In this document: one piece after another, positions 1 to 64,000 of the stretch
How positions within the stretch are numbered: position 1 is the stretch's first letter
Layout of the letters: every line of letters begins with the position of its first letter
NCBI RefSeq assembly: GCF_015354245.1
Contig: NZ_JADKYZ010000006.1
Location: 248,001-312,000, forward strand
Length of the DNA: 64,000 nucleotides
Direction of reading: 5' to 3'
Source: Diaphorobacter caeni
GTDB taxonomy: Bacteria > Pseudomonadota > Gammaproteobacteria > Burkholderiales > Burkholderiaceae_C
Made by a program: the position numbers and the translations under genes
Notes under the pieces: model-generated
Seen by the model: the letters and a program-made list of their open reading frames with translations, nothing else
Databases searched by the model: none
What the model was told of the DNA's origin: nothing

Positions 1-338
1 TGGAGCACCGCGTTCCTCAGAACGTGAACATGAGCTTCAACTTCGTCGAAGGCGAATCGCTGATCATGGGCATCAAGGGGCTGGCGGTGTCGTCAGGCTC
101 CGCGTGCACCTCGGCCAGTCTCGAGCCCAGCTATGTGCTGCGCGCCCTTGGCCGCAGCGACGAACTGGCGCACAGCAGCCTGCGCATGACGATCGGCCGC
201 TTCACGACGGAAGAGGAAATCGACTACGCGATCTCCACCATCCGCCACAACGTCGCCAAGCTGCGCGAGCTCAGCCCCTTGTGGGAAATGTACAAGGACG
301 GTGTGGACCTGAGCACCATCCAGTGGGCTGCACACTGA
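1..338 (+). CDS. iscS: Cysteine desulfurase IscS (C-terminal part)
   Basis: This is the 3' end of a PLP-dependent cysteine desulfurase that takes sulfur from cysteine and hands it to the IscU scaffold. The reading frame is open from the left edge (first full codon at base 3), so the N-terminus lies outside the window. The [10 protein letters not shown] active-site loop holds the cysteine that carries the persulfide, and the tail [13 protein letters not shown] is typical of IscS. It is followed 80 bases later by iscU on the same strand, the standard isc order. The PLP lysine is outside the window and cannot be checked. Confidence 0.96.
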
Positions 339-418
339 TTTCATTTTTTGAAGATTGATTGCTGCGCCCCCGCGAAGAGGCAAGCCCCACCGGCCGACGC
401 AGAAAAAGGAGAAACACC

Positions 419-832
419 ATGGCTTATTCAGACAAAGTGATCGACCATTACGAGAATCCCCGCAACGTGGGCTCGTTCGACAAGGGTGATGACACGGTCG
501 GCACCGGCATGGTCGGCGCACCTGCCTGCGGCGACGTGATGAAGCTGCAGATCAAGGTGAACCCCGAGACCGGCGTGATCGAAGATGCACGTTTCAAGAC
601 CTATGGCTGCGGCTCGGCGATCGCCTCGTCGTCGCTCGTGACCGAGTGGGTCAAGGGCAAGACGCTCGACGAAGCGGCGGCGCTCAAGAACAGCATCATC
701 GCCGAAGAGCTGGCACTGCCTCCCGTGAAGATTCACTGCTCCATCCTGGCCGAAGACGCCATCAAGGCGGCCGTGAACGACTACAAGGCCAAGCGCGGCG
801 AAACCGTGGTGGCCGACTCGACAGTGGCCTGA
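419..832 (+). CDS. iscU: Iron-sulfur cluster scaffold protein IscU
   Basis: IscU (137 aa) is the scaffold on which the [2Fe-2S] cluster is built before transfer by HscA/HscB. The three conserved cysteines are at 37, 64 and 107, with Asp39 beside the first. The LPPVK motif recognised by the chaperone HscA is at 100-104. An AAGGAG ribosome site lies just ahead of the ATG; upstream in-frame codons lack family similarity, so this start was chosen. It ends 5 bases before the iscA start, so the two are almost certainly co-transcribed. Confidence 0.97.
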
Positions 833-837
833 TCAAC

Positions 838-1161
838 ATGGCAGTGACATTGACCGAAGCCGCCGCCCGGCATGTGAGTCGCTATCTTTCCCGTCGTGGA
901 AAAGGCGTGGGCGTGCGTCTGGGTGTCAAGACGACTGGCTGTTCCGGTCTGGCCTACAAGCTGGAATACGTGGACGATCAGGCGCCTGAAGACATCGTGT
1001 TCGAGAACCATGGCGTGAAGCTGTTGATCGATCCCAAGAGTCTGGCCTATATCGACGGCACCGAGCTCGACTTCGTGCGCGAGGGCCTGAACGAGGGTTT
1101 CAAGTTCAACAATCCCAACGAGCGTGATCGCTGCGGTTGCGGAGAGAGCTTCCGCGTGTGA
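838..1161 (+). CDS. iscA: Iron-sulfur cluster assembly protein IscA
   Basis: IscA (107 aa) is an A-type carrier that helps deliver iron or Fe-S clusters. The three family cysteines are present: Cys35 in TTGCSGLAY and Cys99/Cys101 in the CGCGESF tail. Length matches the family. The ATG lies 5 bases after the iscU stop. A strong terminator hairpin follows 21 bases downstream, so iscA is the last gene of this transcript segment, unlike many isc operons that read straight into hscB. Confidence 0.96.
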
Positions 1162-1182
1162 GCCCTCCAGGCTCGCCAAGCC

Positions 1183-1218
1183 AAAACCGCCACCGCGTCT
1201 CGTGCTGGCGGTTTTTTT
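1183..1218 (+). terminator. Rho-independent terminator after iscA
   Basis: A 10-bp perfect stem (AAAACCGCCA paired with TGGCGGTTTT) encloses a 13-base loop and runs into a T tract. It lies 21 bases after the iscA stop and should separate iscSUA from hscBA-fdx. Confidence 0.85.
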
Positions 1219-1306
1219 CTGGTTTTCTTTTTTTAGGTTTTCTTTTGGTTTTTAACGCGTGACGAATGCGAGGCTTACTGGGGCGTTGGCAGTCTTCGTA
1301 TTGAGA

Positions 1307-1399
1307 TGACGATACAGGCCCTCATGCTTTGTTGCAAAGCCTCGCCGTACAGGCGTACTGTCTCCGGCTTTGCGTCGCGCCTGAGGGCCTGTCTCGTCA
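1307..1399. repeat. Large branched inverted repeat between iscA and hscB
   Basis: Two 18-base arms (1307-1324 and 1382-1399) are reverse complements with one mismatch. Between them are smaller hairpins, such as GCTTTG-TTG-CAAAGC. The stretch 1162-1472 holds no gene, only the terminator and this element. It may be a REP- or MITE-like dispersed repeat, or a structured 5' leader of hscB; copy number cannot be judged from one window. Confidence 0.6.
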
Positions 1400-1472
1400 T
1401 TGTGGGGGTGGTTCCGGGTGTGGCTGTCTCTGCGGGCGTCGCTGTTTGAAAACCGAATTCCAATTTTTCTTC

Positions 1473-1991
1473 ATGAATCTTCAATCTGACGACTTTGAAT
1501 TGTTTGGTATGCCGATGCAGTTCGCTCAGGATCGCGCGCAGCTTGATGCGCGTTGGAAAGACCTGCAGCGCGAGGCCCACCCTGACCGTTTTGCTGCGCA
1601 GGGCGGTGCCGCGCAGCGCGTGGCGATGCAGTGGTCGGTGCGCATCAACGAGGCCTATCAGCGCCTGAAGGACCCGCTCAAGCGGGCGACCTATCTGTGC
1701 GAACTCAATGGCGTTTCCATCGGAGCGGAAGACAATACGGCCATGCCGGCCGCGTTTCTCATGCAGCAGATGGAGTGGCGCGAAGCGCTTGACGACGCTA
1801 CCGGCGAAGACGCGCTTGATGAACTGGACGACATGGTGCAGGCTGCGCGCAAGCAGGCGTTGGCCAAGCTGGCAAGCCTGATCGACGAGCACAAGGACTT
1901 TGCCAAGGCGGCGCAGGAGATCAGAGCCCTCATGTTCATTGCGCGTTTTGCACACGACGTTGATGCGAAACACGAGCAACTAGCACAATAG
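1473..1991 (+). CDS. hscB: Fe-S cluster co-chaperone HscB
   Basis: HscB (172 aa) is the J-domain partner of HscA: it binds IscU and stimulates the HscA ATPase. The J-domain occupies roughly residues 5-75 with the HPD tripeptide at 36-38; the rest is the helical domain that contacts IscU. The ATG at [12 protein letters not shown] was chosen because it begins the family match; upstream in-frame sequence lies in the intergenic repeat. hscA follows after a 98-base gap. Confidence 0.95.
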
Positions 1992-2089
1992 AGCGTGTGA
2001 CGGTGGCGGCCCGCAGCGTGCGCAGGCCACCGGTGATGTCCTCGAGTGGCATCCGCTTTCCATCCCTTCAGAACACAAAGACAGATTCC

Positions 2090-3970
2090 ATGGCGCTCCT
2101 GCAGATTTCCGAACCCGGTCAATCCCCTGACCCGCATCAACGACGCATCGCGGTGGGCATCGATCTGGGGACCACGCACTCGCTGGTGGCCGGCGTGCGC
2201 CACGGAGTGGCGGAGTGCCTTCCTGACGAGCAGAACCGGGTGTTGCTCCCATCCGTCGTGCGCTACATGGATGGCGGCGGCCGCCAGATCGGTTACGACG
2301 CCGTCGCCTCGCGCCTGCAGGACCCCGTGAACACGATTGCCTCGGTCAAGCGTTTCATGGGGCGCGGCTTGGCCGACATCGCCGACCGCGCTTCGCTGCC
2401 ATACGATCTGCGCACGCAGGGCGCCGACCAGCAGGCCCAGCAAGGCATGGTGGCGATCCACACCGCAGGCGGCGTGAAGTCGCCCGTCGAGGTGAGCGCC
2501 GAGATCCTGGCGACGCTGCGCTTTCGCGCCGAAGACAGCTTCAACGACGACATCTACGGCGCGGTCATCACCGTGCCCGCATATTTCGACGACGCGCAAC
2601 GTCAGGCCACCAAGGACGCGGCCAAGCTCGCGGGCCTGAACCTGCTGCGCCTCATCAACGAGCCCACGGCGGCGGCGATCGCCTACGGCCTCGACAACTC
2701 TGCCGAAGGCCTGTACGCCGTGTATGACCTCGGCGGCGGCACGTTTGACATCTCCATTCTGCGTCTCACGCAGGGCGTGTTCGAAGTCATCGCGACGGGG
2801 GGCGATTCGGCGCTCGGCGGAGATGACTACGACACCGCGCTGGCCGACTGGGTGCTCGCGCAGCACGGCCTCACGGCCCGCACGCCCGAAGAGAAAACGG
2901 CCGTGCGTATCGCCGCACGTGCCTGCAAGGAAGCGCTGACCGATGCGGACAGCGCGCAGTTCACCGCCACGTTGGCTGACAAGGCGCTCGATCACGCGGT
3001 GACCCGCGCCGACTTCGATGCCGCGACGGCGGAGCTCACCAAACGCACCCTGAGTGCCGTGCGCCGCACGCTGCGCGATGCCCAGCTTGCACGCGAAGAA
3101 GTGCAGGGCGTGGTCATGGTGGGCGGCTCCACTCGCATGCCGCAGGTGCGTGCGGCCGTGGCCGATTTCTTCGGCACCACGCCGCTGACCAATCTGAATC
3201 CCGACGAAGTCGTGGCGCTTGGCGCTTCCATTCAAGCCAATCAGCTCGCTGGCAACAACTCCGCCGGTGATCTGCTCCTGCTGGACGTGATTCCGCTTTC
3301 GCTCGGCATCGAGACCATGGGCGGTCTGGTCGAACGCATCGTCGGTCGCAACGAAACCATTCCCACTGCCAAGGCCCAGGACTTCACCACCTACAAGGAT
3401 GGTCAGACCGCGATGGCCATTCACGTGGTGCAGGGCGAACGCGACCTCGTGGCCGACTGCCGCAGCCTTGCGCGTTTCGAACTGCGCGGCATTCCGCCGA
3501 TGGCTGCTGGCGCCGCGCGCATCCGCGTGACGTTCACTGTCGATGCCGATGGACTCCTCAGCGTGAGTGCCAAGGAGCAGGGCAGTGGTGTCGAGGCCAA
3601 GGTCGACGTCAAGCCGTCATACGGCCTCTCAGACGACCAGATCGCGAAGATGCTCGAAGACGGCTTCGCTACCGCGCAGCAGGACATGCACCAGCGCGCC
3701 GTCGTCGAAGCCCGCGTGGACGCCGAGCGTCTGCTCATGGCCACGCAGAGCGCGCTTGACATCGACGGCGACGTGCTGGGCGAAAAAGAGCGCGCCGACA
3801 TCGATGCGCTCATGCAGGCGCTGCGCCAACTGCATTCGAACAGTGACGACGCCGCCGCGCTCGAAGCTGGTACGCAGGCCCTCGCCAAAGGCACGGAGCA
3901 CTTCGCGGCGGAGCGCATGAATCGCGGCATCCGCGACGCGCTGGCAGGCAAGAACATCCAGGCGCTGTAA
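2090..3970 (+). CDS. hscA: Fe-S cluster chaperone HscA (Hsp70 family)
   Basis: HscA (626 aa) is the specialised Hsp70 that releases the nascent cluster from IscU. The N-terminal ATPase shows GIDLGTTHS near residue 23, [10 protein letters not shown], and the [10 protein letters not shown] loop. The C-terminal half is the substrate-binding domain that recognises the LPPVK motif seen in IscU. Length is normal for HscA. The start at MALLQISEP is the first in-frame ATG that fits the family. fdx follows after 35 bases. Confidence 0.96.
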
Positions 3971-4005
3971 CCCGCAGCCCGAGAAAGAACACAAAGCGAA
4001 CCCAC

Positions 4006-4344
4006 ATGCCCGTCATCAAAATTCTTCCGCATCCCGAGTACTGCCCGCAGGGCGCCGAAATCACCGCGCCCGCAGGCACTTCCATCTGCGAAGCGCTGCT
4101 CGACAACAAGATCAACATCGAGCATGCCTGCGACATGAGCTGCGCCTGCACGACCTGCCACGTCATCGTGCGCCAGGGTCTCAACTCGCTCAACGAAGCC
4201 GAGGAAGAGGAAGAGGATCTGCTCGATCGGGCCTGGGGACTTGAGCCACAATCGCGACTGTCCTGTCAGGCCATTCTGGCCAAGGAAGACGTCACGGTGG
4301 AGATTCCCAAGTACTCCATCAACCACGCCAAGGAGAACCACTGA
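4006..4344 (+). CDS. fdx: Isc-type [2Fe-2S] ferredoxin
   Basis: Adrenodoxin-like ferredoxin (112 aa) that supplies electrons for Fe-S assembly. Cluster ligands are Cys42, Cys48, Cys51 and Cys87 (C-x5-C-x2-C plus a distal C); Cys46 is an additional cysteine in the loop. An acidic patch (EAEEEEEDLLD) after the binding loop is the usual partner-docking surface. The stop overlaps the dnaQ ATG by one base (TGATG), which suggests translational coupling. No iscX is present. Confidence 0.96.
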   Translation: MPVIKILPHPEYCPQGAEITAPAGTSICEALLDNKINIEHACDMSCACTTCHVIVRQGLNSLNEAEEEEEDLLDRAWGLEPQSRLSCQAILAKEDVTVEIPKYSINHAKENH

Positions 4345-5063
4345 TGTCACGCCAGATCGTGCTGGATACTGAAACCACGGGCCTTTCCGCTGAAACGGGT
4401 GACCGCATCATCGAACTGGGCTGCGTGGAGCTCGTGAACCGAAAGCTCACGGGCAAGAACCTGCACATCTACTTCAACCCCGAACGCGACAGCCATGAAG
4501 ACGCGCTTCGGGTGCACGGCATCAGCAACGAGTTCCTGAAAGACAAGCCCAAGTTCGCCGAACTCGCCGAGGAAATCGTCGAGTACCTGCAAGGGGCGGA
4601 ACTCATCATCCACAACGCGGCCTTCGACATCGGCTTTCTGAACAAGGAATTCCAGCTCTGCGGCCGCAAGCCGGTCAAGACCTACGTCGAGAACGTGATC
4701 GACACCCTGGCCATGGCCAAGGAGATGTTCCCCGGCAAGCGCAACTCGCTGGATGCGCTCTGCGATCGCCTTGAAGTCGACAACTCGGGCCGCACGCTGC
4801 ACGGCGCCTTGCTCGACGCCGAGCTGCTCGCCGACGTCTACATCAACATGACCCGAGGCCAGGAGGCCTTGCTGATTTCGGATGACGATTCGAAGGACAA
4901 GAACGCCAGCACCGTACGCGTGGCCGCCATCGATTTCAGCAGCCTGAAACTGCAGGTCATCCCGGCCAGCGACGAAGAGATCGCGGCGCATCTTGACGTA
5001 CTCAAGCAGATCGACAAGTCGAGCGGCGGAAAAACAATCTGGCAAACAACCCAGGCTGACTGA
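4344..5063 (+). CDS. dnaQ: DNA polymerase III epsilon subunit (3'-5' proofreading exonuclease)
   Basis: DnaQ (239 aa) is the DEDDh proofreading subunit of the replicative polymerase. The ExoI motif DTETTG gives Asp8 and Glu10; the ExoII region HNAAFDIGF gives Asp95; the ExoIII region LHGALLDAELLADVY gives His153 and Asp158. The C-terminal tail is where the alpha subunit binds in the family. It overlaps fdx by one base and precedes a tRNA gene. Confidence 0.95.
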   Translation: MSRQIVLDTETTGLSAETGDRIIELGCVELVNRKLTGKNLHIYFNPERDSHEDALRVHGISNEFLKDKPKFAELAEEIVEYLQGAELIIHNAAFDIGFLNKEFQLCGRKPVKTYVENVIDTLAMAKEMFPGKRNSLDALCDRLEVDNSGRTLHGALLDAELLADVYINMTRGQEALLISDDDSKDKNASTVRVAAIDFSSLKLQVIPASDEEIAAHLDVLKQIDKSSGGKTIWQTTQAD

Positions 5064-5101
5064 ATTTCCGTGCCATAATAGAGATCTTGTCGCAAGACGA
5101 C

Positions 5102-5176
5102 GGGCGATTAGCTCAGCGGTAGAGCACTGCCTTCACACGGCAGGGGTCACATGTTCGATCCATGTATCGCCCACCA
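5102..5176 (+). tRNA. tRNA-Val (anticodon CAC)
   Basis: The cloverleaf is complete: acceptor arms GGGCGAT/ATCGCCC, D-arm GCTCAGCGGTAGAGC, anticodon stem CTGCC/GGCAG around loop TTCACAC, and a T-arm with GTTCGATCC. The discriminator is A and CCA is encoded. The anticodon CAC reads the valine codon GUG. A CATAAT hexamer at 5074-5079 is a plausible -10 element. Confidence 0.97.
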
Positions 5177-5182
5177 AATACG

Positions 5183-5218
5183 AAACCCTCTTAAATCATT
5201 GATTTAAGAGGGTTTTTT
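5183..5218 (+). terminator. Terminator after tRNA-Val
   Basis: A long near-perfect stem (AAACCCTCTTAAATC against GATTTAAGAGGGTTT) is followed by six T residues, right after the tRNA CCA end. The rest of the gap up to 5453 shows no gene. Confidence 0.9.
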
Positions 5219-5453
5219 GTTTTTGGTGATTCGCCCGGTTCATCCCGTTGGAGCATGTTTGGCACGTCATTTTGTGACCCGGTTCCAATTTTGCGCCAAT
5301 GAACTCCGCAACGTGCCGCAGGCACAAGGCAAGGCCGAAGCCGAGGCTTGGTCTGTGGCGCGAGAGGCAGAAATGCACAAACGCCAATTGCAAACGCAAA
5401 CTGCACCTGCCCAGGAGGTCGAGGTGGTGCACCTCCGCCGGGCAGTCCAGACT

Positions 5454-7571
5454 TCAGAACCGGTAGCTCAACCCCGCATGGATGCTGCGTCCATTGCCCG
5501 ACAGAAAGGTTGGCATGGCCGACGTGCCTGTGCTGCGGATCACGAAGGCGCTCGCATAGGTACGGTCCGTGAGGTTGTCCACGGACAGATATGCGTGCCA
5601 GTTTCTGTGCGGTTGGTATGTCACACGCAGACCGAGCAGGGCGTAGCTGTCCTGTTCTGTGCCGGCGACGTTGGCGTGGTTGGTTTGGGTTTTGGTAGGT
5701 TGCCAACGCAGTGTGGGGCCTGCGCTCCAAGCACCATGGTGGTAGCTGATTTCGGCTCCAAGGAGGTGTTTGGGAACACCTGCAATAGTGTTGCCAGAGA
5801 ACTCGCCATTGCGGAAGCGGAAGTCGTTGAAGGTGTATGCGCCCTGATAGCGGATGGTGCCGTTGCCGACGGCCCATTGGCCTTTTAGACCGGCTTCGAT
5901 GCCTTGATGGACGGTGCGGCCGTTGTAGTTGAAGGTGCCTGCCGATGTGCCATTGGCGTTGGTGACGGCCATGAGTTCGTCGTCCACGTGGCTGCGGTAT
6001 GCGCTTATTGACCACTCGCCTGCGTTGCGTCCCTTGCCGAACCGACTGCGTGTGCCCGCCTCCAGTGTCCAGGCACGCTGCAGCTTCAAGCGATTCATGC
6101 TGGTGCTGAAAGTGGCGGTGTTCATGGGGTTGCTGACGTCGCCGGAAATGATCTCCCAGTATGTTGGCGCCTCGCTGCTGCGGCTCAAATTGGCGAACAC
6201 CTGCGTGGCGTCGCTGGCTTGCCAGATGGCACCAACGCGTGGCGTAGCGGAATTCCATTGCTGGTTGAGCTGGGTGCCGGTAGTCTGCTGTGAGGCATCT
6301 CGAATGGCTTGCACATAGCGCAGGTCGCCAATGAGCTTCCAGTCGGGCGCAATGTTCCAGCTCACCCCGGCGTTGGCGCTTCGGTTCTCGGCTTGCAGCT
6401 TGTACTGGGCGGGAGCGGGCAGGCGTTCGCCGGTGGTGCCGTTGACGACACGCAGATCACGATCCATGTCCGTGCGGGCCCAGTGCAGGCCGAAGTGGTA
6501 TTCCAGATTGCCGCTGCGTCCGTGGCTTGTCCATTGCGCGCCGAAGGTATGACCGTCGGTGGGGCTGGAGATCGTCGGCGATGTGAAGGTGTCATCCACG
6601 GATTGCCAGTACACACCGAAGCTGTGGCGCAGCGCATCCGTGCCCCACGTGGTGCGGTTGGCCAGCCGCAGTTGCTGGGTTTGCCGGTTGGGGTCACGGA
6701 TGTAGATGTTGTTGGATTTGTCGGCTGGCTCGTTGTAGTCGCCCAGCACGCTTCTCGGATCGCTGCGCAGCCGCGATCCCGGAATGACGTTGGGGATCTC
6801 GAACTCCAGATCGGTGTACGAGAGGTAGGTGCGATTCTCCAGACTACCCGAGCGCCAGCCCGCATTGGCATGCAGGCTGCTGCGCTTGGAAGCGGAATGG
6901 TGACGATAGCCATCGGCCTCGTCATGACTTGCGAAGACATGGGCATCCCAGTCCTCTGCCTGCCCGCCAACGGACGCGGAGAGGCTCTTGCGTCCAAAGC
7001 TGCCGATGCTGGCGTCGACGCGATTGAGTTGCGCGCCGGTGATCGACTGGAAGTCGAGCTCGCCGCCCAGTGTGTTGGCAGAAGCGTGCTCGGCATTGGC
7101 GCCACGACGCACGGCAATCAGCCCCGCATTGCGCGGCTCCAGCAGGCCCATGACGAAGGAGCCATCGGCCTCGTTCAGCGGCATTCCATCCTGCAGCAAC
7201 AGCACGCCGCGGTTGACGGGGTTGCTTTGAATACCTGAGCCGCGAATGTTCAGACGCGGCTGATCGATACCGCCGAAGAATTCCTGAACCACGATGCCGG
7301 GCTGGTTGGCCAGGGCGTCGTTGAGGGTTTGAAGACGTACGCGTTCCTGTGGTGCGACGAGATTGACACCGCCGGGCACATTGTTTAGCCGTGTTCTTTC
7401 CTTGGCGAGGCGAGCCTCCAGATCGGGACTTTCACTGCTGGAGTCAACCACGCTGACCTCGGGCAGTGAGGGCGTGACTTGGCTTTGCGCGTGGGCGGGG
7501 CCGAAGCAGCTCAGCAGCAAAAGAAATAGGGGTGTGTGCCGCAGCGTGGGCGCAGGAGTGCTGTTAGTCAT
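5454..7571 (-). CDS. TonB-dependent outer-membrane receptor
   Basis: A 705-aa TonB-dependent receptor for high-affinity uptake across the outer membrane. A signal peptide covers about residues 1-28 (LFLLLLSCFGPAHA). The plug domain shows LNDALANQPGIVVQEFFGG and RLNIRGSGIQ, and the protein ends in an aromatic residue (GLSYRF) as beta-barrel proteins do. The start at MTNSTPAPT was chosen because it gives a clean signal peptide. It is the last gene of an ABC-transporter/CopD-like operon, so it probably delivers the substrate of that ABC system. The substrate is unknown; the Fur-like box ahead of the operon suggests an iron chelate. Confidence 0.9.
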   Translation of the reverse strand: MTNSTPAPTLRHTPLFLLLLSCFGPAHAQSQVTPSLPEVSVVDSSSESPDLEARLAKERTRLNNVPGGVNLVAPQERVRLQTLNDALANQPGIVVQEFFGGIDQPRLNIRGSGIQSNPVNRGVLLLQDGMPLNEADGSFVMGLLEPRNAGLIAVRRGANAEHASANTLGGELDFQSITGAQLNRVDASIGSFGRKSLSASVGGQAEDWDAHVFASHDEADGYRHHSASKRSSLHANAGWRSGSLENRTYLSYTDLEFEIPNVIPGSRLRSDPRSVLGDYNEPADKSNNIYIRDPNRQTQQLRLANRTTWGTDALRHSFGVYWQSVDDTFTSPTISSPTDGHTFGAQWTSHGRSGNLEYHFGLHWARTDMDRDLRVVNGTTGERLPAPAQYKLQAENRSANAGVSWNIAPDWKLIGDLRYVQAIRDASQQTTGTQLNQQWNSATPRVGAIWQASDATQVFANLSRSSEAPTYWEIISGDVSNPMNTATFSTSMNRLKLQRAWTLEAGTRSRFGKGRNAGEWSISAYRSHVDDELMAVTNANGTSAGTFNYNGRTVHQGIEAGLKGQWAVGNGTIRYQGAYTFNDFRFRNGEFSGNTIAGVPKHLLGAEISYHHGAWSAGPTLRWQPTKTQTNHANVAGTEQDSYALLGLRVTYQPHRNWHAYLSVDNLTDRTYASAFVIRSTGTSAMPTFLSGNGRSIHAGLSYRF

Positions 7572-7641
7572 GGCGAAGATGAAGGAGGTGGAAAACGGAG
7601 CCGAGGGCGGGAAAATAAGAGCGAGCCAGTTGCGCATGGAT

Positions 7642-8082
7642 TCAGTGAACGTAGAACATCCACTTGGCCAGCAGCACGATGAAGACCATGTGCGTGAACA
7701 CACTCAGGTGAATTCGCTTGAAATATTTGCCTTGCAGCTTTCCGCGACGTCGCAGACTCATGGCGGTGAAGAAGTGGCACAGAACGCTGAAGGCCAGTGC
7801 AATCTTGATCCAGAGCATCAGACCGAAGGTGCTGGCCAACGGTGCAGCGAGCAGCGGGCGGTATTGATACAGCGCCATGCTGATGCCCGCGCCGAACAGC
7901 GCGATTAGCACCCACGGCATGATTTTTCGGGCGCGTGCGGAAATCGCGCCCTCGAGTTGTTGCATGACGTCGCGTGGCAACTGCTTGCGTATCGCCTCCA
8001 GCATTAATACTTCAAAGGCGACGACGCCGATGAAGAACAGCGCGGCAAACAGATGGATAGTTAGCAGGATGGGGTAATGCAT
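7642..8082 (-). CDS. CopD-like four-helix membrane protein
   Basis: A 146-aa inner-membrane protein with four predicted hydrophobic helices. A His in helix 1 (TIHLFAALFFIG) and further His residues near helices 3 and 4 (LCHFFTA, IHLSVFTHM) could bind haem or metal, as in CopD-like families. Its start overlaps the end of the ABC ATPase by 22 bases and it lies 70 bases before the TonB receptor, so it belongs to this transport operon. Its role in transport is inferred from context only. Confidence 0.65.
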   Translation of the reverse strand: MHYPILLTIHLFAALFFIGVVAFEVLMLEAIRKQLPRDVMQQLEGAISARARKIMPWVLIALFGAGISMALYQYRPLLAAPLASTFGLMLWIKIALAFSVLCHFFTAMSLRRRGKLQGKYFKRIHLSVFTHMVFIVLLAKWMFYVH

Positions 8083-8717
8083 GGTGTACTCGTTGAAAAA
8101 TCCGAAACGTGGTGCAGTTGCATGGATCGCACTTCCAGGCAGTGATCGACCATGGAGGCAAGTTCCTGCGGGTGATGACTCACGCAAAGCATGCTGGCGC
8201 CAGTGTCTGAAATACGCTGGCGACAAAGCTCGGCCATGTCTTGGCGTAGCGTTGGGTCGAGCGCGCTGAAAGGTTCATCGAGCAGCAGCAGATCCGGTTG
8301 CATTGCGAGTGCGCGCGCCAGAGACACGCGCTGGGCCATGCCTCCCGAAAGCTCACGTGGCCAAGCCTTTGCGACTGAGCCGTCCAGCTTCACGCATTGC
8401 AGCCAATGGGTGGCGCGTGTCTCTGCTTGTGTGAAAGGAATGCCTGCCGCAATCAATGGCAGCGTAAGGTTGTCTTGCACGCTGCGCCAAGGAAGCAGGC
8501 GCGGCTCCTGAAACAGCATCACCGTGCGCGAAAAGCGGTTGCGAACCGAGCCGTTGTTCGGCTCCTGCAGTCCACAAACGATGCGCAGCAACGAGCTTTT
8601 TCCGCAGCCGCTGGGGCCGAGCAATCCGACGCTTTCGCCGCTGCGAAGGGTCATGCTCAGATCGCGCAGCACCGTCTGTTGACCATAGCGCAGCGTTACG
8701 TTGGCAAGTTCAAGCAT
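8061..8717 (-). CDS. ABC transporter ATPase (NitT/TauT type)
   Basis: A 218-aa ATPase of the nitrate/sulfonate/taurine importer group. Walker A GPSGCGKS is at 34-41, the signature LSGGMAQ at 123-129, Walker B LLLLDEP at 143-149, and the switch histidine in CVSHHPQE. It overlaps the permease gene by 8 bases and the CopD-like gene by 22 bases, so translation is probably coupled. The substrate cannot be read from the ATPase. Confidence 0.92.
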   Translation of the reverse strand: MLELANVTLRYGQQTVLRDLSMTLRSGESVGLLGPSGCGKSSLLRIVCGLQEPNNGSVRNRFSRTVMLFQEPRLLPWRSVQDNLTLPLIAAGIPFTQAETRATHWLQCVKLDGSVAKAWPRELSGGMAQRVSLARALAMQPDLLLLDEPFSALDPTLRQDMAELCRQRISDTGASMLCVSHHPQELASMVDHCLEVRSMQLHHVSDFSTSTPCITPSC

Positions 8718-9489
8718 TGCGCACCTCCTGCCAACGGCCGAGGCGGCGCTGCAGTGGCTGGATCAATGCGAGTTCCAACACTCCGACAAAGCTGACGATG
8801 AGAACTACCCAAGCGTAGAGTTCGGCGCTGTCGAAGGTGGCACGGGCATTGGCGAGCGCGTGACCAACGCCACTGTCCGCACCCAGCACCTCAGCCATCA
8901 CCACCAGCCGCACGCCGGCATTCACGGCGATCAGCAACGCTGCGCTCAGTGGTGCGGTGAGCGCCGGAATGTAGAGATGCTCCAATCGCAGCCGCCAGCC
9001 AAAGCGGTAGACATGCGTCATCTCCAGCAATTGCCGATCCACTTGCTGCATGCCTTTGACCGTGTTCACGTAGAGGCCCGGTGCGGTCATGAGGGCCGTG
9101 AGAAAGATGACCATTGACGAGCCAAGGCCAAACCAGAGCATGGCCAGCAGCACCACGACCACGGCGGGAATCGACATCAGCAGCCAGCGCAATGGTTCCA
9201 GCAAGCCGCGCAACTGTGCACGCGCCGCTGCCATCAAACCTAGCGCAAACCCACACAGACAGCCGGTGCCAATACCGATGGCTGCACGAACCAGTGAAGT
9301 CAGAGCCGCAGGCAGGAACCGTTCGCTGCTGACTAGCGGACCAATCGCTTGTAGCGTTTGCAGGGGCGTGGCCATGAGCAGCGGCCCCAAACGCTCGGCA
9401 GTGAACTGCCATGCGATCACGACGCCGAGCAGACCTGCAGCCACCCACACGCGTGATGTTCGCGTGGCTGATGAGGCGGGAATGTTCAT
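8710..9489 (-). CDS. ABC transporter permease (NitT/TauT type)
   Basis: A 259-aa binding-protein-dependent permease with about six membrane helices. The conserved EAA-type cytoplasmic loop, which docks on the ATPase, lies in the C-terminal half. The ATG at MNIPASS overlaps the binding-protein stop by 4 bases (ATGA) and precedes the first helix, so it was chosen over upstream codons. It forms the channel with the neighbouring ATPase. Confidence 0.9.
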   Translation of the reverse strand: MNIPASSATRTSRVWVAAGLLGVVIAWQFTAERLGPLLMATPLQTLQAIGPLVSSERFLPAALTSLVRAAIGIGTGCLCGFALGLMAAARAQLRGLLEPLRWLLMSIPAVVVVLLAMLWFGLGSSMVIFLTALMTAPGLYVNTVKGMQQVDRQLLEMTHVYRFGWRLRLEHLYIPALTAPLSAALLIAVNAGVRLVVMAEVLGADSGVGHALANARATFDSAELYAWVVLIVSFVGVLELALIQPLQRRLGRWQEVRNA

Positions 9490-10547
9490 GGTCCGTAGAA
9501 CTTCTCTGGCGGCAACTGGTTGCCAATCACCTTGGGGTGCTTTTGCTGAATCAGCCGGTACAGCGCCTCGATTTCCGATTTGGCGTTTTGGGCTGTGCGG
9601 CTCTCCAGATGCGTTATCTCGATGGCGTTGCGCAACACCGCTACCGGGATGTGCGGCAAATGGCGATTCGCGATTTCCGCGCAGCCGAGAGCGTTTGCTT
9701 TGCACCAGCGCGCGGAGTTGGCATAGGCCTCATCTACGGCGCGGGTCAGGGCGGCATCAAGGGCTGCATCGCCATTGGCCATCAAGCCAGCCTGGGGCAG
9801 GGTGGGCTGCTTGGGATATTGCTGGGCCCAAGCTTCTTCGAGGCTTTGCACACGATACAACTTGGGCGATTTTCCGTTGGCCGTCTGGCTCTCGCTGCGC
9901 CACAGAAGCATGCTGCCGAGTGGCTCTGCCAAAGCCACGTGCTGCCCCTTGCCAGACAGCATGAGCGCAATCGCATCCTGGCCGCTGCGGGTGCGGCGCA
10001 GTTGTACCGATTCGCCTTCCTGTCTTGCTGTCTGCTGGCTGGTCAGCAAGGTGTCGATGAGCACGTCGCCCAGATCATGCTGAAACGGCGAGAGTAGCTC
10101 CTGCGTCGCGAGGTCCTGAAAGCCCTTGACCTTCGGGTCGGTGCTGATCAGCCAGATCAATCCCCACACAGACACATTGAGCAGACGCACCGACTGGCCT
10201 CGATTGGCAAGAAGCGCGGGAAGTGTCGTCGGGCTTGCGCTGAAATCCAGTTGCTTGTGCGCGAGCAGCGAATTCAGTTGGTCATGCGTGTCCCACAGCC
10301 GGAACTCCACGGTTTTGGCATGCGCCTTGAGCGCCTGTGTGTGCACCATGTGCATCAGCGGATAGCTGACCACTGCGCCCGGACCTCCCAGCACAAGCTT
10401 ATCGCGCTGTTCGGCTTGGGCGCCGACGGCGATACACCCGAGCATCACGGCGAACGAGAGCAGGCGCGCGCAACGAAATGAAAACAGACCTCCAGAAGCA
10501 GCGATTTGTCTGCCTTGGGTAGGTTTGTATTTGAGAATTGTTATCAT
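9486..10547 (-). CDS. ABC transporter periplasmic substrate-binding protein
   Basis: A 353-aa periplasmic binding protein of the NitT/TauT-like group and the first gene of the operon. A signal sequence (LLSFAVMLGCIAVGAQA) ends near residue 45, unusually far from the first ATG. That ATG lies inside a Fur-like box (10533-10551), and a good GGAGGT occurs about 50 bases downstream. The true start may therefore be later at a non-ATG codon. Residues after the signal (LVLGGPGAVVSYPLMHMV) resemble the family's first lobe. The ligand is unknown. Confidence 0.82.
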   Translation of the reverse strand: MITILKYKPTQGRQIAASGGLFSFRCARLLSFAVMLGCIAVGAQAEQRDKLVLGGPGAVVSYPLMHMVHTQALKAHAKTVEFRLWDTHDQLNSLLAHKQLDFSASPTTLPALLANRGQSVRLLNVSVWGLIWLISTDPKVKGFQDLATQELLSPFQHDLGDVLIDTLLTSQQTARQEGESVQLRRTRSGQDAIALMLSGKGQHVALAEPLGSMLLWRSESQTANGKSPKLYRVQSLEEAWAQQYPKQPTLPQAGLMANGDAALDAALTRAVDEAYANSARWCKANALGCAEIANRHLPHIPVAVLRNAIEITHLESRTAQNAKSEIEALYRLIQQKHPKVIGNQLPPEKFYGP

Positions 10548-10551
10548 TCAC
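10533..10551. promoter_or_regulatory. Fur-like box upstream of the ABC/TonB operon
   Basis: GAGAATTGTTATCATTCAC matches the 19-base Fur consensus at 14 positions by eye. It lies between the divergent ABC operon and the Crp/Fnr-type regulator, so iron could control either or both. Confidence 0.5.
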
Positions 10552-10582
10552 ATATGATTGCCGCACCAATCCGTTTAATCCA

Positions 10583-11296
10583 ATGACAAAAGTCAATTCG
10601 TTAAATTGGCCAGAAATTGCCACGCAGCAATTGGGAACGCTGCCGCTGTTTGCGGACGTGAATACGGAGCAGTTGCGTCAGTTGGCCCAGAACGTCATCT
10701 CGATCGAGTTGGACGTGGATGAATTTCTCTTTCATGAAGGTGCCGAGGCCGAGTGGTATTACCTCGTGGTGAAGGGCTCGGTGGAAGTCTTGCGTTACGG
10801 GCTGGATGGAGAGGAGCGTGTCTTCAATGCATTCGGAGTGGGGCGTTTGGTGGCAATTGCCGCCATGTTCATGCAGCACGGCAGGTATCCAATGCACGCC
10901 CGTGCGAGCGGCGAGGCCGTGTGCCTGCGTCTGGCGCGCAAGCCTCTCAACGAACTCTGCCTTCAGGCCCCGCAGGTGGCACTCAAGCTGCTCAACCTAT
11001 TGAGCTCGACGGTCTACCAGCATGTCAACGAAGTGGAGTGGCTCACGGCAAGCTCCGCGCCGCAACGGCTGGCGCTCTATCTGCTGCGTTTGAGCGAGGA
11101 GCAGGGCGATGATGTGACGCTCCCGCTGAGCCAGAGACAGCTGGCATCGCGTCTGGGCGTGCGGGCAGAAACCTTGAGTCGCCTGTTCGCTCACTGGCAG
11201 ACGTGCGGCTATGTGACAGGACGTGGGCGCGAATGGGGTTTGCGCGATCGGCCTTTTTTGCGTCAACTAACTCATGGCGCTGCACGCGCGTTTTAG
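10583..11296 (+). CDS. Crp/Fnr-family transcriptional regulator
   Basis: A 237-aa regulator with an N-terminal cyclic-nucleotide-binding-like sensor fold (about 20-140) and a C-terminal helix-turn-helix (LSQRQLASRLGVRAETLSRLF). It lacks the N-terminal cysteine cluster of classical Fnr, so it is not an Fe-S oxygen sensor of that type; a haem-based NO sensor like Dnr is possible. It is divergent from the ABC/TonB operon and precedes the haemoglobin-DUF1971 gene, whose upstream FNR/DNR-like site is a candidate target. Confidence 0.88.
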   Translation: MTKVNSLNWPEIATQQLGTLPLFADVNTEQLRQLAQNVISIELDVDEFLFHEGAEAEWYYLVVKGSVEVLRYGLDGEERVFNAFGVGRLVAIAAMFMQHGRYPMHARASGEAVCLRLARKPLNELCLQAPQVALKLLNLLSSTVYQHVNEVEWLTASSAPQRLALYLLRLSEEQGDDVTLPLSQRQLASRLGVRAETLSRLFAHWQTCGYVTGRGREWGLRDRPFLRQLTHGAARAF

Positions 11297-11332
11297 TCCC
11301 GCTGCAGACACCCTGCGAGCAGCCTTTCCATC

Positions 11333-11346
11333 TTGACATTTGTCAT
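11333..11346 (+). promoter_or_regulatory. FNR/DNR-like operator upstream of the haemoglobin fusion
   Basis: TTGAC-ATTT-GTCAT fits the Fnr/Dnr pattern TTGAT-N4-(A/G)TCAA with one imperfect base per half. Its centre is about 58 bases before the ATG at 11397, a plausible activator position. Confidence 0.5.
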
Positions 11347-11396
11347 TGGCCCGCGAGCCGCCACTCACCAAGAATGCGTGCATCCGAAAGACACGC

Positions 11397-12083
11397 ATGC
11401 AACAAACGACACCCGCCGATCCGGCCATCACGGTAGAGCACATCCACCAACTGGTTCATCAGTTCTACGCCCGGGTTCGCAGGGACCCCATGCTTGCACC
11501 GGTCTTCAACGGGCATATCCACGACTGGGATGCGCACTTGCAAAAACTCGTGGATTTCTGGGCGTGGCTGGTGCTGCGCCAAAACGATTTCACGGGCGAA
11601 CCCATGCCCAAACATGCCCGTCTGCCGGGACTGACATGGCGGCATTTCGAGCAGTGGCTGAAGCTGTTTGAAGAGACTACGTCCGAGCTGGATCTACAAG
11701 CGCTCAAGGCCGTGGTCGATCCCATGGCTCAACGCATTGCCGTGCGGCTGTGGGAGCACTATCGGAGTCAGGAGCGTCCTGACACCCAAATCTGGCAGAC
11801 TGACATTCCTCCAGATCTGGCCGTGTACAAAAGCTCGCCCGTGTTCACGCACGACAAGCTTCCTGCTGCCCTGCGCAACACCCACAGCACCAAGTCAGGA
11901 GTCTGGGGAGTGGTGCGTATGCTGAGTGGCAGTCTGGTCTTCACACTGGACGAGGACCCTCCGCGCACGATTCTTCTGGAGGCAGGTATGCAATTGCTGG
12001 TTCAGCCACAGACTCCGCACCACGTCGAATTCGTATCGGAGGGTTCCTTTCAAATTGACTTCTGCTCACGCGATCCAGAGTAG
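11397..12083 (+). CDS. Group III truncated haemoglobin fused to a DUF1971 domain
   Basis: A 228-aa two-domain protein. Residues 10-130 match group III truncated haemoglobins: FYARVRRDPMLAPVF in the B-helix region, a likely proximal His73 in PKHARLPGLTWRHF, and FEQWLKLF. Residues 137-225 match the DUF1971 cupin-like domain of YeaR and of TehB C-termini, with VYKSSPVF, THSTKSGVWG and PHHVEF. Each domain is linked to nitrite or nitric-oxide stress in other bacteria; a role in NO or nitrite handling is inferred here. The ATG at MQQTTPADP starts the family match. Confidence 0.8.
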   Translation: MQQTTPADPAITVEHIHQLVHQFYARVRRDPMLAPVFNGHIHDWDAHLQKLVDFWAWLVLRQNDFTGEPMPKHARLPGLTWRHFEQWLKLFEETTSELDLQALKAVVDPMAQRIAVRLWEHYRSQERPDTQIWQTDIPPDLAVYKSSPVFTHDKLPAALRNTHSTKSGVWGVVRMLSGSLVFTLDEDPPRTILLEAGMQLLVQPQTPHHVEFVSEGSFQIDFCSRDPE

Positions 12084-12349
12084 GGAAAGCCGTTAAGTGG
12101 GTGTGCGGCAACCTGACGCTATGAGATTTCAGGGGCGAGATTGCAGCGAACGTTAGAAAGTCAACTTCAGGCTGCTTGCTGGACTCCAACGTTGGACAGC
12201 TCAATGACGGCTGAAATCTATAGCGGTCGCTCATCAGAATCACGCTGAATGCCGACGTTCACGAAGGAGCGTTGACCCGTGCAGCCGACTGAGGCCCGCT
12301 TTGGTCGATTCCGAAATGGAGCTGCCGACTCGAAGCAGGCCTTCTGCCC

Positions 12350-13288
12350 TCAGCGATCAACGCCCATGGCATTCCTATGCCATAGAGGATGGGTGTCAAA
12401 CATCTCCGATACCCACTTGGCGAATGCTTGGACACGTTTGGAAAGCTGGTGCGTTGGCGGATAGACAAGGGACAGCGGCATGCTGTCCAGCTCCCAGTCA
12501 GGGAGAAGCTCAATCAGTGCGCCGGTCTGCAAAAGGTGTTCCACCTCGGCTCGCGGCACGGCTGCTATTCCCAAACCTGCCACGGTTGCTGCGGTTATCG
12601 CACTGGCATTGTTGAAAACCAGGTGAGGTGTTTGGGATAGGGGGTAGCTTTCATCTGCATGCCTCAGTCGGGGCATATACCGTTTGCCTGTTCCGGGAAA
12701 CTTGAATCTCAGATGTTGATGCCGGACCAGATCCGTTGGCTGAGTGATCGGTGGTCGCGATTGCAGGTAGTTGGCCGAAGCGCACAAGCAAAACCGCATC
12801 AGTCCCAATGGATGTGCAATAAGCTCTTGGTCGGCGATCTCGCCACCGCGGATGGCGCAGTCCACTCCTTCTTGCATCAGGCCCACGGTGCGCTCGCTGC
12901 AACCGACTTCAAGACTGATTTCTGGGTATCGTCTTCCGAAGTCCTGCAACTCCGGAATGATCAGATAGATGGCCACCGCCGTTGGCATCTCCACCACGAC
13001 CCTGCCTCTGGCTACGCCCCGGCTCATCGAAACCGAGCTTTCGAGATCATCAATGTCCTCGATGACTTTGCGAGCCCTCTGGTAGTAGGCTGCTCCCTCA
13101 TTGGTGGGGTAGACCTTGCGGGTGCTTCGGTGCAGCAGTTTCACCTCCAGCACGCGCTCCAGAGCCTGTATTTGCCCGGAAATCGTGGTGCTGGCAAGGT
13201 TCAACGATTCCGCCGCGCCACTGAAGCTGCCCAGCTCCACGATGCGGCAAAAGGCGCGCATTGCCTCGATACGATCCATCGCCATCAT
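12350..13288 (-). CDS. LysR-family transcriptional regulator
   Basis: A 312-aa LysR regulator. An N-terminal winged helix-turn-helix (FCRIVELGSFSGAAESLNLASTTISGQI) precedes a periplasmic-binding-like effector domain. MDRIEAM at 13279 is the commoner family start; the first ATG at 13288 is equally possible. It is divergent from the AhpD-like gene, the usual arrangement for a LysR regulator and its target. The 12084-12349 gap shows no convincing gene. Confidence 0.92.
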   Translation of the reverse strand: MMAMDRIEAMRAFCRIVELGSFSGAAESLNLASTTISGQIQALERVLEVKLLHRSTRKVYPTNEGAAYYQRARKVIEDIDDLESSVSMSRGVARGRVVVEMPTAVAIYLIIPELQDFGRRYPEISLEVGCSERTVGLMQEGVDCAIRGGEIADQELIAHPLGLMRFCLCASANYLQSRPPITQPTDLVRHQHLRFKFPGTGKRYMPRLRHADESYPLSQTPHLVFNNASAITAATVAGLGIAAVPRAEVEHLLQTGALIELLPDWELDSMPLSLVYPPTHQLSKRVQAFAKWVSEMFDTHPLWHRNAMGVDR

Positions 13289-13335
13289 TATCCGAAAAGT
13301 CGTTTAATGGGTGCGAATCTAGCACCTTTATCCGA
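13288..13335. promoter_or_regulatory. Direct repeats in the LysR/AhpD divergent promoter region
   Basis: TTATCCGA occurs at 13288-13295 and again at 13328-13335, exactly 40 bases apart and so on the same DNA face. This could be a regulator recognition pair, but the first copy touches the LysR start codon. A suggestion only. Confidence 0.3.
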
Positions 13336-13403
13336 GTCATATTATTCAATACAGTAACTGCTTGCCCCGCCTTTTGGGGTTCATGCAATGACAAGGATGT
13401 GAG

Positions 13404-13853
13404 ATGACAGCTCGTATTGACTACGACCAAGTGGCTCCAGGTGCTTCTACGGCGTTGGGAGGTGTCTACGGTTATGTGATGAAAAGTGGCTTGCCGGCAG
13501 AGTTGGTCGAGCTTGTCTACCTTCGCGTCTCTCAAATCAACAATTGCGCCTATTGTTTGGACATGCACACGCGTGACTTGCTCGCCAAGGGGGTTAAGGT
13601 CGAGAAACTGGCGCTGCTTCAGGCGTGGCGCGAAGCAGGGCGGTTGTTTGATGACCGTGAACGAGCCGCACTGGCTTGGGCAGAATCGGTCACCCTTGTC
13701 GCGCATACGGGCGTACCTGACGAAGACTTCGCGCAAGCGAAAGCGGTTTTTGGCGAAAAGGAGTTGGTCGACCTGACTGTGGCTGTGAGTTTGATGAATG
13801 CCTACAACCGCATGGCGATCAGCTTCAGGAATACACCGAAGGCGGCTGCCTAA
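13404..13853 (+). CDS. AhpD-like carboxymuconolactone decarboxylase-family protein
   Basis: A 149-aa protein of the alkylhydroperoxidase D / CMD family. The redox motif CAYCLDMH gives Cys48, Cys51 and His55, the arrangement of AhpD-type peroxidase partners. It is probably a cytoplasmic thiol peroxidase or reductase acting on organic or nitrosative oxidants. It is divergent from a LysR gene, which is likely its regulator. Start MTARIDYDQ follows a GATGTGAG stretch with weak ribosome-site character. Confidence 0.88.
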   Translation: MTARIDYDQVAPGASTALGGVYGYVMKSGLPAELVELVYLRVSQINNCAYCLDMHTRDLLAKGVKVEKLALLQAWREAGRLFDDRERAALAWAESVTLVAHTGVPDEDFAQAKAVFGEKELVDLTVAVSLMNAYNRMAISFRNTPKAAA

Positions 13854-13854
13854 C

Positions 13855-13878
13855 GGCGGTATGGCGGTACGGCGGTAC
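13855..13878 (+). repeat. Three tandem 8-bp repeats after ahpD-like gene
   Basis: GGCGGTAT, GGCGGTAC and GGCGGTAC lie head to tail immediately after the AhpD-like stop, followed by a T tract and CCGCC that could pair with them. A small simple repeat of unknown role. Confidence 0.6.
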
Positions 13879-13935
13879 CTTTTTTAGCCGCCGCACGGCT
13901 ATGCTGCGTGCATCACGAATTCTAGGAGTGCATTG

Positions 13936-14313
13936 ATGAACGCAGCGCTGACGCTCCAGCTTTCGCGACTTGAGGCAGAACTCCACCAGCCAGTGATTCG
14001 TGCAAATGCAGCGCGCGTGATGGAGCTGCTGCATTCTGAATTTGAAGAGATCGGACAGTCAGGCCAGAAGTATTCACGAGATGCCGTTGTTGAAGCCCTC
14101 AGCAATGAATCTCTTGCTGGTGACATGGTGGCTGATGCCTATGCGGTAACGGAGCTGGGACCGGGAGTGGCGCTTCTGACCTATCGCGCAGCACATCAAC
14201 ATCAGAACGGAACCCGTAGCCGGCACACGCTAAGGTCATCAATTTGGCTGTTGGTTGATGGTCAGTGGCAACTGCGATATCACCAAGGGACGCCGACAAA
14301 CGAAATTTGGTAG
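13936..14313 (+). CDS. DUF4440 / NTF2-like protein
   Basis: A 125-aa cytoplasmic protein resembling DUF4440 proteins of the NTF2-like fold: LEAELHQPVIRANAARVMELLHSEFEEIG near the start, then VALLTYRA and SIWLLVDGQWQLRYHQGTP. Such proteins are often small ligand-binding or enzymatic pockets of unknown substrate. AGGAG lies 8 bases ahead of the chosen ATG; a TTG one codon earlier is less likely. The gap 14314-14436 holds nothing evident. Confidence 0.75.
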   Translation: MNAALTLQLSRLEAELHQPVIRANAARVMELLHSEFEEIGQSGQKYSRDAVVEALSNESLAGDMVADAYAVTELGPGVALLTYRAAHQHQNGTRSRHTLRSSIWLLVDGQWQLRYHQGTPTNEIW

Positions 14314-14436
14314 TCCCCATCGGGGTAGGCACGATGTTTGGAAGCACGGGTACCTGCTCACGCTCGTCTTCTGTCTTCCCCGCACTGGCTGCGCAGTGCA
14401 AGCAAGGGCGTGCGCGCTTTCGCAATTTGAGAATAC

Positions 14437-14455
14437 AATAATAAAAATCATTCTC
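14437..14455 (+). promoter_or_regulatory. Fur box upstream of the FecI-type sigma factor
   Basis: AATAATAAAAATCATTCTC matches 15 of 19 positions of the Fur consensus by eye. It lies 42 bases ahead of the sigma-factor ATG, so iron-replete repression of the sigma factor is expected. Confidence 0.65.
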
Positions 14456-14497
14456 ATTTAAAAGCGAGTCGGCATTGAAGCCGTCGGCGCATCCGCC

Positions 14498-15055
14498 ATG
14501 TCCACAGCCTCCAGTCCACCGCACTCCGAGATCGCTGCGCTTTACGTCGATCACCACAGTTGGTTGATGGGCTGGCTTCGCCGTCGGCTGGGCTCGGCGG
14601 CGGAGGCGGCCGATCTGGCGCACGACACCTTCGTGCGGCTGCTCGTCGGCAAGACGCAGCGTCGCTTCTGCAGCGCTGGCGAGGCACGGGCCTATCTGCG
14701 GACCACCGCGCAGAACCTGTGCATCAATCTCTGGCATCGGCAGGAGATCGAGCGCGCCTGGCTCGACATTCTGGCTGCGGCGCCTGAGGCGACCTATCCG
14801 TCGGGCGAGCGCCAGGCCATCGTGCTGCAGGCACTGGAAGAGATCGTGCGCACGCTGCAGTCGCTGTCGCCCAAGGCGGCGCGGGCGTTCACGCTGGCGG
14901 TGGTGTGCGACATGACGGACGACGAGGTGGGCGCCGAGCTCGGCATCTCGGGTCGCATGGTGCGCAAATATGTGGCGCAGGCGATGCTCGCCTGCCTTTC
15001 TCTGAACGCCCGTCAGACCGCCGCCGAGCTTAGGCAGGAGGGGATGGTTGCATGA
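14498..15055 (+). CDS. FecI-type extracytoplasmic-function sigma factor
   Basis: A 185-aa ECF sigma factor. Region 2 shows LYVDHHSWLMGWLRRRLGSAAEAADLAHDTFVRLL and region 4 has MTDDEVGAELGISGRMVRKYVAQAM. This is the FecI/PvdS-like iron-starvation type. It overlaps the fecR-like gene by 4 bases (ATGA) and sits behind a Fur box. It probably activates the siderophore receptor gene downstream once the receptor signals through FecR. Confidence 0.93.
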   Translation: MSTASSPPHSEIAALYVDHHSWLMGWLRRRLGSAAEAADLAHDTFVRLLVGKTQRRFCSAGEARAYLRTTAQNLCINLWHRQEIERAWLDILAAAPEATYPSGERQAIVLQALEEIVRTLQSLSPKAARAFTLAVVCDMTDDEVGAELGISGRMVRKYVAQAMLACLSLNARQTAAELRQEGMVA

Positions 15056-16056
15056 AGCTGGGGCAGGGCGCGAGCGCCGACGCTTCCTCCATGCCGTCGC
15101 ACGCGGATCTGGAGCAGGCGGCGCATTGGTATGCCTGTCTGCGCGACGGCAAGGCAAGCGCGCGACAGCGGACTGCGTGGCAGATCTGGGTTTCGGCGGC
15201 GGACTCGCACGCGCGGGCCTGGCAGTACGTGGAGGACATCAGCCGTGCACTTGAGCCGGTGCGCACGCTGCCGCAGGCGCGTGATGTCGCGCAGCAGCTC
15301 CACGCGGTGGACGACCGGCTGCGGTCCCGACGCCGCGTGCTCGCGAGCGTGGCGCTGCTGGCGAGCGGCGGTGTGGTCGGTGCGCTGTGCTGGCGTCAGT
15401 CCTGGTTGCCCGATGGCGTGATGGCGTTGGCCGCCGACATGCGCACCGCAACGGGCGAGCAGCGGCGGATGACGCTGGACGATGGCACGCGTTTGTGGCT
15501 CAACACCGCGAGCGCGGTCGATGTCCGGTTCGGGGCGGCGGAGCGCCGCATTGTGCTGATTTCCGGCGAGGTGTTCGTCGAGACCGCGAAGGACCCACGG
15601 CCGCTGCTGGTGCAGACGCGTCAGGGCCGCATGCGCGCGCTGGGCACGCGGTTCAATGTGCAGCTGGGTGAGTCGAGCACGCAGTTGGCAGTCTACGAAG
15701 GAGCGGTCGAGATCCGCACCGCGACGTCGGACGCGACACTGGTCGTCGGCGCGGGCCGGCAGACGTCATTCACGATGCACGATGTCGCGCAGACCGATGC
15801 GGCTGACATGGCGCGCCAGATGTGGACGCAGGGCTCGCTAGTGGCCAACAACCTGCCTCTTGGTCAATTCGTGCGGGAGCTCGGGCGCTACCGCAAGGGC
15901 CATCTGGGCGTTGCCGATTCCGTGGCCGATCTGGTCGTCTACGGCAGCTTTCCGGCGCACGACACGGACCGGGCGCTGCAGATGCTCGCTTCTGCGCTGC
16001 CCGTGCGCATCGCGCAGCCGCTGCCGTGGTGGACCAGCATCGAGGCGCGGCGCTGA
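15052..16056 (+). CDS. FecR-type sigma-factor regulator
   Basis: A 334-aa inner-membrane FecR protein. The N-terminal cytoplasmic domain (residues 15-65, with HWYACLRDG and TAWQIWVSAA) binds the sigma factor. One membrane helix follows at about 97-115, then the periplasmic FecR domain (ATGEQRRMTLDDGTRLWLNTAS). It should relay receptor occupancy to the FecI-type sigma factor. The 194-base gap before the receptor gene holds no evident gene. Confidence 0.92.
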   Translation: MKLGQGASADASSMPSHADLEQAAHWYACLRDGKASARQRTAWQIWVSAADSHARAWQYVEDISRALEPVRTLPQARDVAQQLHAVDDRLRSRRRVLASVALLASGGVVGALCWRQSWLPDGVMALAADMRTATGEQRRMTLDDGTRLWLNTASAVDVRFGAAERRIVLISGEVFVETAKDPRPLLVQTRQGRMRALGTRFNVQLGESSTQLAVYEGAVEIRTATSDATLVVGAGRQTSFTMHDVAQTDAADMARQMWTQGSLVANNLPLGQFVRELGRYRKGHLGVADSVADLVVYGSFPAHDTDRALQMLASALPVRIAQPLPWWTSIEARR

Positions 16057-16250
16057 TTCAGCGTCTTTCAAATATTTTTCAGTTTTTTTCGATTTCAGGT
16101 TCCGGGTTTTGACGTCTCGTTGGTTTTGTTCCATGAGAAGACCTCATCGCCAAGCCATCCTGCGCTCGTTCACGCCAGGGCACGCGGCTGGCTGGCGATG
16201 GGGATTTCGCCTCATCGCATTCCCATTTCCTTAGCCGGAGCAAGCCGTCC

Positions 16251-18740
16251 ATGTCCGTACGCAGAGCCAAGCGCGCCATCAGCAACAAGCTGCGCAGCAA
16301 GAACCATTCAACCCGCAAACTGGCGATCCCGCTGCTGATCGTCGCCAGCGGCATTGGCGCGATCAGCCATGCGCCGCTTGCGCTCGCGCAGACGACAACC
16401 GCAGCGCAGGCCGCGCGCAGCTACGACATTCCCGCAGGGCCGCTGAGCCAGGCGCTGACACGGTTTTCGGCGGAGGCCGGCATCTATCTCGTCGGCAACG
16501 GCAGCATGGCCGAGGGCAAGAGCACGGCGGGGCTCAAGGGCAGCTACAGCGTATCGGCCGGGCTGTCGGCATTGCTGGCCAATTCGGGGCTGGAGGCTTT
16601 TGTACAGGCCGATGGCAGCTACGGGCTGCGCGCGCGCAGGGCGGATGCGCAGGTGAGCCCACCCGTTGCGGCGGGCGCCACTGCACTCGCAACGGTCACC
16701 GTCACCGCCAAGGCGGATGCGGGCACCGCATCCGAAGGCACTGGCAGCTACACGCAGAAGGGCCCGAGCCGTACGGCCACCGGGTTGAATCTGTCGCTGC
16801 GCGAAACGCCGCAGTCGGTGTCGGTGATGACGCGCCAGCGCATGGATGACTTCAAGCTCGAGACGCTGACCGACGTGATGGAGCAGACGCCCGGCATCGC
16901 GGTCTACCGTCAGAACAACGCCTCGGATTTTCAGGCGCGCGGCACCAGCGTGAATCTGCAGACCGATGGCATGGCGCAGGTCACGAGCGGCTGGTACTAC
17001 CTCACCAGCACCATGTTCTCACTTGACGACATGGCCGAGGTCGACCGTGTGGAGGTGCTCAAGGGCTCGTCCGGTCTGGTGGTCGGCAAGGGCAATTACG
17101 GCGCGACCGTGAACATGATCCGCAAGCGTCCAACGCGGGATTTTCAGGCCAACGTGCGTGCCAACGCGGGCAGTTGGGACACCTACCGTGCGCAGGCCGA
17201 TGTGGGTGGGCCGCTCAACGAATCGGGTTCGGTGCGTGGCCGGCTGGTGGCGTCGGCCATGGATTCGGGCGGCTTTCGCGACTTTGAAAAGTCCAGCAGC
17301 AAGATGCTGTTCGGCACGCTGGAGGCCGATCTCACGCCCGACACGCTGCTCAACGTCGGCCTGACCTACCGCGAGCGCGACGCCAAGGGCATAGGCACGA
17401 CCCAGCCCATCCAGCGCTATACGCGCGCAGGCGGAGAAGTGGCGTGGATGCCGCGCTCGTTCAACACCGGAGCGCCCTGGGGCGGCTACGAGCAGAAGGG
17501 GCTGAATCTGTTCGGCAGTCTGGAGCAGCGCCTTGCCGATGACTGGACGGCGGCCCTCAAGTTCTCGCACCAGCGAGTGACCATGGACGACATGATCGCG
17601 GGCTACTACTACGATCAGGACCGCGCGAGCTTCGGCCGCTGGCGCAACATGGAGACCGACAACTGGACCGTGAATCTGGACGTCAAGGGCTCGTTCGATC
17701 TGCTTGGTCGCTCGCATGAGCTGCTTGCAGGAGCGGGCATCTCGCGCTTCTACAGCAATGTGCAGTTGCCGCTCAACTCGCTGAATCTGGTGCCGCTCGA
17801 CCAGCTCGGCGTGAACATGGCCCAGGGCGGGGCCGCGCTGCCCATGCCCGACTACAGCAAGCTGAACTACGGCGACAACAGCTTCAGCCAGAAGCAGCGT
17901 TATGCCTATGCGGCCGGGCGCTTCCGCGTGGCCGATCCGCTGCAGGTGATCGCGGGGCTGCGCGTCACGCGCTTTGAAGAGCGCGACACCACGCCGTTCT
18001 GGTGGAACTACGACATGAAGGAAAACGGCGTGGTCACGCCGTATGCGGGACTGGTCTACGAGGTCCATCCGAACGTGTCGCTGTATGCGAGCTACGCCAA
18101 CATCTTCCAGCCGCAGACCGCGCAGGACGAACGTGGCACCACGCTCAAGCCCGAAGAGGGCAACACTTACGAGATCGGCGCCAAGGGCGAGTTCTTCGAC
18201 AAGCGCCTGAACGCCAGCATCGCCCACTTCTGGATGAAGACCAAGAACACGGCGGAGGAAAGCGGCGGACTCACACCCGGCGGCGACACCGCCTACCGCG
18301 CGGTCTCTTCGGCCACCCGGCGCGGTTGGGAGCTCGAGCTGTCGGGCGAACTCGCGCGCGGCTGGCAGGCGCAGGGCAGTCTGGTGCAGCAGAGCAGCTC
18401 GCTCAACAACGCAAGCAAGTATCCCAAGCACCAGTTCAAGCTCGGTACGACCTACCGCTTCGACGGCGACCTTCGCGGCCTGACAGTGGGCGCATCCACG
18501 CGCTGGCAGACCAAGACCTCGGTGAACAACAGCGCCGCCACGTTGTCGCAGGACGCCTATGCGCTGTTCGATCTGATGGCACGCTACCAGGTCGACCCGC
18601 ATCTCTCGTTCAGCCTGAACATCAACAATGCGTTCGACAAGCAATATCTTTCAGGGCTCACCAACTTCAGCGCGTCAGGGCTTTTCTACACATGGGGCGC
18701 GCCACGCAGCGTGAACGTGGGCATGCGGTATGACTTCTGA
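16251..18740 (+). CDS. TonB-dependent siderophore receptor with STN signalling domain
   Basis: An 829-aa FpvA/FecA-like transducer. A long signal peptide ends near residue 46 (APLALAQ). The STN signalling domain follows (about 55-110; YDIPAGPLSQALTRFSAEAG), then the plug (ETPQSVSVMTRQRMDDF) and a 22-strand-type barrel ending in VGMRYDF. The STN domain contacts the FecR-type regulator encoded just upstream, so the three genes form a complete cell-surface signalling unit. The siderophore is not identifiable; no biosynthesis genes are nearby, so a xenosiderophore is possible. Confidence 0.94.
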   Translation: MSVRRAKRAISNKLRSKNHSTRKLAIPLLIVASGIGAISHAPLALAQTTTAAQAARSYDIPAGPLSQALTRFSAEAGIYLVGNGSMAEGKSTAGLKGSYSVSAGLSALLANSGLEAFVQADGSYGLRARRADAQVSPPVAAGATALATVTVTAKADAGTASEGTGSYTQKGPSRTATGLNLSLRETPQSVSVMTRQRMDDFKLETLTDVMEQTPGIAVYRQNNASDFQARGTSVNLQTDGMAQVTSGWYYLTSTMFSLDDMAEVDRVEVLKGSSGLVVGKGNYGATVNMIRKRPTRDFQANVRANAGSWDTYRAQADVGGPLNESGSVRGRLVASAMDSGGFRDFEKSSSKMLFGTLEADLTPDTLLNVGLTYRERDAKGIGTTQPIQRYTRAGGEVAWMPRSFNTGAPWGGYEQKGLNLFGSLEQRLADDWTAALKFSHQRVTMDDMIAGYYYDQDRASFGRWRNMETDNWTVNLDVKGSFDLLGRSHELLAGAGISRFYSNVQLPLNSLNLVPLDQLGVNMAQGGAALPMPDYSKLNYGDNSFSQKQRYAYAAGRFRVADPLQVIAGLRVTRFEERDTTPFWWNYDMKENGVVTPYAGLVYEVHPNVSLYASYANIFQPQTAQDERGTTLKPEEGNTYEIGAKGEFFDKRLNASIAHFWMKTKNTAEESGGLTPGGDTAYRAVSSATRRGWELELSGELARGWQAQGSLVQQSSSLNNASKYPKHQFKLGTTYRFDGDLRGLTVGASTRWQTKTSVNNSAATLSQDAYALFDLMARYQVDPHLSFSLNINNAFDKQYLSGLTNFSASGLFYTWGAPRSVNVGMRYDF

Positions 18741-18794
18741 GTCGACGCATTCGAAACAAAGCCCGGCTGAGCCGGAGACAGGGGAGTCGCGGCG

Positions 18795-20438
18795 ATGAAG
18801 GAGGGCTTTCGCCAATGCATGGCCTGGCTGCACACCTGGACGGGCCTCGTGGTGGGCTGGGTGCTGTTTTTCGTCTTCGCGACCGGCACGCCTGGCTATT
18901 TCCAGTACGACATCACGCGCTGGATGCAGCCCGAGCGTCCGCAGGTACAGCGCGTGGCGATTCCCGAAGCCGACAGGGCGCAGGTGCTTGGCAGGGCGCT
19001 GGATCGCCTCGAACAGCTGGCGCCTACGGCAAACAGCTGGCGCATCACGCTGCCGCACGAAGCGTTGTCGCCGCGCGGCTGGCAGGAGTTTTCGATCCGC
19101 TGGGAGGAAGCTCCCAAGCCCGGTCATGAGCGCGGCGTGAGCGGCAACGAGCGCCTCGATCCTCTGACCGGCGCGCTGCTGCCGGGCGAGGTGCAGCCGC
19201 GCGCCACGGCGGGCGGGTTCGGTCTCTACCGCATGCACTACATGCTGCGCTATCTGCCCTATGACTGGGCGATCCGGCTGGTCGGCATCTGCACCATGCT
19301 GATGCTGTTGGCCATATGTAGCGGCGTGGTCGCGCACAAGCGGATCTTCAAGGACTTCTTCACATTCCGTCCCGGCAAGGGGCAACGCAGTTGGCTGGAT
19401 GCGCACAACGCTGTCAGCGTCATGGCGCTGCCGTTCTTTCTGATGATCACCTACAGCGGTTTGGTGTTCTTTCTCTTCACCTACATGCCTGCCGGGCGCG
19501 ACGTGCAATACGGCAGCAATCAGGCGGCCAACAAGGCCTTCTATGACGAACTGCTCGACCGCCATGCCCACGCGCCGTTTGCACGCCCGAAGGCGGACAT
19601 CGCGGCGCTTGTGGATCAGGCCGAAAAGCGGTGGGGGCCTGACCGCATCGCGTCCGTCGTCGTCGAGAGGCATGTGGGTGACGGCGAGGTTGCGGAAATC
19701 GTCATCACCCATACGCAGGGCGGCCAACTGGATTTTTGGAATCCCGCCAAGCTGCGATTTGATGCCGACACGGGCGCTGCGCTCCCTGAGGAGCCCAACT
19801 CCGGTGGTGACGCGCGACTCACGCAGAGCGTGATGCTGAATCTTCACGAAGGACTGTTCGCGGGCATCTGGGGGCGCTGGCTGTACTTTGTCGCGGGGCT
19901 GCTCGGCTGCGCCATGATCGGCACGGGATTGGTGCTCTGGACCGTCAAACGCCGCAGACACCATCTGGCAAGCGGCAGGGACGTTGACGAGCGTTTCGGC
20001 GTGCGTTTGGTGGAGATATTGAACGTGGCCACCATCGCCGGTCTGCCGTTGGCGCTCGCGGCGTATTTCTGGGCCAACCGGCTGCTGCCGCTGGAGATTG
20101 CGGATCGCTCGGCATGGGAGTTCCATGCGGTGTTCGCCGCGTGGCTGGGTACTTTGTTCTACGCGATGGCGCGCCCGCTCGCGCGCGCCTGGGTGGAGTT
20201 GCTGTGGGGCAGTTGCCTCGCGTTCGCGTTGGTGCCGGTGATCAACGCGCTTACCACCGACCGCCATTTGCTCAACAGCCTCGCGGCTGGAGACTGGGTG
20301 TTTGCCGGTTTCGATCTCACTCAGATCGGTCTGGCCGCGCTTTTCGCGCTGATGGCCGTGAAGGTGCAACGGCGTCTGCTGCCCGCCTCCCGAACGGTCG
20401 CGCAACCACATTCCGCAACGGCGAAGGAGGCCGCATGA
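18795..20438 (+). CDS. PepSY-domain membrane protein of the iron-uptake type
   Basis: A 547-aa inner-membrane protein of the PepSY-associated TM family, often beside siderophore receptors (PiuB/FoxB-like) where members act in ferric-siderophore reduction or handling. Helix 1 (WLHTWTGLVVGWVLFFVFATG) is characteristic, and several more helices flank PepSY-like periplasmic loops. It lies 54 bases after the receptor and overlaps the next gene by 4 bases (ATGA). Ferrisiderophore reduction here is inferred. Confidence 0.88.
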   Translation: MKEGFRQCMAWLHTWTGLVVGWVLFFVFATGTPGYFQYDITRWMQPERPQVQRVAIPEADRAQVLGRALDRLEQLAPTANSWRITLPHEALSPRGWQEFSIRWEEAPKPGHERGVSGNERLDPLTGALLPGEVQPRATAGGFGLYRMHYMLRYLPYDWAIRLVGICTMLMLLAICSGVVAHKRIFKDFFTFRPGKGQRSWLDAHNAVSVMALPFFLMITYSGLVFFLFTYMPAGRDVQYGSNQAANKAFYDELLDRHAHAPFARPKADIAALVDQAEKRWGPDRIASVVVERHVGDGEVAEIVITHTQGGQLDFWNPAKLRFDADTGAALPEEPNSGGDARLTQSVMLNLHEGLFAGIWGRWLYFVAGLLGCAMIGTGLVLWTVKRRRHHLASGRDVDERFGVRLVEILNVATIAGLPLALAAYFWANRLLPLEIADRSAWEFHAVFAAWLGTLFYAMARPLARAWVELLWGSCLAFALVPVINALTTDRHLLNSLAAGDWVFAGFDLTQIGLAALFALMAVKVQRRLLPASRTVAQPHSATAKEAA

Positions 20439-20737
20439 GCCAAAACAAAACCATGCCGACCAGCGACCGCCTGGCCGTTGCCTCGCGTGTGGCGGCCGCA
20501 GCCTTCGGCGGCTACGCGCTCGCGTCCGCCGCCACGGTGCTCATGGCGCAGCTGTGGCCGGCCACGCGCGCGCAGGCGCTGCTCTGGGCCACCATGCTCG
20601 GCTTTGCTGTCTATGCCGTCGCGGTGATCTGGGTATTCACTACGCGCAGTGCCACGCGCGCATGGATCGGCGTGGCTGCGACGGCGGCCGTGCTCACGGC
20701 GATGGCGTGGGCCATCCATGCGGGAGGCAAGACATGA
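20435..20737 (+). CDS. DUF3649 small membrane protein (iron uptake)
   Basis: A 100-aa protein with three predicted membrane helices, matching DUF3649 proteins found in siderophore-uptake operons. AAGGAGG precedes the ATG, which overlaps the PepSY gene stop by 4 bases. It in turn overlaps the next gene by 4 bases. The biochemical role of the family is unknown. Confidence 0.75.
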   Translation: MSQNKTMPTSDRLAVASRVAAAAFGGYALASAATVLMAQLWPATRAQALLWATMLGFAVYAVAVIWVFTTRSATRAWIGVAATAAVLTAMAWAIHAGGKT

Positions 20738-21594
20738 CGCCCGACACGTTGACCGGCACGCATCTGCTCGTGCTCGTTTTGGGTTTGCTGGCGTTTCTGT
20801 CGTTGGCCTTTGCGACCGAGCGGCACGGCGAGCATCTGCTGGGCCGCACGCCCTCTCGGCGCTGGCAAGGTTTGGCGCGCGTCGCGGGATGGTTGCTGCT
20901 GGCGCTCTCGCTCGCCTATGCCATCACCGCGCTTGACGTGGGTGTCGGCATCGCGCTGTGGCTGGGTTGGCTCAGCATTGCGGCGCTCGCGTGGGTGTTT
21001 ATCTTCCCGCGCTGGCCGTGGCAGCCGCCCGCGCGAGACAAGCCGCAGCGCCAAGTCCAGTCAAATGGCGAGCCAGGGAATGGGGCACCGACTTCGCCCC
21101 CACGACGCGGAGCGAGGACCATCGCGGCGCTTCTGTTGCTTGCCACGAGCATCGTGTTCGCCACCGGGCTTGCGCGCGTGCAGTTGCCGCCGCTCGAGCG
21201 CAGCTACGCGCTCACGGGGCAGGTCGGCCCGTGGACATTCACGCTGGTCGAATCCGACCGCAACCCGCCCCAGCTTGTGGACATGGACATCCCGATGAAA
21301 GAGTTCCGTTTGCGCTTCTGCGATGCATGCGACCAGCACATCCGGTTGGCGACGCTCAAAGTCAACCAGCCGCGCAGCCTGCGTGCGACGGGCATGGGCT
21401 TCATGGGACAGCGTTGGGAGCGTCGTGCCGAAATCTCACTGCCGGATACCTTGCGCGCCGACAGCGAGCTGTGGCTGACAGTGACCGGAAAGGATGGCAA
21501 TGTGCATCAGACCTTCTGGCGCATGGATCAAGTCTCGCCCGGCACAGTGGCATGGTTTGAACAACAAAGGAAAGCGCCCGATGCACAGCCCTGA
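20734..21594 (+). CDS. DUF3325-type membrane protein with an added periplasmic domain
   Basis: A 286-aa protein. The first about 100 residues look like DUF3325 iron-uptake membrane proteins (three helices; LVLGLLAFLSLAFATERHGEHLLG). After a proline/glycine-rich linker comes a fourth helix (about 127-145) and a periplasmic domain of about 140 residues with FRLRFCDACDQHIRLATLKV and WFEQQRKAP. The C-terminal domain looks added to the short DUF3325 form; I do not recognise its family. Its CxxC-x-H could bind metal. The ATG overlaps the previous stop by 4 bases. Confidence 0.7.
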   Translation: MTPDTLTGTHLLVLVLGLLAFLSLAFATERHGEHLLGRTPSRRWQGLARVAGWLLLALSLAYAITALDVGVGIALWLGWLSIAALAWVFIFPRWPWQPPARDKPQRQVQSNGEPGNGAPTSPPRRGARTIAALLLLATSIVFATGLARVQLPPLERSYALTGQVGPWTFTLVESDRNPPQLVDMDIPMKEFRLRFCDACDQHIRLATLKVNQPRSLRATGMGFMGQRWERRAEISLPDTLRADSELWLTVTGKDGNVHQTFWRMDQVSPGTVAWFEQQRKAPDAQP

Positions 21595-21943
21595 TCGCAG
21601 AATTTTCCGCCGCCTGCTGAGCGTATGCGCTGCATGCGCGTCCCTTCATGTCGCAGCGCACGAGCCCGTGGCCCGTTGCGTCATGCTGGACACGCAAACA
21701 GTGCGTTGCCGCGGAGCCAACAACGACGGACAGGAGATGCCCGGCGCGCGCATGGAGGTCATCGCGCACAGCGGCGAAACCCTGCTTGACGCCAGACTCG
21801 ATGCGCGCTCTACGCTCACCTTCAAACAACCGACGCAGCCGTTCTATGTGCTCTTCGACATAGGTCCCGGTCTGCAGACAGTCGTGGAGCAGGAAGAAAT
21901 CCTGCGTTCCCCGGTACGCCGTGCGCGTTGGATGCAGAAGTGA
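21581..21943 (+). CDS. Small periplasmic protein of the iron-uptake operon
   Basis: A 120-aa protein with a signal peptide (about residues 1-26, LLSVCAACASLHVAAHE). The mature part has two cysteines (ARCVMLDTQTVRCRG) and a beta-rich end (FYVLFDIGPGLQTVVEQEEI). It overlaps the preceding gene by 14 bases, so it belongs to the receptor operon. Function not recognised; a periplasmic metal-handling or accessory role is inferred from position. The gap to 22127 shows nothing clear. Confidence 0.6.
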   Translation: MHSPDRRIFRRLLSVCAACASLHVAAHEPVARCVMLDTQTVRCRGANNDGQEMPGARMEVIAHSGETLLDARLDARSTLTFKQPTQPFYVLFDIGPGLQTVVEQEEILRSPVRRARWMQK

Positions 21944-22127
21944 ATGGTCCTCTCTCCAGACACAAAGCAGTCAAATTGCCGAATTGCGCTGGCTTTCAGG
22001 ACCAAGACCGGAAACAGCTTTTGGGTCACTGAACATGCTTCTGCCGAGCAAACTGCGGCAGGTGATGTCGAGTAGCGGCGTGGAGCGGCGGTGATGCCAT
22101 AGCTCGCCGCCGGTTGGGTGCGATCTT

Positions 22128-22568
22128 TCAGATCGCGCCGTATTTCAGATGAATGATGGGATAAGGGCGGCCTTGCCCATCAAGCGGTGAGCGGCCTGTG
22201 CGTTGAAAGCCCATTCTTTCGTAGAACCCTACAGCTTGGGTGTTCTGCTCGTTGACATCCGTGGTCATGCTGGGATGAAGCGAAAGACCATGTCTTATCA
22301 GTGCTGCGCCAATGCCTTTGCCGCTGTGTTCAGGGTCAACAAACAAGGCCTCCATATGCCCATTGTCAACAAGCATGAAAGCCAATGGACAGTTGCTGGA
22401 GTCCACGGCCAGCCAGAGTGGAGCCTGTGGCAGAAAATCGGACACCATCGCGTCAATGGCTTGGCGGTCCGTTTCAGTCAGAAAATGGTGCGTCGCATCC
22501 ACCGCGCGGCGCCATATTTCAACGGCACGTTCACCATCCTCGGGTCGGCTTGTTCGTATGGAGGTCAT
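22128..22568 (-). CDS. GNAT-family N-acetyltransferase (YjaB-like)
   Basis: A 146-aa acetyltransferase of the GNAT fold, close to YjaB by motif order. The acetyl-CoA loop is HSGKGIGAALIRHGL, following MEALFVDPEH, and the family-typical VNEQNTQAVGFYERMGFQRTGRS follows. The acceptor substrate cannot be deduced. Confidence 0.88.
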   Translation of the reverse strand: MTSIRTSRPEDGERAVEIWRRAVDATHHFLTETDRQAIDAMVSDFLPQAPLWLAVDSSNCPLAFMLVDNGHMEALFVDPEHSGKGIGAALIRHGLSLHPSMTTDVNEQNTQAVGFYERMGFQRTGRSPLDGQGRPYPIIHLKYGAI

Positions 22569-22620
22569 TTTTTTCTATTTCACTTGGATGCTGAACGATG
22601 ACTGACTGCAGCAGTTTCGC

Positions 22621-22902
22621 TCACATGTTCGCCATGGTTTTAGCGTGCATTTTTGCTCGTTCTTCCTTGCGTTCGCTGTAGCGGTCCACCAGGTACGGCG
22701 CGATGTCACGGGTCAGCAGCGTGAATTTCATCAGCTCTTCCATCACATCCACAACGCGGTCGTAATACGCCGATGGCTTCATGCGTCCGTTTGCTTCAAA
22801 CTCCTCGTAGGCCTTGGCCACAGAGCTTGGGTTGGGAATGGTACCGCGCGCCCACTCTTGACGTGGCTGACGCACCAGCGACTGCTTGCCGCAATGGTGC
22901 AT
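22621..22902 (-). pseudogene. arsH: Remnant of arsH (C-terminal third)
   Basis: About 70 codons closely match the C-terminus of ArsH, an NADPH-FMN reductase linked to organoarsenical resistance: [40 protein letters not shown] and [10 protein letters not shown]. The catalytic N-terminal two thirds are missing and the frame upstream ([16 protein letters not shown]) has diverged or shifted. It abuts an IS fragment, so truncation by transposition or deletion is likely. Probably not functional. Confidence 0.75.
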
Positions 22903-22969
22903 GTGTTGCTGGACTTTTTAAGAGAGGCTAACGAAACTTCAATCGGAGGCCTGCAAATGCATTTATGAA

Positions 22970-23570
22970 TAGTCCCGTCTTCCCTAGACACGCTTGATCC
23001 GCTGGGAATGACGTCTTTCGAACTCTACCGGAGACACATCTCAGGCGGTGCTGTAACGCCTCTTTGGGTTGTAGAACATCTCGATGTAGTTGAAGGCATC
23101 GCCCTCGCTTCATCGCGCGTTGGATAGATCTGTCGACGAATACGTTCACGCCTGAGTAACCGGAAGAAGCTCTCGGCTACGGTGTTGTCATGACAGTTGC
23201 CCCGATGGCTCATGTTGGAGAGCAGATTGTGATCGTCCAGGAAGTCCTGCCAATCATGGCTGGTGAACTGACTGCCCTGATCTGAATGCACGATGACAGC
23301 ACGCGTGGGTCGGCGACGCCACAGAGCCATCACCTACGCATCAAGCACCAAGCCTGTACTGACCCGCCAGCCCGCAATCCAGCGGACTTGGACATCAATC
23401 ACAAAAGCCACAAACATCTGCTCCTGCCATGTCGGGGACAAAGGTGAAGTCCAAGACTCGAAACTGGTCCGGACGCTGCGCTTTGAATTGCCGATTGAGC
23501 ACATTCGATGAGGCCTTCAAGCGGAAAGCCGCCATGACCACTTGCATCCGCCCTTGCTACTGAAATATGC
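22970..23570 (-). mobile_element. Decayed IS3-family transposase (orfB) fragment
   Basis: The minus strand encodes broken pieces of an IS3-type integrase core: SNVLNRQFKAQRPDQF, then after a frame change FVAFVIDV and AGWRVSTGLVLDA, a stop, then VIVHSDQGSQFTSHDWQDF and NCHDNTVAESFF with two catalytic acidic regions, then another frame change (DAFNYIEMFYNPKRRYST) with a further stop. At least three lesions make it inactive. The 5' part (orfA, start of orfB) is absent. It sits between the arsH remnant and the kai operon. Confidence 0.8.
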
Positions 23571-23578
23571 CAAACCAA

Positions 23579-25897
23579 TCAGGCAGCTCTTTCGTCGTTG
23601 CTGAGCATCTTGATCTTGTCGGCCAGTTCGGCGATCTCAAAGGGTTTGGTCAGTACATGCATGCCGGGTGCCAGCAGGCCGTTGTCCACGGTGGCCACTT
23701 CGGCATAGCCGGTGATGAACAGTACCTTGAGTGCGGGCCATTTCTCGCGCACGGCGTCGGCCACCTGGCGGCCGTTGAGGCCGCCGGGCAGGCCCACGTC
23801 GGTGATGAGCAGGTCGATCTCGATGGGTCCTTCCAGAATGCGCAGGGCGGAGGGGCCATCTTCGGCGGTGGTCACCACATAGCCGGCCTCTCGCAGCTCT
23901 TCGGCGATCAGGGTGCGGATGGTGGCTTCGTCGTCGATCAGCATGATGCGCTTGCCTTTGCCGTTGGGCACGGCGCTGGTGTTGCGGGTGCTCTCCATCG
24001 CATCCTCTTCGCTGAAATGGCGTGGAAAGTACATGCGCATCGTCGTGCCCTGGCCGGGCTCCGAATGCACGCGCACCTGACCGCCCGATTGGCGCACAAA
24101 GCCGTACACCATCGACAGGCCCAAGCCCGTGCCCTGGCCGGTGGGCTTGGTGGTGAAAAATGGGTCGAAAATGCGGTTGATCAGTTCTCTGGGAATGCCG
24201 ACGCCGGTGTCGGTGACGCTCAGCGCCACATACTCTCCGGGAGTCAGTTCGTGGGTCGCCGCTTCCAGTCCCTCCACCAGATGGTTGCTGGTCTCGATGA
24301 TCAGCTTGCCGCCTGCGGGCGCCATCGCGTCGCGTGCATTGATGCAGAGGTTGAGCAGGGCGTTCTCGAGCTGCGGCACGTCGATCCTCGCAATCCACAA
24401 GCCTTCGCCATCGACCACCGTGAGCGAGACGTTGGGCCCAATGGAGCGCTCGATGAGTTCCTGCATGCCCGTGACCAGACGGTTGATGTCGGTGGCGCGC
24501 GGGTCCAGCGTCTGTCTGCGGGCGAAGGCCAGCAGGCGCTGGGTGAGCGATGCGGCGCGCTTGATGCCTTCGCTGCCCATGTCCAAGTAGCGATCGATGT
24601 CGTTGTAGTGCGCCTTCTGCAGGCGCCGGCGTATCAGCTCGAGGCTCACGCTCATGCCGGCCAGCAGATTGTTGAAGTCGTGCGCGATGCCGCCGGTGAG
24701 TTGGCCCACGGCCTCCATTTTTTGTGACTGGCGCAGGGCTTCCTGAGCGCCTATCAGCTCCTGCGTGCGGGCTTGTACGGTGGCCTCCAGACTCTCGTTG
24801 ACTTCACGCAGACGCGCCTCGCTCTGGCGCAGGGCAGCAGCGTTGTTGACGCGATCAACCGCCGCCTCGGTGCGCTCCGCCACTTCGCTGATGAAGGACA
24901 GGTCGGCATTCGTCCAGTGGCGAACTTGGGCGTTGTGGATGAACAGCACCGCATACAGGCGCCCTTCCTGCAGATAGGGCACGCACACCAGTGATCGAAT
25001 GTCGAGGCTGTCCAGCAGCGCCGCCATATGGCGGGTGCGCGGGTCGATTCTCGCGTCGCTGACGCTGACCGTGGCGCGATGCTCCAGCTCGCGGATCAGG
25101 TCTCCGAAGTCCTTGGCACGCACGCGATGGGCAATGGTGGATGCGCCGGGGGACAGCCATTCGCAGGCCACGCGCATGTTGTTGTCCGGAAGATCGAAGC
25201 GCACAAAACCGGTGCGCAGCACTTCCAATGTTTCGCCCAGCATCTGCACGGCTTTGTCGCCCACATCGACAGGGGTATCCAGCTCGCGCAGCGACTCGCC
25301 AAAGCGGGCAAGGGCATCGCGGCGCATGGACGTGCGGCGCGACTCCGTGACGTCGCGCACCACAAGCAAAGACCCAAAGCTTTGACCCGAAGGATCGAGC
25401 AGCGTGGACAGACTCTGCTCGACATAGATCGACGAGCCATCGTGCAGGCGATGGATGGCAGGGATGTCTGCGCGCGGCGGATCGGAGGGGAGTGGCGAGC
25501 CGGAATTCAGCGGCTCCGGCCGCACCGACAGATGCTCGTCCTGGATTTCGGTGAACAGGCTGGCCTTGTCACGCCCCAGAGCGGCATCGCCCTGAATGCC
25601 ATAGCGCTGCTCGGCGGACTGGTTCAGGAAGATGAGCTTGTCGTCGCGGTCGAAAGCGAAGACCGCGTCCTTCATCTGCAGCAGCACGCCTTGGCGCAGG
25701 CGATTGTCGGTGGCGTTGGCGCTTTCCAGAATGTAGATGTCGTCGTTGACGACCAGTGCATCCACTTCGCCGGCGTGGATGGCTCCCAGCGTGTCTTCCA
25801 GTTCGCGCAGGCGCAGGCGCAGTTCCTGATTCTCCGCGGCCAGCGCAGCGATGTCCGATGGGGTGTCTGCCCCGGTTGAGTGGCCGGAGCGCATCAT
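23579..25897 (-). CDS. Hybrid PAS-GAF sensor histidine kinase with receiver domain
   Basis: A 772-aa soluble hybrid kinase. A coiled region (about 14-50, [20 protein letters not shown]) leads to a PAS domain (about 68-185), a GAF domain (about 196-352), and a second coil. The kinase core follows with phospho-acceptor His406 in [10 protein letters not shown]-box Asn520, and DTGVGIP and GTGLGLS loops. A C-terminal receiver (648-765) has Asp655/656, acceptor Asp700 and Lys751. There is no membrane segment, so it senses a cytoplasmic signal. It overlaps the second kaiB by 4 bases, so it is probably the output kinase of the KaiC module. Confidence 0.93.
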
Positions 25898-26241
25898 GGA
25901 CTCGCAGGCGGTTGCAGGCAGAACCAGTCGCGCATGCGCGCAACATCCGAAAGGTCGCCGACCACACGGCGACTGGGCAGAGGCGCATACCGCACCAGCG
26001 TGGGCGATGCAATCACCTGGTCACGCTTGGCATCGGCCACATGGGTGGCAATGTCGAGCACGTTCAGCTCGTAGGCACCGGGCAGGTGCGCATTCAGAAA
26101 CTGGCGGGCATTGACGATGGCCCGAGCCGACAGGGGCGATACCGCACTCACATAAAGGCGAAACCGCACCACCTCTGCGGCGGCCTCGGCGCTGAGCGAT
26201 TCGAGGGTGGAATGGCCTTCGGGAGGGACTTCGCTTTTCAT
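25894..26241 (-). CDS. kaiB: KaiB-like protein, divergent copy
   Basis: A 115-aa thioredoxin-like KaiB-family protein, the second of two in the operon. FRLYVSAVSPLSARAIVN and LPGAYELNVLDIATHVADA match the first half, and SPTLVRYAPLPSRRVVGDLSD the second. After GDLSD the usual EKVLIGLD-type end is replaced by VARMRDWFCLQP. Start and stop overlap the neighbouring genes by 4 bases each. KaiB proteins bind KaiC CI rings after a fold switch; whether this copy does so or instead contacts the kinase is unknown. Confidence 0.85.
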   Translation of the reverse strand: MKSEVPPEGHSTLESLSAEAAAEVVRFRLYVSAVSPLSARAIVNARQFLNAHLPGAYELNVLDIATHVADAKRDQVIASPTLVRYAPLPSRRVVGDLSDVARMRDWFCLQPPASP

Positions 26242-26597
26242 GACGACGAGATCGGCGCGCCATTGCCGGAGGAGATGGGTTGGATGTCGAGACCCACCAG
26301 CGCGCGCTCCTGGTTGGACAGGTCGCCGATGATGCGGCGCATGGGTTCGGGCATCTGGCGTACCACGGTGGGCACCGCCAGAATCTGGTCTCCCGCAGCG
26401 AGCGTGGGCGTTTGGATCAGGTCAATCACCTCTATGCTGTAGCGGCCCGCCAGATGTTCTTCGCACAACTGTTCCAGGTTTTGCAGGGCCGTTTCGGCGC
26501 GCGTGGTTTTGCCGGCGATATACAGACGCAGGCGCCATTCAGGCGTGGTGGCGGTGGGGGCCGCTTCATCGCGAGGAGTGAGCGTATTGGCTGCCAT
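26238..26597 (-). CDS. kaiB: KaiB-like protein, canonical copy
   Basis: A 119-aa KaiB-family protein with an N-terminal extension of about 20 residues. The core (21-105) is canonical: WRLRLYIAGKTTRAETAL, YSIEVIDLIQTPTLAAGDQI, AVPTVVRQMP and RRIIGDLSNQERALVGLD. It starts 3 bases after the kaiC stop and overlaps the next kaiB by 4 bases. It is the better candidate for the fold-switching KaiC partner. Confidence 0.93.
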   Translation of the reverse strand: MAANTLTPRDEAAPTATTPEWRLRLYIAGKTTRAETALQNLEQLCEEHLAGRYSIEVIDLIQTPTLAAGDQILAVPTVVRQMPEPMRRIIGDLSNQERALVGLDIQPISSGNGAPISSS

Positions 26598-26599
26598 GG

Positions 26600-28348
26600 C
26601 TACTTCCTGTCCTGCTTTTTGCGCCGACCATTGGATACGGTGCTGCGCTCCGCGGAGATGCTGCGGGCGCGGTTCAGCGCGCCTTCGGCTTCCAGCTTTT
26701 CGCGTGCAATATCGAACTTGACTTGGCCTTCCCGCTCGCGCTCGGCCACATTCAGTGCGGCGATCTGGGCGTCCAGCGCCTTGCGCCGGTCCGAGAGATC
26801 GCGCATGCGGCGCTCGTGGTCGCGATCACGCAGGGCCGTCGTTGCCTGCACCTGGGCCTCGTGGGCGACGCGCGCGGTGCCGGTCAATACCTGGTCGCCA
26901 TACATGTAGACATCAATCAGGTCCACGCCATGGTTGGAAAACACGAATTCACGCACCTGGTTGGAGTGCGGCATGCCGCGTGACTTGAGTACCTGCAGCG
27001 TGCGGGTGCGCTCTCCATTGAATGCGATGTTGCTGAGCCACAGCCACGTGTCCATCAGCGACGATACGCCGAGTTGAGAGCCGGGCGTGCCGGCGCTCTC
27101 GGTGTTCAGGCTGGTGAACAGCGCGGTGATGCCTTCGGTCTTCAGAAAGTCGATCAGGCGCATCAGCGCCAGTGCCAAGTCGCTCTCGTTCTGGTGGTTG
27201 GTCAGGTTGCTGATGGGGTCCACGGCGACCACGCTGGGCTTGAACTCGGTCACGTGGTTGTACATCTGCACGAGATGCTGCTCCAGCCCCTGCAGCGTGG
27301 GGCGCGTGGCTTCAACCCGCAGCAGGCCCTTGTCGATCCAGCGCTGCAGCTTGATGCCGATGGATTGCATGTTGCGCACCAACTGGCTGCACGCCTCTTC
27401 GTAGGCGAACAGAACGGCGCGCTCGCCGCGCGCACAGGCCGCATCCACGAAGGCAGCGGCGACGCTGCTCTTGCCGGTGCCGGGCGATCCCGAAATCAGC
27501 AGGCTGCTGCCGCGGTACACGCCGGCGCCACCCAGCATCCGGTCCAGCCCGACGATGCCGGTGGACACGCGCTCGTTGGAGACCTGGTGCTCCAGCGTGA
27601 GCGAGGTGATGGGCAGCACCGAGATACCGTGGGCGCTGATGAGAAACGGGTATTCGTTGGTGCCGTGGGCGGAGCCGCGGTACTTGACCACGCGCAGGCG
27701 CCGGGTGGAGACCTGGTCGATGATGCGGTGGTCCAGCAGGATCACGCAATCGGCGACATACTCTTCGAGACCGTAGCGGGTAAGCGCATTGTTGCCCCGC
27801 TCGCCGGTGATGACGGCGGTGACGCCGCGCTCCTTGAGCCAGCGGAAAAGACGGCGCAGTTCGGCGCGCAGGACGGCATGGTTGGCGATATCGCTGAACA
27901 GCGTCTCGATCGTGTCGAGCGCCACACGTTTGGCGCCCACGGAATCGATGGCATGGCCGATGCGGATGAACAGGCCCTCCAGGTCGTAGCTGCCGGCTTC
28001 CACCAGCTCGGCAGGGTCCACGCGGATGAAGTCCATCGCCAACTGGCCCTTGCGCTGCATCGCGTCCAGGTCGTAGCCGATGGAGCGCATGTTGGCGGTG
28101 AGCTCTTCGGCTGTCTCTTCGAAGAGGATGATGGCTCCCGGCTCTTTGTACTGAGCCGCGCCCCGCACCACAAACTCCGATGCCAGCAACGTCTTGCCGC
28201 AGCCCGCCGCGCCGCACACCAAGGTGGGCCGCCCGGTCGGCAGCCCGCCTCCGGTGATTTCGTCGAGGCCTCGAATGCCGGTGGGCGTCTTCGCCAGCGT
28301 CAGGTCTGGACGGACGGCTTTTTTGGAAGAATTGCTGCGCATAGGCAT
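26600..28348 (-). CDS. kaiC: KaiC-family double-domain ATPase/autokinase
   Basis: A 582-aa two-domain RecA-like KaiC. From the ATG at MPMRSNSS, CI has Walker A GAAGCGKT at 46-53 and catalytic Glu77/Glu78; CII has Walker A GSPGTGKS at 287-294 and Glu317/Glu318, close to the S. elongatus numbering. At the CII phosphosite two serines (429-430) stand where cyanobacterial KaiC has Ser-Thr, and Ser424 stands for Thr426. After CII a charged coiled-coil tail of about 90 residues replaces the KaiA-binding tail; no kaiA is present. A TTG ten codons upstream is an alternative start. Confidence 0.94.
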   Translation of the reverse strand: MPMRSNSSKKAVRPDLTLAKTPTGIRGLDEITGGGLPTGRPTLVCGAAGCGKTLLASEFVVRGAAQYKEPGAIILFEETAEELTANMRSIGYDLDAMQRKGQLAMDFIRVDPAELVEAGSYDLEGLFIRIGHAIDSVGAKRVALDTIETLFSDIANHAVLRAELRRLFRWLKERGVTAVITGERGNNALTRYGLEEYVADCVILLDHRIIDQVSTRRLRVVKYRGSAHGTNEYPFLISAHGISVLPITSLTLEHQVSNERVSTGIVGLDRMLGGAGVYRGSSLLISGSPGTGKSSVAAAFVDAACARGERAVLFAYEEACSQLVRNMQSIGIKLQRWIDKGLLRVEATRPTLQGLEQHLVQMYNHVTEFKPSVVAVDPISNLTNHQNESDLALALMRLIDFLKTEGITALFTSLNTESAGTPGSQLGVSSLMDTWLWLSNIAFNGERTRTLQVLKSRGMPHSNQVREFVFSNHGVDLIDVYMYGDQVLTGTARVAHEAQVQATTALRDRDHERRMRDLSDRRKALDAQIAALNVAEREREGQVKFDIAREKLEAEGALNRARSISAERSTVSNGRRKKQDRK

Positions 28349-28363
28349 AACACCTTGATAGAA

Positions 28364-28369
28364 ATTATA
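28364..28369 (-). promoter_or_regulatory. Possible -10 element of the kai operon
   Basis: TATAAT occurs on the minus strand 15 bases before the chosen kaiC ATG. No good -35 hexamer is seen at 16-18 bases, and this would leave a very short leader. The 28349-28865 stretch (over 500 bases) holds no gene I can support: this motif, a hairpin at 28677-28697, and GC-rich DNA. Confidence 0.3.
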
Positions 28370-28676
28370 CGTAGTCAACCTGTACTGCGATTGACTGATT
28401 GTATTGTCAGAATCCCGGATGCTATAGGGCTCCTCTCACAACCACTCCCTGTCCGGCGCCGCATTCAAACTTGGAGGTGCTGATCGTCCGGCAACAGCCA
28501 CCGTTGTTTCGGAACGGATTGCAAGCACCCGACGGGACGGCGAGACGACGCGGAAACGACGGTGAAACGACGCTAAGGTGTGTCTGGCTCGGCATGTGTC
28601 ACTGGCGGTTTCAAATGATTCAGGGAAATGCCTAATATCAGGCAGAAAGTGACGATGGGTACATTCCTCCGGGAAG

Positions 28677-28697
28677 GGGCCGCAAAAGCGGCCCTTT
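28677..28697 (+). terminator. Hairpin in the kai/TRAP intergenic region
   Basis: GGGCCGC-AAAA-GCGGCCC followed by three T residues on the plus strand, 168 bases ahead of the TRAP binding-protein gene. It could end a small RNA or a leader transcript, since no plus-strand gene lies before it. The T run is short. Confidence 0.45.
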
Positions 28698-28865
28698 GAC
28701 GTCGATTTCGGATGCATGCGCTTTCACGTGCACCATCTGCGTGCAGGCCGAGTGCCGCTTCGACGCTGGTTGCGAATCGCAGGTCGCAGGAGTTTTTGGG
28801 GTGACGGGCGGATGGGCGGACGGGCGGAAAAAGGGTTTTCGACATCACTTTTTTGGAGATATTCC

Positions 28866-29858
28866 ATGAAGCGCGGACTTTTCACACTTTCGGCGGTTGC
28901 GTTGTTCTCCTTGACCTGCGCGGTGGCCCAGGCGCAGACGAAATGGGACCTGGCGGCCGCCTATCCCGCGTCGAACTTCCACACAGAGAATCTGACCAAG
29001 TTCGCGGCCGACGTGGATCAGGCGACGGGGGGCAAGCTCAAGATCACGGTGCACGCGAACGCGGCGCTGTTCAAGGCCAACGAGATCAAGCGCGCGGTGC
29101 AGGGCGGTCAGGCGCCCATCGGTGAGGTCCTGCTCGCCAATTTCGAGAACGAGAACCCCATCTATGGCGCGGACGGCATTCCGTTTCTCGCCACGTCCTA
29201 CGCGGATGCCAAGCGCCTGCTGGACGCGCAGCGTCCCGTGCTCGACAAGCTGCTGGCCTCGCAGAACATGAAGCTGCTGTACTCCGTGGCATGGCCGTCG
29301 CAGGGCATCTATTCGAAGAAGGAGCTTGCCTCCGTGGCCGATCTGAAAGGCATCAAGTGGCGTGCCTACAGCCCGGCCACCGCCAAGATCGCCGAGCTGG
29401 TCGGCGCGCAGCCGGTGACGATTCAGGCCGCCGAACTCTCGCAGGCGATGGCGACCGGCGTGGTCGAGGCGATGATGACGTCGAGCTCCACCGGCTACGA
29501 CAGCAAGATCTACGAAAGCATCAAGAACTTCTACGACCTGCAGGCCTGGCTGCCCAAGAATGCGGTCATCGTGAACAGGAAGGCGTTCGATGCGCTCGAC
29601 AAGCCCACGCAGGATGCGCTGGCGGCCGCAGCCGCAGCCGCCGAAAAGCGCGGCTGGGCGCTGAGCCAGGAGAAGACGGCCTTCTACATGAAGGGCCTTG
29701 AGGACAAGGGCATGAAGATCCACAAGCCGTCGCCCAAGCTGGCGCAGGACATGCGCCAGGTGGGTGACGTGATGCTCTCCGACTGGCTGAAGAAGTCCGG
29801 TGCCGATGGCGAGGCCATCGTGAGCGCGTATCGCAAGAGCGCGCCGGCCGCCAAATAA
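28866..29858 (+). CDS. TRAP transporter periplasmic binding protein (DctP family)
   Basis: A 330-aa DctP-family extracytoplasmic binding protein with a signal peptide ending near residue 23 (AVAQAQ). KWDLAAAYPASNFHTENLTKF opens the first lobe; the family arginine that clamps a carboxylate is probably in GIKWRAYSPATAKI. GGAG lies 9 bases before the ATG. It heads a three-gene TRAP set. The ligand is most likely an organic acid but cannot be named. Confidence 0.93.
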   Translation: MKRGLFTLSAVALFSLTCAVAQAQTKWDLAAAYPASNFHTENLTKFAADVDQATGGKLKITVHANAALFKANEIKRAVQGGQAPIGEVLLANFENENPIYGADGIPFLATSYADAKRLLDAQRPVLDKLLASQNMKLLYSVAWPSQGIYSKKELASVADLKGIKWRAYSPATAKIAELVGAQPVTIQAAELSQAMATGVVEAMMTSSSTGYDSKIYESIKNFYDLQAWLPKNAVIVNRKAFDALDKPTQDALAAAAAAAEKRGWALSQEKTAFYMKGLEDKGMKIHKPSPKLAQDMRQVGDVMLSDWLKKSGADGEAIVSAYRKSAPAAK

Positions 29859-29887
29859 AAGCAAAAAGCAGGCGGGAAACCTCCATC

Positions 29888-30424
29888 ATGCTGCGTCGCT
29901 TTCTTGATCGCCTGTACCTTGCTGCAGGCGTTTTGGGAGCCAGCTGCATCGCCCTGATCTGCGTGCTCATGATCGCCCAGAGCATCATGCGCGAGTTCGG
30001 GGCGCGCACTGGCGCGATCAACGACATCGTCGCCTGGCTGTGTGCCGCGGCGGCCTTTCTGGCCATGGCCTATGCGTTCAAGAACGGCGACTTCGTGCGC
30101 GTGACCCTGCTGCTCGAGAAGGTCAAGCCCGCGCATCGCCGGGCGCTGGAAATCCTCTCGCTCGTCATCGGCAGCGTTTCGACGGCCTATCTCGCATGGT
30201 CGGCGTGCCTCTTCACCTACGAGAGCTGGGAGTTCAACGACATCGCGCAGGGCCTGCTGCCGCTGCCGATGTGGATTCCGCAGATGACCTTCGCGGTCGG
30301 CTCGGTGCTGCTGCTGGTGGCCGTGGTGGACGAGCTGGTCATCGTGCTCCGGGGCGGCGTGCCGACCTTCGTGCGCGTGGTGGAAGAGCGGCATGCGCGT
30401 GGCGATTTCTCGTCCGACATTTGA
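29888..30424 (+). CDS. TRAP transporter small membrane subunit (DctQ family)
   Basis: A 178-aa membrane protein with four helices, matching the DctQ subunit that pairs with DctM. YLAAGVLGASCIALICVLMIAQSIMREF is the first helix and its cytoplasmic end. It lies between the binding-protein and DctM genes with gaps of 29 and 27 bases, the standard TRAP order. Confidence 0.92.
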   Translation: MLRRFLDRLYLAAGVLGASCIALICVLMIAQSIMREFGARTGAINDIVAWLCAAAAFLAMAYAFKNGDFVRVTLLLEKVKPAHRRALEILSLVIGSVSTAYLAWSACLFTYESWEFNDIAQGLLPLPMWIPQMTFAVGSVLLLVAVVDELVIVLRGGVPTFVRVVEERHARGDFSSDI

Positions 30425-30451
30425 CGACGACATCGATCCAGAAAGAATCCC

Positions 30452-31762
30452 ATGGACGTTCTGATGATAGGCGGCATCCTGCTGCTGTTGATGATGCTGC
30501 TGCTCAGCGGCGGAGTCTGGATCGCCATGACGCTGGCGATCTGCGGTTGGGTCGGGCAGGCTTTTTTCACCAGCACGCAGCCGGGCAAGAACCTGTTCTC
30601 GGCCTTCTGGGAAAGCAACGCGAGCTGGGAGCTGGCGGCCTTGCCGCTGTTCATCTGGATGGGAGAAATCCTGTTCAGAACCAAGCTCAGCGAGGAAATG
30701 TTCGAGGGCCTGAGTCCCTGGCTCAACCGCGTTCCCGGCCGCCTGATGCACACGACGATCCTCGGCTGCGGCATCTTCGGCTCGGTGTCGGGCTCGTCGG
30801 CTGCAACCTGCGCGACCATCAGCAAGGTCGCCCTGCCGGAGCTGCTGCGCCGTGGCTACGATGAAAAACTGGCGCTGGGTTCGCTCGCCACTGCCGGCAC
30901 GCTGGGCATTCTGATTCCGCCGTCGATCACCATGGTGGTCTATGCGGTGGCGGCGGACGCTTCGATCATCCGCATCTTTCTGGCCGGGTTCCTGCCGGGC
31001 ATTCTCCTGATGCTGCTGTTCTCGGGCTACATCGGCTGGTGGAGCCTGCGCAACCCGGGCAAGGTGCCCGCGGCCGATCCACCGTCGAGCTTCATGCAGA
31101 AGGTGAAGAAGTCCGGCAATTTGATTCCGGTCGCGGTGCTGATCGTCTTCATCATTGTCGTGCTCGTCACCGGCTACGCCACGGCGACGGAATGCGCGGC
31201 TTACGGCGTGTTCGGCTCGCTGGGCCTCGCGCTCTGGAGCCGCACGCTGACCTGGGAGAACTTCTGGGAAGGCCTGATGGGTACCACCCGCACCAGCTGC
31301 ATGATCATGTTCATTCTGGCGGGTGCGGCCTTTCTCACCAAGACCATGGCGTTCACCGGCATCCCGCGCGAACTGGCCGAGTGGGTGAACTCGATGCACC
31401 TGTCGCCGTTCGCGCTGATCAGCGTGCTCGTGGTTGTCTATCTGGTGCTGGGCACGGCGCTTGACGGCATCAGCATGATCGTGCTGACCAGCGCGGTGGT
31501 GCTGCCGATGATCCAGCAGGCGGGCTTCGACCTGATCTGGTTCGGCATCTTCATCGTGCTTTTGGTGGAGATCGCCGAAGTCACACCACCCGTGGGCTTC
31601 AACCTGTTCGTGCTGCAGAACATGACCGGCAAGGACAGCACGACCATCGCCCTCGCGGCCATCCCGTTCTTCTTCTGCCTCGTGGTGTGCATTCTGCTGA
31701 TCACCGTGTTCCCCGAGATCGTGACCATCCTGCCGGATGTCGTCATGGGCAAGGAAAAATAG
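30452..31762 (+). CDS. TRAP transporter large membrane subunit (DctM family)
   Basis: A 436-aa DctM-type permease with about 12 membrane segments, the channel of a sodium-dependent TRAP importer. GILIPPSITMVVYAV and the repeated half EVTPPVGFNLFVLQ are family signatures, as is FGSVSGSSAATCATI. A terminator hairpin at 31818-31860 follows. Confidence 0.94.
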   Translation: MDVLMIGGILLLLMMLLLSGGVWIAMTLAICGWVGQAFFTSTQPGKNLFSAFWESNASWELAALPLFIWMGEILFRTKLSEEMFEGLSPWLNRVPGRLMHTTILGCGIFGSVSGSSAATCATISKVALPELLRRGYDEKLALGSLATAGTLGILIPPSITMVVYAVAADASIIRIFLAGFLPGILLMLLFSGYIGWWSLRNPGKVPAADPPSSFMQKVKKSGNLIPVAVLIVFIIVVLVTGYATATECAAYGVFGSLGLALWSRTLTWENFWEGLMGTTRTSCMIMFILAGAAFLTKTMAFTGIPRELAEWVNSMHLSPFALISVLVVVYLVLGTALDGISMIVLTSAVVLPMIQQAGFDLIWFGIFIVLLVEIAEVTPPVGFNLFVLQNMTGKDSTTIALAAIPFFFCLVVCILLITVFPEIVTILPDVVMGKEK

Positions 31763-31817
31763 CACCGTTTCTTCGTTTGCGCGCGGATTGACGGTGTGTC
31801 TTCGTTGAATTCCAATT

Positions 31818-31860
31818 GCACCTTGCCAGTCTGAAGTTTCCAGCTGGCAAGGTGCCTTTT
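31818..31860 (+). terminator. Terminator after the TRAP operon
   Basis: A 12-bp perfect stem (GCACCTTGCCAG / CTGGCAAGGTGC) with a 14-base loop, followed by CTTTT, 55 bases after the DctM stop. Confidence 0.85.
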
Positions 31861-31877
31861 GGCCTCAATGATGGTGA

Positions 31878-32219
31878 TCAGCCGCGCATCATTTCAAGCC
31901 TCGCCTTGCGCTGCGCGGGGCTTTCGTTCTTCAGTTCATCCATCACCTGCTTGCGCGTCATCGTTGAGTCTTGAGATTCCAGCGGGGGATAGATGCTGCT
32001 GCGGAAGCGGTCCGTTCCGCCGTTCTTCACGAACTCGGCCGTCTCGGCCTGCATCTGGGTACGGGTCTTGTCGCTCTTGAAATGCTCGGGATGGATCACG
32101 TAGCCCTTCTCCGAATGGGTGGAGTGGATGTAGCTGCTGGCCGATGCGGTGCCTGCTGCGGTGAAGCCCATGGCTGCGAACGTGAGAGCGGCGAGGAGGG
32201 TATGGCGAGTCTTGCGCAT
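31878..32219 (-). CDS. DUF4148-type small secreted protein
   Basis: A 113-aa exported protein with a signal peptide (MRKTRHTLLAALTFAAMGF... cut near ASA, residue 28). The mature part ends in MTRKQVMDELKNESPAQRKARLEMMRG, the pattern of DUF4148 proteins common in Burkholderiales. Function unknown. The gap 32220-32424 holds no clear gene. Confidence 0.75.
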   Translation of the reverse strand: MRKTRHTLLAALTFAAMGFTAAGTASASSYIHSTHSEKGYVIHPEHFKSDKTRTQMQAETAEFVKNGGTDRFRSSIYPPLESQDSTMTRKQVMDELKNESPAQRKARLEMMRG

Positions 32220-32424
32220 GATGATGTCGGAGCCTTTCTTTCCAATCGGTTGAAATCATCTCGAAGCGGATGCTTGCGAGATAGGTTCATTGTTGAAAAT
32301 GGGCACTGACAGGATGGCAACGGGATCATTACATTGCTGCAATGCGCTGCTGTGGCTCATGCGACCTGCGAGGTTCGCTGCATTGGGCTTTGGTAGCCAG
32401 GTCAGCTCACTCAAATTAATCAGA

Positions 32425-32757
32425 ATGCCGACAATGACTAATTCTTACTTCCAAGACCAGTTGCAGGATTTTCTTAAGAAGGAGCGGCTTGAACAAATTA
32501 CGGAACTTGGACGGTTGATTTTTCTTTTCTCGCAGGATGCTCGAGGGAACTATTCGGCCTATCCAGAAGGTGTCATCAGCGGCTCAAAAGCTTGGCGTAC
32601 CAATGAGGTTGTACACCGCATTTCCTCCTTGCAAATGGCTATTGGCTATGGGGAAAAGGAGGATATAGATTCGTTTATCGATGGCGTTTTCCAAACTTTG
32701 GATCGCCATATGGAGCAGATGAAAATTTCCCAGACCTTTTTTGTCCAGCTTCGATGA
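32425..32757 (+). CDS. Hypothetical protein, AT-rich
   Basis: A 110-aa soluble protein I do not recognise. It is mostly helical by residue pattern (DQLQDFLKKERLEQITELGRLIF, DSFIDGVFQTLDRHMEQM), with an SGSKAWRTNEVV stretch in the middle. Its base composition is clearly more AT-rich than its neighbours, suggesting transfer. It converges on the Imm45-like gene with a 14-base gap. A second ATG three codons in is an alternative start. It could be a small toxin-associated or immunity protein, but nothing shows this directly. Confidence 0.5.
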   Translation: MPTMTNSYFQDQLQDFLKKERLEQITELGRLIFLFSQDARGNYSAYPEGVISGSKAWRTNEVVHRISSLQMAIGYGEKEDIDSFIDGVFQTLDRHMEQMKISQTFFVQLR

Positions 32758-32771
32758 TCGCTCATGGCCGA

Positions 32772-33182
32772 CTACGGCACGTGAAGGTCGCGAGACTCCG
32801 ATGGCGCATCGCCTTCAATCCGAGCCTCAGCCGGATAATTCTCGATCACCTGAACGAGGTGAAGCGGGCACTCGGGATAAATCCACTTCGCCCAGTTGGC
32901 GACGATCCACTCGGTGGACAGTGCTTGTGCATCCGCTGCCTTGGCTTCTGCCGGCAGTCGCACGAGAACGTGACCGGCCTTGTAGCCGGTCGCGACGATC
33001 AGGGCAAAGCCGCAAGGCGAGTCATGATCGATCACCACCATGAAGTCGACGACAGTCTCATATGGCCAAACGGCCTTGAGGCATCGAAACACCGTCCCGC
33101 GGAAAACGGCCTTGGACGGCCCGCTCGAAAGCTGGCTCCAGCCGGGCTTGACTCCAGCGATGACGGGTCCCTTTGTCAGCAT
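32772..33182 (-). CDS. Imm45-like immunity protein
   Basis: A 136-aa protein resembling the Imm45 immunity family of polymorphic toxin systems: FRGTVFRCLKAVWPYETVVDFMVV, ALIVATGYKAGHVLVRLPAEA, STEWIVANWAKWIYPECP. GGGGAG precedes the ATG at 33182; the longer TTG reading is less likely. No toxin gene is visible on either side, so it is an orphan immunity gene or one serving a toxin encoded elsewhere. The family name is from memory of its conserved blocks, not a search. Confidence 0.6.
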   Translation of the reverse strand: MLTKGPVIAGVKPGWSQLSSGPSKAVFRGTVFRCLKAVWPYETVVDFMVVIDHDSPCGFALIVATGYKAGHVLVRLPAEAKAADAQALSTEWIVANWAKWIYPECPLHLVQVIENYPAEARIEGDAPSESRDLHVP

Positions 33183-33353
33183 GTGCGGGTCACTCCCCAA
33201 AGTCGGTGGCAGACCACCGGTGCGCGGCCATTTGCCATTGCGAAGTTGGCCGTTGCTTCTGTTGCATCGAAATTGTACGGTTTGATCCGACCAACCAGAG
33301 CGCTGCCTCCGGCTGTGAGTTCAAAGGACCCGGAACGCCTTACGCCTTGTGCC

Positions 33354-36300
33354 TTACGTCTTCACGTCCCCTTCCTCCGACGGATCCTTTCGGTGAACCA
33401 ATCGATAGAGCAGCGGCAGCACCAGCAGCGTCAGCACCGTGGACGACAGGATGCCGCCGATCACGACCGTCGCTAGAGGTCTCTGCACCTCGGCGCCTGT
33501 GCCGGTGGCGATTGCCATGGGGACGAATCCGAGCGATGCGACCAGTGCCGTCATCAGCACTGGACGAAGACGCGAGATGGCGCCTGTGTGCACGGCTTCG
33601 GGGACTGACATGCCGGTTTCGCGCAGGCCGCGTATCGATGAAATCATGACGAGGCCGTTGAGCACGGCGACGCCCGAGAGCGCGATGAAGCCGATGGCGG
33701 CGGAGATCGACAGTGGGATGTCGCGCAGCCACAGCGCAAGAATGCCGCCGGTGAGCGCGAATGGAATGCCAGTGAAGACGATGAGCCCGTCGCGCACGTT
33801 GCCGAACATCGCGAACAGCAGCGTGAACACCAGCAGCAGGGCGGCGGGCACCACGATCTGCAGGCGCTTCTGGGCGGACTGCATGTTCTCGAACGTACCG
33901 CCCCAGCGCGTCCAGTAGCCGCTGGGCAGGGCTACGCCGTCAAGCTCGCGCTGGGCCTGTTCGACGAACGAGCCGATGTCGCGGCCGCGCACGTTGGCGC
34001 TCACGACGATGCGGCGCTTGCCGTCTTCCCGGCTGACCTGGTTGGGGCCGGGGGAGAGGTCCAGCGATGCGACGGCGGAGAGCGGAACAAAGCCCTGGCG
34101 GCTCTCGCCCACGCGGGGCAGCGCGATGGGCAGGCGCTCGAGCGCTGCGAGGTCGCTGCGGATGGATTCGGGCAGGCGCACCTGGATGTCGAAGCGCCGG
34201 TCGCCTTCGAACACGGTGCCCGCCTCCTGGCCGCCCATTGCGGTGGCGATGGTCTGCTGCACGTCGCCCATGTTGAGGCCGTAGCGCGAGGCCTTTTCGC
34301 GGTCCACCTGCACGGTGAGCATTGGCAGACCGGTGGTCTGCTCGACCTTCACCTCGGAAGCGCCGGGCACTTTCTGCAGCATCGCGGCGATGGACTGCGC
34401 GGTGCGCTCAAGCACCTGCGTGTCGTCGCCGAACACCTTCACCGCCACGTCGCTGCGCACGCCGGAGATCAGTTCGTTGAAGCGCAGCTGGATCGGTTGC
34501 GAGAACTCGTAGTTGCTGCCCGGAATGGCTTCGACGACCTGCTGCACGGCGGCGAGCAGGTCCTCGCGGCTGCGCTTGGGGTCGGGCCATGCGGCGCGTG
34601 GCTTGAGCATGATGTAGCCGTCCGAGATGTTGGGCGGCATGGGGTCGGACGCGATCTCGGCCGTGCCGGTGCGCGCGAAGATGCGGTCAATCTCGGGGAA
34701 TTGTTCCTTGAGCGTTTTCTCCAGTTGCATCTGCATTTCAAGCGACTGCGTGAGGCTGGTGCCGGGCACGCGCAGCGCCTGGATCGCGAAGTCGCCTTCG
34801 TTGAGATTGGGCGCGAACTCGCTGCCCATGCGGGACGCGAGCAGCAGACTCAGCGTCACGGCCACGACGGCGGTGGCGATCACCACCAGCGGCATGCGCA
34901 TCACGCCGCCAAGCAGCGGCTCGTAGGCCTTGCGCGCCCATGTCATGAGGCGGTTTTCCTTCTCGGCCACGCGCTTGCCGATGAACAGCGCGATCGCAGC
35001 GGGGATGAAGGTGATCGACAGAATCATGGCCCCGGCGAGCGCCAGCACCACGGTCAGCGCCATGGGGTGGAACATCTTGCCCTCGACGCCGGTGAGCGCA
35101 AAGATCGGCAGGTACACCGCCATGATGATGAGCTGTCCGAAGAGCAGCGGCCTGCGCGCTTCCTTGGCGGCGGCGAAGACTTCGTGAAAGCGTTCGCTGC
35201 GCGTGAGCAGCCGGCCCTTGTGCTGCTGGGCGTGCGCGAGGCGCCGCACGCAGTTCTCGACGATGACGACCGCGCCGTCGATGATGATGCCGAAATCCAG
35301 CGCGCCGAGACTCATCAGATTGGCGCTGATGCGGTAGTGCACCATGCCGGTGAAGGTGAACAGCATTGACAGCGGGATGATGAGCGCCGTGATCAGCGCC
35401 GCGCGCAGATTGCCGAGGAACAGGAACAGGATGACGACGACCAGCGCCGCGCCTTCGACCAGATTCTTCTTGACCGTGGCGATCGCCTTTTCGACCAGCG
35501 TGGTGCGGTCGTAGACGGTGACGATCTTCACGCCCTCGGGCAGGTTCTTGCGGATGGAGTCCATGCGCGCATCCACGGCCTTGGAGACCATGCGGCTGTT
35601 CTCGCCGATCAGCATGAAGACGGTGCCAAGCACCACCTCGCGACCGTTGTCGGTGGCCGCGCCGGTGCGCAGCTCGCGGCCCGGCTCCACATCTGCCAGA
35701 TCGCGGATGCGCACCGGCTGACCCTGGGCGGTGGTGACGATGACGTTTTTCAGATCGTCCACGTTGCGCACCTGGCCGGGGGCACGGATCAGATACTGCT
35801 CGCCCTGGCGCTCGATGTAGCCCGCGCCGACGTTGGTGTTGTTGTTCTGCAGCGCGGTGACCAGCTTGTCCATCGAGATGCCGTAGGACACCAGTTTGTC
35901 GGGATGCGGCGCGATCAGATACTGCTTGGCGAAGCCGCCGATCGAGTTGATTTCGGTGACGCCGGGCACGTTGCGGAGCTGCGGCTTGATGACCCAGTCC
36001 TGTATCTCGCGCAGATCCATCGGTGTGTAGGGCGTGCCGTCTTCCTTCTTCGCGCCGTCCTCGGCCTCCACGGTCCAGAGGTAGATTTCGCCGAGGCCGG
36101 TGGAGATCGGTCCCATGCTCGGCGAGATGTTGGCGGGAAGCCTTTCGCGCGCTTCCTGGATCCGTTCGTTGACGAGCTGGCGCGCGAAGTAGATGTCCGT
36201 GCCGTCCTTGAAGATGACGGTGACCTGCGAGAGCCCGTAGCGTGACAGCGAGCGGGTCTGCTCCAGATGCGGCAGACCGGCCATCACCGTCTCGATGGGG

Positions 36301-36500
36301 TAGGTGATGCGCTGCTCGGTCTCGAGCGGCGAGTAGCCGGGGGCCTGCGTGTTGATCTGCACCTGCACGTTGGTGATGTCGGGCACGGCGTCGATGGCCA
36401 GACGCTGATAGCTGAAGACGCCGAGAACCGCCATCGCGCACACGGCGATGATGACCAGCCAGCGCTGCTCTATGGCGAAGCGGATGATGCGCTCAAACAT
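33354..36500 (-). CDS. czcA: Heavy-metal RND efflux pump, inner-membrane subunit CzcA
   Basis: A 1048-aa HME-RND transporter that exports divalent cations from periplasm or cytoplasm, driven by protons. Twelve helices and two large periplasmic loops are as expected. The helix-4 motif DFGIIIDGAVVIVENC (about residue 400) is of the Zn/Co/Cd-exporting type, unlike the Cu/Ag CusA motif. It begins 18 bases after czcB and completes the tripartite pump. Confidence 0.94.
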   Translation of the reverse strand: MFERIIRFAIEQRWLVIIAVCAMAVLGVFSYQRLAIDAVPDITNVQVQINTQAPGYSPLETEQRITYPIETVMAGLPHLEQTRSLSRYGLSQVTVIFKDGTDIYFARQLVNERIQEARERLPANISPSMGPISTGLGEIYLWTVEAEDGAKKEDGTPYTPMDLREIQDWVIKPQLRNVPGVTEINSIGGFAKQYLIAPHPDKLVSYGISMDKLVTALQNNNTNVGAGYIERQGEQYLIRAPGQVRNVDDLKNVIVTTAQGQPVRIRDLADVEPGRELRTGAATDNGREVVLGTVFMLIGENSRMVSKAVDARMDSIRKNLPEGVKIVTVYDRTTLVEKAIATVKKNLVEGAALVVVILFLFLGNLRAALITALIIPLSMLFTFTGMVHYRISANLMSLGALDFGIIIDGAVVIVENCVRRLAHAQQHKGRLLTRSERFHEVFAAAKEARRPLLFGQLIIMAVYLPIFALTGVEGKMFHPMALTVVLALAGAMILSITFIPAAIALFIGKRVAEKENRLMTWARKAYEPLLGGVMRMPLVVIATAVVAVTLSLLLASRMGSEFAPNLNEGDFAIQALRVPGTSLTQSLEMQMQLEKTLKEQFPEIDRIFARTGTAEIASDPMPPNISDGYIMLKPRAAWPDPKRSREDLLAAVQQVVEAIPGSNYEFSQPIQLRFNELISGVRSDVAVKVFGDDTQVLERTAQSIAAMLQKVPGASEVKVEQTTGLPMLTVQVDREKASRYGLNMGDVQQTIATAMGGQEAGTVFEGDRRFDIQVRLPESIRSDLAALERLPIALPRVGESRQGFVPLSAVASLDLSPGPNQVSREDGKRRIVVSANVRGRDIGSFVEQAQRELDGVALPSGYWTRWGGTFENMQSAQKRLQIVVPAALLLVFTLLFAMFGNVRDGLIVFTGIPFALTGGILALWLRDIPLSISAAIGFIALSGVAVLNGLVMISSIRGLRETGMSVPEAVHTGAISRLRPVLMTALVASLGFVPMAIATGTGAEVQRPLATVVIGGILSSTVLTLLVLPLLYRLVHRKDPSEEGDVKT

Positions 36501-36518
36501 GGGATGTACCGCTTCCTG

Positions 36519-37910
36519 TCAGTGCGTGTGCTCGGCGGATGCCTTGCCCAGTTCGGCCTTCAGCATGAAGGAGCCATTCCGGACATAGTCCTGCCCGGCC
36601 TTGAGCCCGGAGACCACTTCGGTGGTCTTGCCATCGCTGCGGCCCAGCTGGACTGGCTGGGCCCTGTAGCCGCCATCCGCAGGCACGAACACCACGCTCT
36701 CCTTTCCATCGGGGCGCTGAATGGCCGCGGCCTCGACCGCGACCGGCACCTGCGACTCGTCGGCCAGCACGCTGACGTCGACGAACAGGCCAGGCCGCCA
36801 CATGCCCTTGGGATTGGCCAGCGCCACGCGCGCCGGGGCCGCGCGCGACTGCTCGCCGATCAGCGCACCCACATAGGCGACCTTGCCCTCGGCGCGCGAT
36901 TCAAATGCCGTGGCGCGCACCGTCACTGACGAGCCCACGCGCACGAGAGGCAACTGGGGCGCGGAGACGTTCATCTCGGCCCAGACCGACCCGAGGTCGG
37001 ACACGGTGAACGAGGCCGTGTTCTCCGCGACCGATTCACCGACCGTGAGGTGCTTCTCGACCACGGTGCCCGAGATCGGCGAGCGCAGCTCGTAGCCGCT
37101 GGCACCGCCCGTACCCGCGCCGATGGCCGAGAGCTTCTGCGACGCATTGGCGACGGCGATCTCCGCCTCCTGCATGGCCTGGCGGGCCTGCAGGTAGTCC
37201 TGCTCGGCGGAGATCTTTTCCTCCCACAGCTGCTTTTCGCGCTGGAAGGTGGTGCGCGCCAGCGCGAGGCGCTTCTGCGCGGTCTGCAGCTCGCTGCGCT
37301 GGTCCGACACCGTCGCGCTCTGGATCACCGCGAGCAGCTGGCCCTTGCGCACCTGTTCGCCCAATCGTGCGTGCACCGAGGCCACCACGCCCGCGACGCG
37401 CGGCACCACATGGGCCGTGCGGTCTTCGTCGAAACGGATTTCGCCGGGCAGCGTCAGCAGCTTGCGGATGGCGGCGGGACCGGCCTTGCCGAGCGTGATG
37501 CCAATGGCGCCGGACTGCGCTTCGCTGAGTTTGACGACGCCTTCCTCTTCTTCGTGATCATGGCCATGCTCGTCGGCCTGGGCCTTGGTCACGACAGCCG
37601 GTTTGCCTGTTTTGGCTTCGGCTTCGTCATCGTGATGTTCGTGATCGTCGTGAGCTGCCGCCTCCTTGTGATCGCCGGGCTTGGCGGGTTCGGCAGCTGT
37701 GGGGGCTGTAGCGGTTCTAGCGGGCTTCTCGTCTTGGTGCTCGCCATCCTTGTGCGAGTCCGCATCGGCGTGCCCGGCGGATGCTGCCGGTGCACCGGGC
37801 GTGCGCAGGATGAGCGCGCCACCCACCATGCCGCAGGCCAGAATCACGGCCACGGCTATCCAGTGTTTGGGCGTGGTGAGGGAGGAGTCGAAGGACGTTT
37901 TCTCGGACAT
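36519..37910 (-). CDS. czcB: Efflux pump periplasmic adaptor CzcB
   Basis: A 463-aa membrane-fusion protein joining CzcA to CzcC. One N-terminal helix (about 17-36) anchors it. A histidine- and acid-rich stretch (about 46-125, HDDHEHHDDEAEAK and GHDHEEEEG) probably binds metal, as in CzcB relatives. The lipoyl/hairpin region (EIRFDEDRTAHVVPRVAGVV; QLLAVIQSATVSDQRSELQTA) follows. It overlaps neither neighbour and is 6 bases from czcC. Confidence 0.93.
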   Translation of the reverse strand: MSEKTSFDSSLTTPKHWIAVAVILACGMVGGALILRTPGAPAASAGHADADSHKDGEHQDEKPARTATAPTAAEPAKPGDHKEAAAHDDHEHHDDEAEAKTGKPAVVTKAQADEHGHDHEEEEGVVKLSEAQSGAIGITLGKAGPAAIRKLLTLPGEIRFDEDRTAHVVPRVAGVVASVHARLGEQVRKGQLLAVIQSATVSDQRSELQTAQKRLALARTTFQREKQLWEEKISAEQDYLQARQAMQEAEIAVANASQKLSAIGAGTGGASGYELRSPISGTVVEKHLTVGESVAENTASFTVSDLGSVWAEMNVSAPQLPLVRVGSSVTVRATAFESRAEGKVAYVGALIGEQSRAAPARVALANPKGMWRPGLFVDVSVLADESQVPVAVEAAAIQRPDGKESVVFVPADGGYRAQPVQLGRSDGKTTEVVSGLKAGQDYVRNGSFMLKAELGKASAEHTH

Positions 37911-37916
37911 GATCGT

Positions 37917-39176
37917 TCAGGTTCCGGATGGGGTGATGAAGGAGGAGGACGTGCCCAGCAGCCGATCGATTTCGGCGCTCGCGCGATGGGAGTTCATGAG
38001 CTGCTCGAGCAGCAGGCGCTGGGCGTCGAACAGCGTGCGCTGCGCATCGAGCACATCCAGAAAATTGAACTTGCCGAGCGTGAAGCCGCGCACAGCCACG
38101 TCGTAGGCCGACTGCGCCGTGGGCAGCACCTGCGCTTGCAGCAGCGCGACCTGCCGGTTGCTGCCCAGCCATTGCTGCCGGGCGGCAAGCACCGAGGCCT
38201 GCAGCTGCAACCGCTGCTCCTGCAGTTTCTGTTCGGCCTGATCCACCTTGCGCAGCGCCTGCAATTGATTGCCCGCGTTGCTGTCGAACAGCGGCAGCGG
38301 AATGCTGACGCCCAGCACCACCTGATTGCGACCGACTTCGCTCGCGCGCTTGACGCCGAGGCTCAGTGTCGGGTCCTGCGTGCGCTTGGCGCGTTCGAGT
38401 TCCGACGCCGCGCGGCTCTGCTCGAGCGCGTGCTGCGCGAGCACCATGGCGGGCGATTGGTTCAGGCGCTCTTCGATCCGCTCGAGCGAGGGGGGCTCCA
38501 CCGGGACCGAGAAATCTCCCTTGGCCTCGCCGATCTCGGCGGCCTTTCCGCCCCAGAGCGATGCGAGGTTCTGCTGCGCGACCAGCACCTGCGACTGCGC
38601 CTGCTGCACCTCGAGCCCGGCATTGGCCTCGGCCACCTGCGCACGGCTGGCCTCGAGCGGCGGCACCTTGCCGGCCTGCACGCGCTTGTGCGCGGCGTCG
38701 AGCGCGCGGGCCGCCAGTTCCTGCGTCTGGCGCGCCCATTCCACGCGCTGCTGGGCGAGCAGCAGATCGTTGAAATGATTGGCCACCTGAAAGCGCAGCG
38801 CCACCTCCGCCTCGGCAAGTGCTGTATGGGCCGTCGCCCGCTCGACTTCCGCGAGCCGCATGCGGGCTTCGCGCTTGCCGCCCAGCTCGATGAGCTGATT
38901 GATCTGCACGGTGCTTGAGCGGGTCTGCGAGCGCGTGTCCTCCTGCGTGAAGGCCAGCTCGGGATTCGGGCGCGCCTGGCTTTGCAGCACCGCGCCCTCG
39001 GTCGCGGCCGCGCCATGGCGGGCGGCCTGCAGGCCGGGGTTTGCGGCCAGAGACTTGTTCAGCGCCTCGGCCAACGTGGTGCGGTGCGGGGATTCGGCCG
39101 AAGCACGGATCGACAACGTGAGCGCGAGCACGGAGACCGCGAGCGCGCGATGCAGCGGAAAGGAAGGGGAGGCCAT
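37917..39176 (-). CDS. czcC: Outer-membrane efflux channel CzcC
   Basis: A 419-aa outer-membrane factor of the TolC/CzcC family, first gene of the czcCBA operon. A signal peptide (about residues 1-28, ALAVSVLALTLSIRASA) precedes two repeated helical channel regions with long coiled coils. A GTG 13 codons upstream (39215) is possible, but MASPSFPLHRAL gives a normal signal peptide. The palindrome at 39344-39363 lies in the divergent promoter region. Confidence 0.9.
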   Translation of the reverse strand: MASPSFPLHRALAVSVLALTLSIRASAESPHRTTLAEALNKSLAANPGLQAARHGAAATEGAVLQSQARPNPELAFTQEDTRSQTRSSTVQINQLIELGGKREARMRLAEVERATAHTALAEAEVALRFQVANHFNDLLLAQQRVEWARQTQELAARALDAAHKRVQAGKVPPLEASRAQVAEANAGLEVQQAQSQVLVAQQNLASLWGGKAAEIGEAKGDFSVPVEPPSLERIEERLNQSPAMVLAQHALEQSRAASELERAKRTQDPTLSLGVKRASEVGRNQVVLGVSIPLPLFDSNAGNQLQALRKVDQAEQKLQEQRLQLQASVLAARQQWLGSNRQVALLQAQVLPTAQSAYDVAVRGFTLGKFNFLDVLDAQRTLFDAQRLLLEQLMNSHRASAEIDRLLGTSSSFITPSGT

Positions 39177-39343
39177 GTGTGCTTCTCTGGAAATCTGTCG
39201 TTCGTTCTTGCGCACAGGGCCGTGAATGCCGCCATCGGAATGAAGCGGCGGAAATCGGGCGGAGGGCCGCTGCCGCTTGCAGCGTCCCCAATGTGCGGCT
39301 GCGCAGAATGTAGAGAGCGCCGATGGTCAGCAAGGCGTCGGGA

Positions 39344-39363
39344 AGATTACAAATTTGTAATCT
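39344..39363. promoter_or_regulatory. 20-bp perfect palindrome between czcC and the response-regulator gene
   Basis: AGATTACAAATTTGTAATCT is a perfect palindrome centred 44 bases before the response-regulator ATG. Its TTACA-N4-TGTAA core resembles boxes of CopR/CzcR-type regulators. It is probably the binding site controlling both czcCBA and the regulator genes. Confidence 0.7.
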
Positions 39364-39397
39364 GCGGCCGCGCGCCAAATCCGGGAAAATGCGCGGC

Positions 39398-40087
39398 ATG
39401 AGACTGCTGCTGATCGAAGACGAGGCCAAACTGGGCGAGTACCTGCGCAAGGGCCTCGCCGAAGAGGGCTACGTGGTGGACGTCGCGACCGATGGCATCG
39501 AAGGCCTGCACCTCGCGATGGAGCTGGACTACGACGTCATCATTCTCGACGGCATGCTGCCGGGAATCGACGGTCTGTCGGTGCTTGCGGCGCTGCGCCA
39601 GACCAAGTCCACGCCGGTGCTGATGCTCACCGCGCGCGCCGATGTCGAAGACCGGGTGCGTGGGCTGCAGGGAGGAGCCGACGACTACATGATCAAGCCG
39701 TTCGCGTTCTCGGAACTGGTCGCGCGCATCCAGGTGCTGCTGCGCCGGGCCCAGTCCCATCCCTCGTCACCCGAACCCACGGCGCTGCGCGAGGCCGATC
39801 TCGAGGTCGACCTGATCCGCCGCCGGGCCGTGCGCGCGGGCGTGCGGCTGGAGCTCACCGCCAAGGAGTTCAACCTGCTCGCGCTGCTGCTGCGCAGGCA
39901 GGGCGAGGTGCTCTCGCGCACCGAGCTCGCCTCGCAGGTCTGGGACATGAATTTCGACAGCGAGACCAACGTGGTGGAAGTCGCGGTGCGCCGCTTGCGC
40001 ATGAAGGTGGACCAGCCGTTCGCGACTCCGCTGATCCACACGGTGCGCGGCATGGGCTACGTGCTGGAGAGTCGAGAGCAGCCATGA
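39398..40087 (+). CDS. czcR: OmpR-family metal-responsive response regulator
   Basis: A 229-aa response regulator. The receiver domain (1-120) has the acidic pocket EDE, phospho-acceptor Asp51 and Lys100; a winged-helix OmpR domain ends in [15 protein letters not shown]. It is divergent from czcCBA and overlaps the kinase gene by 4 bases. MRLLLIEDE is the canonical start; an ATG three codons earlier also fits. CzcR rather than CusR/CopR is inferred from the pump next door. Confidence 0.9.
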
Positions 40088-41454
40088 GCAATGCGACCAG
40101 CGGCGTTCCGCATCTGGGGCGGCGGCTGTCGCGCTGGCTGGCGCTGCTGTCGATGCTGGGCCTCGGCGCGGTGAGCATTGCGGTCTACCTGGTCTTCGAC
40201 ACCACGCTGTCCGCGCGCCAGAAAGACATGATGGACCAGAAGCAGCGCGCGCTCGTCCATGTGCTGGCCGACGACAGCACCGAGCACAAGGGCAAGTCGC
40301 TGGGCCACATGCTCACCGATTTTCTCGCGGGGCATGACGACTACTCCATTTTCATCGTGGACAAGGACGGCGCTGTGCTCTACGACAGCCGCGTTCCCGC
40401 GCTCGGGTCCGAGCACACGCTCAAGCGCACGTTCGCGGTGAAGGTCACGTCACCCTACATGGACCATGTGCATGACGCCGTCGCCACACTGGTGATGGAT
40501 CGCCGCCCCGACGACGCGCTGCTGCGCGCGCTTGCCTGGACGCTGTTCGCGTCGATGATCGCCGGCTCGCTGCTGCTGTCGCTGTTCGGCGGACTGCTGG
40601 TGCGCAGCAGCCTGCGGCCCATCCAGTCGCTGGTCGCGCAGATCAGCGAGCTGTCGGCGCGGGATTTTGCGCGCCGGCTCGATGGCGGCGGTCTGCCGCA
40701 GGAACTGCTGCCGCTGGTCACCCAATTCAATGCGCTGCTGGACCGTCTGTCCGACGCGTATCGCCAGTTGGAATCCTTCAACGCCGACGTGGCGCACGAG
40801 ATGAACACGCCGCTCGCCACGCTGATATCGAGCACCGAGGTGGTTCTCAGAAAGCCGCGCGCGGTGCAGGAAATGCGCGAGGTGCTCGAGTCCAATCTGG
40901 AGGACCTGCGGCGCATCGCGGGCATCGTCGGCGACATGCTGTTTCTCTCGCGCGCGGACCGCGGCGTCGGCGCGCGCGAGACCCGCGTCTGCAGCCTCGC
41001 TGGCGTGGTGAACGACGTCGTGGAGTTCTACGAGGCGGTCGCGCTCGACGCGAATCTCAAGGTCGAGGTGCACGGCGACGCCGACGCCCGCATCGACGCC
41101 CCGCTCATGCGCCGCGCGGTCTCCAACCTGCTGAGCAACGCCACGCGCTATGCCACCTCGGGCTCCACCATCGTCATCGGCATCGATGCGCGCGAGCAGG
41201 ACGGAGAGCGCGACGCCGTCGCCATGATCAGCGTGACCAATGCGGGCGCCGACATTCCCCAGACCCATCTGCGCCACCTCTTCGACCGTTTCTACCGCGC
41301 AGACTCCGCACGCCACAACGCCGACCGCAACCACGGCCTGGGTCTGGCCATCGTGCAGGCCATCGCCAAGATGCACGGCGGCAGCACGTTCGCGCAATCG
41401 ATGGATGGGCGAACGACGTTCGGAATCGTAGTGCCGGGGCAGGGGGCTGGTTGA
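40084..41454 (+). CDS. czcS: Heavy-metal sensor histidine kinase
   Basis: A 456-aa membrane kinase. Two helices (about 19-38 and 150-172) flank a periplasmic sensor loop with scattered His residues. A HAMP segment follows ([14 protein letters not shown]), then the phospho-acceptor His238 in [16 protein letters not shown], and ATPase motifs [10 protein letters not shown] and [17 protein letters not shown]. Its stop lies 6 bases from the converging IclR gene stop, with no terminator between. Confidence 0.92.
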
Positions 41455-41460
41455 GTCCGC

Positions 41461-42222
41461 TCACGGATGCCAGGAGGCCGTCTGGCGTTGCAAGGGCGTG
41501 CTTGAGCTTGCGGCCAGCACATACGAAAGTTTGTTGGCGGCGGTGATCACCGCGGGTGCGAGTTCTTCGAGCCGCGCCTGGGGTAGTCGCGAGGCTGGGC
41601 CCGAAATGCATAGCGACCCCAGCAGTCGCCAGTGCATGCCGAATACCGGTGCGGACACGGTGGAGACACCCGATTCACGTTCGCCGATGGACCAGTGGTA
41701 GCCGCGTTTTCGTATCTGTTCGTAGAGTTCTCCGGGCTCACCCGCAAAGGCCAGCAGCACGCGGCCCGGCGAGCCCTGATCCAGGGGCAGACCTTCGCCC
41801 ATGCGTGCATGGTGCCGCAGCGCCTGCGGGCCCTCCACGCGTACGAGACAGGTGCGCACATTGCCCTCGCGCACGTAGAACGCGGCGCTTTCACCGATCT
41901 GCTGGGCGAGCTCGCGCAGGGCGGGCTCCAGTTCGTTCTGCACATCGAATCCGGCCTGATACCGCGCACCGAGCCAACCGGCAGCGGGGCCGAGTCGCCA
42001 CTCACCATTTTCACGCTGCACCATGTAGCCCGACAGCGCCAGCGTGCGCGCGAGGCGCAGCACCGTGGTCTTGTGCAGATTGCAGCGGCGGCTCAGCTCG
42101 GCCAGCGGGAGCTGGGATTCTCCGAGATTGAAGGCTTCGAGCAGATGCAGCGCGCGCGTTACCGCGATGACGCCACCGCCTCCCGGGCCGCTGCTTTGTT
42201 CGTCTTCAGACGACTCGGACAT
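41461..42222 (-). CDS. IclR-family transcriptional regulator
   Basis: A 253-aa IclR regulator. The N-terminal winged helix (AVTRALHLLEAFNLGESQLPLAELSRRCNLHKTTVLRLARTL) is followed by a ligand domain with LPLDQGSPGRVLLAF and a C-terminal GMHWRLLGSLCISGPASRL. ATG at MSESSEDEQ was chosen; an upstream GTG (42300) would add 26 residues. It is divergent from the tctC-amidohydrolase operon, its likely target, and the effector is probably an intermediate of that pathway. Confidence 0.9.
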   Translation of the reverse strand: MSESSEDEQSSGPGGGGVIAVTRALHLLEAFNLGESQLPLAELSRRCNLHKTTVLRLARTLALSGYMVQRENGEWRLGPAAGWLGARYQAGFDVQNELEPALRELAQQIGESAAFYVREGNVRTCLVRVEGPQALRHHARMGEGLPLDQGSPGRVLLAFAGEPGELYEQIRKRGYHWSIGERESGVSTVSAPVFGMHWRLLGSLCISGPASRLPQARLEELAPAVITAANKLSYVLAASSSTPLQRQTASWHP

Positions 42223-42314
42223 GTCGTCTGGTTTGACGATGGAGCGGAGCACGCGGGGCTTGCCGATGGGTGATGCAGGGGCAGATTTGGTATTTCTCAC
42301 AGTGCAATGTGTTT

Positions 42315-42328
42315 CGTTGTGCGCAACG
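42315..42328. promoter_or_regulatory. Inverted repeat in the IclR/tctC divergent region
   Basis: CGTTG-TGCG-CAACG is a palindromic pair flanked by GTTTC (42311-42315) and GAAAC (42342-42346). It is a candidate IclR operator between the regulator and its presumed target operon. Confidence 0.4.
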
Positions 42329-42424
42329 CTATTGTATAGAGTGAAACTCCTTCGTAAAGTCCGTCCATGTTCGGGATGCCACCCGGATGTGACTTTCCAG
42401 ACTTTGCATATTCGGAGACAAACC

Positions 42425-43438
42425 ATGGCACATCAACGCATTTCGGGATTTCAACGCGCGCGTCTGCGCCTGGTCGGTGCGGCGGCACTGGGGCTCACGG
42501 CGCTCGTAGCACTTGCCCAGCCCGCTGCCGCGCAGGATGGCTATCCCAACAAGCCCGTTCGTCTGATTGTTCCGTTCCCACCCGGTGGCGGCACCGACAT
42601 GATTGCGCGCGCGGTCGCGCAGAAGATCACGGACCGGACCAAGTGGAGCATCGTGGTCGACAACCGACCGGGCGCTGGCGGCAATCTTGGCGTCGACGCG
42701 ACTGCCAAGGCGAGTCCCGACGGCTACACGCTGGTGATGGGCCAGACCAGCAATCTGGCAATCAATCCCTGGCTGTATTCCAAGCTGCCATATGACCCGC
42801 TCAAGGACCTGGTGCCGGTGGCGCTGGTTTCCTCGGCACCCATCGTCATGGCGGCGGGCATGGACAGCAAGTACAAGACTTTCGCTGACGTGATTGCTGC
42901 GGCCAAGGGCAAGCCGGATGCACTCACGCTCGGCTATTCGGGGAACGGCACGGTAGCCCACCTCGCGGGCGAGCAGGCGGAAAACGCCGCCGGCATCACA
43001 TTGCGCCATGTGCCCTACAAAGGAGCGGCGCAGGCCATGACCGACCTTATGGGCGGCAGCATCGATCTCTACATGTCGGCGATTCCCACGCTGCTTGGAC
43101 ATGTGCGCAACGGCAAGCTGCGCCCCATTGTCGTGACCTCGCTGAAGCGCTCGCCGCAGTTGCCCGATACGCCGACGCTGGCCGAGCTCGGCTACAAGGA
43201 TTTCGAGGCGATCTCCTGGTATGGCGTGCTGGCCCCGAAGGGCACGCCTGCCGCGGTGGTCGAGAAGCTCAATACCGCCATCAACGAAGCGCTGACCCAG
43301 CCCGATGTGATCGAAAAGCTGCGCTCCGAAGGCGGCGATGTGCTCGGTGGTACTTCGCAGAAGTTCAGCCAGTTCCTCGCGGCCGAAGTGCCGCGCTGGG
43401 GGAAGATCGTGAAGGCTTCGGGCGCCAGCATCGATTGA
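42425..43438 (+). CDS. TctC/Bug-family periplasmic binding protein
   Basis: A 337-aa TctC-type solute-binding protein with a signal peptide ending near residue 36 (AQPAAAQ). Family blocks: YPNKPVRLIVPFPPGGGTDMIAR, VVDNRPGAGGNLG, SPDGYTLVMG and HVPYKGAAQAMTDLMGG. No TctA/TctB genes lie nearby, as is usual for Bug proteins in this group. First gene of the operon that includes a PDC-lactonase-like enzyme, so it may bind a dicarboxylate related to that pathway. Confidence 0.93.
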   Translation: MAHQRISGFQRARLRLVGAAALGLTALVALAQPAAAQDGYPNKPVRLIVPFPPGGGTDMIARAVAQKITDRTKWSIVVDNRPGAGGNLGVDATAKASPDGYTLVMGQTSNLAINPWLYSKLPYDPLKDLVPVALVSSAPIVMAAGMDSKYKTFADVIAAAKGKPDALTLGYSGNGTVAHLAGEQAENAAGITLRHVPYKGAAQAMTDLMGGSIDLYMSAIPTLLGHVRNGKLRPIVVTSLKRSPQLPDTPTLAELGYKDFEAISWYGVLAPKGTPAAVVEKLNTAINEALTQPDVIEKLRSEGGDVLGGTSQKFSQFLAAEVPRWGKIVKASGASID

Positions 43439-43506
43439 GTACGGCGTTCCCCGGCATCGATCTTCCTTTTTCTTCTCGTTCTTCGTTGCTGACAGGAAAT
43501 CAAAAC

Positions 43507-44469
43507 ATGCAGGATCAATGCAGGGATGCTTCCGCGCCCTTTTCGGCAGGTCATGGATTCCCCGAAACACGGATCCCGGCGGATGGTTGCGATTGCCATG
43601 TGCATGTCTACGACCATCGGTTTCCCTCAGCGCCCGAGGCTCGGCTGCATCCACCGGATGCAGGGGTGGAGGAATACAAGGCGCTGCAGCGCAGGATCGG
43701 CACGCGGCGCGTGGTGTTGGTGACGCCATCCACCTATGGCACCGACAACCGTTGCATGACGGAAGGCTTGCGCCGACTGGGTTCGGACGTTGCGCGCGGT
43801 GTCGCCGTCATTGATGGCAGCGAAAGCGATGCCGAGTTGCAGCACCTGAATGACCTGGGGGTGCGCGGCGTGCGGTTCAACCTGTCGCTGGGCGTGGTCG
43901 GTTCGACCGAGACGCTGTTGCCCGTGGCCGAGCGCATCGCAGAACTCGGTTGGCACATGCAGATCCTGATGGCGGCTGATGCGCTGGTGGAGATGGAGAG
44001 CGTGTTGCGCCGCCTGCCGGTGCCGATGGTGTTCGACCATTTCGGACGCATCTCTCCCGCCATGCGTGGGCGTCATCCGGCGCATCGTCTGATTCTGGAT
44101 CTGCTCGATTCCGGCGCTGCATGGATCAAGCTCTCCGGTGGCTACATCGTGAGTGAGCAGCGCAGTGTGGAAGACCCGGCGCTGGATGCGCTCGCCACGG
44201 ACTACCTGCGCACCGCCCCGGAGCGCGTGATCTGGGGCAGCGACTGGCCGCACGCCACGGCGAGCGCTGGTTTGCAGCCCATGCCCGACGACGCGCGCCA
44301 GATCGACCGCCTGGCCCATTGGGCGGGGCAGTCTGCTCGGACGGCCGCGCTGGAACAGGTCCTGGTGCACAACCCGGCGGTCTTGTATGGGTTTGATGTG
44401 CCGACCGCAGCGTCAGCCACATCAACAACCATGCCGACGGCGGTTGCTACCGACTTTTTCATTTCATAA
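43507..44469 (+). CDS. Amidohydrolase-superfamily enzyme, PDC lactonase-like
   Basis: A 320-aa TIM-barrel hydrolase of the amidohydrolase_2 group, resembling 2-pyrone-4,6-dicarboxylate lactonase (LigI). The metal/active-site features are DCHVHVYD near residue 29, VFDHFGRIS, LSGGYIVSE and VIWGSDWPHA with the catalytic Asp. AGGAAA precedes the ATG at MQDQCRD. The substrate is inferred to be a lactone or related organic acid; similarity alone does not fix it as PDC. Confidence 0.85.
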   Translation: MQDQCRDASAPFSAGHGFPETRIPADGCDCHVHVYDHRFPSAPEARLHPPDAGVEEYKALQRRIGTRRVVLVTPSTYGTDNRCMTEGLRRLGSDVARGVAVIDGSESDAELQHLNDLGVRGVRFNLSLGVVGSTETLLPVAERIAELGWHMQILMAADALVEMESVLRRLPVPMVFDHFGRISPAMRGRHPAHRLILDLLDSGAAWIKLSGGYIVSEQRSVEDPALDALATDYLRTAPERVIWGSDWPHATASAGLQPMPDDARQIDRLAHWAGQSARTAALEQVLVHNPAVLYGFDVPTAASATSTTMPTAVATDFFIS

Positions 44470-44483
44470 CTCACGAGAACCTC

Positions 44484-45473
44484 ATGACGTCTCTTCACTC
44501 GATTTCTCGACGCGACCTGCTTGCGGCAATTGGCGCGAGCATCGCCTTTGGCCCCGCTCTGGCGCAGGACAACTGGCCCAAGGGACGCGTCATCACCTGG
44601 GTCGTTCCATATCCTCCGGGTGGCAGCACCGATGTGCTTGGGCGCAACGCGGCGCAGCGCGTGGGTGGTGCGCTGGGCACCAACGTCATCGTCGACAACA
44701 AGCCCGGTGCCACCGGAACCATCGGTGCAGCGTTCGTCGCCAAGGCGACGCCTGATGGCTACACGCTGCTGGGCACCTCGATCGGTCCGCAGGCGATTGC
44801 GCCGCACCTGATGGGCAAGCTTTCCTACGACCCGATTGCTGGATTCGAGCCCGTCGTCACCATTGGCACCATTCCGCACATTCTGGTGGTCGGTGCGAAG
44901 CAGCCGTTCCATACGGTGGCCGAGTTGATCGCGGCGGGCAAGGCCCGGCCGGGCAAGCTGGCTTTTGCTTCGGGCGGCAACGGAACGATTCTGCAAATGC
45001 AGGGCGAGCTGCTGCAGCAGCGCACGGGTGCGAGCTTCATCCACGTTCCGTACAAGGGCGACACGCCCGCGCTGCAGGACACGCTGGGGGAGCAGGTGCA
45101 GTTCATGTTCGCACCGGCAGCGGCAGCACTTCCGCATGTGCAGGCTGGAAAGCTGCGTGCGCTGGCGGTCACATCAAGCGCGCGTCTGTCGGCGTTGCCT
45201 GATGTGCCTGTCATGGCGGAAGTGGGTCTGAGCGATTTCGTGGTCGAGCAGTGGCAGGCGGTCTTTGCACCGGCCAAGACACCGGCCGTCATCGTCCAGC
45301 GGCTGAATCAGGAAATCAACGCGGCGCTCAAGGACCCAGCCGTAGTCGCGCTGGCGGACAAGCTTGGCGTGACGCTTGTGGGCGGATCTCCGGCGCAGCT
45401 CGCCGCAACGCAGAAGGCCGACTTCGCCAAGTGGGGCAAGGTCATTCGCGAAGGAAACATTCAAGCGGGTTGA
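44484..45473 (+). CDS. TctC/Bug-family periplasmic binding protein
   Basis: A 329-aa TctC-type binding protein, the second in this operon. A twin-arginine-like leader (SRRDLLAAIGASIAFGPALAQ) precedes VVPYPPGGSTDVLGR, VIVDNKPGATGTIG and HVPYKGDTPALQDTLG. It lies 14 bases after the amidohydrolase. The pair of Bug proteins in one operon suggests two related ligands or one redundant copy. Confidence 0.92.
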   Translation: MTSLHSISRRDLLAAIGASIAFGPALAQDNWPKGRVITWVVPYPPGGSTDVLGRNAAQRVGGALGTNVIVDNKPGATGTIGAAFVAKATPDGYTLLGTSIGPQAIAPHLMGKLSYDPIAGFEPVVTIGTIPHILVVGAKQPFHTVAELIAAGKARPGKLAFASGGNGTILQMQGELLQQRTGASFIHVPYKGDTPALQDTLGEQVQFMFAPAAAALPHVQAGKLRALAVTSSARLSALPDVPVMAEVGLSDFVVEQWQAVFAPAKTPAVIVQRLNQEINAALKDPAVVALADKLGVTLVGGSPAQLAATQKADFAKWGKVIREGNIQAG

Positions 45474-45538
45474 GCCCGCCGATCCACGCCGTTCTTACCT
45501 CCTTACTTTCATTCATTGTCAAGCGCAAACACACCATC

Positions 45539-46225
45539 ATGAACCAGCTCCCCGAAATCATCCGAAACATCGAACGCGTCGCAAGCGACGTCGTTCAGCA
45601 GGCAGGCACTTTCCAAGCCGCCATCCTCGCCGACGTGGCGGGTCGGCGCGGCACCATGCACAGCCGCGTTGCTCCAGTGCACAAGCGCATGAAGCTCGCC
45701 GGTCCGGCCTTCACCGTGGAGGTGCGCCCTGGCGACAACCTGATGATCCACGCGGCCATCGCGCTGGCCCGTCCCGGCGACATTCTGGTCATCGACGGCA
45801 AGGGCGATCAGACCGCTGCGCTCATGGGCACGCTGATGCTCAGCGCCTGCAAGAAGCTGGGGCTTGGTGGCGTGATCGTCGATGGCGCGATTCGTGATCG
45901 ACTCGAGCTGCTCGATCTGGACTTTCCGGTATTCAGCGCGGGCTTCAATCCTGCGGGCCCGACCAAGTTCGTGCCTGGGCGCATCAATCATCCGATCTCC
46001 GCGGGTGGCGTGACCGTGAATCCGGGCGATCTGGTGGTGGGTGATGCCGATGGCGTGGTGGTGATAGAGCGCGCGAAGGCCGCCGCGATGATGCCGTTGG
46101 CTGTCAGGAAGGTGGCCGATGAAGCGACCCGCATCGAAGCCATCGCGCGTGGCGACACGGCATCCGCGTGGCTGCCGGCCGCACTGCGTGCCGCCGGTAT
46201 GCTGAAGGAAGGAGAAGTGCTTTGA
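45539..46225 (+). CDS. RraA-like / 4-hydroxy-4-methyl-2-oxoglutarate aldolase-family protein
   Basis: A 228-aa RraA-superfamily protein. GVIVDGAIRDRLELLDLDFPVF carries the Arg-Asp pair used by HMG/CHA class II aldolases, and GVTVNPGDLVVGDADGVVVI is typical. In protocatechuate 4,5-cleavage and gallate pathways this enzyme splits a tertiary hydroxy acid to pyruvate. With the LigI-like lactonase upstream, an aldolase role is favoured over RNase E inhibition. Its stop overlaps the next start. Confidence 0.87.
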   Translation: MNQLPEIIRNIERVASDVVQQAGTFQAAILADVAGRRGTMHSRVAPVHKRMKLAGPAFTVEVRPGDNLMIHAAIALARPGDILVIDGKGDQTAALMGTLMLSACKKLGLGGVIVDGAIRDRLELLDLDFPVFSAGFNPAGPTKFVPGRINHPISAGGVTVNPGDLVVGDADGVVVIERAKAAAMMPLAVRKVADEATRIEAIARGDTASAWLPAALRAAGMLKEGEVL

Positions 46226-47160
46226 GCCAAGGATGCATTCTGATCACCGCCGCGGACCTTGCTCCGCAGGCGCTCGCGCTGCTGGCCGACTACGACATCG
46301 TCTACGCAGGAAAGACCCCCACCGAAGATGACATCGTGGCGCTGTGCCGCGAGCATGATCCGGTCGCCATCATCGTGCGTTACAGCAAGGTGGGCGCGGC
46401 GGCCATGGATGCGGCGCCATCGCTCAAGGTCATCTCCAAGCACGGCAGCGGCACCGACACCATCGACAAAGTCGCTGCACAGCAGCGCGGCATCGAGGTG
46501 GTGGCCGCCATCGGCGCCAACGCCTCGGCCGTCGCGGAGCAGGCGCTGGCGCTGCTGCTGGCCTGTGCCAAGTCGGTTCCGCAGCTCGATGAGCGCATGC
46601 ATGAAGGCCTCTGGGACAAGGCCACGCACAAGAGCCTTGAGCTTGGTGGCAAGACCATCGGGCTTGTGGGCATGGGCGCCATCGGCCAGCGTTTCGCGCG
46701 CATGGCTGCGGCACTGGACATGCGCGTGCTCGGATTCGACCCCTATGCCAGGCATTGGCCCGAGAACGTGGAGCAGGCCGATCTGGAGACCATCTGGCGC
46801 GAGTCGGACGTGGTCTCGCTGCATTGCCCGTTGACAGAGGACAACCGCCAGATGATCAACGCACAGACCTTGGCAAAGTGCCGCAAGGGAGTGATCATCG
46901 TGAACACAGCGCGCGGTGGCCTCATTGACGAAGCGGCCCTGCTGGCGGCGGTGCAGGTCGGACAGGTCCGCATGGCGGGGCTGGACAGCTTTGCGGTGGA
47001 GCCGATGACGGCGGGCCATTCCTTCCAGAACCAGCCGGGCTTCATCCTCAGTCCGCACATTGGAGGCGTCACCGGTGACGCCTACGTGAACATGGGGCTG
47101 GGCGCGGCGCGCAACGCGCTTGCCGTGCTGGCGAAGTCCGGCGGAACCATCGCGGCCTGA
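46222..47160 (+). CDS. D-2-hydroxyacid dehydrogenase (SerA-like)
   Basis: A 312-aa NAD-dependent D-isomer 2-hydroxyacid dehydrogenase. The nucleotide-binding loop is GLVGMGAIGQRFARM; catalytic Arg, Glu and His are in VNTARGGLIDE, the segment around VEPMT, and LSPHIGGVT. The start is probably a TTG overlapping the RraA-like stop (TTGA), with AAGGAG 8 bases ahead; no good ATG fits. It could interconvert a 2-oxo acid made by the aldolase. Confidence 0.88.
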   Translation: MSQGCILITAADLAPQALALLADYDIVYAGKTPTEDDIVALCREHDPVAIIVRYSKVGAAAMDAAPSLKVISKHGSGTDTIDKVAAQQRGIEVVAAIGANASAVAEQALALLLACAKSVPQLDERMHEGLWDKATHKSLELGGKTIGLVGMGAIGQRFARMAAALDMRVLGFDPYARHWPENVEQADLETIWRESDVVSLHCPLTEDNRQMINAQTLAKCRKGVIIVNTARGGLIDEAALLAAVQVGQVRMAGLDSFAVEPMTAGHSFQNQPGFILSPHIGGVTGDAYVNMGLGAARNALAVLAKSGGTIAA

Positions 47161-47224
47161 TCTGACTTCTGACTGTCTGGGGCAGCAGGAGCCGGCAGAG
47201 AGCGCAAGCCGCTACCATTCGCGC

Positions 47225-47671
47225 ATGACAACGATCGCCGCATGCACCTCTGCAAGACAAGTCCTCTCCGCCCAACGGGAACGCCTGCGCGACGACGCGG
47301 CGCTTCAGTTGGCGGTCACTGGATGCATCGAGGTCGAGCGGTCAGGTTTTCCTGAACAGTCGATCTTCGACGCCGCTTTGCACTGCGAAGATTGCGCGCA
47401 GTGTCAGGCTTGGGCGGGAGCGTTGCTTGACGAGCTGAATCCCGAGCGTGTGACGCGGCGAGGGCGTGTCGCGCGGTACTGCTGCCTGAGCATGTTTGAC
47501 GCGGTGACCTCACTCGACGCGCGCGTGCGCTTTTCGTTCGAGCTCTTTCGCTATGAAGACCCGTGCTGGTGCATCAATGGCGAGTACGTCTTCGCGAGAC
47601 ACTGCCCGTGGTGCGGTACGCGGCTGCCGGATGGGGCGTTCGAGGAGGATGGGGCGCCTCCCTCGGATTGA
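47225..47671 (+). CDS. Hypothetical protein with zinc-ribbon-like tail
   Basis: A 148-aa cysteine-rich protein. The middle holds HCEDCAQCQAW and YCCLSMF; the end has DPCWCINGEYVFARHCPWCGTRLP, a CPWCGxxLP knuckle that probably binds zinc. No helix-turn-helix or signal peptide. Function unknown. It is read away from the operon upstream and converges on the third tctC. Confidence 0.65.
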   Translation: MTTIAACTSARQVLSAQRERLRDDAALQLAVTGCIEVERSGFPEQSIFDAALHCEDCAQCQAWAGALLDELNPERVTRRGRVARYCCLSMFDAVTSLDARVRFSFELFRYEDPCWCINGEYVFARHCPWCGTRLPDGAFEEDGAPPSD

Positions 47672-47696
47672 AGGAGGACGCCAGCTCATCTGCCCG

Positions 47697-48725
47697 TCAC
47701 AGCTTGATGTTCGCCCCCTTCAACACCTTTCCCACGCGCTCGTAGTCCGCGAGCAGTTCCGTGTGCAGTGCCTGCGTGCTGCGGCGGCTGCCGGGCTCGA
47801 AGCCGGACTGGGTCAGCGCGTGCTTGAACTCTGGCGTGTCCATGGCCTGTTGCACCAGTTGCTGGATCATCAGTTGCTTGTCTGCGGGCAGGGCGCTGTT
47901 GGCCCACAGGCCCATCCAGCCGGTGTAGGTGAGTTGCGGCAGGCCGGCCTCCTGAAAGGTGGGAACGTCGGGCAGCAGGGGCGAGCGCTGAGGGGAGGTG
48001 ATGGCGATCGCCTTGATCTTGCCCGAGCGGATGAAGGGCAGGGATGTGGCGAGGCCGTCGAACATCAGCGGGGTATGGCCGCCCATGACGTCGTTGAGTC
48101 CTGCGGTGGAGCCCTTGTAGGCCACATGTTCGAGCTTGGCGCCGGTTGCCTGCGCGAGCAGCAGGCCCGCGACGTGCGACATGGTGCCGGGGCTGTAGGA
48201 GGCGTAGCTCAGGCCTGCGGGCGACGACTTGCTCAGCTGGATCACTTCCGCGAGGTTTTTCGCGGCGACGCCGGGTGCCGTCACCAGCACGATGCCGCCG
48301 CGCGCGAGATCGGCCAGGGGCACGATGGCCTTGCGGGTGTCCTGCCGCATCTTCACGATGTGCGGGATTTCGCTGACGAGCGAGCTGACGCCGACCAGCA
48401 GCGTGTTCGGGTCCACGGGCGCCTGCAGCAGGTCATTGACCGCGATGACGCCGGCCGCGCCGGGCTTGGGGTCGATGATGAAGGGGTGCTTGGACAGCCG
48501 GTTGAGCTGGTCGCCCAGGGCGCGTGCCACCACGTCGGCCGAGCCGCCCGCAGGACCGGCGACGACGAGGCGCACGGGCTTGTCGGGCCACGCGGACGTG
48601 GGCTTGGTTTCGGCGACAGACAGGCCGGTGAAGCCGCTCACGCCAGCGCCGAGGGCGATGGCCGATGCGGCGCGCAGCAGGCTACGACGGGCGGGGACGT
48701 GGAGGTTGTTGTGTGGTTTGTGCAT
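47697..48725 (-). CDS. TctC/Bug-family periplasmic binding protein (Tat leader)
   Basis: A 342-aa TctC-type binding protein with a twin-arginine-like leader (ARRSLLRAASAIALGAG). Family blocks: WPDKPVRLVVAGPAGGSADVVAR, FIIDPKPGAAGVIA and HVAYKGSTAGLNDVMGG. It is more divergent than the other two in the window (AGPAGGSAD for the usual FPPGGGTD). It is divergent from an AraC regulator, which may control it. Confidence 0.92.
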   Translation of the reverse strand: MHKPHNNLHVPARRSLLRAASAIALGAGVSGFTGLSVAETKPTSAWPDKPVRLVVAGPAGGSADVVARALGDQLNRLSKHPFIIDPKPGAAGVIAVNDLLQAPVDPNTLLVGVSSLVSEIPHIVKMRQDTRKAIVPLADLARGGIVLVTAPGVAAKNLAEVIQLSKSSPAGLSYASYSPGTMSHVAGLLLAQATGAKLEHVAYKGSTAGLNDVMGGHTPLMFDGLATSLPFIRSGKIKAIAITSPQRSPLLPDVPTFQEAGLPQLTYTGWMGLWANSALPADKQLMIQQLVQQAMDTPEFKHALTQSGFEPGSRRSTQALHTELLADYERVGKVLKGANIKL

Positions 48726-48902
48726 GTCTCTGGTTTCCTGCCATAGGTCGAGTGAACTCGTACCATTGACTGTAGGCAGATGGCCTGTTTGAATTTCTCA
48801 TTTCACGACATTGATTTCTCATAACGCGCCATGCGGTATAAACCCTGATAGGGATCAAAGTGAAGTCGTCAAAACTTCGCCTCGTTTTTCGGATGGTGCG
48901 CT

Positions 48903-49904
48903 ATGGATACGTTGGTCAGGACCGTGACCTTGAACGGTTTTTTGAACGTCTGCAATCTGCAAGGCGTGAATTCACACCAATTGCTCAGGCAAGTGGGACT
49001 GGATGCGAGCGCGCTGGTCGAATCGGATCGGCACATCTCGGCCGAGACGCTGTGCAAGCTGCTCGATCTGGCGGCCAAGGAGTCGGGCTGTTCGGCGTTC
49101 GGCATCCAGATGGCGCAGAACCGGCAGACGCTGGACTTCGGGATTCTGGGCGTGCTGATGCGCCACCAGCCGAGCCTGCGCGACATGTGGCAGAGCGCCA
49201 TTCAATACCGCAAGCTGCTCAACGACGCCACGGCGATCTCGCTGGAGCAGTCGGGCGATCTCAGCATCCTGCGCTTCGAGCTGCTGATCGACTCGCAGAT
49301 TCCGCAGACGCAGTCCTGCGAGCTGGTGCTGGGCGTGGCGATGCGCACCTGTCAGGCCGTGCTCGGCGCGGCGTGGTCGCCCAAGGAGGTGCGCTTCATG
49401 CATCCGCCGCCCGCAGAGCAGTACCAGCACAAGCAGTTCTTCGGCTGCCCGGTGAGCTTCAACAGCGAGTTCAACGGCATGGTGCTGCGCACCGTGGACA
49501 TGAACGCCACCAACCCCGCTGCCGATCCTGAACTGGTGCGCTATGCGGAGAGCGTGGTCATGCCGTTGCGCGCGTTTGGTGACAACGCGCTGCTGCAGGA
49601 GGTGCGCAAGAACATCTATCTGCTGATGCCGCTGGAGCAGGCCTGCATCGAGCGCGTGGCCGAGCAGATGCACCTGAGCACGCGCACGCTGCAGCGCCAG
49701 CTCGACCACAGCGGCACCAGCTTCTCGGAGGTGCTCGACACCGTGCGCAAGAACCTGGTGCTGCGCTACATGAACAACAGCCGCTACTCCATCGGTCAGG
49801 TCGCGTCGCTGACCGGCTACTCGCGCCAGGCGTCGTTCACCCGCTGGTTCCATGTGAACTTCGGCATGAGCCCACGCCAGTGGCGGCAGACGCGACCGGC
49901 GTGA
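48903..49904 (+). CDS. AraC-family regulator with arabinose-binding-like N-terminal domain
   Basis: A 333-aa regulator. The N-terminal about 220 residues match the domain found in many catabolic AraC regulators (LRQVGLDASALVESDRHISAETLCKLLDLAA). The C-terminal HTH pair has CIERVAEQMHLSTRTLQRQLDHSG and IGQVASLTGYSRQASFTRWF. It lies between a tctC and the acyl-CoA dehydrogenase, and may control the catabolic run downstream. Confidence 0.92.
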   Translation: MDTLVRTVTLNGFLNVCNLQGVNSHQLLRQVGLDASALVESDRHISAETLCKLLDLAAKESGCSAFGIQMAQNRQTLDFGILGVLMRHQPSLRDMWQSAIQYRKLLNDATAISLEQSGDLSILRFELLIDSQIPQTQSCELVLGVAMRTCQAVLGAAWSPKEVRFMHPPPAEQYQHKQFFGCPVSFNSEFNGMVLRTVDMNATNPAADPELVRYAESVVMPLRAFGDNALLQEVRKNIYLLMPLEQACIERVAEQMHLSTRTLQRQLDHSGTSFSEVLDTVRKNLVLRYMNNSRYSIGQVASLTGYSRQASFTRWFHVNFGMSPRQWRQTRPA

Positions 49905-49928
49905 GTTTCTTGCGGCGGCGGGGCCCGG

Positions 49929-51719
49929 TCAGAACGCGTCCATCGCGAGCTCCATGACCGAGCCGCCACCGTGGCGGATGCTGTCGGCCTGCGCGGGTGC
50001 CTTGGCCAGAATGTGCTCGGCGAAGAAGCGCGCCGTGCTCACCTTGGCGCGCATGAAGGGCGCGTCGTCTCCATCGGCCAGTGCCTGCTCGGCCGCCAGC
50101 AGCGAGCGCGCCAGCTGCCATCCGGAGAGCAGCGCGCCGGTCAGCATCAGGTAGGGCACGCTGCCCGCATAGGCCTCGTTCGGGCGCTCCTTGGCGTTCG
50201 ACACCATGAAGTCCACCACGTCGAGAAACGCATTGCGCGCGCTGGCCAGACGATCGGCCATCACGGTCGCTGCCGGGCTGCCGCTGGCGTGCAATGCGGC
50301 TTCGGTCTCGGCGATCTGCGCGGCGATGGAGTGGGCGAGGGCGCCGCCGTCGCGCGCCGTCTTGCGGCCCACCAGATCGTTGGCCTGAATCGCGGTCGTG
50401 CCTTCGTAGATCGGCAGGATGCGCGCGTCGCGGTAGTGCTGCGCGGCGCCGGTCTCCTCGATGAAGCCCATGCCGCCATGCACCTGCACGCCGAGGCTGC
50501 AGACCTCGACGCTCGACTCGGTGGTGAAGCCCTTGACAAGCGGGACCATGAATTCGTAGAGCGCCATCTGCTCGCCGCGCACCTGCGCGTCGGGGTGCGC
50601 GTGGGCGCGGTCGAACGCACCAGCGGCGGCGCACGCGAGCGCGCGGCAGCCCTCGTTCAGCGCGCGCATGGTCATGAGCATGCGGCGCACGTCGGGGTGG
50701 TGGATGATGGTCACGCTATTCTTGGCGCTGCCGTCCACCGGACGGCTCTGCACGCGCTCGCGGGCATAGGCGGCTGCGCGCTGATAGGCGCGCTCGGCCA
50801 CGGCCAGACCCTGAATGCCCACGCCGTAGCGCGCCGCATTCATCATGACGAACATGCACTCGAGCCCGCGATTCTCTTCGCCCACGAGGTAGCCGACGGC
50901 ACCGCCATGGTCGCCGAACTGCAGCACGGCGGTGGGCGACGCCTTGATGCCGAGCTTGTGCTCGATGGACACGCAGTGCACGTCGTTGCGCTCGCCTGGC
51001 GCGCCATCGGCGTTGAGCAGAAACTTGGGCACGACGAACAGGCTGATGCCCTTGACGCCCTCGGGCGCGCCGGCCACGCGCGCCAGCACCAGATGGACGA
51101 TGTTGTCCGTCATGTCGTGCTCGCCGTAGGTGATGAAGATCTTGGTGCCGAAAATCTTGTGGCTGCCATCGGCCTGCGGCTCGGCGCGCGTGCGCAGCAG
51201 CGCGAGATCGGAGCCCGCCTGCGGTTCAGTGAGGTTCATCGTGCCGGTCCATTCGCCGCTCACCAGCTTGTGCAGATACGCGTTCTGCAGTTCGGGGCTG
51301 GCGGCGGTGAGCAGGGCTTCGATGGCGCCGTCGGTCAGCATCGGGCACAGCGAAAAGCCGAGGTTGGCGCTGTTGAACATTTCCGCACAGGCCGCGCTGA
51401 TGGTCTTGGGCAGCCCCTGTCCGCCGAACGCGGATGGATGCTGCAGGCTCTGCCAGCCGCCTGCGACGAACTGATGATAGGCGTCGCGAAAACCGGGCGC
51501 GGTGGTCACGTGGCAGCCCTCGAAGCTCGCCGGGTGGATGTCGCCCTCGCGGTACAGCGGAGCGAGCACGCCTTCGCTGAACTTCGCGCATTCCTCGAGC
51601 ACGGCCTGCGCCGTGTCCGCATCGAAATCCTCGAACTCGGGAATCTGCGCCAGCGCGTCGATGCCGGCGAGATGCCGCATGTTGAAAAGCATGTCCTTGA
51701 TGGGGGCGGAATATGACAT
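49929..51719 (-). CDS. Acyl-CoA dehydrogenase
   Basis: A 596-aa FAD-dependent acyl-CoA dehydrogenase of the long form with a C-terminal extension. Family blocks: WTGTMNLTEPQAGSDLALLRT, ITYGEHDMTDNIVHLVLARV, ARYGVGIQGLAVAERAYQRA, and VHGGMGFIEETGAAQHYRDARILPIYEGT with the catalytic Glu region. ATG at MSYSAPIKDM fits; the first ATG is in a weak context. It converges on AraC and shares a 579-base divergent region with the quinone oxidoreductase. Confidence 0.93.
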   Translation of the reverse strand: MSYSAPIKDMLFNMRHLAGIDALAQIPEFEDFDADTAQAVLEECAKFSEGVLAPLYREGDIHPASFEGCHVTTAPGFRDAYHQFVAGGWQSLQHPSAFGGQGLPKTISAACAEMFNSANLGFSLCPMLTDGAIEALLTAASPELQNAYLHKLVSGEWTGTMNLTEPQAGSDLALLRTRAEPQADGSHKIFGTKIFITYGEHDMTDNIVHLVLARVAGAPEGVKGISLFVVPKFLLNADGAPGERNDVHCVSIEHKLGIKASPTAVLQFGDHGGAVGYLVGEENRGLECMFVMMNAARYGVGIQGLAVAERAYQRAAAYARERVQSRPVDGSAKNSVTIIHHPDVRRMLMTMRALNEGCRALACAAAGAFDRAHAHPDAQVRGEQMALYEFMVPLVKGFTTESSVEVCSLGVQVHGGMGFIEETGAAQHYRDARILPIYEGTTAIQANDLVGRKTARDGGALAHSIAAQIAETEAALHASGSPAATVMADRLASARNAFLDVVDFMVSNAKERPNEAYAGSVPYLMLTGALLSGWQLARSLLAAEQALADGDDAPFMRAKVSTARFFAEHILAKAPAQADSIRHGGGSVMELAMDAF

Positions 51720-52181
51720 CGGAATACCTCGGGGAAACAATGAAAATCAGAGGGGAACGCGCCTGCGTCACTTTCGAAAATAACGAAAGGGCATTGTGTC
51801 GCGGTTGAATATGCTTGGTGAACAGGTGCGCTGTCGCGGGGTGATTCTAATTTGAATATCTTGTTTTCTCGTTGCGCTGATTTTTTCAAATCGCGCCAAC
51901 TTCATGCACGCCTCGTCTGCCTTTCTTGTGAATGCGAATTTGGCGACTGACCTTGTTCTTGATATTTTGCTTATAGATCAATGGTTTATGGTGTTTCTGC
52001 TTGCCGGTGAGGCAGCCTTTCGAGGGCTTAGGTGTTTTCCATGAGTGACGCTTTTGGGGAAAAACTTGGCGCGAATAGAGAAATATTCTTCGCCTGAATC
52101 CATATAGTCCAATCCACTGCTTCCATGCCTTTCATTGATTTTGGTTTCTCGCTGAAATCCGGCGATGGCATTGAATGGAAG

Positions 52182-52250
52182 TGAATGCGTTTGCGGGTAT
52201 TGGATATTCGATGAATATCAATTTCATTCTCGAAACCCGCGACGCATTCA
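52182..52250. repeat. Nested inverted repeat in the AT-rich divergent region
   Basis: Outer arms TGAATGCGT/ACGCATTCA (52182-52190, 52242-52250) and GCGGGT/ACCCGC enclose a perfect inner hairpin GATATTC-GAT-GAATATC (52203-52219). It sits 49 bases before the quinone oxidoreductase ATG. The gap 51720-52298 is markedly AT-rich and otherwise holds no gene; an ORF of 106 aa on the minus strand has no support. Confidence 0.6.
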
Positions 52251-52298
52251 TGCACTGAGTGTTTGATATTTAGTTGATTGATTGATTGGAGTTTCCCC

Positions 52299-53279
52299 AT
52301 GGCAAAGATGACCCGTTTCCACGAAGTTGGTGGCCCCGAAGTCCTCAAGTACGAGGACGTGGAAGTCGGTGCGCCGGGCGCGGGCCAGGTGCGTCTTCAG
52401 CATGGCGCGGTGGCGCTGAACTTTGCCGACACCTATTTCCGCAGCGGTCTTTATCCCGCGCCGATGCCATCGGGCATCGGCAGCGATGCGTGTGGCACGG
52501 TCACGGCGGTGGGCGCTGGCGTCACGGCCTTCAAGGTGGGCGACCGCGTGACCTACACCGGCGCGCACAACACTCTGGGCGCCTACAGCACGGAGCGCCT
52601 GATCGACGCGTCCACGCTGATGCGCCTGCCCGACGCCATCACGTTCGAGACCGCAGCCGCGATCACGATGCGCGGTCTGACGGCTGCGTATCTGATGCGC
52701 CGCATCTACGACTTCAAGGGGGGCGAGACGATTCTGCTGCACGCGGCTGCGGGTGGCGTGGGCCTGCTGGTGTCGCAGTGGGCCAAGCTGCAGGGGCTGA
52801 ACGTGATCGGCACCGTGTCGTCCGACGCCAAGGCCGAGGTGGCCAAGGCGCACGGCTGCGATCACACCATCAATTACAGCCACGAGGACGTGGCGGCGCG
52901 CGTGCGGGAGATCACCGGCGGGCAGGGCGTGCATGTGGTCTACGACAGCGTGGGCAAGGATACCTTCGAAGGCTCGCTCAACAGCTTGAAGCGCCGTGGT
53001 TTGATGGTCTGCGTGGGCACGGCGTCGGGAATGATTCCGCCGTTCAATCCGCAGATCCTCGCGATGAAGGGCTCGCTGTTCCTCACCCGTCCCGCATCGG
53101 CCGACTATCTGGCCGACCCGGCGGAGAAGGCCGCGCTGGCTGCGGAGCTGTTCGACCACATCGCCTCGGGCCGCATCCGCGCTGACATCAGCAAGCGCTA
53201 CGAACTGGCCGATGCCGTGCAGGCGCATCGCGACATGGAAGCGCGAAAGATCATCGGCAGCGCCATCTTCACCGTCTGA
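52299..53279 (+). CDS. Zinc-independent quinone oxidoreductase (MDR family)
   Basis: A 326-aa NADPH-dependent quinone oxidoreductase. VALNFADTYFRSGLYP near the start, LLHAAAGGVGLLVSQWAKLQG as the nucleotide-binding loop, and VVYDSVGKDTFEGSLNSLKRRGLMV are typical of Qor. Zinc ligands of alcohol dehydrogenases are missing. GGAG lies ahead of MAKMTRFHEV. It opens the catabolic run on the plus strand; its physiological acceptor is unknown. Confidence 0.92.
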   Translation: MAKMTRFHEVGGPEVLKYEDVEVGAPGAGQVRLQHGAVALNFADTYFRSGLYPAPMPSGIGSDACGTVTAVGAGVTAFKVGDRVTYTGAHNTLGAYSTERLIDASTLMRLPDAITFETAAAITMRGLTAAYLMRRIYDFKGGETILLHAAAGGVGLLVSQWAKLQGLNVIGTVSSDAKAEVAKAHGCDHTINYSHEDVAARVREITGGQGVHVVYDSVGKDTFEGSLNSLKRRGLMVCVGTASGMIPPFNPQILAMKGSLFLTRPASADYLADPAEKAALAAELFDHIASGRIRADISKRYELADAVQAHRDMEARKIIGSAIFTV

Positions 53280-53412
53280 AACGAGGCAGTCCTCGCTGCG
53301 GGGCGGCCCTTGCTCGGCCGCTCCCGTCTGGCGCGCGCCAGTTTCGAATGCGGTGACCGATGCGACGTACTTTGAACAACCGATTTCAACACCCACAAGG
53401 GGACAAGACACT

Positions 53413-54261
53413 ATGCGAGTCGAACAACTGACCTGTTCCATCGGCGCTGAACTCACCGGCGTGAGCCTCAGCGACGCGGTGCGCGACGATGCGCTGTTTG
53501 CGGAGATCCGCAAGGCGCTGCTCACGCACCGCGTGCTGTTTCTGCGCGATCAGGACATTCCGCGCGCCGACCATGTCGCGTTCGCGCGCAAGTTCGGTGA
53601 TCTCGAAGACCATCCGGTCGTCGGCAGCGATCCTGAGAATCCCGGCCTGCTGCAGATCTACCGTTCGGCCGAAAGCCCGCCGGAGCGCTACGAGAACTCC
53701 TGGCACTCCGACACCACCTGGCGCGAGGTGCCGCAGTTCGGCGCGGTGCTGCGTTGCGTGGAATGCCCGACCGTCGGCGGCGACACGATGTGGGCCAACA
53801 TGGTCCTCGCCTACGAGCGCCTGCCGCAGTCGGTGAAGGAGCAGATCGCCGACCTGCGCGCGCGCCACAGCATCGAGTGCACCTTCGGTGCGGCCATGCC
53901 AACGGACAAGCGTCTGGCGCTGAAAGAACGCTTCCCCGATCCGGAGCATCCGGTGGTGCGCACCCATGCCGACACGGGCGAGAAGATTCTCTATGTGAAC
54001 GGCTTCACCACGCACTTCACCAACTTCCACACCGCCTCACGCGTGCGCGTCGGTCAGGACCACAGCCCGGGCTCGGGCGACCTGCTGCGCTATCTGATCA
54101 GCCAGGCGCAGATCCCCGAGTACCAGGTGCGCTGGCGCTGGAAGCCCAACAGCATCGCGATCTGGGACAACAGCGCGACCCAGCACTACGCCGTCATGGA
54201 CTACCCCGCATGTAACCGCAAGATGGAGCGCGCGGGCATCATCGGCACGCGGCCGTTCTGA
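53413..54261 (+). CDS. TauD/TfdA-family Fe(II)/2-oxoglutarate dioxygenase
   Basis: A 282-aa dioxygenase of the TauD/TfdA family. Iron ligands are His98 and Asp100 in WHSDTTW and the distal His258 in ATQHYAVMDY; an Arg shortly after (NRKMERAGIIG) should clamp 2-oxoglutarate. ATG at MRVEQLTCSIG starts the family match. TauD-type enzymes hydroxylate sulfonates, phenoxyacetates and related acids; the substrate here is not determined. Confidence 0.92.
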   Translation: MRVEQLTCSIGAELTGVSLSDAVRDDALFAEIRKALLTHRVLFLRDQDIPRADHVAFARKFGDLEDHPVVGSDPENPGLLQIYRSAESPPERYENSWHSDTTWREVPQFGAVLRCVECPTVGGDTMWANMVLAYERLPQSVKEQIADLRARHSIECTFGAAMPTDKRLALKERFPDPEHPVVRTHADTGEKILYVNGFTTHFTNFHTASRVRVGQDHSPGSGDLLRYLISQAQIPEYQVRWRWKPNSIAIWDNSATQHYAVMDYPACNRKMERAGIIGTRPF

Positions 54262-54278
54262 GCGAGGCGAGACCACTG

Positions 54279-54848
54279 ATGCACAACTATCCCGCCGATC
54301 TCACCTTCGTGCTCGTTCCCGGTCTGCGCGACCATGTGGAAGACCACTGGCAGACCCATCTGCAAAAGGAACTGCCGCGCTCCGTCACGGTGCCGCCGCT
54401 CGAGCACGACAAGCTCAGCCGCGTGGCGCGCGTGCAGGCGCTGGTCGAAACGCTCGACAGCGTGGAAGGCCCCGTGGTGCTCGTCGCGCACAGCGCGGGC
54501 GTGATCACCACGCTGCACTGGGCGACGCAGTTCTCAAGGCCGATTCGCGGCGCGCTGCTGGCCACGCCCGCCGATCTCGACGAGCCGCTTCCCGAGGGCT
54601 ATCCCGCGCAGTCGCAACTGCAGTCCAACGGCTGGACACCGGTGCCGCGCGCGGCGCTGCCGTTTCCGGCCATCCTGGCCGCCAGCCGCAATGATCCGCT
54701 GGCGCGCTTCGAAAGCATGGAGCAGAGGGCCGGGGACTGGGGCGCGCGCCTCGTCGATCTCGGCGAGGTCGGCCACCTGAATCCCGCTGCGGGCTATGGT
54801 CGTTGGGACGGCGTGCACGCGCTGCTCGGCGAACTCGCGCGTCCCTGA
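54279..54848 (+). CDS. RBBP9/YdeN-type serine hydrolase
   Basis: A 189-aa alpha/beta hydrolase of the RBBP9 family. TFVLVPGLRDHVEDHWQTHL opens the fold; the nucleophile elbow VAHSAG has Ser72, with Asp139 in SRNDP and His166 in VGHLNP completing the triad. It begins 17 bases after the dioxygenase gene, so it is probably in the same operon. Confidence 0.87.
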   Translation: MHNYPADLTFVLVPGLRDHVEDHWQTHLQKELPRSVTVPPLEHDKLSRVARVQALVETLDSVEGPVVLVAHSAGVITTLHWATQFSRPIRGALLATPADLDEPLPEGYPAQSQLQSNGWTPVPRAALPFPAILAASRNDPLARFESMEQRAGDWGARLVDLGEVGHLNPAAGYGRWDGVHALLGELARP

Positions 54849-54866
54849 AGCAGCGAGGCATCCGAC

Positions 54867-55529
54867 ATGAGCACTGACACCACACTGGACCGCGCTCCCG
54901 CGCTGCGCGTGGACTACGCGCTCGACCTGATCTGTCCCTGGTGCTGGATCGGCTTGCGCCATCTGCGCGCGGCTCTGCGCGGCCTGCTGGCGCACGACCC
55001 CGGCATCGCGCTGCAGCTGCGCTGGCACGCCAGCACGCTGCTGCCGCACATTCCGACCGAGGGCGTGGCCTACCAGGCGTTCTACGAGGCGCGCCTTGGC
55101 AGCCGCGAGGCCGTGCTCGCGCGGCGCGCGCAGGTGCAGGCCCACGCGCGGCCCGTGGGAATCACGCTCGCGTTCGATGCCATCGAGCGCTTTCCCAATT
55201 CGGCGTTGGCCTGTGCGCTGGTCAACGTGGCGCAGGAGCAGCTCGGCCTGATCGCGATGTGCGACTTCGTCGAAAGCCTCTACGACGCGTATTTCGTGCA
55301 GGGGCGTGACATCGGCCAGGCACGCGTGCTGCTGGAGCTCGCGGGCGCTGCGGGCGTGGCATGTTCGCCCGAGCAGCTCATGGAGGCCGGCCTGCGCTCG
55401 TGCGGTCTGTCGAGCCAGGGCGTGCCGCACTATGTGTTCAACGAGCGGGTGCAGATCACAGGCGCGGTGCCCGCCGAACAGCTGCTCGCCGCGATGGCGC
55501 AGGCCCTGCCGCATGGGGTGAGCGCATGA
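54867..55529 (+). CDS. DsbA-family FrnE-like oxidoreductase
   Basis: A 220-aa cytoplasmic thioredoxin-fold protein of the FrnE/2-hydroxychromene-2-carboxylate isomerase group. The active site CPWC is at 23-26 (DLICPWCWIG), and ALACALVNVAQEQLGL belongs to the inserted helical domain. No signal peptide, so it is not a periplasmic DsbA. Such proteins in catabolic clusters may act as isomerases or glutathione-linked reductases. It overlaps the Rieske gene by 4 bases. Confidence 0.87.
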   Translation: MSTDTTLDRAPALRVDYALDLICPWCWIGLRHLRAALRGLLAHDPGIALQLRWHASTLLPHIPTEGVAYQAFYEARLGSREAVLARRAQVQAHARPVGITLAFDAIERFPNSALACALVNVAQEQLGLIAMCDFVESLYDAYFVQGRDIGQARVLLELAGAAGVACSPEQLMEAGLRSCGLSSQGVPHYVFNERVQITGAVPAEQLLAAMAQALPHGVSA

Positions 55530-55852
55530 GAGCGCTGATGCCGGCGTCCATTCCCGCAGGCCGCGCCGATGCACTGCCGCCCGGCGCGCGCAAGCTGGTG
55601 TTCATGGGGGAGGGGGAATCCATCCTCGTGATGAACGTGGACGGCCAGTACTTCGCGATGGAAAACAGCTGCCCGCACGCGGGTGCCTCCATCGCGAGCG
55701 GCCCCTGCGAAGGCCACCGACTGAGCTGCCCCGCGCATGGCCTGCGCTTTGACATCCGAAGCGGCGAGTGCGTGGGCTCGCCCGGCATGCGCCTGACGAC
55801 CTTTGCCGTGGACGTGGTCGATGGCGATCTGCTGCTGCGACCCTCCCGTTGA
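55526..55852 (+). CDS. Rieske [2Fe-2S] ferredoxin
   Basis: A 108-aa soluble Rieske protein. Cluster ligands are Cys49 and His51 (NSCPHAGAS) and Cys68 and His71 (SCPAHGLRFD). It resembles the small ferredoxins that feed electrons to oxygenases. ATG overlaps the previous stop by 4 bases (ATGA). A partner oxygenase other than the TauD-like gene is not visible nearby. Confidence 0.9.
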   Translation: MRALMPASIPAGRADALPPGARKLVFMGEGESILVMNVDGQYFAMENSCPHAGASIASGPCEGHRLSCPAHGLRFDIRSGECVGSPGMRLTTFAVDVVDGDLLLRPSR

Positions 55853-55876
55853 TTCACCCATTTTCAGAGAATTGCA

Positions 55877-57532
55877 ATGAACCCATCCGACAACCTGCTG
55901 GTGCCCACCGCATCGGCCTACACCTATCCCTTGCTGATCAAGCAGCTGCTGCTCAACTCCATGAGCCTGCATGGCGATCAGGAGATCACCTACCGCGGCG
56001 AGATGCGCTACCGCTACCGCGATTTCAACCGCCGCATCGGCCAGCTCGCCAACGCGCTCACGTCGCTTGGCACGCGCCCGGGCACGACCGTGGCCGTGAT
56101 GGACTGGGACAGCCACCGCTATCTCGAGTCCTACTTCGGCATTCCGATGATGGGCGCCACGCTGTTCACCGTGAACGTGCGCCTCTCGCCCGCGCAGATT
56201 CTCTACACGCTCAATGACTCCGATGCCGAGGTGCTGCTGGTGCACACCGACTTCCTTGCGGTCATCGAGCAGATCCGCGACCAGATGCCCAAGCTCAAGA
56301 CCATCATCGTGCTGTCGGACGACGGCCAGCCGGTCGAGAGCACGCTGGCCTTGGCCGGTGAATACGAGGCGCTGGTCACCAAGGCGAGCGCGGCGTTCGA
56401 CTTCCCCGAGCTCGACGAGAACGCCAAGGCCGTGACCTTCTACACGACCGGCACCACGGGCGACCCGAAGGGCGTGTGCTACAGCCACCGCCACATCGTG
56501 CTGCACGCGATGGCGACGGCGCTCAGCGTGTGCTCGCCCGGCGGCTCGCAGCGCCTGTCCACGGCCGATGTCTACATGCCCATCACGCCGATGTTCCACG
56601 TGCTGGGCTGGGGCTTTCCGTACATCACCATCCTGCTCGGCCTGCGCACCGTGCTGCCGGGCCGCTATCTGCCCGAGGTGCTGCTCAAACTGCGCGAGAC
56701 CGAGAAGGTCACGTTCTCGCATTGCGTGCCGACGATCCTGCAGATGCTGGTGAGCGGCGCGGAAAAATCGGGACAGGATCTTTCGGGCTGGAAGGTCATC
56801 ATCGGCGGCTCGGCGCTGCCGCCGGGTCTCTGCGAGGCTGCGCTCGCCAAGGGCATGGACGTGTTCGCGGGCTATGGCATGTCGGAGACCGGCCCGGTCG
56901 TCTCGCTTGCGCTCGCGCCGGTGCAGGCCGAGCCGCTGTCCGCGCAGGATGGCCTCAAGCTGCGCTGCTCCACGGGCCGTCCCTCGCTGATGGTGGACTT
57001 CCGCGTGGTCGACGAGAACATGCAGGACGTGCCGCGCGACGGCGTCACGCGCGGCGAGATCGTGCTGCGCTCGCCCGCGCTCACGCCGCTGTACTTCAAG
57101 AAACCCGAGGCGTCCGAAGAGCTCTGGCACGGAGGTTATCTGCACACGCAGGACATCGCGGTGATGCACGCCGACGGCGTGGTGCAGATCGTGGACCGCC
57201 TGAAGGACGTCATCAAGACCGGTGGCGAGTGGGTCTCGTCCATCGAGGTCGAAGGCCTCATCACCCAGGTGCCCGGCGTGCAGGAGGCCGCCGTGATCGG
57301 CGTGCCCGATGCGAAATGGGGCGAGCGCCCCATGGCCTATGTGGTGGCCAAAGGCGAGGTCAGTGCGCAGGCGGTGCGCGAGCACCTGCTCGGCCACGTG
57401 AGCGCGCGCCGCTTGAGCGCCTATGCCGTGCCCGAGATCGAGCGCATCTGCTTTGTCGCGGAGATCCCCAAGACCAGCGTTGGCAAGGTCAACAAGAAGC
57501 AGCTTCGCGCGTCGCCTCCCCAGGCGATCTAA
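55877..57532 (+). CDS. Acyl-CoA synthetase (AMP-forming)
   Basis: A 551-aa AMP-binding ligase of the fatty/medium-chain acyl-CoA type. Phosphate-binding motif YTTGTTGDPKG is at 189-199, the GYGMSETGP adenine motif near 335, and the C-terminal catalytic lysine region KTSVGKVNKKQ near 538. It would activate a carboxylic acid for the acyl-CoA dehydrogenase encoded nearby. A terminator hairpin follows 24 bases after the stop. Confidence 0.94.
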   Translation: MNPSDNLLVPTASAYTYPLLIKQLLLNSMSLHGDQEITYRGEMRYRYRDFNRRIGQLANALTSLGTRPGTTVAVMDWDSHRYLESYFGIPMMGATLFTVNVRLSPAQILYTLNDSDAEVLLVHTDFLAVIEQIRDQMPKLKTIIVLSDDGQPVESTLALAGEYEALVTKASAAFDFPELDENAKAVTFYTTGTTGDPKGVCYSHRHIVLHAMATALSVCSPGGSQRLSTADVYMPITPMFHVLGWGFPYITILLGLRTVLPGRYLPEVLLKLRETEKVTFSHCVPTILQMLVSGAEKSGQDLSGWKVIIGGSALPPGLCEAALAKGMDVFAGYGMSETGPVVSLALAPVQAEPLSAQDGLKLRCSTGRPSLMVDFRVVDENMQDVPRDGVTRGEIVLRSPALTPLYFKKPEASEELWHGGYLHTQDIAVMHADGVVQIVDRLKDVIKTGGEWVSSIEVEGLITQVPGVQEAAVIGVPDAKWGERPMAYVVAKGEVSAQAVREHLLGHVSARRLSAYAVPEIERICFVAEIPKTSVGKVNKKQLRASPPQAI

Positions 57533-57555
57533 ACGCTGAATCCACATCGCGATCT

Positions 57556-57586
57556 GGCCTGTCGGAGTTTGCTCCGACGGGCCTTT
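57556..57586 (+). terminator. Terminator after the acyl-CoA synthetase
   Basis: GGCC-T-GTCGGAG / CTCCGAC-G-GGCC stem with a 4-base loop and three T residues, 24 bases after the stop. The remaining gap up to 57810 holds no gene. Confidence 0.75.
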
Positions 57587-57810
57587 CGTCGTTGCTGGGT
57601 GAGTTACTCGAATTTCTGAAAAATCCTTCAAAAACATCGGGTTACGACAACCTATCGGAATCCCCTAGTGGCGCGGATAGAGAAATCAATGGCGCCAAAA
57701 GCCGAAACCGGAAGCGGCCGGAAAGTGACACTGCGGTCAGCGATGCGGCGCTCCAGAGCAATGCCCGCAGCGCAAGACAAGACCCTCAAAAGATCCATCC
57801 AGGAGACAAC

Positions 57811-59049
57811 TTGAAAGCAAAACAATGGAGCGGCCCGCTGGCCCTGACCACGGCGACAGCCCTGTCCGCACTGTGCCTGTCCGCCATGCCCGCATGGGCG
57901 CAGAGCAGCGTGACGATCACCGGCGCCATGGACATGGGCCTGCTCAACATGTCCAACTACAGCCGCGGCACCGGCTATCTGCCCACCAGCGCGCATGACA
58001 CCACCGACACCCGTGCAAAGGACGGCGGGCTCGGCGCGAGCAACATCGGCTTCAAGGGCGTCGAAGATCTGGGCGGCGGCATGAAGGCCACCTTCCATCT
58101 GCACGGCAACCTCAACCTCGCCAACGGCACGGCGGGCGGCCCCAACTCGAGCGCGACCACCTCGTTCTTCAACCAGATGTCGACCGTGGGCCTGTCGGGC
58201 AGCTTCGGCGAGATCAAGCTCGGCCGCCAGTTCTCGCCCGCCGCTTGGGCGATGATGCACACCGACGTGCGCGGCATGCGCTACTTCGGCTCCACGCTCA
58301 CCGCGCTGGTGTCGATGAACGCGGCCAGCAAGTCCTGGATCGGCAACAACTCCAACGTCGCCTTCGGCACCATATACGACGACAACACGCTGGTCTACAC
58401 CGCCCCCGTGTGGAACAACCTCAAGCTCGATTTCGCCTACTCCTTCGGCGAAGGGCGCGGCAAAGGCAACTCCCAACAGTCGGTGACGGCGCTCTATACC
58501 AACGGCGGCCTCAAGCTCTCGGCGCTGTACTACAACGGCTACGGCAACAACTACGGCACGGCCGTCGCGCTGCACACGGCGGCCGCCGGCGGCAACGCCG
58601 CTGCCGGTACGCGCGCGGCCGAAGCTGCGGGCTTCTCGCCCACGGCGAACACCAACCGGCTCTACGCGGCAGGCGCGCTCTACAGCACAGGCGCCTGGAC
58701 CGTCGGTGGCCAGTACTACGCGGCGCGCAACCCCTCGCACGTGGTGATGCCCGGCGGCTCCGACAGCCTCGACATGCTGAACTTCGGCCTTGGCTGGAAG
58801 CCCATGCCGCAGCTCAACCTGCTGGCCGGTTACTACTACGTTCGCGACAACAAGAACGACGGCCACAAGGCGACCCAGTTTGTCATGGGTGCCGAATACC
58901 TGCTGTCGCGCCGCACCTGGCTCTACCTGCAGGGTGCCTACGTGACCAACAAGGGCGACAACATGGCCATGAGCCCGATGTACGCCACGCCCGTGGCTGC
59001 GGACCGCAACGTCCGCGCCTACATGGCGGGCGTGCGCCACACGTTCTGA
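57811..59049 (+). CDS. Gram-negative trimeric porin (Omp32-like)
   Basis: A 412-aa outer-membrane porin. A signal peptide (about 1-28, LCLSAMPAWAQ) is followed by SSVTITGAMDMGLL and the 16-strand barrel of betaproteobacterial porins, ending in AGVRHTF with the terminal Phe. The start is TTG, with AGGAG 6 bases before it; no ATG fits. Located between acyl-CoA synthetase and MFS genes, it may admit the cluster's substrate. Confidence 0.9.
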   Translation: MKAKQWSGPLALTTATALSALCLSAMPAWAQSSVTITGAMDMGLLNMSNYSRGTGYLPTSAHDTTDTRAKDGGLGASNIGFKGVEDLGGGMKATFHLHGNLNLANGTAGGPNSSATTSFFNQMSTVGLSGSFGEIKLGRQFSPAAWAMMHTDVRGMRYFGSTLTALVSMNAASKSWIGNNSNVAFGTIYDDNTLVYTAPVWNNLKLDFAYSFGEGRGKGNSQQSVTALYTNGGLKLSALYYNGYGNNYGTAVALHTAAAGGNAAAGTRAAEAAGFSPTANTNRLYAAGALYSTGAWTVGGQYYAARNPSHVVMPGGSDSLDMLNFGLGWKPMPQLNLLAGYYYVRDNKNDGHKATQFVMGAEYLLSRRTWLYLQGAYVTNKGDNMAMSPMYATPVAADRNVRAYMAGVRHTF

Positions 59050-59126
59050 GTGGCTTTGCGGGCAACGCGACACGAACGCCGATTTGAATCATCATCACGG
59101 TAGACCGACGATCATCGGCCACCCGG

Positions 59127-59148
59127 CGCCCGGAATTCCAACCGGGCG
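59127..59148. repeat. Hairpin between porin and MFS genes
   Basis: CGCCCGG and CCGGGCG form a perfect 7-bp stem around an 8-base loop, 78 bases after the porin stop. There is no T tract, so termination is uncertain. Confidence 0.35.
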
Positions 59149-59202
59149 ACGTGGCGGATGACAGGGGCCGTGACCAACCCCCTCCAAGGGACGGAGACTT
59201 TC

Positions 59203-60582
59203 ATGATTACCACCCACGCACAGGACGAGTCCGCTGTCAGGCTCGAAAACAGCGTCAGCCGCCCACGGGCCTGGTTCGCCTTCGCCATGATCTTTCTGCT
59301 GATGATGTCCGACTACATCGACCGCCAGATCATCGTCTCGCTGTTCCCGCACCTCAAGGAGGAGTGGGGCCTGTCGGACAAGCAGCTCGGCGGTCTGGTC
59401 TCGGTGATCTCGATCGTCGTCGCGCTGGGGAGCATCCCCGTCGCCATGCTGGCCGACCGCTTCGGCCGCGTCAAAAGCATCTTCGTGATGGCCTCGATCT
59501 GGAGCTGCGCGACCATAGCCTGCATGTTCGCGCGCAACTACGGCCAGCTGTTCGCCGCGCGCGCCGTCGTCGGCGTGGGCGAGACCGGTTATGGCTCGGT
59601 CGGCTCGGCGCTCATCAGCGCCTTGTTCCCCAAGCGTCTGCACGCCACGCTGCTCGGCGCGTTCTTCGCCGCCAGCTCGGTGGGCGCCGTGCTCGGCGTG
59701 GTGTTGGGCGGCGTCATCGCCGAGCACTGGGGCTGGCGCGCGGCCTTCGGCGCGGTGGGCTTTCCGGGGCTCATCATGGCGTTGGCCTTTCTGCTCGTGC
59801 CTGACTACAAGAACGTGATCGTCAAGATGACGCCCTCGATCAAAAGCGGCGGTGGCAAGGAAAAGATCGCGCGCCTGCTGCGCACTCTGAGCCGCGGCCC
59901 GACCATGTGGATTCTCTGTGTCGCGGGCTCGTTCCAGATGATCGTCGTCTCCGCCATGTGGTCGTGGATGCCCAGCTTCTTCAACCGCTATCACGGCATG
60001 CCGGTGGTCACCGCCGCCAAGTACGCAGCCGTGCTGGTGCTGATCGGCGCATTCGGCGCGCTGTTCTGGGGTGCCGTGGCCGACCGCGTGAGCCGCCGCC
60101 GTGGCTCGCGCAAGCTGGCGCTGCTCAGCATCACCACCCTGGTCACTGCCGCGCTATTCATCGCCGCCTTCACGCTGCCGCTCACGCAGATGGCGCAGTT
60201 CGTGCTGATTCTTGCGGGTGGTTCGATGATGACCTGCACCGTAGGCGTCTCCGTCAGCGCGATCCTCGACGTCACGCATCCCGGCCTGCGCTCCACCGGT
60301 GCGGCGGTCCACGCCTTCGCGATCAACCTGTTCGGCCTCGCGATAGGACCCTTTCTCGGTGGCGTGATCTCCGACCACTGGAGCCTGCAGACCGCGCTCA
60401 CCGTGATCCCCGCAGCCGGCTTCTTCGCCTCGTTCTTCTACTGGAAGGCATCGCGCCACTACGAAGCCGACGCCGCACTCGCGGCGCAGATGCTGGAGCA
60501 GGCGGATGCCGAGATTGAACCCGCTGCGATCGATGGTTCAAGCCAGGGCAAGGTGAGCGGCTTCACCAAGGCCCACGCTTGA
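59203..60582 (+). CDS. Major facilitator superfamily transporter
   Basis: A 459-aa MFS transporter with about 12 helices. MSDYIDRQIIVSLFPHLKEEWGLSDKQLG and MLADRFGRVKSIF (the loop 2-3 motif) are typical of organic-acid/aromatic-acid carriers, and helix 5 shows the GETG-type stretch VGVGETGYGSVGSAL. ATG at MITTHAQDE has GGAG ahead. It probably imports the substrate or an intermediate of the catabolic run. Confidence 0.92.
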   Translation: MITTHAQDESAVRLENSVSRPRAWFAFAMIFLLMMSDYIDRQIIVSLFPHLKEEWGLSDKQLGGLVSVISIVVALGSIPVAMLADRFGRVKSIFVMASIWSCATIACMFARNYGQLFAARAVVGVGETGYGSVGSALISALFPKRLHATLLGAFFAASSVGAVLGVVLGGVIAEHWGWRAAFGAVGFPGLIMALAFLLVPDYKNVIVKMTPSIKSGGGKEKIARLLRTLSRGPTMWILCVAGSFQMIVVSAMWSWMPSFFNRYHGMPVVTAAKYAAVLVLIGAFGALFWGAVADRVSRRRGSRKLALLSITTLVTAALFIAAFTLPLTQMAQFVLILAGGSMMTCTVGVSVSAILDVTHPGLRSTGAAVHAFAINLFGLAIGPFLGGVISDHWSLQTALTVIPAAGFFASFFYWKASRHYEADAALAAQMLEQADAEIEPAAIDGSSQGKVSGFTKAHA

Positions 60583-60669
60583 GCGGGCGGGACGGCCGCG
60601 ATGGGTGCCACGCGCCTGCGCAACGGCGGAGCGCGCGGTGACTGATCGGGCCTTGTGACAAGACTTCAG

Positions 60670-60692
60670 TGCAGCTCTTTTGTGGAGCTGCA
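60670..60692. repeat. Inverted repeat next to the DUF2938 gene stop
   Basis: TGCAGCTC and GAGCTGCA pair perfectly around a 7-base loop, ending right at the DUF2938 stop. A weak terminator between the converging genes is possible, but no T tract is seen. Confidence 0.4.
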
Positions 60693-61172
60693 TCATTTCG
60701 CCATCGAGCACATCCACAACGCCAGCCACATCCCCATCCCGAACACCAGATGCGTGAGCCCCCCGACCGTTCTGCTCATCCATGGCCGCGCGGTGCGTGA
60801 TGAGGCGATGCCTGCGCCCAGTGCGGGCTGCAGCAGCAGCCATGGCACGAGCACGGTGATGGCGCCGAAGAGCAGGGCGGAGGCCACGCCCGGTGACTCT
60901 CCGGCGAGGGCGAGCCAGAGGGCGGCGAAGGCGATTCCGGTCAGGTAGTGCAGCGCCCAGCCCATGGGCCTTTCATACCGTGTCGGTGGTGATTTCTGGA
61001 TCGGCGCGTGGAACCAGATGCCAGTTTTCCAATGTCCGCACCAGCGCCCGAGCATTGCGTAGTCCAGCGTGGGGATGCCGATGCGGCGCAGGGCCCAGGA
61101 CCAGAGGTCCATCAACGCGGTTGCGCCGATGCCGACGATGAAGGCTTCGGCCCAGCCTTTCCAATCACTCAT
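60693..61172 (-). CDS. DUF2938 membrane protein
   Basis: A 159-aa inner-membrane protein with about four helices, matching DUF2938: FIVGIGATALMDLWSWALRRIG, GHWKTGIWFHAPI, ERPMGWALHYLTGIAFA and GLTHLVFGMGMWLALW. Function unknown. It is divergent from a MerR regulator and shares with it a SoxR-box-like palindrome, a recurrent pairing. Confidence 0.8.
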   Translation of the reverse strand: MSDWKGWAEAFIVGIGATALMDLWSWALRRIGIPTLDYAMLGRWCGHWKTGIWFHAPIQKSPPTRYERPMGWALHYLTGIAFAALWLALAGESPGVASALLFGAITVLVPWLLLQPALGAGIASSRTARPWMSRTVGGLTHLVFGMGMWLALWMCSMAK

Positions 61173-61197
61173 GAAAGCTCCGTATAACTGTGTCCAA

Positions 61198-61239
61198 CTA
61201 CAGTTCGGTTTGACTGTAGAAGCTCAAGTCGACTTGAGC
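61198..61239. promoter_or_regulatory. MerR-type operator between DUF2938 and merR genes
   Basis: GCTCAAGTCGACTTGAGC (61222-61239) is a perfect 18-bp palindrome close to the SoxR box. On the minus strand TTGCGC and TACAGT flank it with a 19-base spacer, the overlong spacing MerR activators correct. A second repeat CTACAGT/ACTGTAG lies at 61198-61204 and 61213-61219. Confidence 0.6.
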
Positions 61240-61263
61240 GCAAGCGAAACAACGGGGCATCGC

Positions 61264-61722
61264 ATGAATATTTCCGAAGTATCCAGACGATCGGGGCTGA
61301 CGGCCGCGACTTTGCGGTTCTATGAGGAGAAGGGGCTGATCCGATCGGTTGGCCGCGACGCGCGCCAGCGGGTCTTCGGCGCGGATGTCATGGAGCGGCT
61401 GGCGCTGATCGCGCTTGGGCGGGCTGCGGGATTTTCGTTGCAAGAGATCGGCGTGATGCTGCATGCGGACGGTGCAGGACCGCGCGTGGATCGCGGCATG
61501 CTGCTCGCGAAGGCGGATGAGCTCGACCGGAACATTCGCCAGCTGAAGGCCGTGCGCGACGGTCTGCGCCATGCCGCCGAATGCCCCGAGAGCAGCCATC
61601 TCGACTGCCCGGTGTTCCAGCGGCTGATGCGGGCCGCGAGCGTGGGTGAATTCGCCGCGTTGCCCGCGACGGCGGGGACGGGGCTTGCGCGCCCCGAAAA
61701 GCGATCTCGGACGGGTTCTTGA
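61264..61722 (+). CDS. MerR-family regulator
   Basis: A 152-aa MerR regulator. The DNA-binding domain is ISEVSRRSGLTAATLRFYEEKGLI, followed by GADVMERLALIALGRAAGFSLQEIGVML and a dimerisation helix. The C-terminal AECPESSHLDCPVFQRLM holds two cysteines and a His, as in a subgroup beside DUF2938 genes. ATG at MNISEVSRR is the family start. Effector unknown. Confidence 0.9.
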   Translation: MNISEVSRRSGLTAATLRFYEEKGLIRSVGRDARQRVFGADVMERLALIALGRAAGFSLQEIGVMLHADGAGPRVDRGMLLAKADELDRNIRQLKAVRDGLRHAAECPESSHLDCPVFQRLMRAASVGEFAALPATAGTGLARPEKRSRTGS

Positions 61723-61785
61723 CGCCGATGCGTGCTCTCGATGAACGCGAGCGCTGCACCTGACAGCAGCGGCAAGGCTCATGAA

Positions 61786-61820
61786 AAAGGCCACCGGAAC
61801 AAGCCATTCCGGCGGCCTTT
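61786..61820 (-). terminator. Terminator for the BKACE gene
   Basis: A 14-bp stem with one mismatch (AAAGGCC-CCGGAA against TTCCGG-GGCCTTT) and, on the minus strand, five T residues. It lies 21 bases past the BKACE stop and may also stop merR from the other side. Confidence 0.8.
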
Positions 61821-61841
61821 GTCATCTGCGCAGCGGCGAAA

Positions 61842-62777
61842 TCAAAACGCTACGGCGTTCTTGCCCTTGAGTTTGAGCATTTCCCGCGTTTCATCCGGCG
61901 TGGCGACCTGCAGGTTGAGCGAACGAAGAATGTCCACGACGCGCCGCACCTGCTGGGCGTTGCTGGTGGCGAGCTGGCCGGGGCCGTCCCAGAGCGAGTC
62001 TTCGAGGCCCACGCGCACGTTGCCGCCCATGGTGGCCGACATGGTGGCCAGCGGCATCTGGCTGCGGCCTGCGCCGAGGACGGACCAGTAGTAGTCGCTG
62101 CCGAACAGGCGCTCTGCCGTGCGGCGCATGTGCTGCACGTCCTCGGGGTGGGTGCCGATGCCGCCGAGCAGGCCGAAGACGGACTGGATGAAGAACGGTG
62201 GCTTCAATATGCCCCGGTCGATGAAGTGCGCGGCGGTGTAGAGATGGCTGGTGTCGTAGCACTCGATTTCGAAACGCGTGCCGTTGTCGGCGCAGGATTC
62301 GAGGATGTAGCGGATCTCCTTGAAGGTGTTGCGGAACACGCGGTCTTCCGAGCCTTCGAGATAGGGGCGCTCCCAGTCGTGCTTGAACTCCTTCTGGCGC
62401 GCGAGCATGGGATAGAGACCGAAGTTCATCGAACCCATGTTGAGCGAGGCGATCTCGGGCTTGAGCTCGAGCGCGGGCTGCAGGCGCTCTTCCACCAGCA
62501 TGTTGGGCGCGCCGCCGGTGGTGAGGTTGATGATGACGTCCGAGCGCGCGGCGATCTGCGGCAGGAACTGGCGGAACAGCGCCGGGTCCTGCGAGGGCTG
62601 CCCGGTCTCTGGGTTGCGCGCGTGCAGGTGGACGATGGAGGCGCCTGCTTCGGCGGCGGCGACGGCTTCGTCCTCGATCTGCTTGGGGGTGATCGGCAGG
62701 TGGGGCGACATGGAGGGCGTGTGGATGCCTCCGGTGATCGCGCAGGTGACGATCACTTTCTTCTGGGGTGCGGCCAT
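61842..62777 (-). CDS. Beta-keto acid cleavage enzyme (BKACE/DUF849)
   Basis: A 311-aa Zn-dependent BKACE that splits a beta-keto acid with acetyl-CoA. Metal-binding His50 and His52 are in VHLHARNPETG; INLTTGG and ECYDTSHL match the family. ATG at MAAPQKKVIV was chosen because the longer reading adds unrelated residues. It lies 38 bases after the SDR gene in the same direction, and the keto-acid could come from that dehydrogenase. Confidence 0.9.
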   Translation of the reverse strand: MAAPQKKVIVTCAITGGIHTPSMSPHLPITPKQIEDEAVAAAEAGASIVHLHARNPETGQPSQDPALFRQFLPQIAARSDVIINLTTGGAPNMLVEERLQPALELKPEIASLNMGSMNFGLYPMLARQKEFKHDWERPYLEGSEDRVFRNTFKEIRYILESCADNGTRFEIECYDTSHLYTAAHFIDRGILKPPFFIQSVFGLLGGIGTHPEDVQHMRRTAERLFGSDYYWSVLGAGRSQMPLATMSATMGGNVRVGLEDSLWDGPGQLATSNAQQVRRVVDILRSLNLQVATPDETREMLKLKGKNAVAF

Positions 62778-62815
62778 GGATTTCCTTGGGATGATGGGTG
62801 TGACTGCGTGGCCGC

Positions 62816-63574
62816 TCACATGGCGGTCTTGCCGCCGTTGACGTGCAGGATCTGGCCGGTGATGTAGCTCGCGTGCTTCGATGCGAGGTAGAGAATCGCG
62901 TCGGCCACTTCGTCGGGCGTGCCGATGCGGTTCATCGGAATGGTGCTTGCGACCATCGGAATGTTCTGCGCGCCGCCCGCGATGCGGTCGAGCATCTCGG
63001 TGGCAATGGGGCCGGGCGCGACGGCGTTGACGCGCACGCCGTGCTGGCAGGCCTCGAGCGCGACGGATTTGGTGAAGCCCTCGATGGCGTGCTTGCTCGC
63101 CACGTACATCGGCGCGAGCGCGTTGCCGCGGCTGCCCATGGTGGACGAGAGGTTGACGATGGAGCCGGATTTCTGGGCGCTCATCACGCGCATTTCATGC
63201 TTGAGGCACAGGAAGGTGCCGAGCGCGTTGGCGTTGAAGGCGGCGGTGTAGTTCTCCACCGTCTGCTCCATGATGGAGCCGCGCGCGCCTTCGAGGCCCG
63301 CGCTGTTGACCGCTGCGTCGAGGCGGCCGAAGCGCTGCACGCATTGGTCAACGAGGTGCGCGACCTGGGCCTCGTCGGCCACGTCGGCGCGCACGAAATG
63401 CGCTTGTGCGCCCAAGCCTTGCAGCTCGGCCTGCAACTGTGCGCCGGCCGCTTCGTTGCGGCCGCTCACGACGAGCCTGGCGCCCGCGCGCGCAAACGCG
63501 ATGGCGGCGGCGCGGCCGATGCCGGCGGTGGCTCCGGTGACGAGCACCACCTGATTTTCAAATGCTGTGTTCAT
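62816..63574 (-). CDS. Short-chain dehydrogenase/reductase
   Basis: A 252-aa classical SDR. Nucleotide loop TGATAGIG is at 13-20, NSAG near 90, catalytic Ser143/144, Tyr157 and Lys161 (MYVASKHA). The C-terminal FabG-like block GTPDEVADAILYLASKHASYITGQILHVNGG is present. It sits between a CMD-family gene and BKACE and probably oxidises a hydroxy intermediate to the beta-keto acid. Confidence 0.92.
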   Translation of the reverse strand: MNTAFENQVVLVTGATAGIGRAAAIAFARAGARLVVSGRNEAAGAQLQAELQGLGAQAHFVRADVADEAQVAHLVDQCVQRFGRLDAAVNSAGLEGARGSIMEQTVENYTAAFNANALGTFLCLKHEMRVMSAQKSGSIVNLSSTMGSRGNALAPMYVASKHAIEGFTKSVALEACQHGVRVNAVAPGPIATEMLDRIAGGAQNIPMVASTIPMNRIGTPDEVADAILYLASKHASYITGQILHVNGGKTAM

Positions 63575-63610
63575 GACGATGATGATTTCTCTGAGTGCTG
63601 AAATACGGGT

Positions 63611-64000
63611 TCAGCGGGAGGGCTGGTCCGTGCCGCTCGTGCTGGCGTTCGCTTCGAAACGCGCGACTTCTTCGAGCAGCATCGGCGCACCCATGCTGTT
63701 GGCATGCAGGCCGAGCACGCTCACGCCCTGCAGCACGGCGGCGATCTCTTCCTTGGTCGCGCCGAGCTCAAGCGCGCGGCGGATATGGCGGCGCGTGCCT
63801 GGACCGTACATGTGGGTGCAGGAAGCGTCGACCGCGATGGAGATGAATTCCCAGACCTTGGGCTCGATGAGGCCCTTGGTCATGGGGTGCATGGCCATGT
63901 CGAGGAATTTTTCGGTCCACACGGGGTCGAGCTCGGTGAAGCTGTTCCACTCGGGATTCCAGTAGCCGCTCTCGCGCAGGCGGTCGCTGATGGGGGTGGC
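63611..64000 (-). CDS. Carboxymuconolactone decarboxylase-family protein (partial)
   Basis: The coding frame is open to the right edge, so the N-terminus is outside the window. Visible residues match the CMD family: GYWNPEWNSFTELDPVWTEKF, SIAVDASCTHMYGPGTRRHIRRALELGATKEEIAAVLQGVSVLG. Only one cysteine of the AhpD CxxC pair is seen (ASCTHMY), so a non-redox catabolic role is more likely. It is the first visible gene of the minus-strand operon with SDR and BKACE. Confidence 0.85.
   Translation of the reverse strand, partial: ATPISDRLRESGYWNPEWNSFTELDPVWTEKFLDMAMHPMTKGLIEPKVWEFISIAVDASCTHMYGPGTRRHIRRALELGATKEEIAAVLQGVSVLGLHANSMGAPMLLEEVARFEANASTSGTDQPSR

Follow-up and report, generated by a model that had tools for sequence, protein, structure and literature searches.

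A kaiC-kaiB-kaiB-kinase cassette in Diaphorobacter caeni and the kaiB-linked module at the head of its kinase

In a window of 64,000 nucleotides from the betaproteobacterium Diaphorobacter caeni, the whole stretch of DNA analysed here, four genes follow one another in the same direction on the minus strand: kaiC, two kaiB genes and a gene for a soluble kinase of PAS-GAF-HisKA-HATPase-REC architecture (Table 1). We propose, with a probability of about 60%, that this cassette is a KaiA-free timing or energy-state module of the KaiC2 type that has its own reader kinase. The kaiC-kaiB-kinase arrangement is already published and so not new in itself: a histidine kinase gene downstream of kaiC-kaiB appears among the 'Orange group' contexts of the Ramlibacter genome paper, which assigns a KaiB/SasA-like N-terminal 'RtaNt' to kaiB-less kaiC-HK pairs and whose main text describes neither the GEVDA module nor two KaiB families (PMC3164672). 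Within the open-licence literature (preprints excluded), two features go beyond the published gene order, namely the two KaiB paralog families and a kaiB-linked module of ~60 residues at the kinase N-terminus.

Table 1 Features of the cassette, in window positions
Feature	Position	Strand	Description
kaiC	26600..28348	-	582 aa; KaiC2 / R. sphaeroides type (assigned from sequence)
KaiC C-terminal extension	26603..26869	-	residues 494-582; putative counterpart of the KaiC-RS coiled-coil tail; 8dba alignment reaches residue 575
KaiBa (kaiB1, first-position KaiB)	26238..26597	-	119 aa; PF07689 87.6 bits
KaiBb (kaiB2, second-position KaiB)	25894..26241	-	115 aa; PF07689 52.4 bits
Hybrid sensor histidine kinase, soluble	23579..25897	-	772 aa
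kaiB-linked module, kinase N-terminus	25676..25852	-	~residues 16-74; long helix, GEVDA turn, beta hairpin, helix (model)
PAS domain of kinase	25352..25666	-	residues 78-182 in structure model; Pfam PAS_4 74-188
GAF domain of kinase	24860..25261	-	residues 213-346, Pfam
HisKA + HATPase_c core	24020..24706	-	residues 398-626; HisKA 398-462, HATPase_c 506-626, Pfam
Receiver, C-terminal (Response_reg)	23612..23947	-	residues 651-762, Pfam

The locus and its KaiC

Open reading frame calls, Pfam and hydropathy agree with the gene set given in a preliminary description of this DNA. The two 4-base overlaps reported there, kaiB1/kaiB2 and kaiB2/kinase, also stand, but the gap between kaiC and kaiB1 is 2 bases (TAG-CC-ATG) and not the 3 reported. 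A consensus scan of 28250-28900 found no promoter upstream of kaiC; a TTG lies in frame upstream of the kaiC start, at 28378. The claim that the system lacks kaiA holds in the PF07688 sense: the organism's own assembly (completeness 100) gave 0 matches while the Synechococcus elongatus control was matched, and the KaiA of a KaiABC circadian oscillator is thus not found. PF07689 matches in the same genome are these two KaiBs only.

KaiC matches PF06745 with 351 bits and has two KaiC domains, each with the intact Walker A motif (46-53 and 287-295) and catalytic glutamate pair (E77/E78 and E317/E318) already recognised in the preliminary description. Its nearest solved relative is R. sphaeroides KaiC (8dba, E 6.5e-185, aligned over residues 18-575), and among NCBIfam models it scores 697.9 with NF006799, over the cut-off of 408, and 348.1 with TIGR02655, under the cut-off of 546.25. 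The KaiC2 subgroup is described as having two serines as CII phospho-sites (PMC5520375), and alignment with 8dba places the phospho-site pair here at S429/S430; a serine pair occupies this site in 78 of 81 KaiCs compared. The 89-residue tail after R493 exceeds in length the ~50-residue extension typical of KaiC2, its coil being putative, and tails of at least 50 residues are found in 80 of the 81. By these serine sites and this extension, KaiC is assigned to the KaiC2 subgroup, KaiC-RS type. The earlier reading of the locus as a KaiBC timer fits this kinship, since KaiBC of R. sphaeroides is reported as a KaiA-free hourglass in vitro (PMC10076222).

Two KaiB families

Both KaiBs exceed the PF07689 gathering cut-off of 27 and stay below the KaiB equivalog cut-offs, with 86.8 (KaiBa) and 53.5 (KaiBb) against 110 for NF006798 and 84 and 51.6 against 145.3 for TIGR02654. 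The top solved match of KaiBa is KaiB-RS (8fwj). In an unrooted tree of 96 columns and 181 rows, in which 97 of 174 inner branches remain open, KaiBa clusters with first-position KaiBs and KaiBb, on a long branch, with second-position KaiBs. Position is almost perfectly sorted: the tree needs one label change among 82 + 82 sequences, and 82/82 held-out KaiBs were assigned to the correct position family, although the 82 tandem loci include two duplicated pairs (L029/L110, both KaiBs identical; L027/L131, second KaiB identical). Judged from their sequences, the KaiBs of first and second position form distinct paralog families, and the position-wise split together with the held-out assignment rules out a recent tandem copy. 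Two loci have three or four KaiBs, and in both the final copy is of type b. The AlphaFold2 (AF2) model of KaiBb has a thioredoxin-like, fold-switched KaiB fold and matches structures of Legionella KaiB, fold-switched KaiB and the SasA N-domain. AF2 is an unreliable judge of KaiB fold states, and the model does not, in our view, prove that the fold is locked.

The kaiB-linked module and the kinases behind it

Within the domains of Table 1, H406 and receiver D700 of the kinase are assigned by motif, and its most hydrophobic 19-residue stretch averages 1.26 on the Kyte-Doolittle scale, which indicates no membrane segment. Pfam finds no KaiB-family domain in it at E 0.1, and a hidden KaiB/SasA-like domain, as in the N-terminal fusion of SasA, was rejected accordingly. 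The ~60-residue module of the window's kinase likewise has no Pfam match at E 0.1.

The module heads the gene directly after the last kaiB in the window locus, whose sequence contributed to the alignment that defines the module. The same holds in 20/20 loci of the GTDB family to which the organism belongs (a motif search gave 19, and L031 was recognised by eye), and in 80/80 loci chosen by KaiC alone (the best 80 of 564 confirmed relatives). The latter span 11 named phyla, although 61 of the 80 record titles denote metagenome-assembled genomes (hand count), and individual taxon assignments, those to archaea among them, could therefore be in error. Removing one flawed row from the module model again gave 80/80 among these best 80 of 564. 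Gap counts at the loci rest on start codons picked by a rule of our own.

Scanning genomes for the module itself (1,281 scans in all, some genomes more than once) gave 41 further matches at E<=1e-4 outside the query alignment and the loci already collected, and 37 of them adjoin kaiB. These comprise 10/10 in Pseudomonadota (one, G406, beside a KaiB fragment only), 17/17 in Bacteroidota, 6/6 in Planctomycetota (two of them separated from kaiB by 409 and 613 nt), 2/3 in the Verrucomicrobiota group, 2/3 among second copies in 33 Kai genomes and 0/2 in the own family. kaiB is absent from the stretch read around the remaining four module genes (G165:C1:4797379, G252:C121, G705:C220 and G1158:C49). 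In the family, Pseudomonadota, Bacteroidota, Planctomycetota and Verrucomicrobiota scans, scoring in many genomes covered only the top candidates of a loose prefilter. Of 38 listed rows of the own-family scan, 16 lay above E 1e-4 and were left out; scans with the family-trained model recover their 20 training loci by construction, and the Pseudomonadota-scan genomes G443 and G375 recur among the KaiC-chosen loci (L175 and L179, with identical module letters). The linkage of the module to kaiB is near-exclusive, and the scans speak against the module as a common leader of PAS kinases.

The module is not universal among Kai systems. The family-trained model found no match in 27 of 37 KaiB-bearing Pseudomonadota genomes, and the module is absent at two plasmid loci that have kaiB ahead of kaiC, which suggests that other Kai lineages use something else. 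In the family's other KaiC lineage (7 loci, single kaiB, KaiC 37-40% identical), the corresponding module form is only distantly alike, with an HH probability of 88% and E 3e-6 between the two forms and whole-protein E values of 3.8e-5 to 10.

Behind the module, architecture varies among the 13 proteins scanned, from HisKA with REC through HisKA without REC, HisKA_2 and HWE to PAS only. PAS follows the module in 13/13, a kinase core is present in 10 and a receiver in 5; L133, L141 and L188 have PAS and no kinase, and Response_reg has no match at E 0.01 in L136, L143, L158, L174 and L242. Across bacteria and archaeal bins the gene order stays the same even though the kinase type varies. The receiver is inconstant among relatives, and is therefore not the general output.

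Co-inheritance was assessed by distance-matrix co-variation over 66 loci with 300 permutations. Rank correlations with KaiC reach 0.70 for the module and 0.73 for PAS; the cassette is inherited together. Given KaiC, the module correlates weakly with KaiBa (0.167; 0/300 permutations as high), PAS also tracks KaiBa (0.114; 4/300), and the module-KaiBb value of 0.075 (41/300) gives no support to KaiBb as a demonstrated module partner. Adjacency in an inherited operon is in itself no proof of contact.

Proposed function, alternatives and significance

Homology with KaiBC of R. sphaeroides leads us to expect that KaiC forms a dodecamer through its C-terminal coil and autophosphorylates at S429/S430, and that KaiB binding together with the ATP/ADP ratio resets it. 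KaiBa would act as the general KaiB that binds KaiC CI. The kinase would use its GEVDA module, aided or unaided by KaiBb, to sense what state the KaiC-KaiB complex is in; the signal would then travel via PAS/GAF to the HisKA-HATPase core and leave by phosphorelay through the kinase's own receiver and a putative partner. We infer the KaiC chemistry in this species, a physical contact between the module and Kai proteins, the direction of signalling and its cue, as well as the coupling of Kai state to the sensor. The preliminary description had the kinase read the phosphorylation or ATPase state of KaiC, as it may, and return output through its own receiver; conservation of the cassette and linkage of the module to kaiB strengthen the case for its place in the Kai system, whereas an own-receiver output, conceivable here, does not generalise to its relatives. 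We give somewhat less than even odds to a further, tentative proposal: the GEVDA module would be a previously undescribed docking domain specific to Kai proteins and would mark the reader (or writer) of KaiC2/KaiB2 timers across many bacteria as well as some archaea, with KaiBb as a second KaiB family devoted to connecting KaiC with it.

The kinase might instead work as an input, sensing redox or metabolic state by PAS/GAF and setting the Kai timer, with the module docking it to Kai. The kinase of the R. sphaeroides kaiBC operon has been suggested to transduce a redox signal to KaiBC (PMC5520375), and the constant PAS and the three PAS-only proteins would suit a sensor feeding Kai. However, the kinase cores and receivers found behind the module are the usual output or relay layout, and ATP/ADP is reported to be read by KaiC-RS itself (PMC10076222); we consider an input role rather unlikely.

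KaiBb, an old, position-fixed paralog adjoining the kinase gene, could also be the fold-switched, KaiC-CI-binding partner of the kinase, a separate-polypeptide counterpart of the KaiB-like domain fused in SasA, with the module as its landing site. Its AF2 matches point this way, but such models do not decide KaiB fold states reliably and co-variation lends the KaiBb-module pair no support. The NCBIfam kinase model PRK09303, which we take to be SasA, touches KaiBa (19.3 bits) and not KaiBb, the module stands with a single kaiB in 6 of the best 80 of 564 loci (a-type in three, L176, L179 and L186), and R. sphaeroides has one KaiB, all of which makes this division of SasA unlikely. Least probable, in our estimate, is a passively inherited gene neighbourhood in which the kinase works independently of the Kai proteins and the module merely serves PAS dimerisation as a cap. 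The module is predicted as helix, hairpin and helix ahead of a PAS fold, the best 50 Foldseek matches listed are of PAS/LOV type (by title or protein identity), and operons can pass on as blocks, as the co-variation illustrates; yet a generic PAS cap would be expected beside many PAS kinases far from kaiB, where only 4 of the 41 further matches lie, and the gene order persists despite the change of kinase type.

The reader-kinase model can be set beside known systems. The R. sphaeroides KaiBC hourglass (8DBA, 8FWI, 8FWJ) is likewise of KaiC2 type, with S-S sites, a C-terminal coil and no KaiA. On pRSKD131A of strain KD131 the order is likewise kaiC-kaiB-kinase, the KaiB carries the accession of the studied KaiB-RS (WP_002725098.1) and the kinase starts with the same module (63 bits), but there is one KaiB instead of two and an HWE kinase without receiver instead of a HisKA hybrid. 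Proto-circadian Rhodopseudomonas palustris, likened here by description, shows the same order of kaiC, kaiB and PAS histidine kinase in a figure legend that names a single kaiB (PMC4794148), against two here. Cyanobacterial KaiABC-SasA-RpaA shares KaiB and KaiC homologs and a histidine kinase, whereas the system described here has no PF07688 KaiA and its kinase bears another N-terminal module in place of a KaiB-like domain.

The KaiA-free KaiBC timer of R. sphaeroides has been solved biochemically, and the accessible parts of its literature name no proven output. Present on the kinase beside that timer, the kaiB-linked module is a specific candidate for docking, and proteins with which to test it already exist. 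The split between KaiBa and KaiBb suggests that many non-cyanobacterial systems use two non-interchangeable KaiBs, overlooked by single-KaiB models, and the module offers a testable candidate for what connects simple Kai timers with wider cell physiology.

Operon, KaiC type and paired KaiBs

The four genes of the preliminary description are borne out: they are real, closely packed and preserved in their catalytic residues, and they lie on the minus strand; the 3-base gap, between kaiC and kaiB, is in fact 2 bases. Hydropathy agrees with its soluble kinase, and the claimed lack of kaiA with a profile search of the window's genome, which returned no KaiA (PF07688) match and no additional KaiB (PF07689) match beyond the operon pair. 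In the kinase, the HisKA H-box contains H406 and the receiver contains D700, both with roles assigned by motif. The 3' flank of the operon is disturbed (Table).

Features by coordinate, in the window and at compared loci
Feature	Sequence	Position	Strand	Remark
TonB-dependent receptor gene, then PepSY-like membrane protein gene	Window	16251-20438	+	By eye; likely an iron-uptake unit
IS3-type transposase remnant	Window	23025-23333	-	By eye from translation; immediately past the kinase stop
kaiC start	Window	28348	-	
In-frame TTG	Window	28378	-	Precedes the kaiC start
TRAP-type transporter genes	Window	28716-31762	+	By eye; divergent, upstream of kaiC; solute-binding and two membrane proteins
KaiB remnant and module match	L241 (G406:C3)	4927-5144		Remnant of about 32 residues directly 5' of the match
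Two consecutive module genes behind kaiC-kaiB-kaiB	L150	9601-11476		Methylococcaceae MAG
Two consecutive module genes behind kaiC-kaiB-kaiB	L163	9695-11554		Methylococcaceae MAG

The closest solved structures to the window's KaiC are R. sphaeroides KaiC (KaiC-RS) entries (8dba, 619 bits), against 367 bits for the top entry outside that group. Because it combines these relatives with a two-serine phospho-site pair (S429/S430, aligned with S413/S414 of KaiC-RS) and a long tail of 89 residues beyond R493, KaiC belongs, as judged from its sequence, to the KaiC2 type. Passages on R. sphaeroides KaiC2 describe KaiA-independent phosphorylation and an ATP/ADP-reset hourglass (PMC10076222; PMC11372060; PMC5520375).

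The tandem KaiBs form two families fixed by position, KaiBa first and KaiBb second. On a 181-KaiB tree with 82 labelled sequences of each, the label changes once, the minimum, and profiles built from one half of the loci place 82/82 held-out KaiBs (41 loci) correctly. At L134 and L138, which carry three or four KaiBs, only the final copy is of type b and all earlier ones are of type a; at 2qke chain position 42, Leu occupies 82/82 KaiBb sequences and Ile 96% of KaiBa. By profile, R. sphaeroides KaiB is classed as a (130 vs 116 bits), cyanobacterial KaiB scores slightly toward a, and single KaiBs are a mixture. The AF2 model of KaiBb (mean pLDDT 81.6) predicts a thioredoxin-like fold nearest to Legionella KaiB, KaiC-bound KaiB and the SasA N-domain, and leaves its solution state undecided.

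A module gene behind kaiB

A stretch of about 60 residues around G(E/D)VDA, here called the module, opens the gene after the last kaiB in 20/20 loci of the window's GTDB family, and the kinase part behind it often differs among them. Loci were also chosen independently of the module, by scanning named genomes with KaiC alone. That scan confirmed 564 relatives; in the best 80 of these, a family-trained model found the module 19-253 nt past the last kaiB's match without exception, a result repeated with one flawed row removed. These best 80 loci name 11 phyla (Pseudomonadota 33, Bacteroidota 20, Planctomycetota, Thermodesulfobacteriota and archaea 5 each, plus others); they carry two KaiBs in 72, one in 6, three in 1 and four in 1, and the following gene overlaps or abuts the last kaiB in 42, begins no more than 50 nt behind it in 35 and lies farther off in 3. 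Two additional module hits among these loci, at L150 and L163, are second module genes farther downstream (Table).

In the reverse test, with the module as query without kaiB and matches (E<=1e-4) counted outside the query alignment and known loci, 37/41 were kaiB-linked. The linkage held for 17/17 matches in 247 Bacteroidota genomes, 6/6 in 154 Planctomycetota (within 613 nt), 2/3 in 150 genomes of the Verrucomicrobiota group, 2/3 additional copies in 33 Kai-bearing genomes and 0/2 further matches in 299 genomes of the family. Across 398 Pseudomonadota genomes, kaiB lay 37-96 nt upstream of nine of ten matches; the tenth (L241) follows a KaiB remnant in a genome with no KaiB match at E 1e-5, and is a cassette in decay or truncated. 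Two of the four unlinked module genes (G165, G705) belong to genomes with kaiB elsewhere. No module match was found in 27/37 KaiB-bearing Pseudomonadota genomes, nor at two plasmid loci with kaiB ahead of kaiC (Sphingobium L244, Aquisphaera L245); the module is therefore a mark of one Kai lineage, not of every one.

Domains behind the module and direction of signalling

A Pfam scan of 13 module proteins returned HisKA+HATPase+REC in five (the window's, L114, L123, L130, L243), HisKA+HATPase in two (L136, L158), HisKA_2 in two (L143, L174), HWE in one (R. sphaeroides L242) and PAS only in three (L133, L141, L188), so that the unchanging part is the module plus PAS. At L133, L141, L142, L144, L152, L154 and L159 (labelled Bacteroidales, Bacteroidetes or Lentimicrobium) the protein has just 232-241 aa; the two scanned, L133 and L141, have PAS without a kinase domain by Pfam. 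An AF2 model of kinase residues 1-200 (51-row alignment, mean pLDDT 84.7) predicts a helix (13-41), a hairpin (47-56) and a second helix (59-74), followed by a PAS fold (78-182), and the 50 Foldseek matches listed for it are PAS/LOV-type proteins, in part going by their titles.

Co-variation analysis indicates that the cassette's parts are inherited together; with KaiC corrected for, the module follows KaiBa weakly and KaiBb not clearly. The best reading of these sequences is that KaiC2 would run as an hourglass whose state the module kinase would read. Signalling could also run in the opposite direction, with the kinase giving input to the Kai timer, a role suggested for the R. sphaeroides kinase in a passage of PMC5520375.

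Novelty and distribution

KaiC2/KaiB2 systems and the hourglass are already known, and the kaiC-kaiB-kinase gene order is in print (PMC3164672, section 17; PMC4794148, a legend). No paper turned up for the string GEVDALVV, and open-licence literature without preprints yielded no description of the module as a kaiB-linked unit or of two position-fixed KaiB families. The operon is thus a new representative of a widely distributed cassette, the two most informative traits of which seem undescribed.

KaiB is present in 19/299 genomes of the family sample, 11 of these 19 with the tandem pair by coordinates, and in 2/6 genomes of the genus, the window's own included. KaiC shares 57-75% identity with the window's in the nine other tandem loci that include kaiC on the stretch. 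The family also contains a second Kai lineage (seven loci, L034-L039 and L025), with a single kaiB and with KaiCs that share 37-40% identity with the window's; its module, in a diverged form, sits on a large sensor protein. Since the gene surroundings of the same-genus locus (L021) are unlike the window's, the operon is patchy in its distribution and probably moves.
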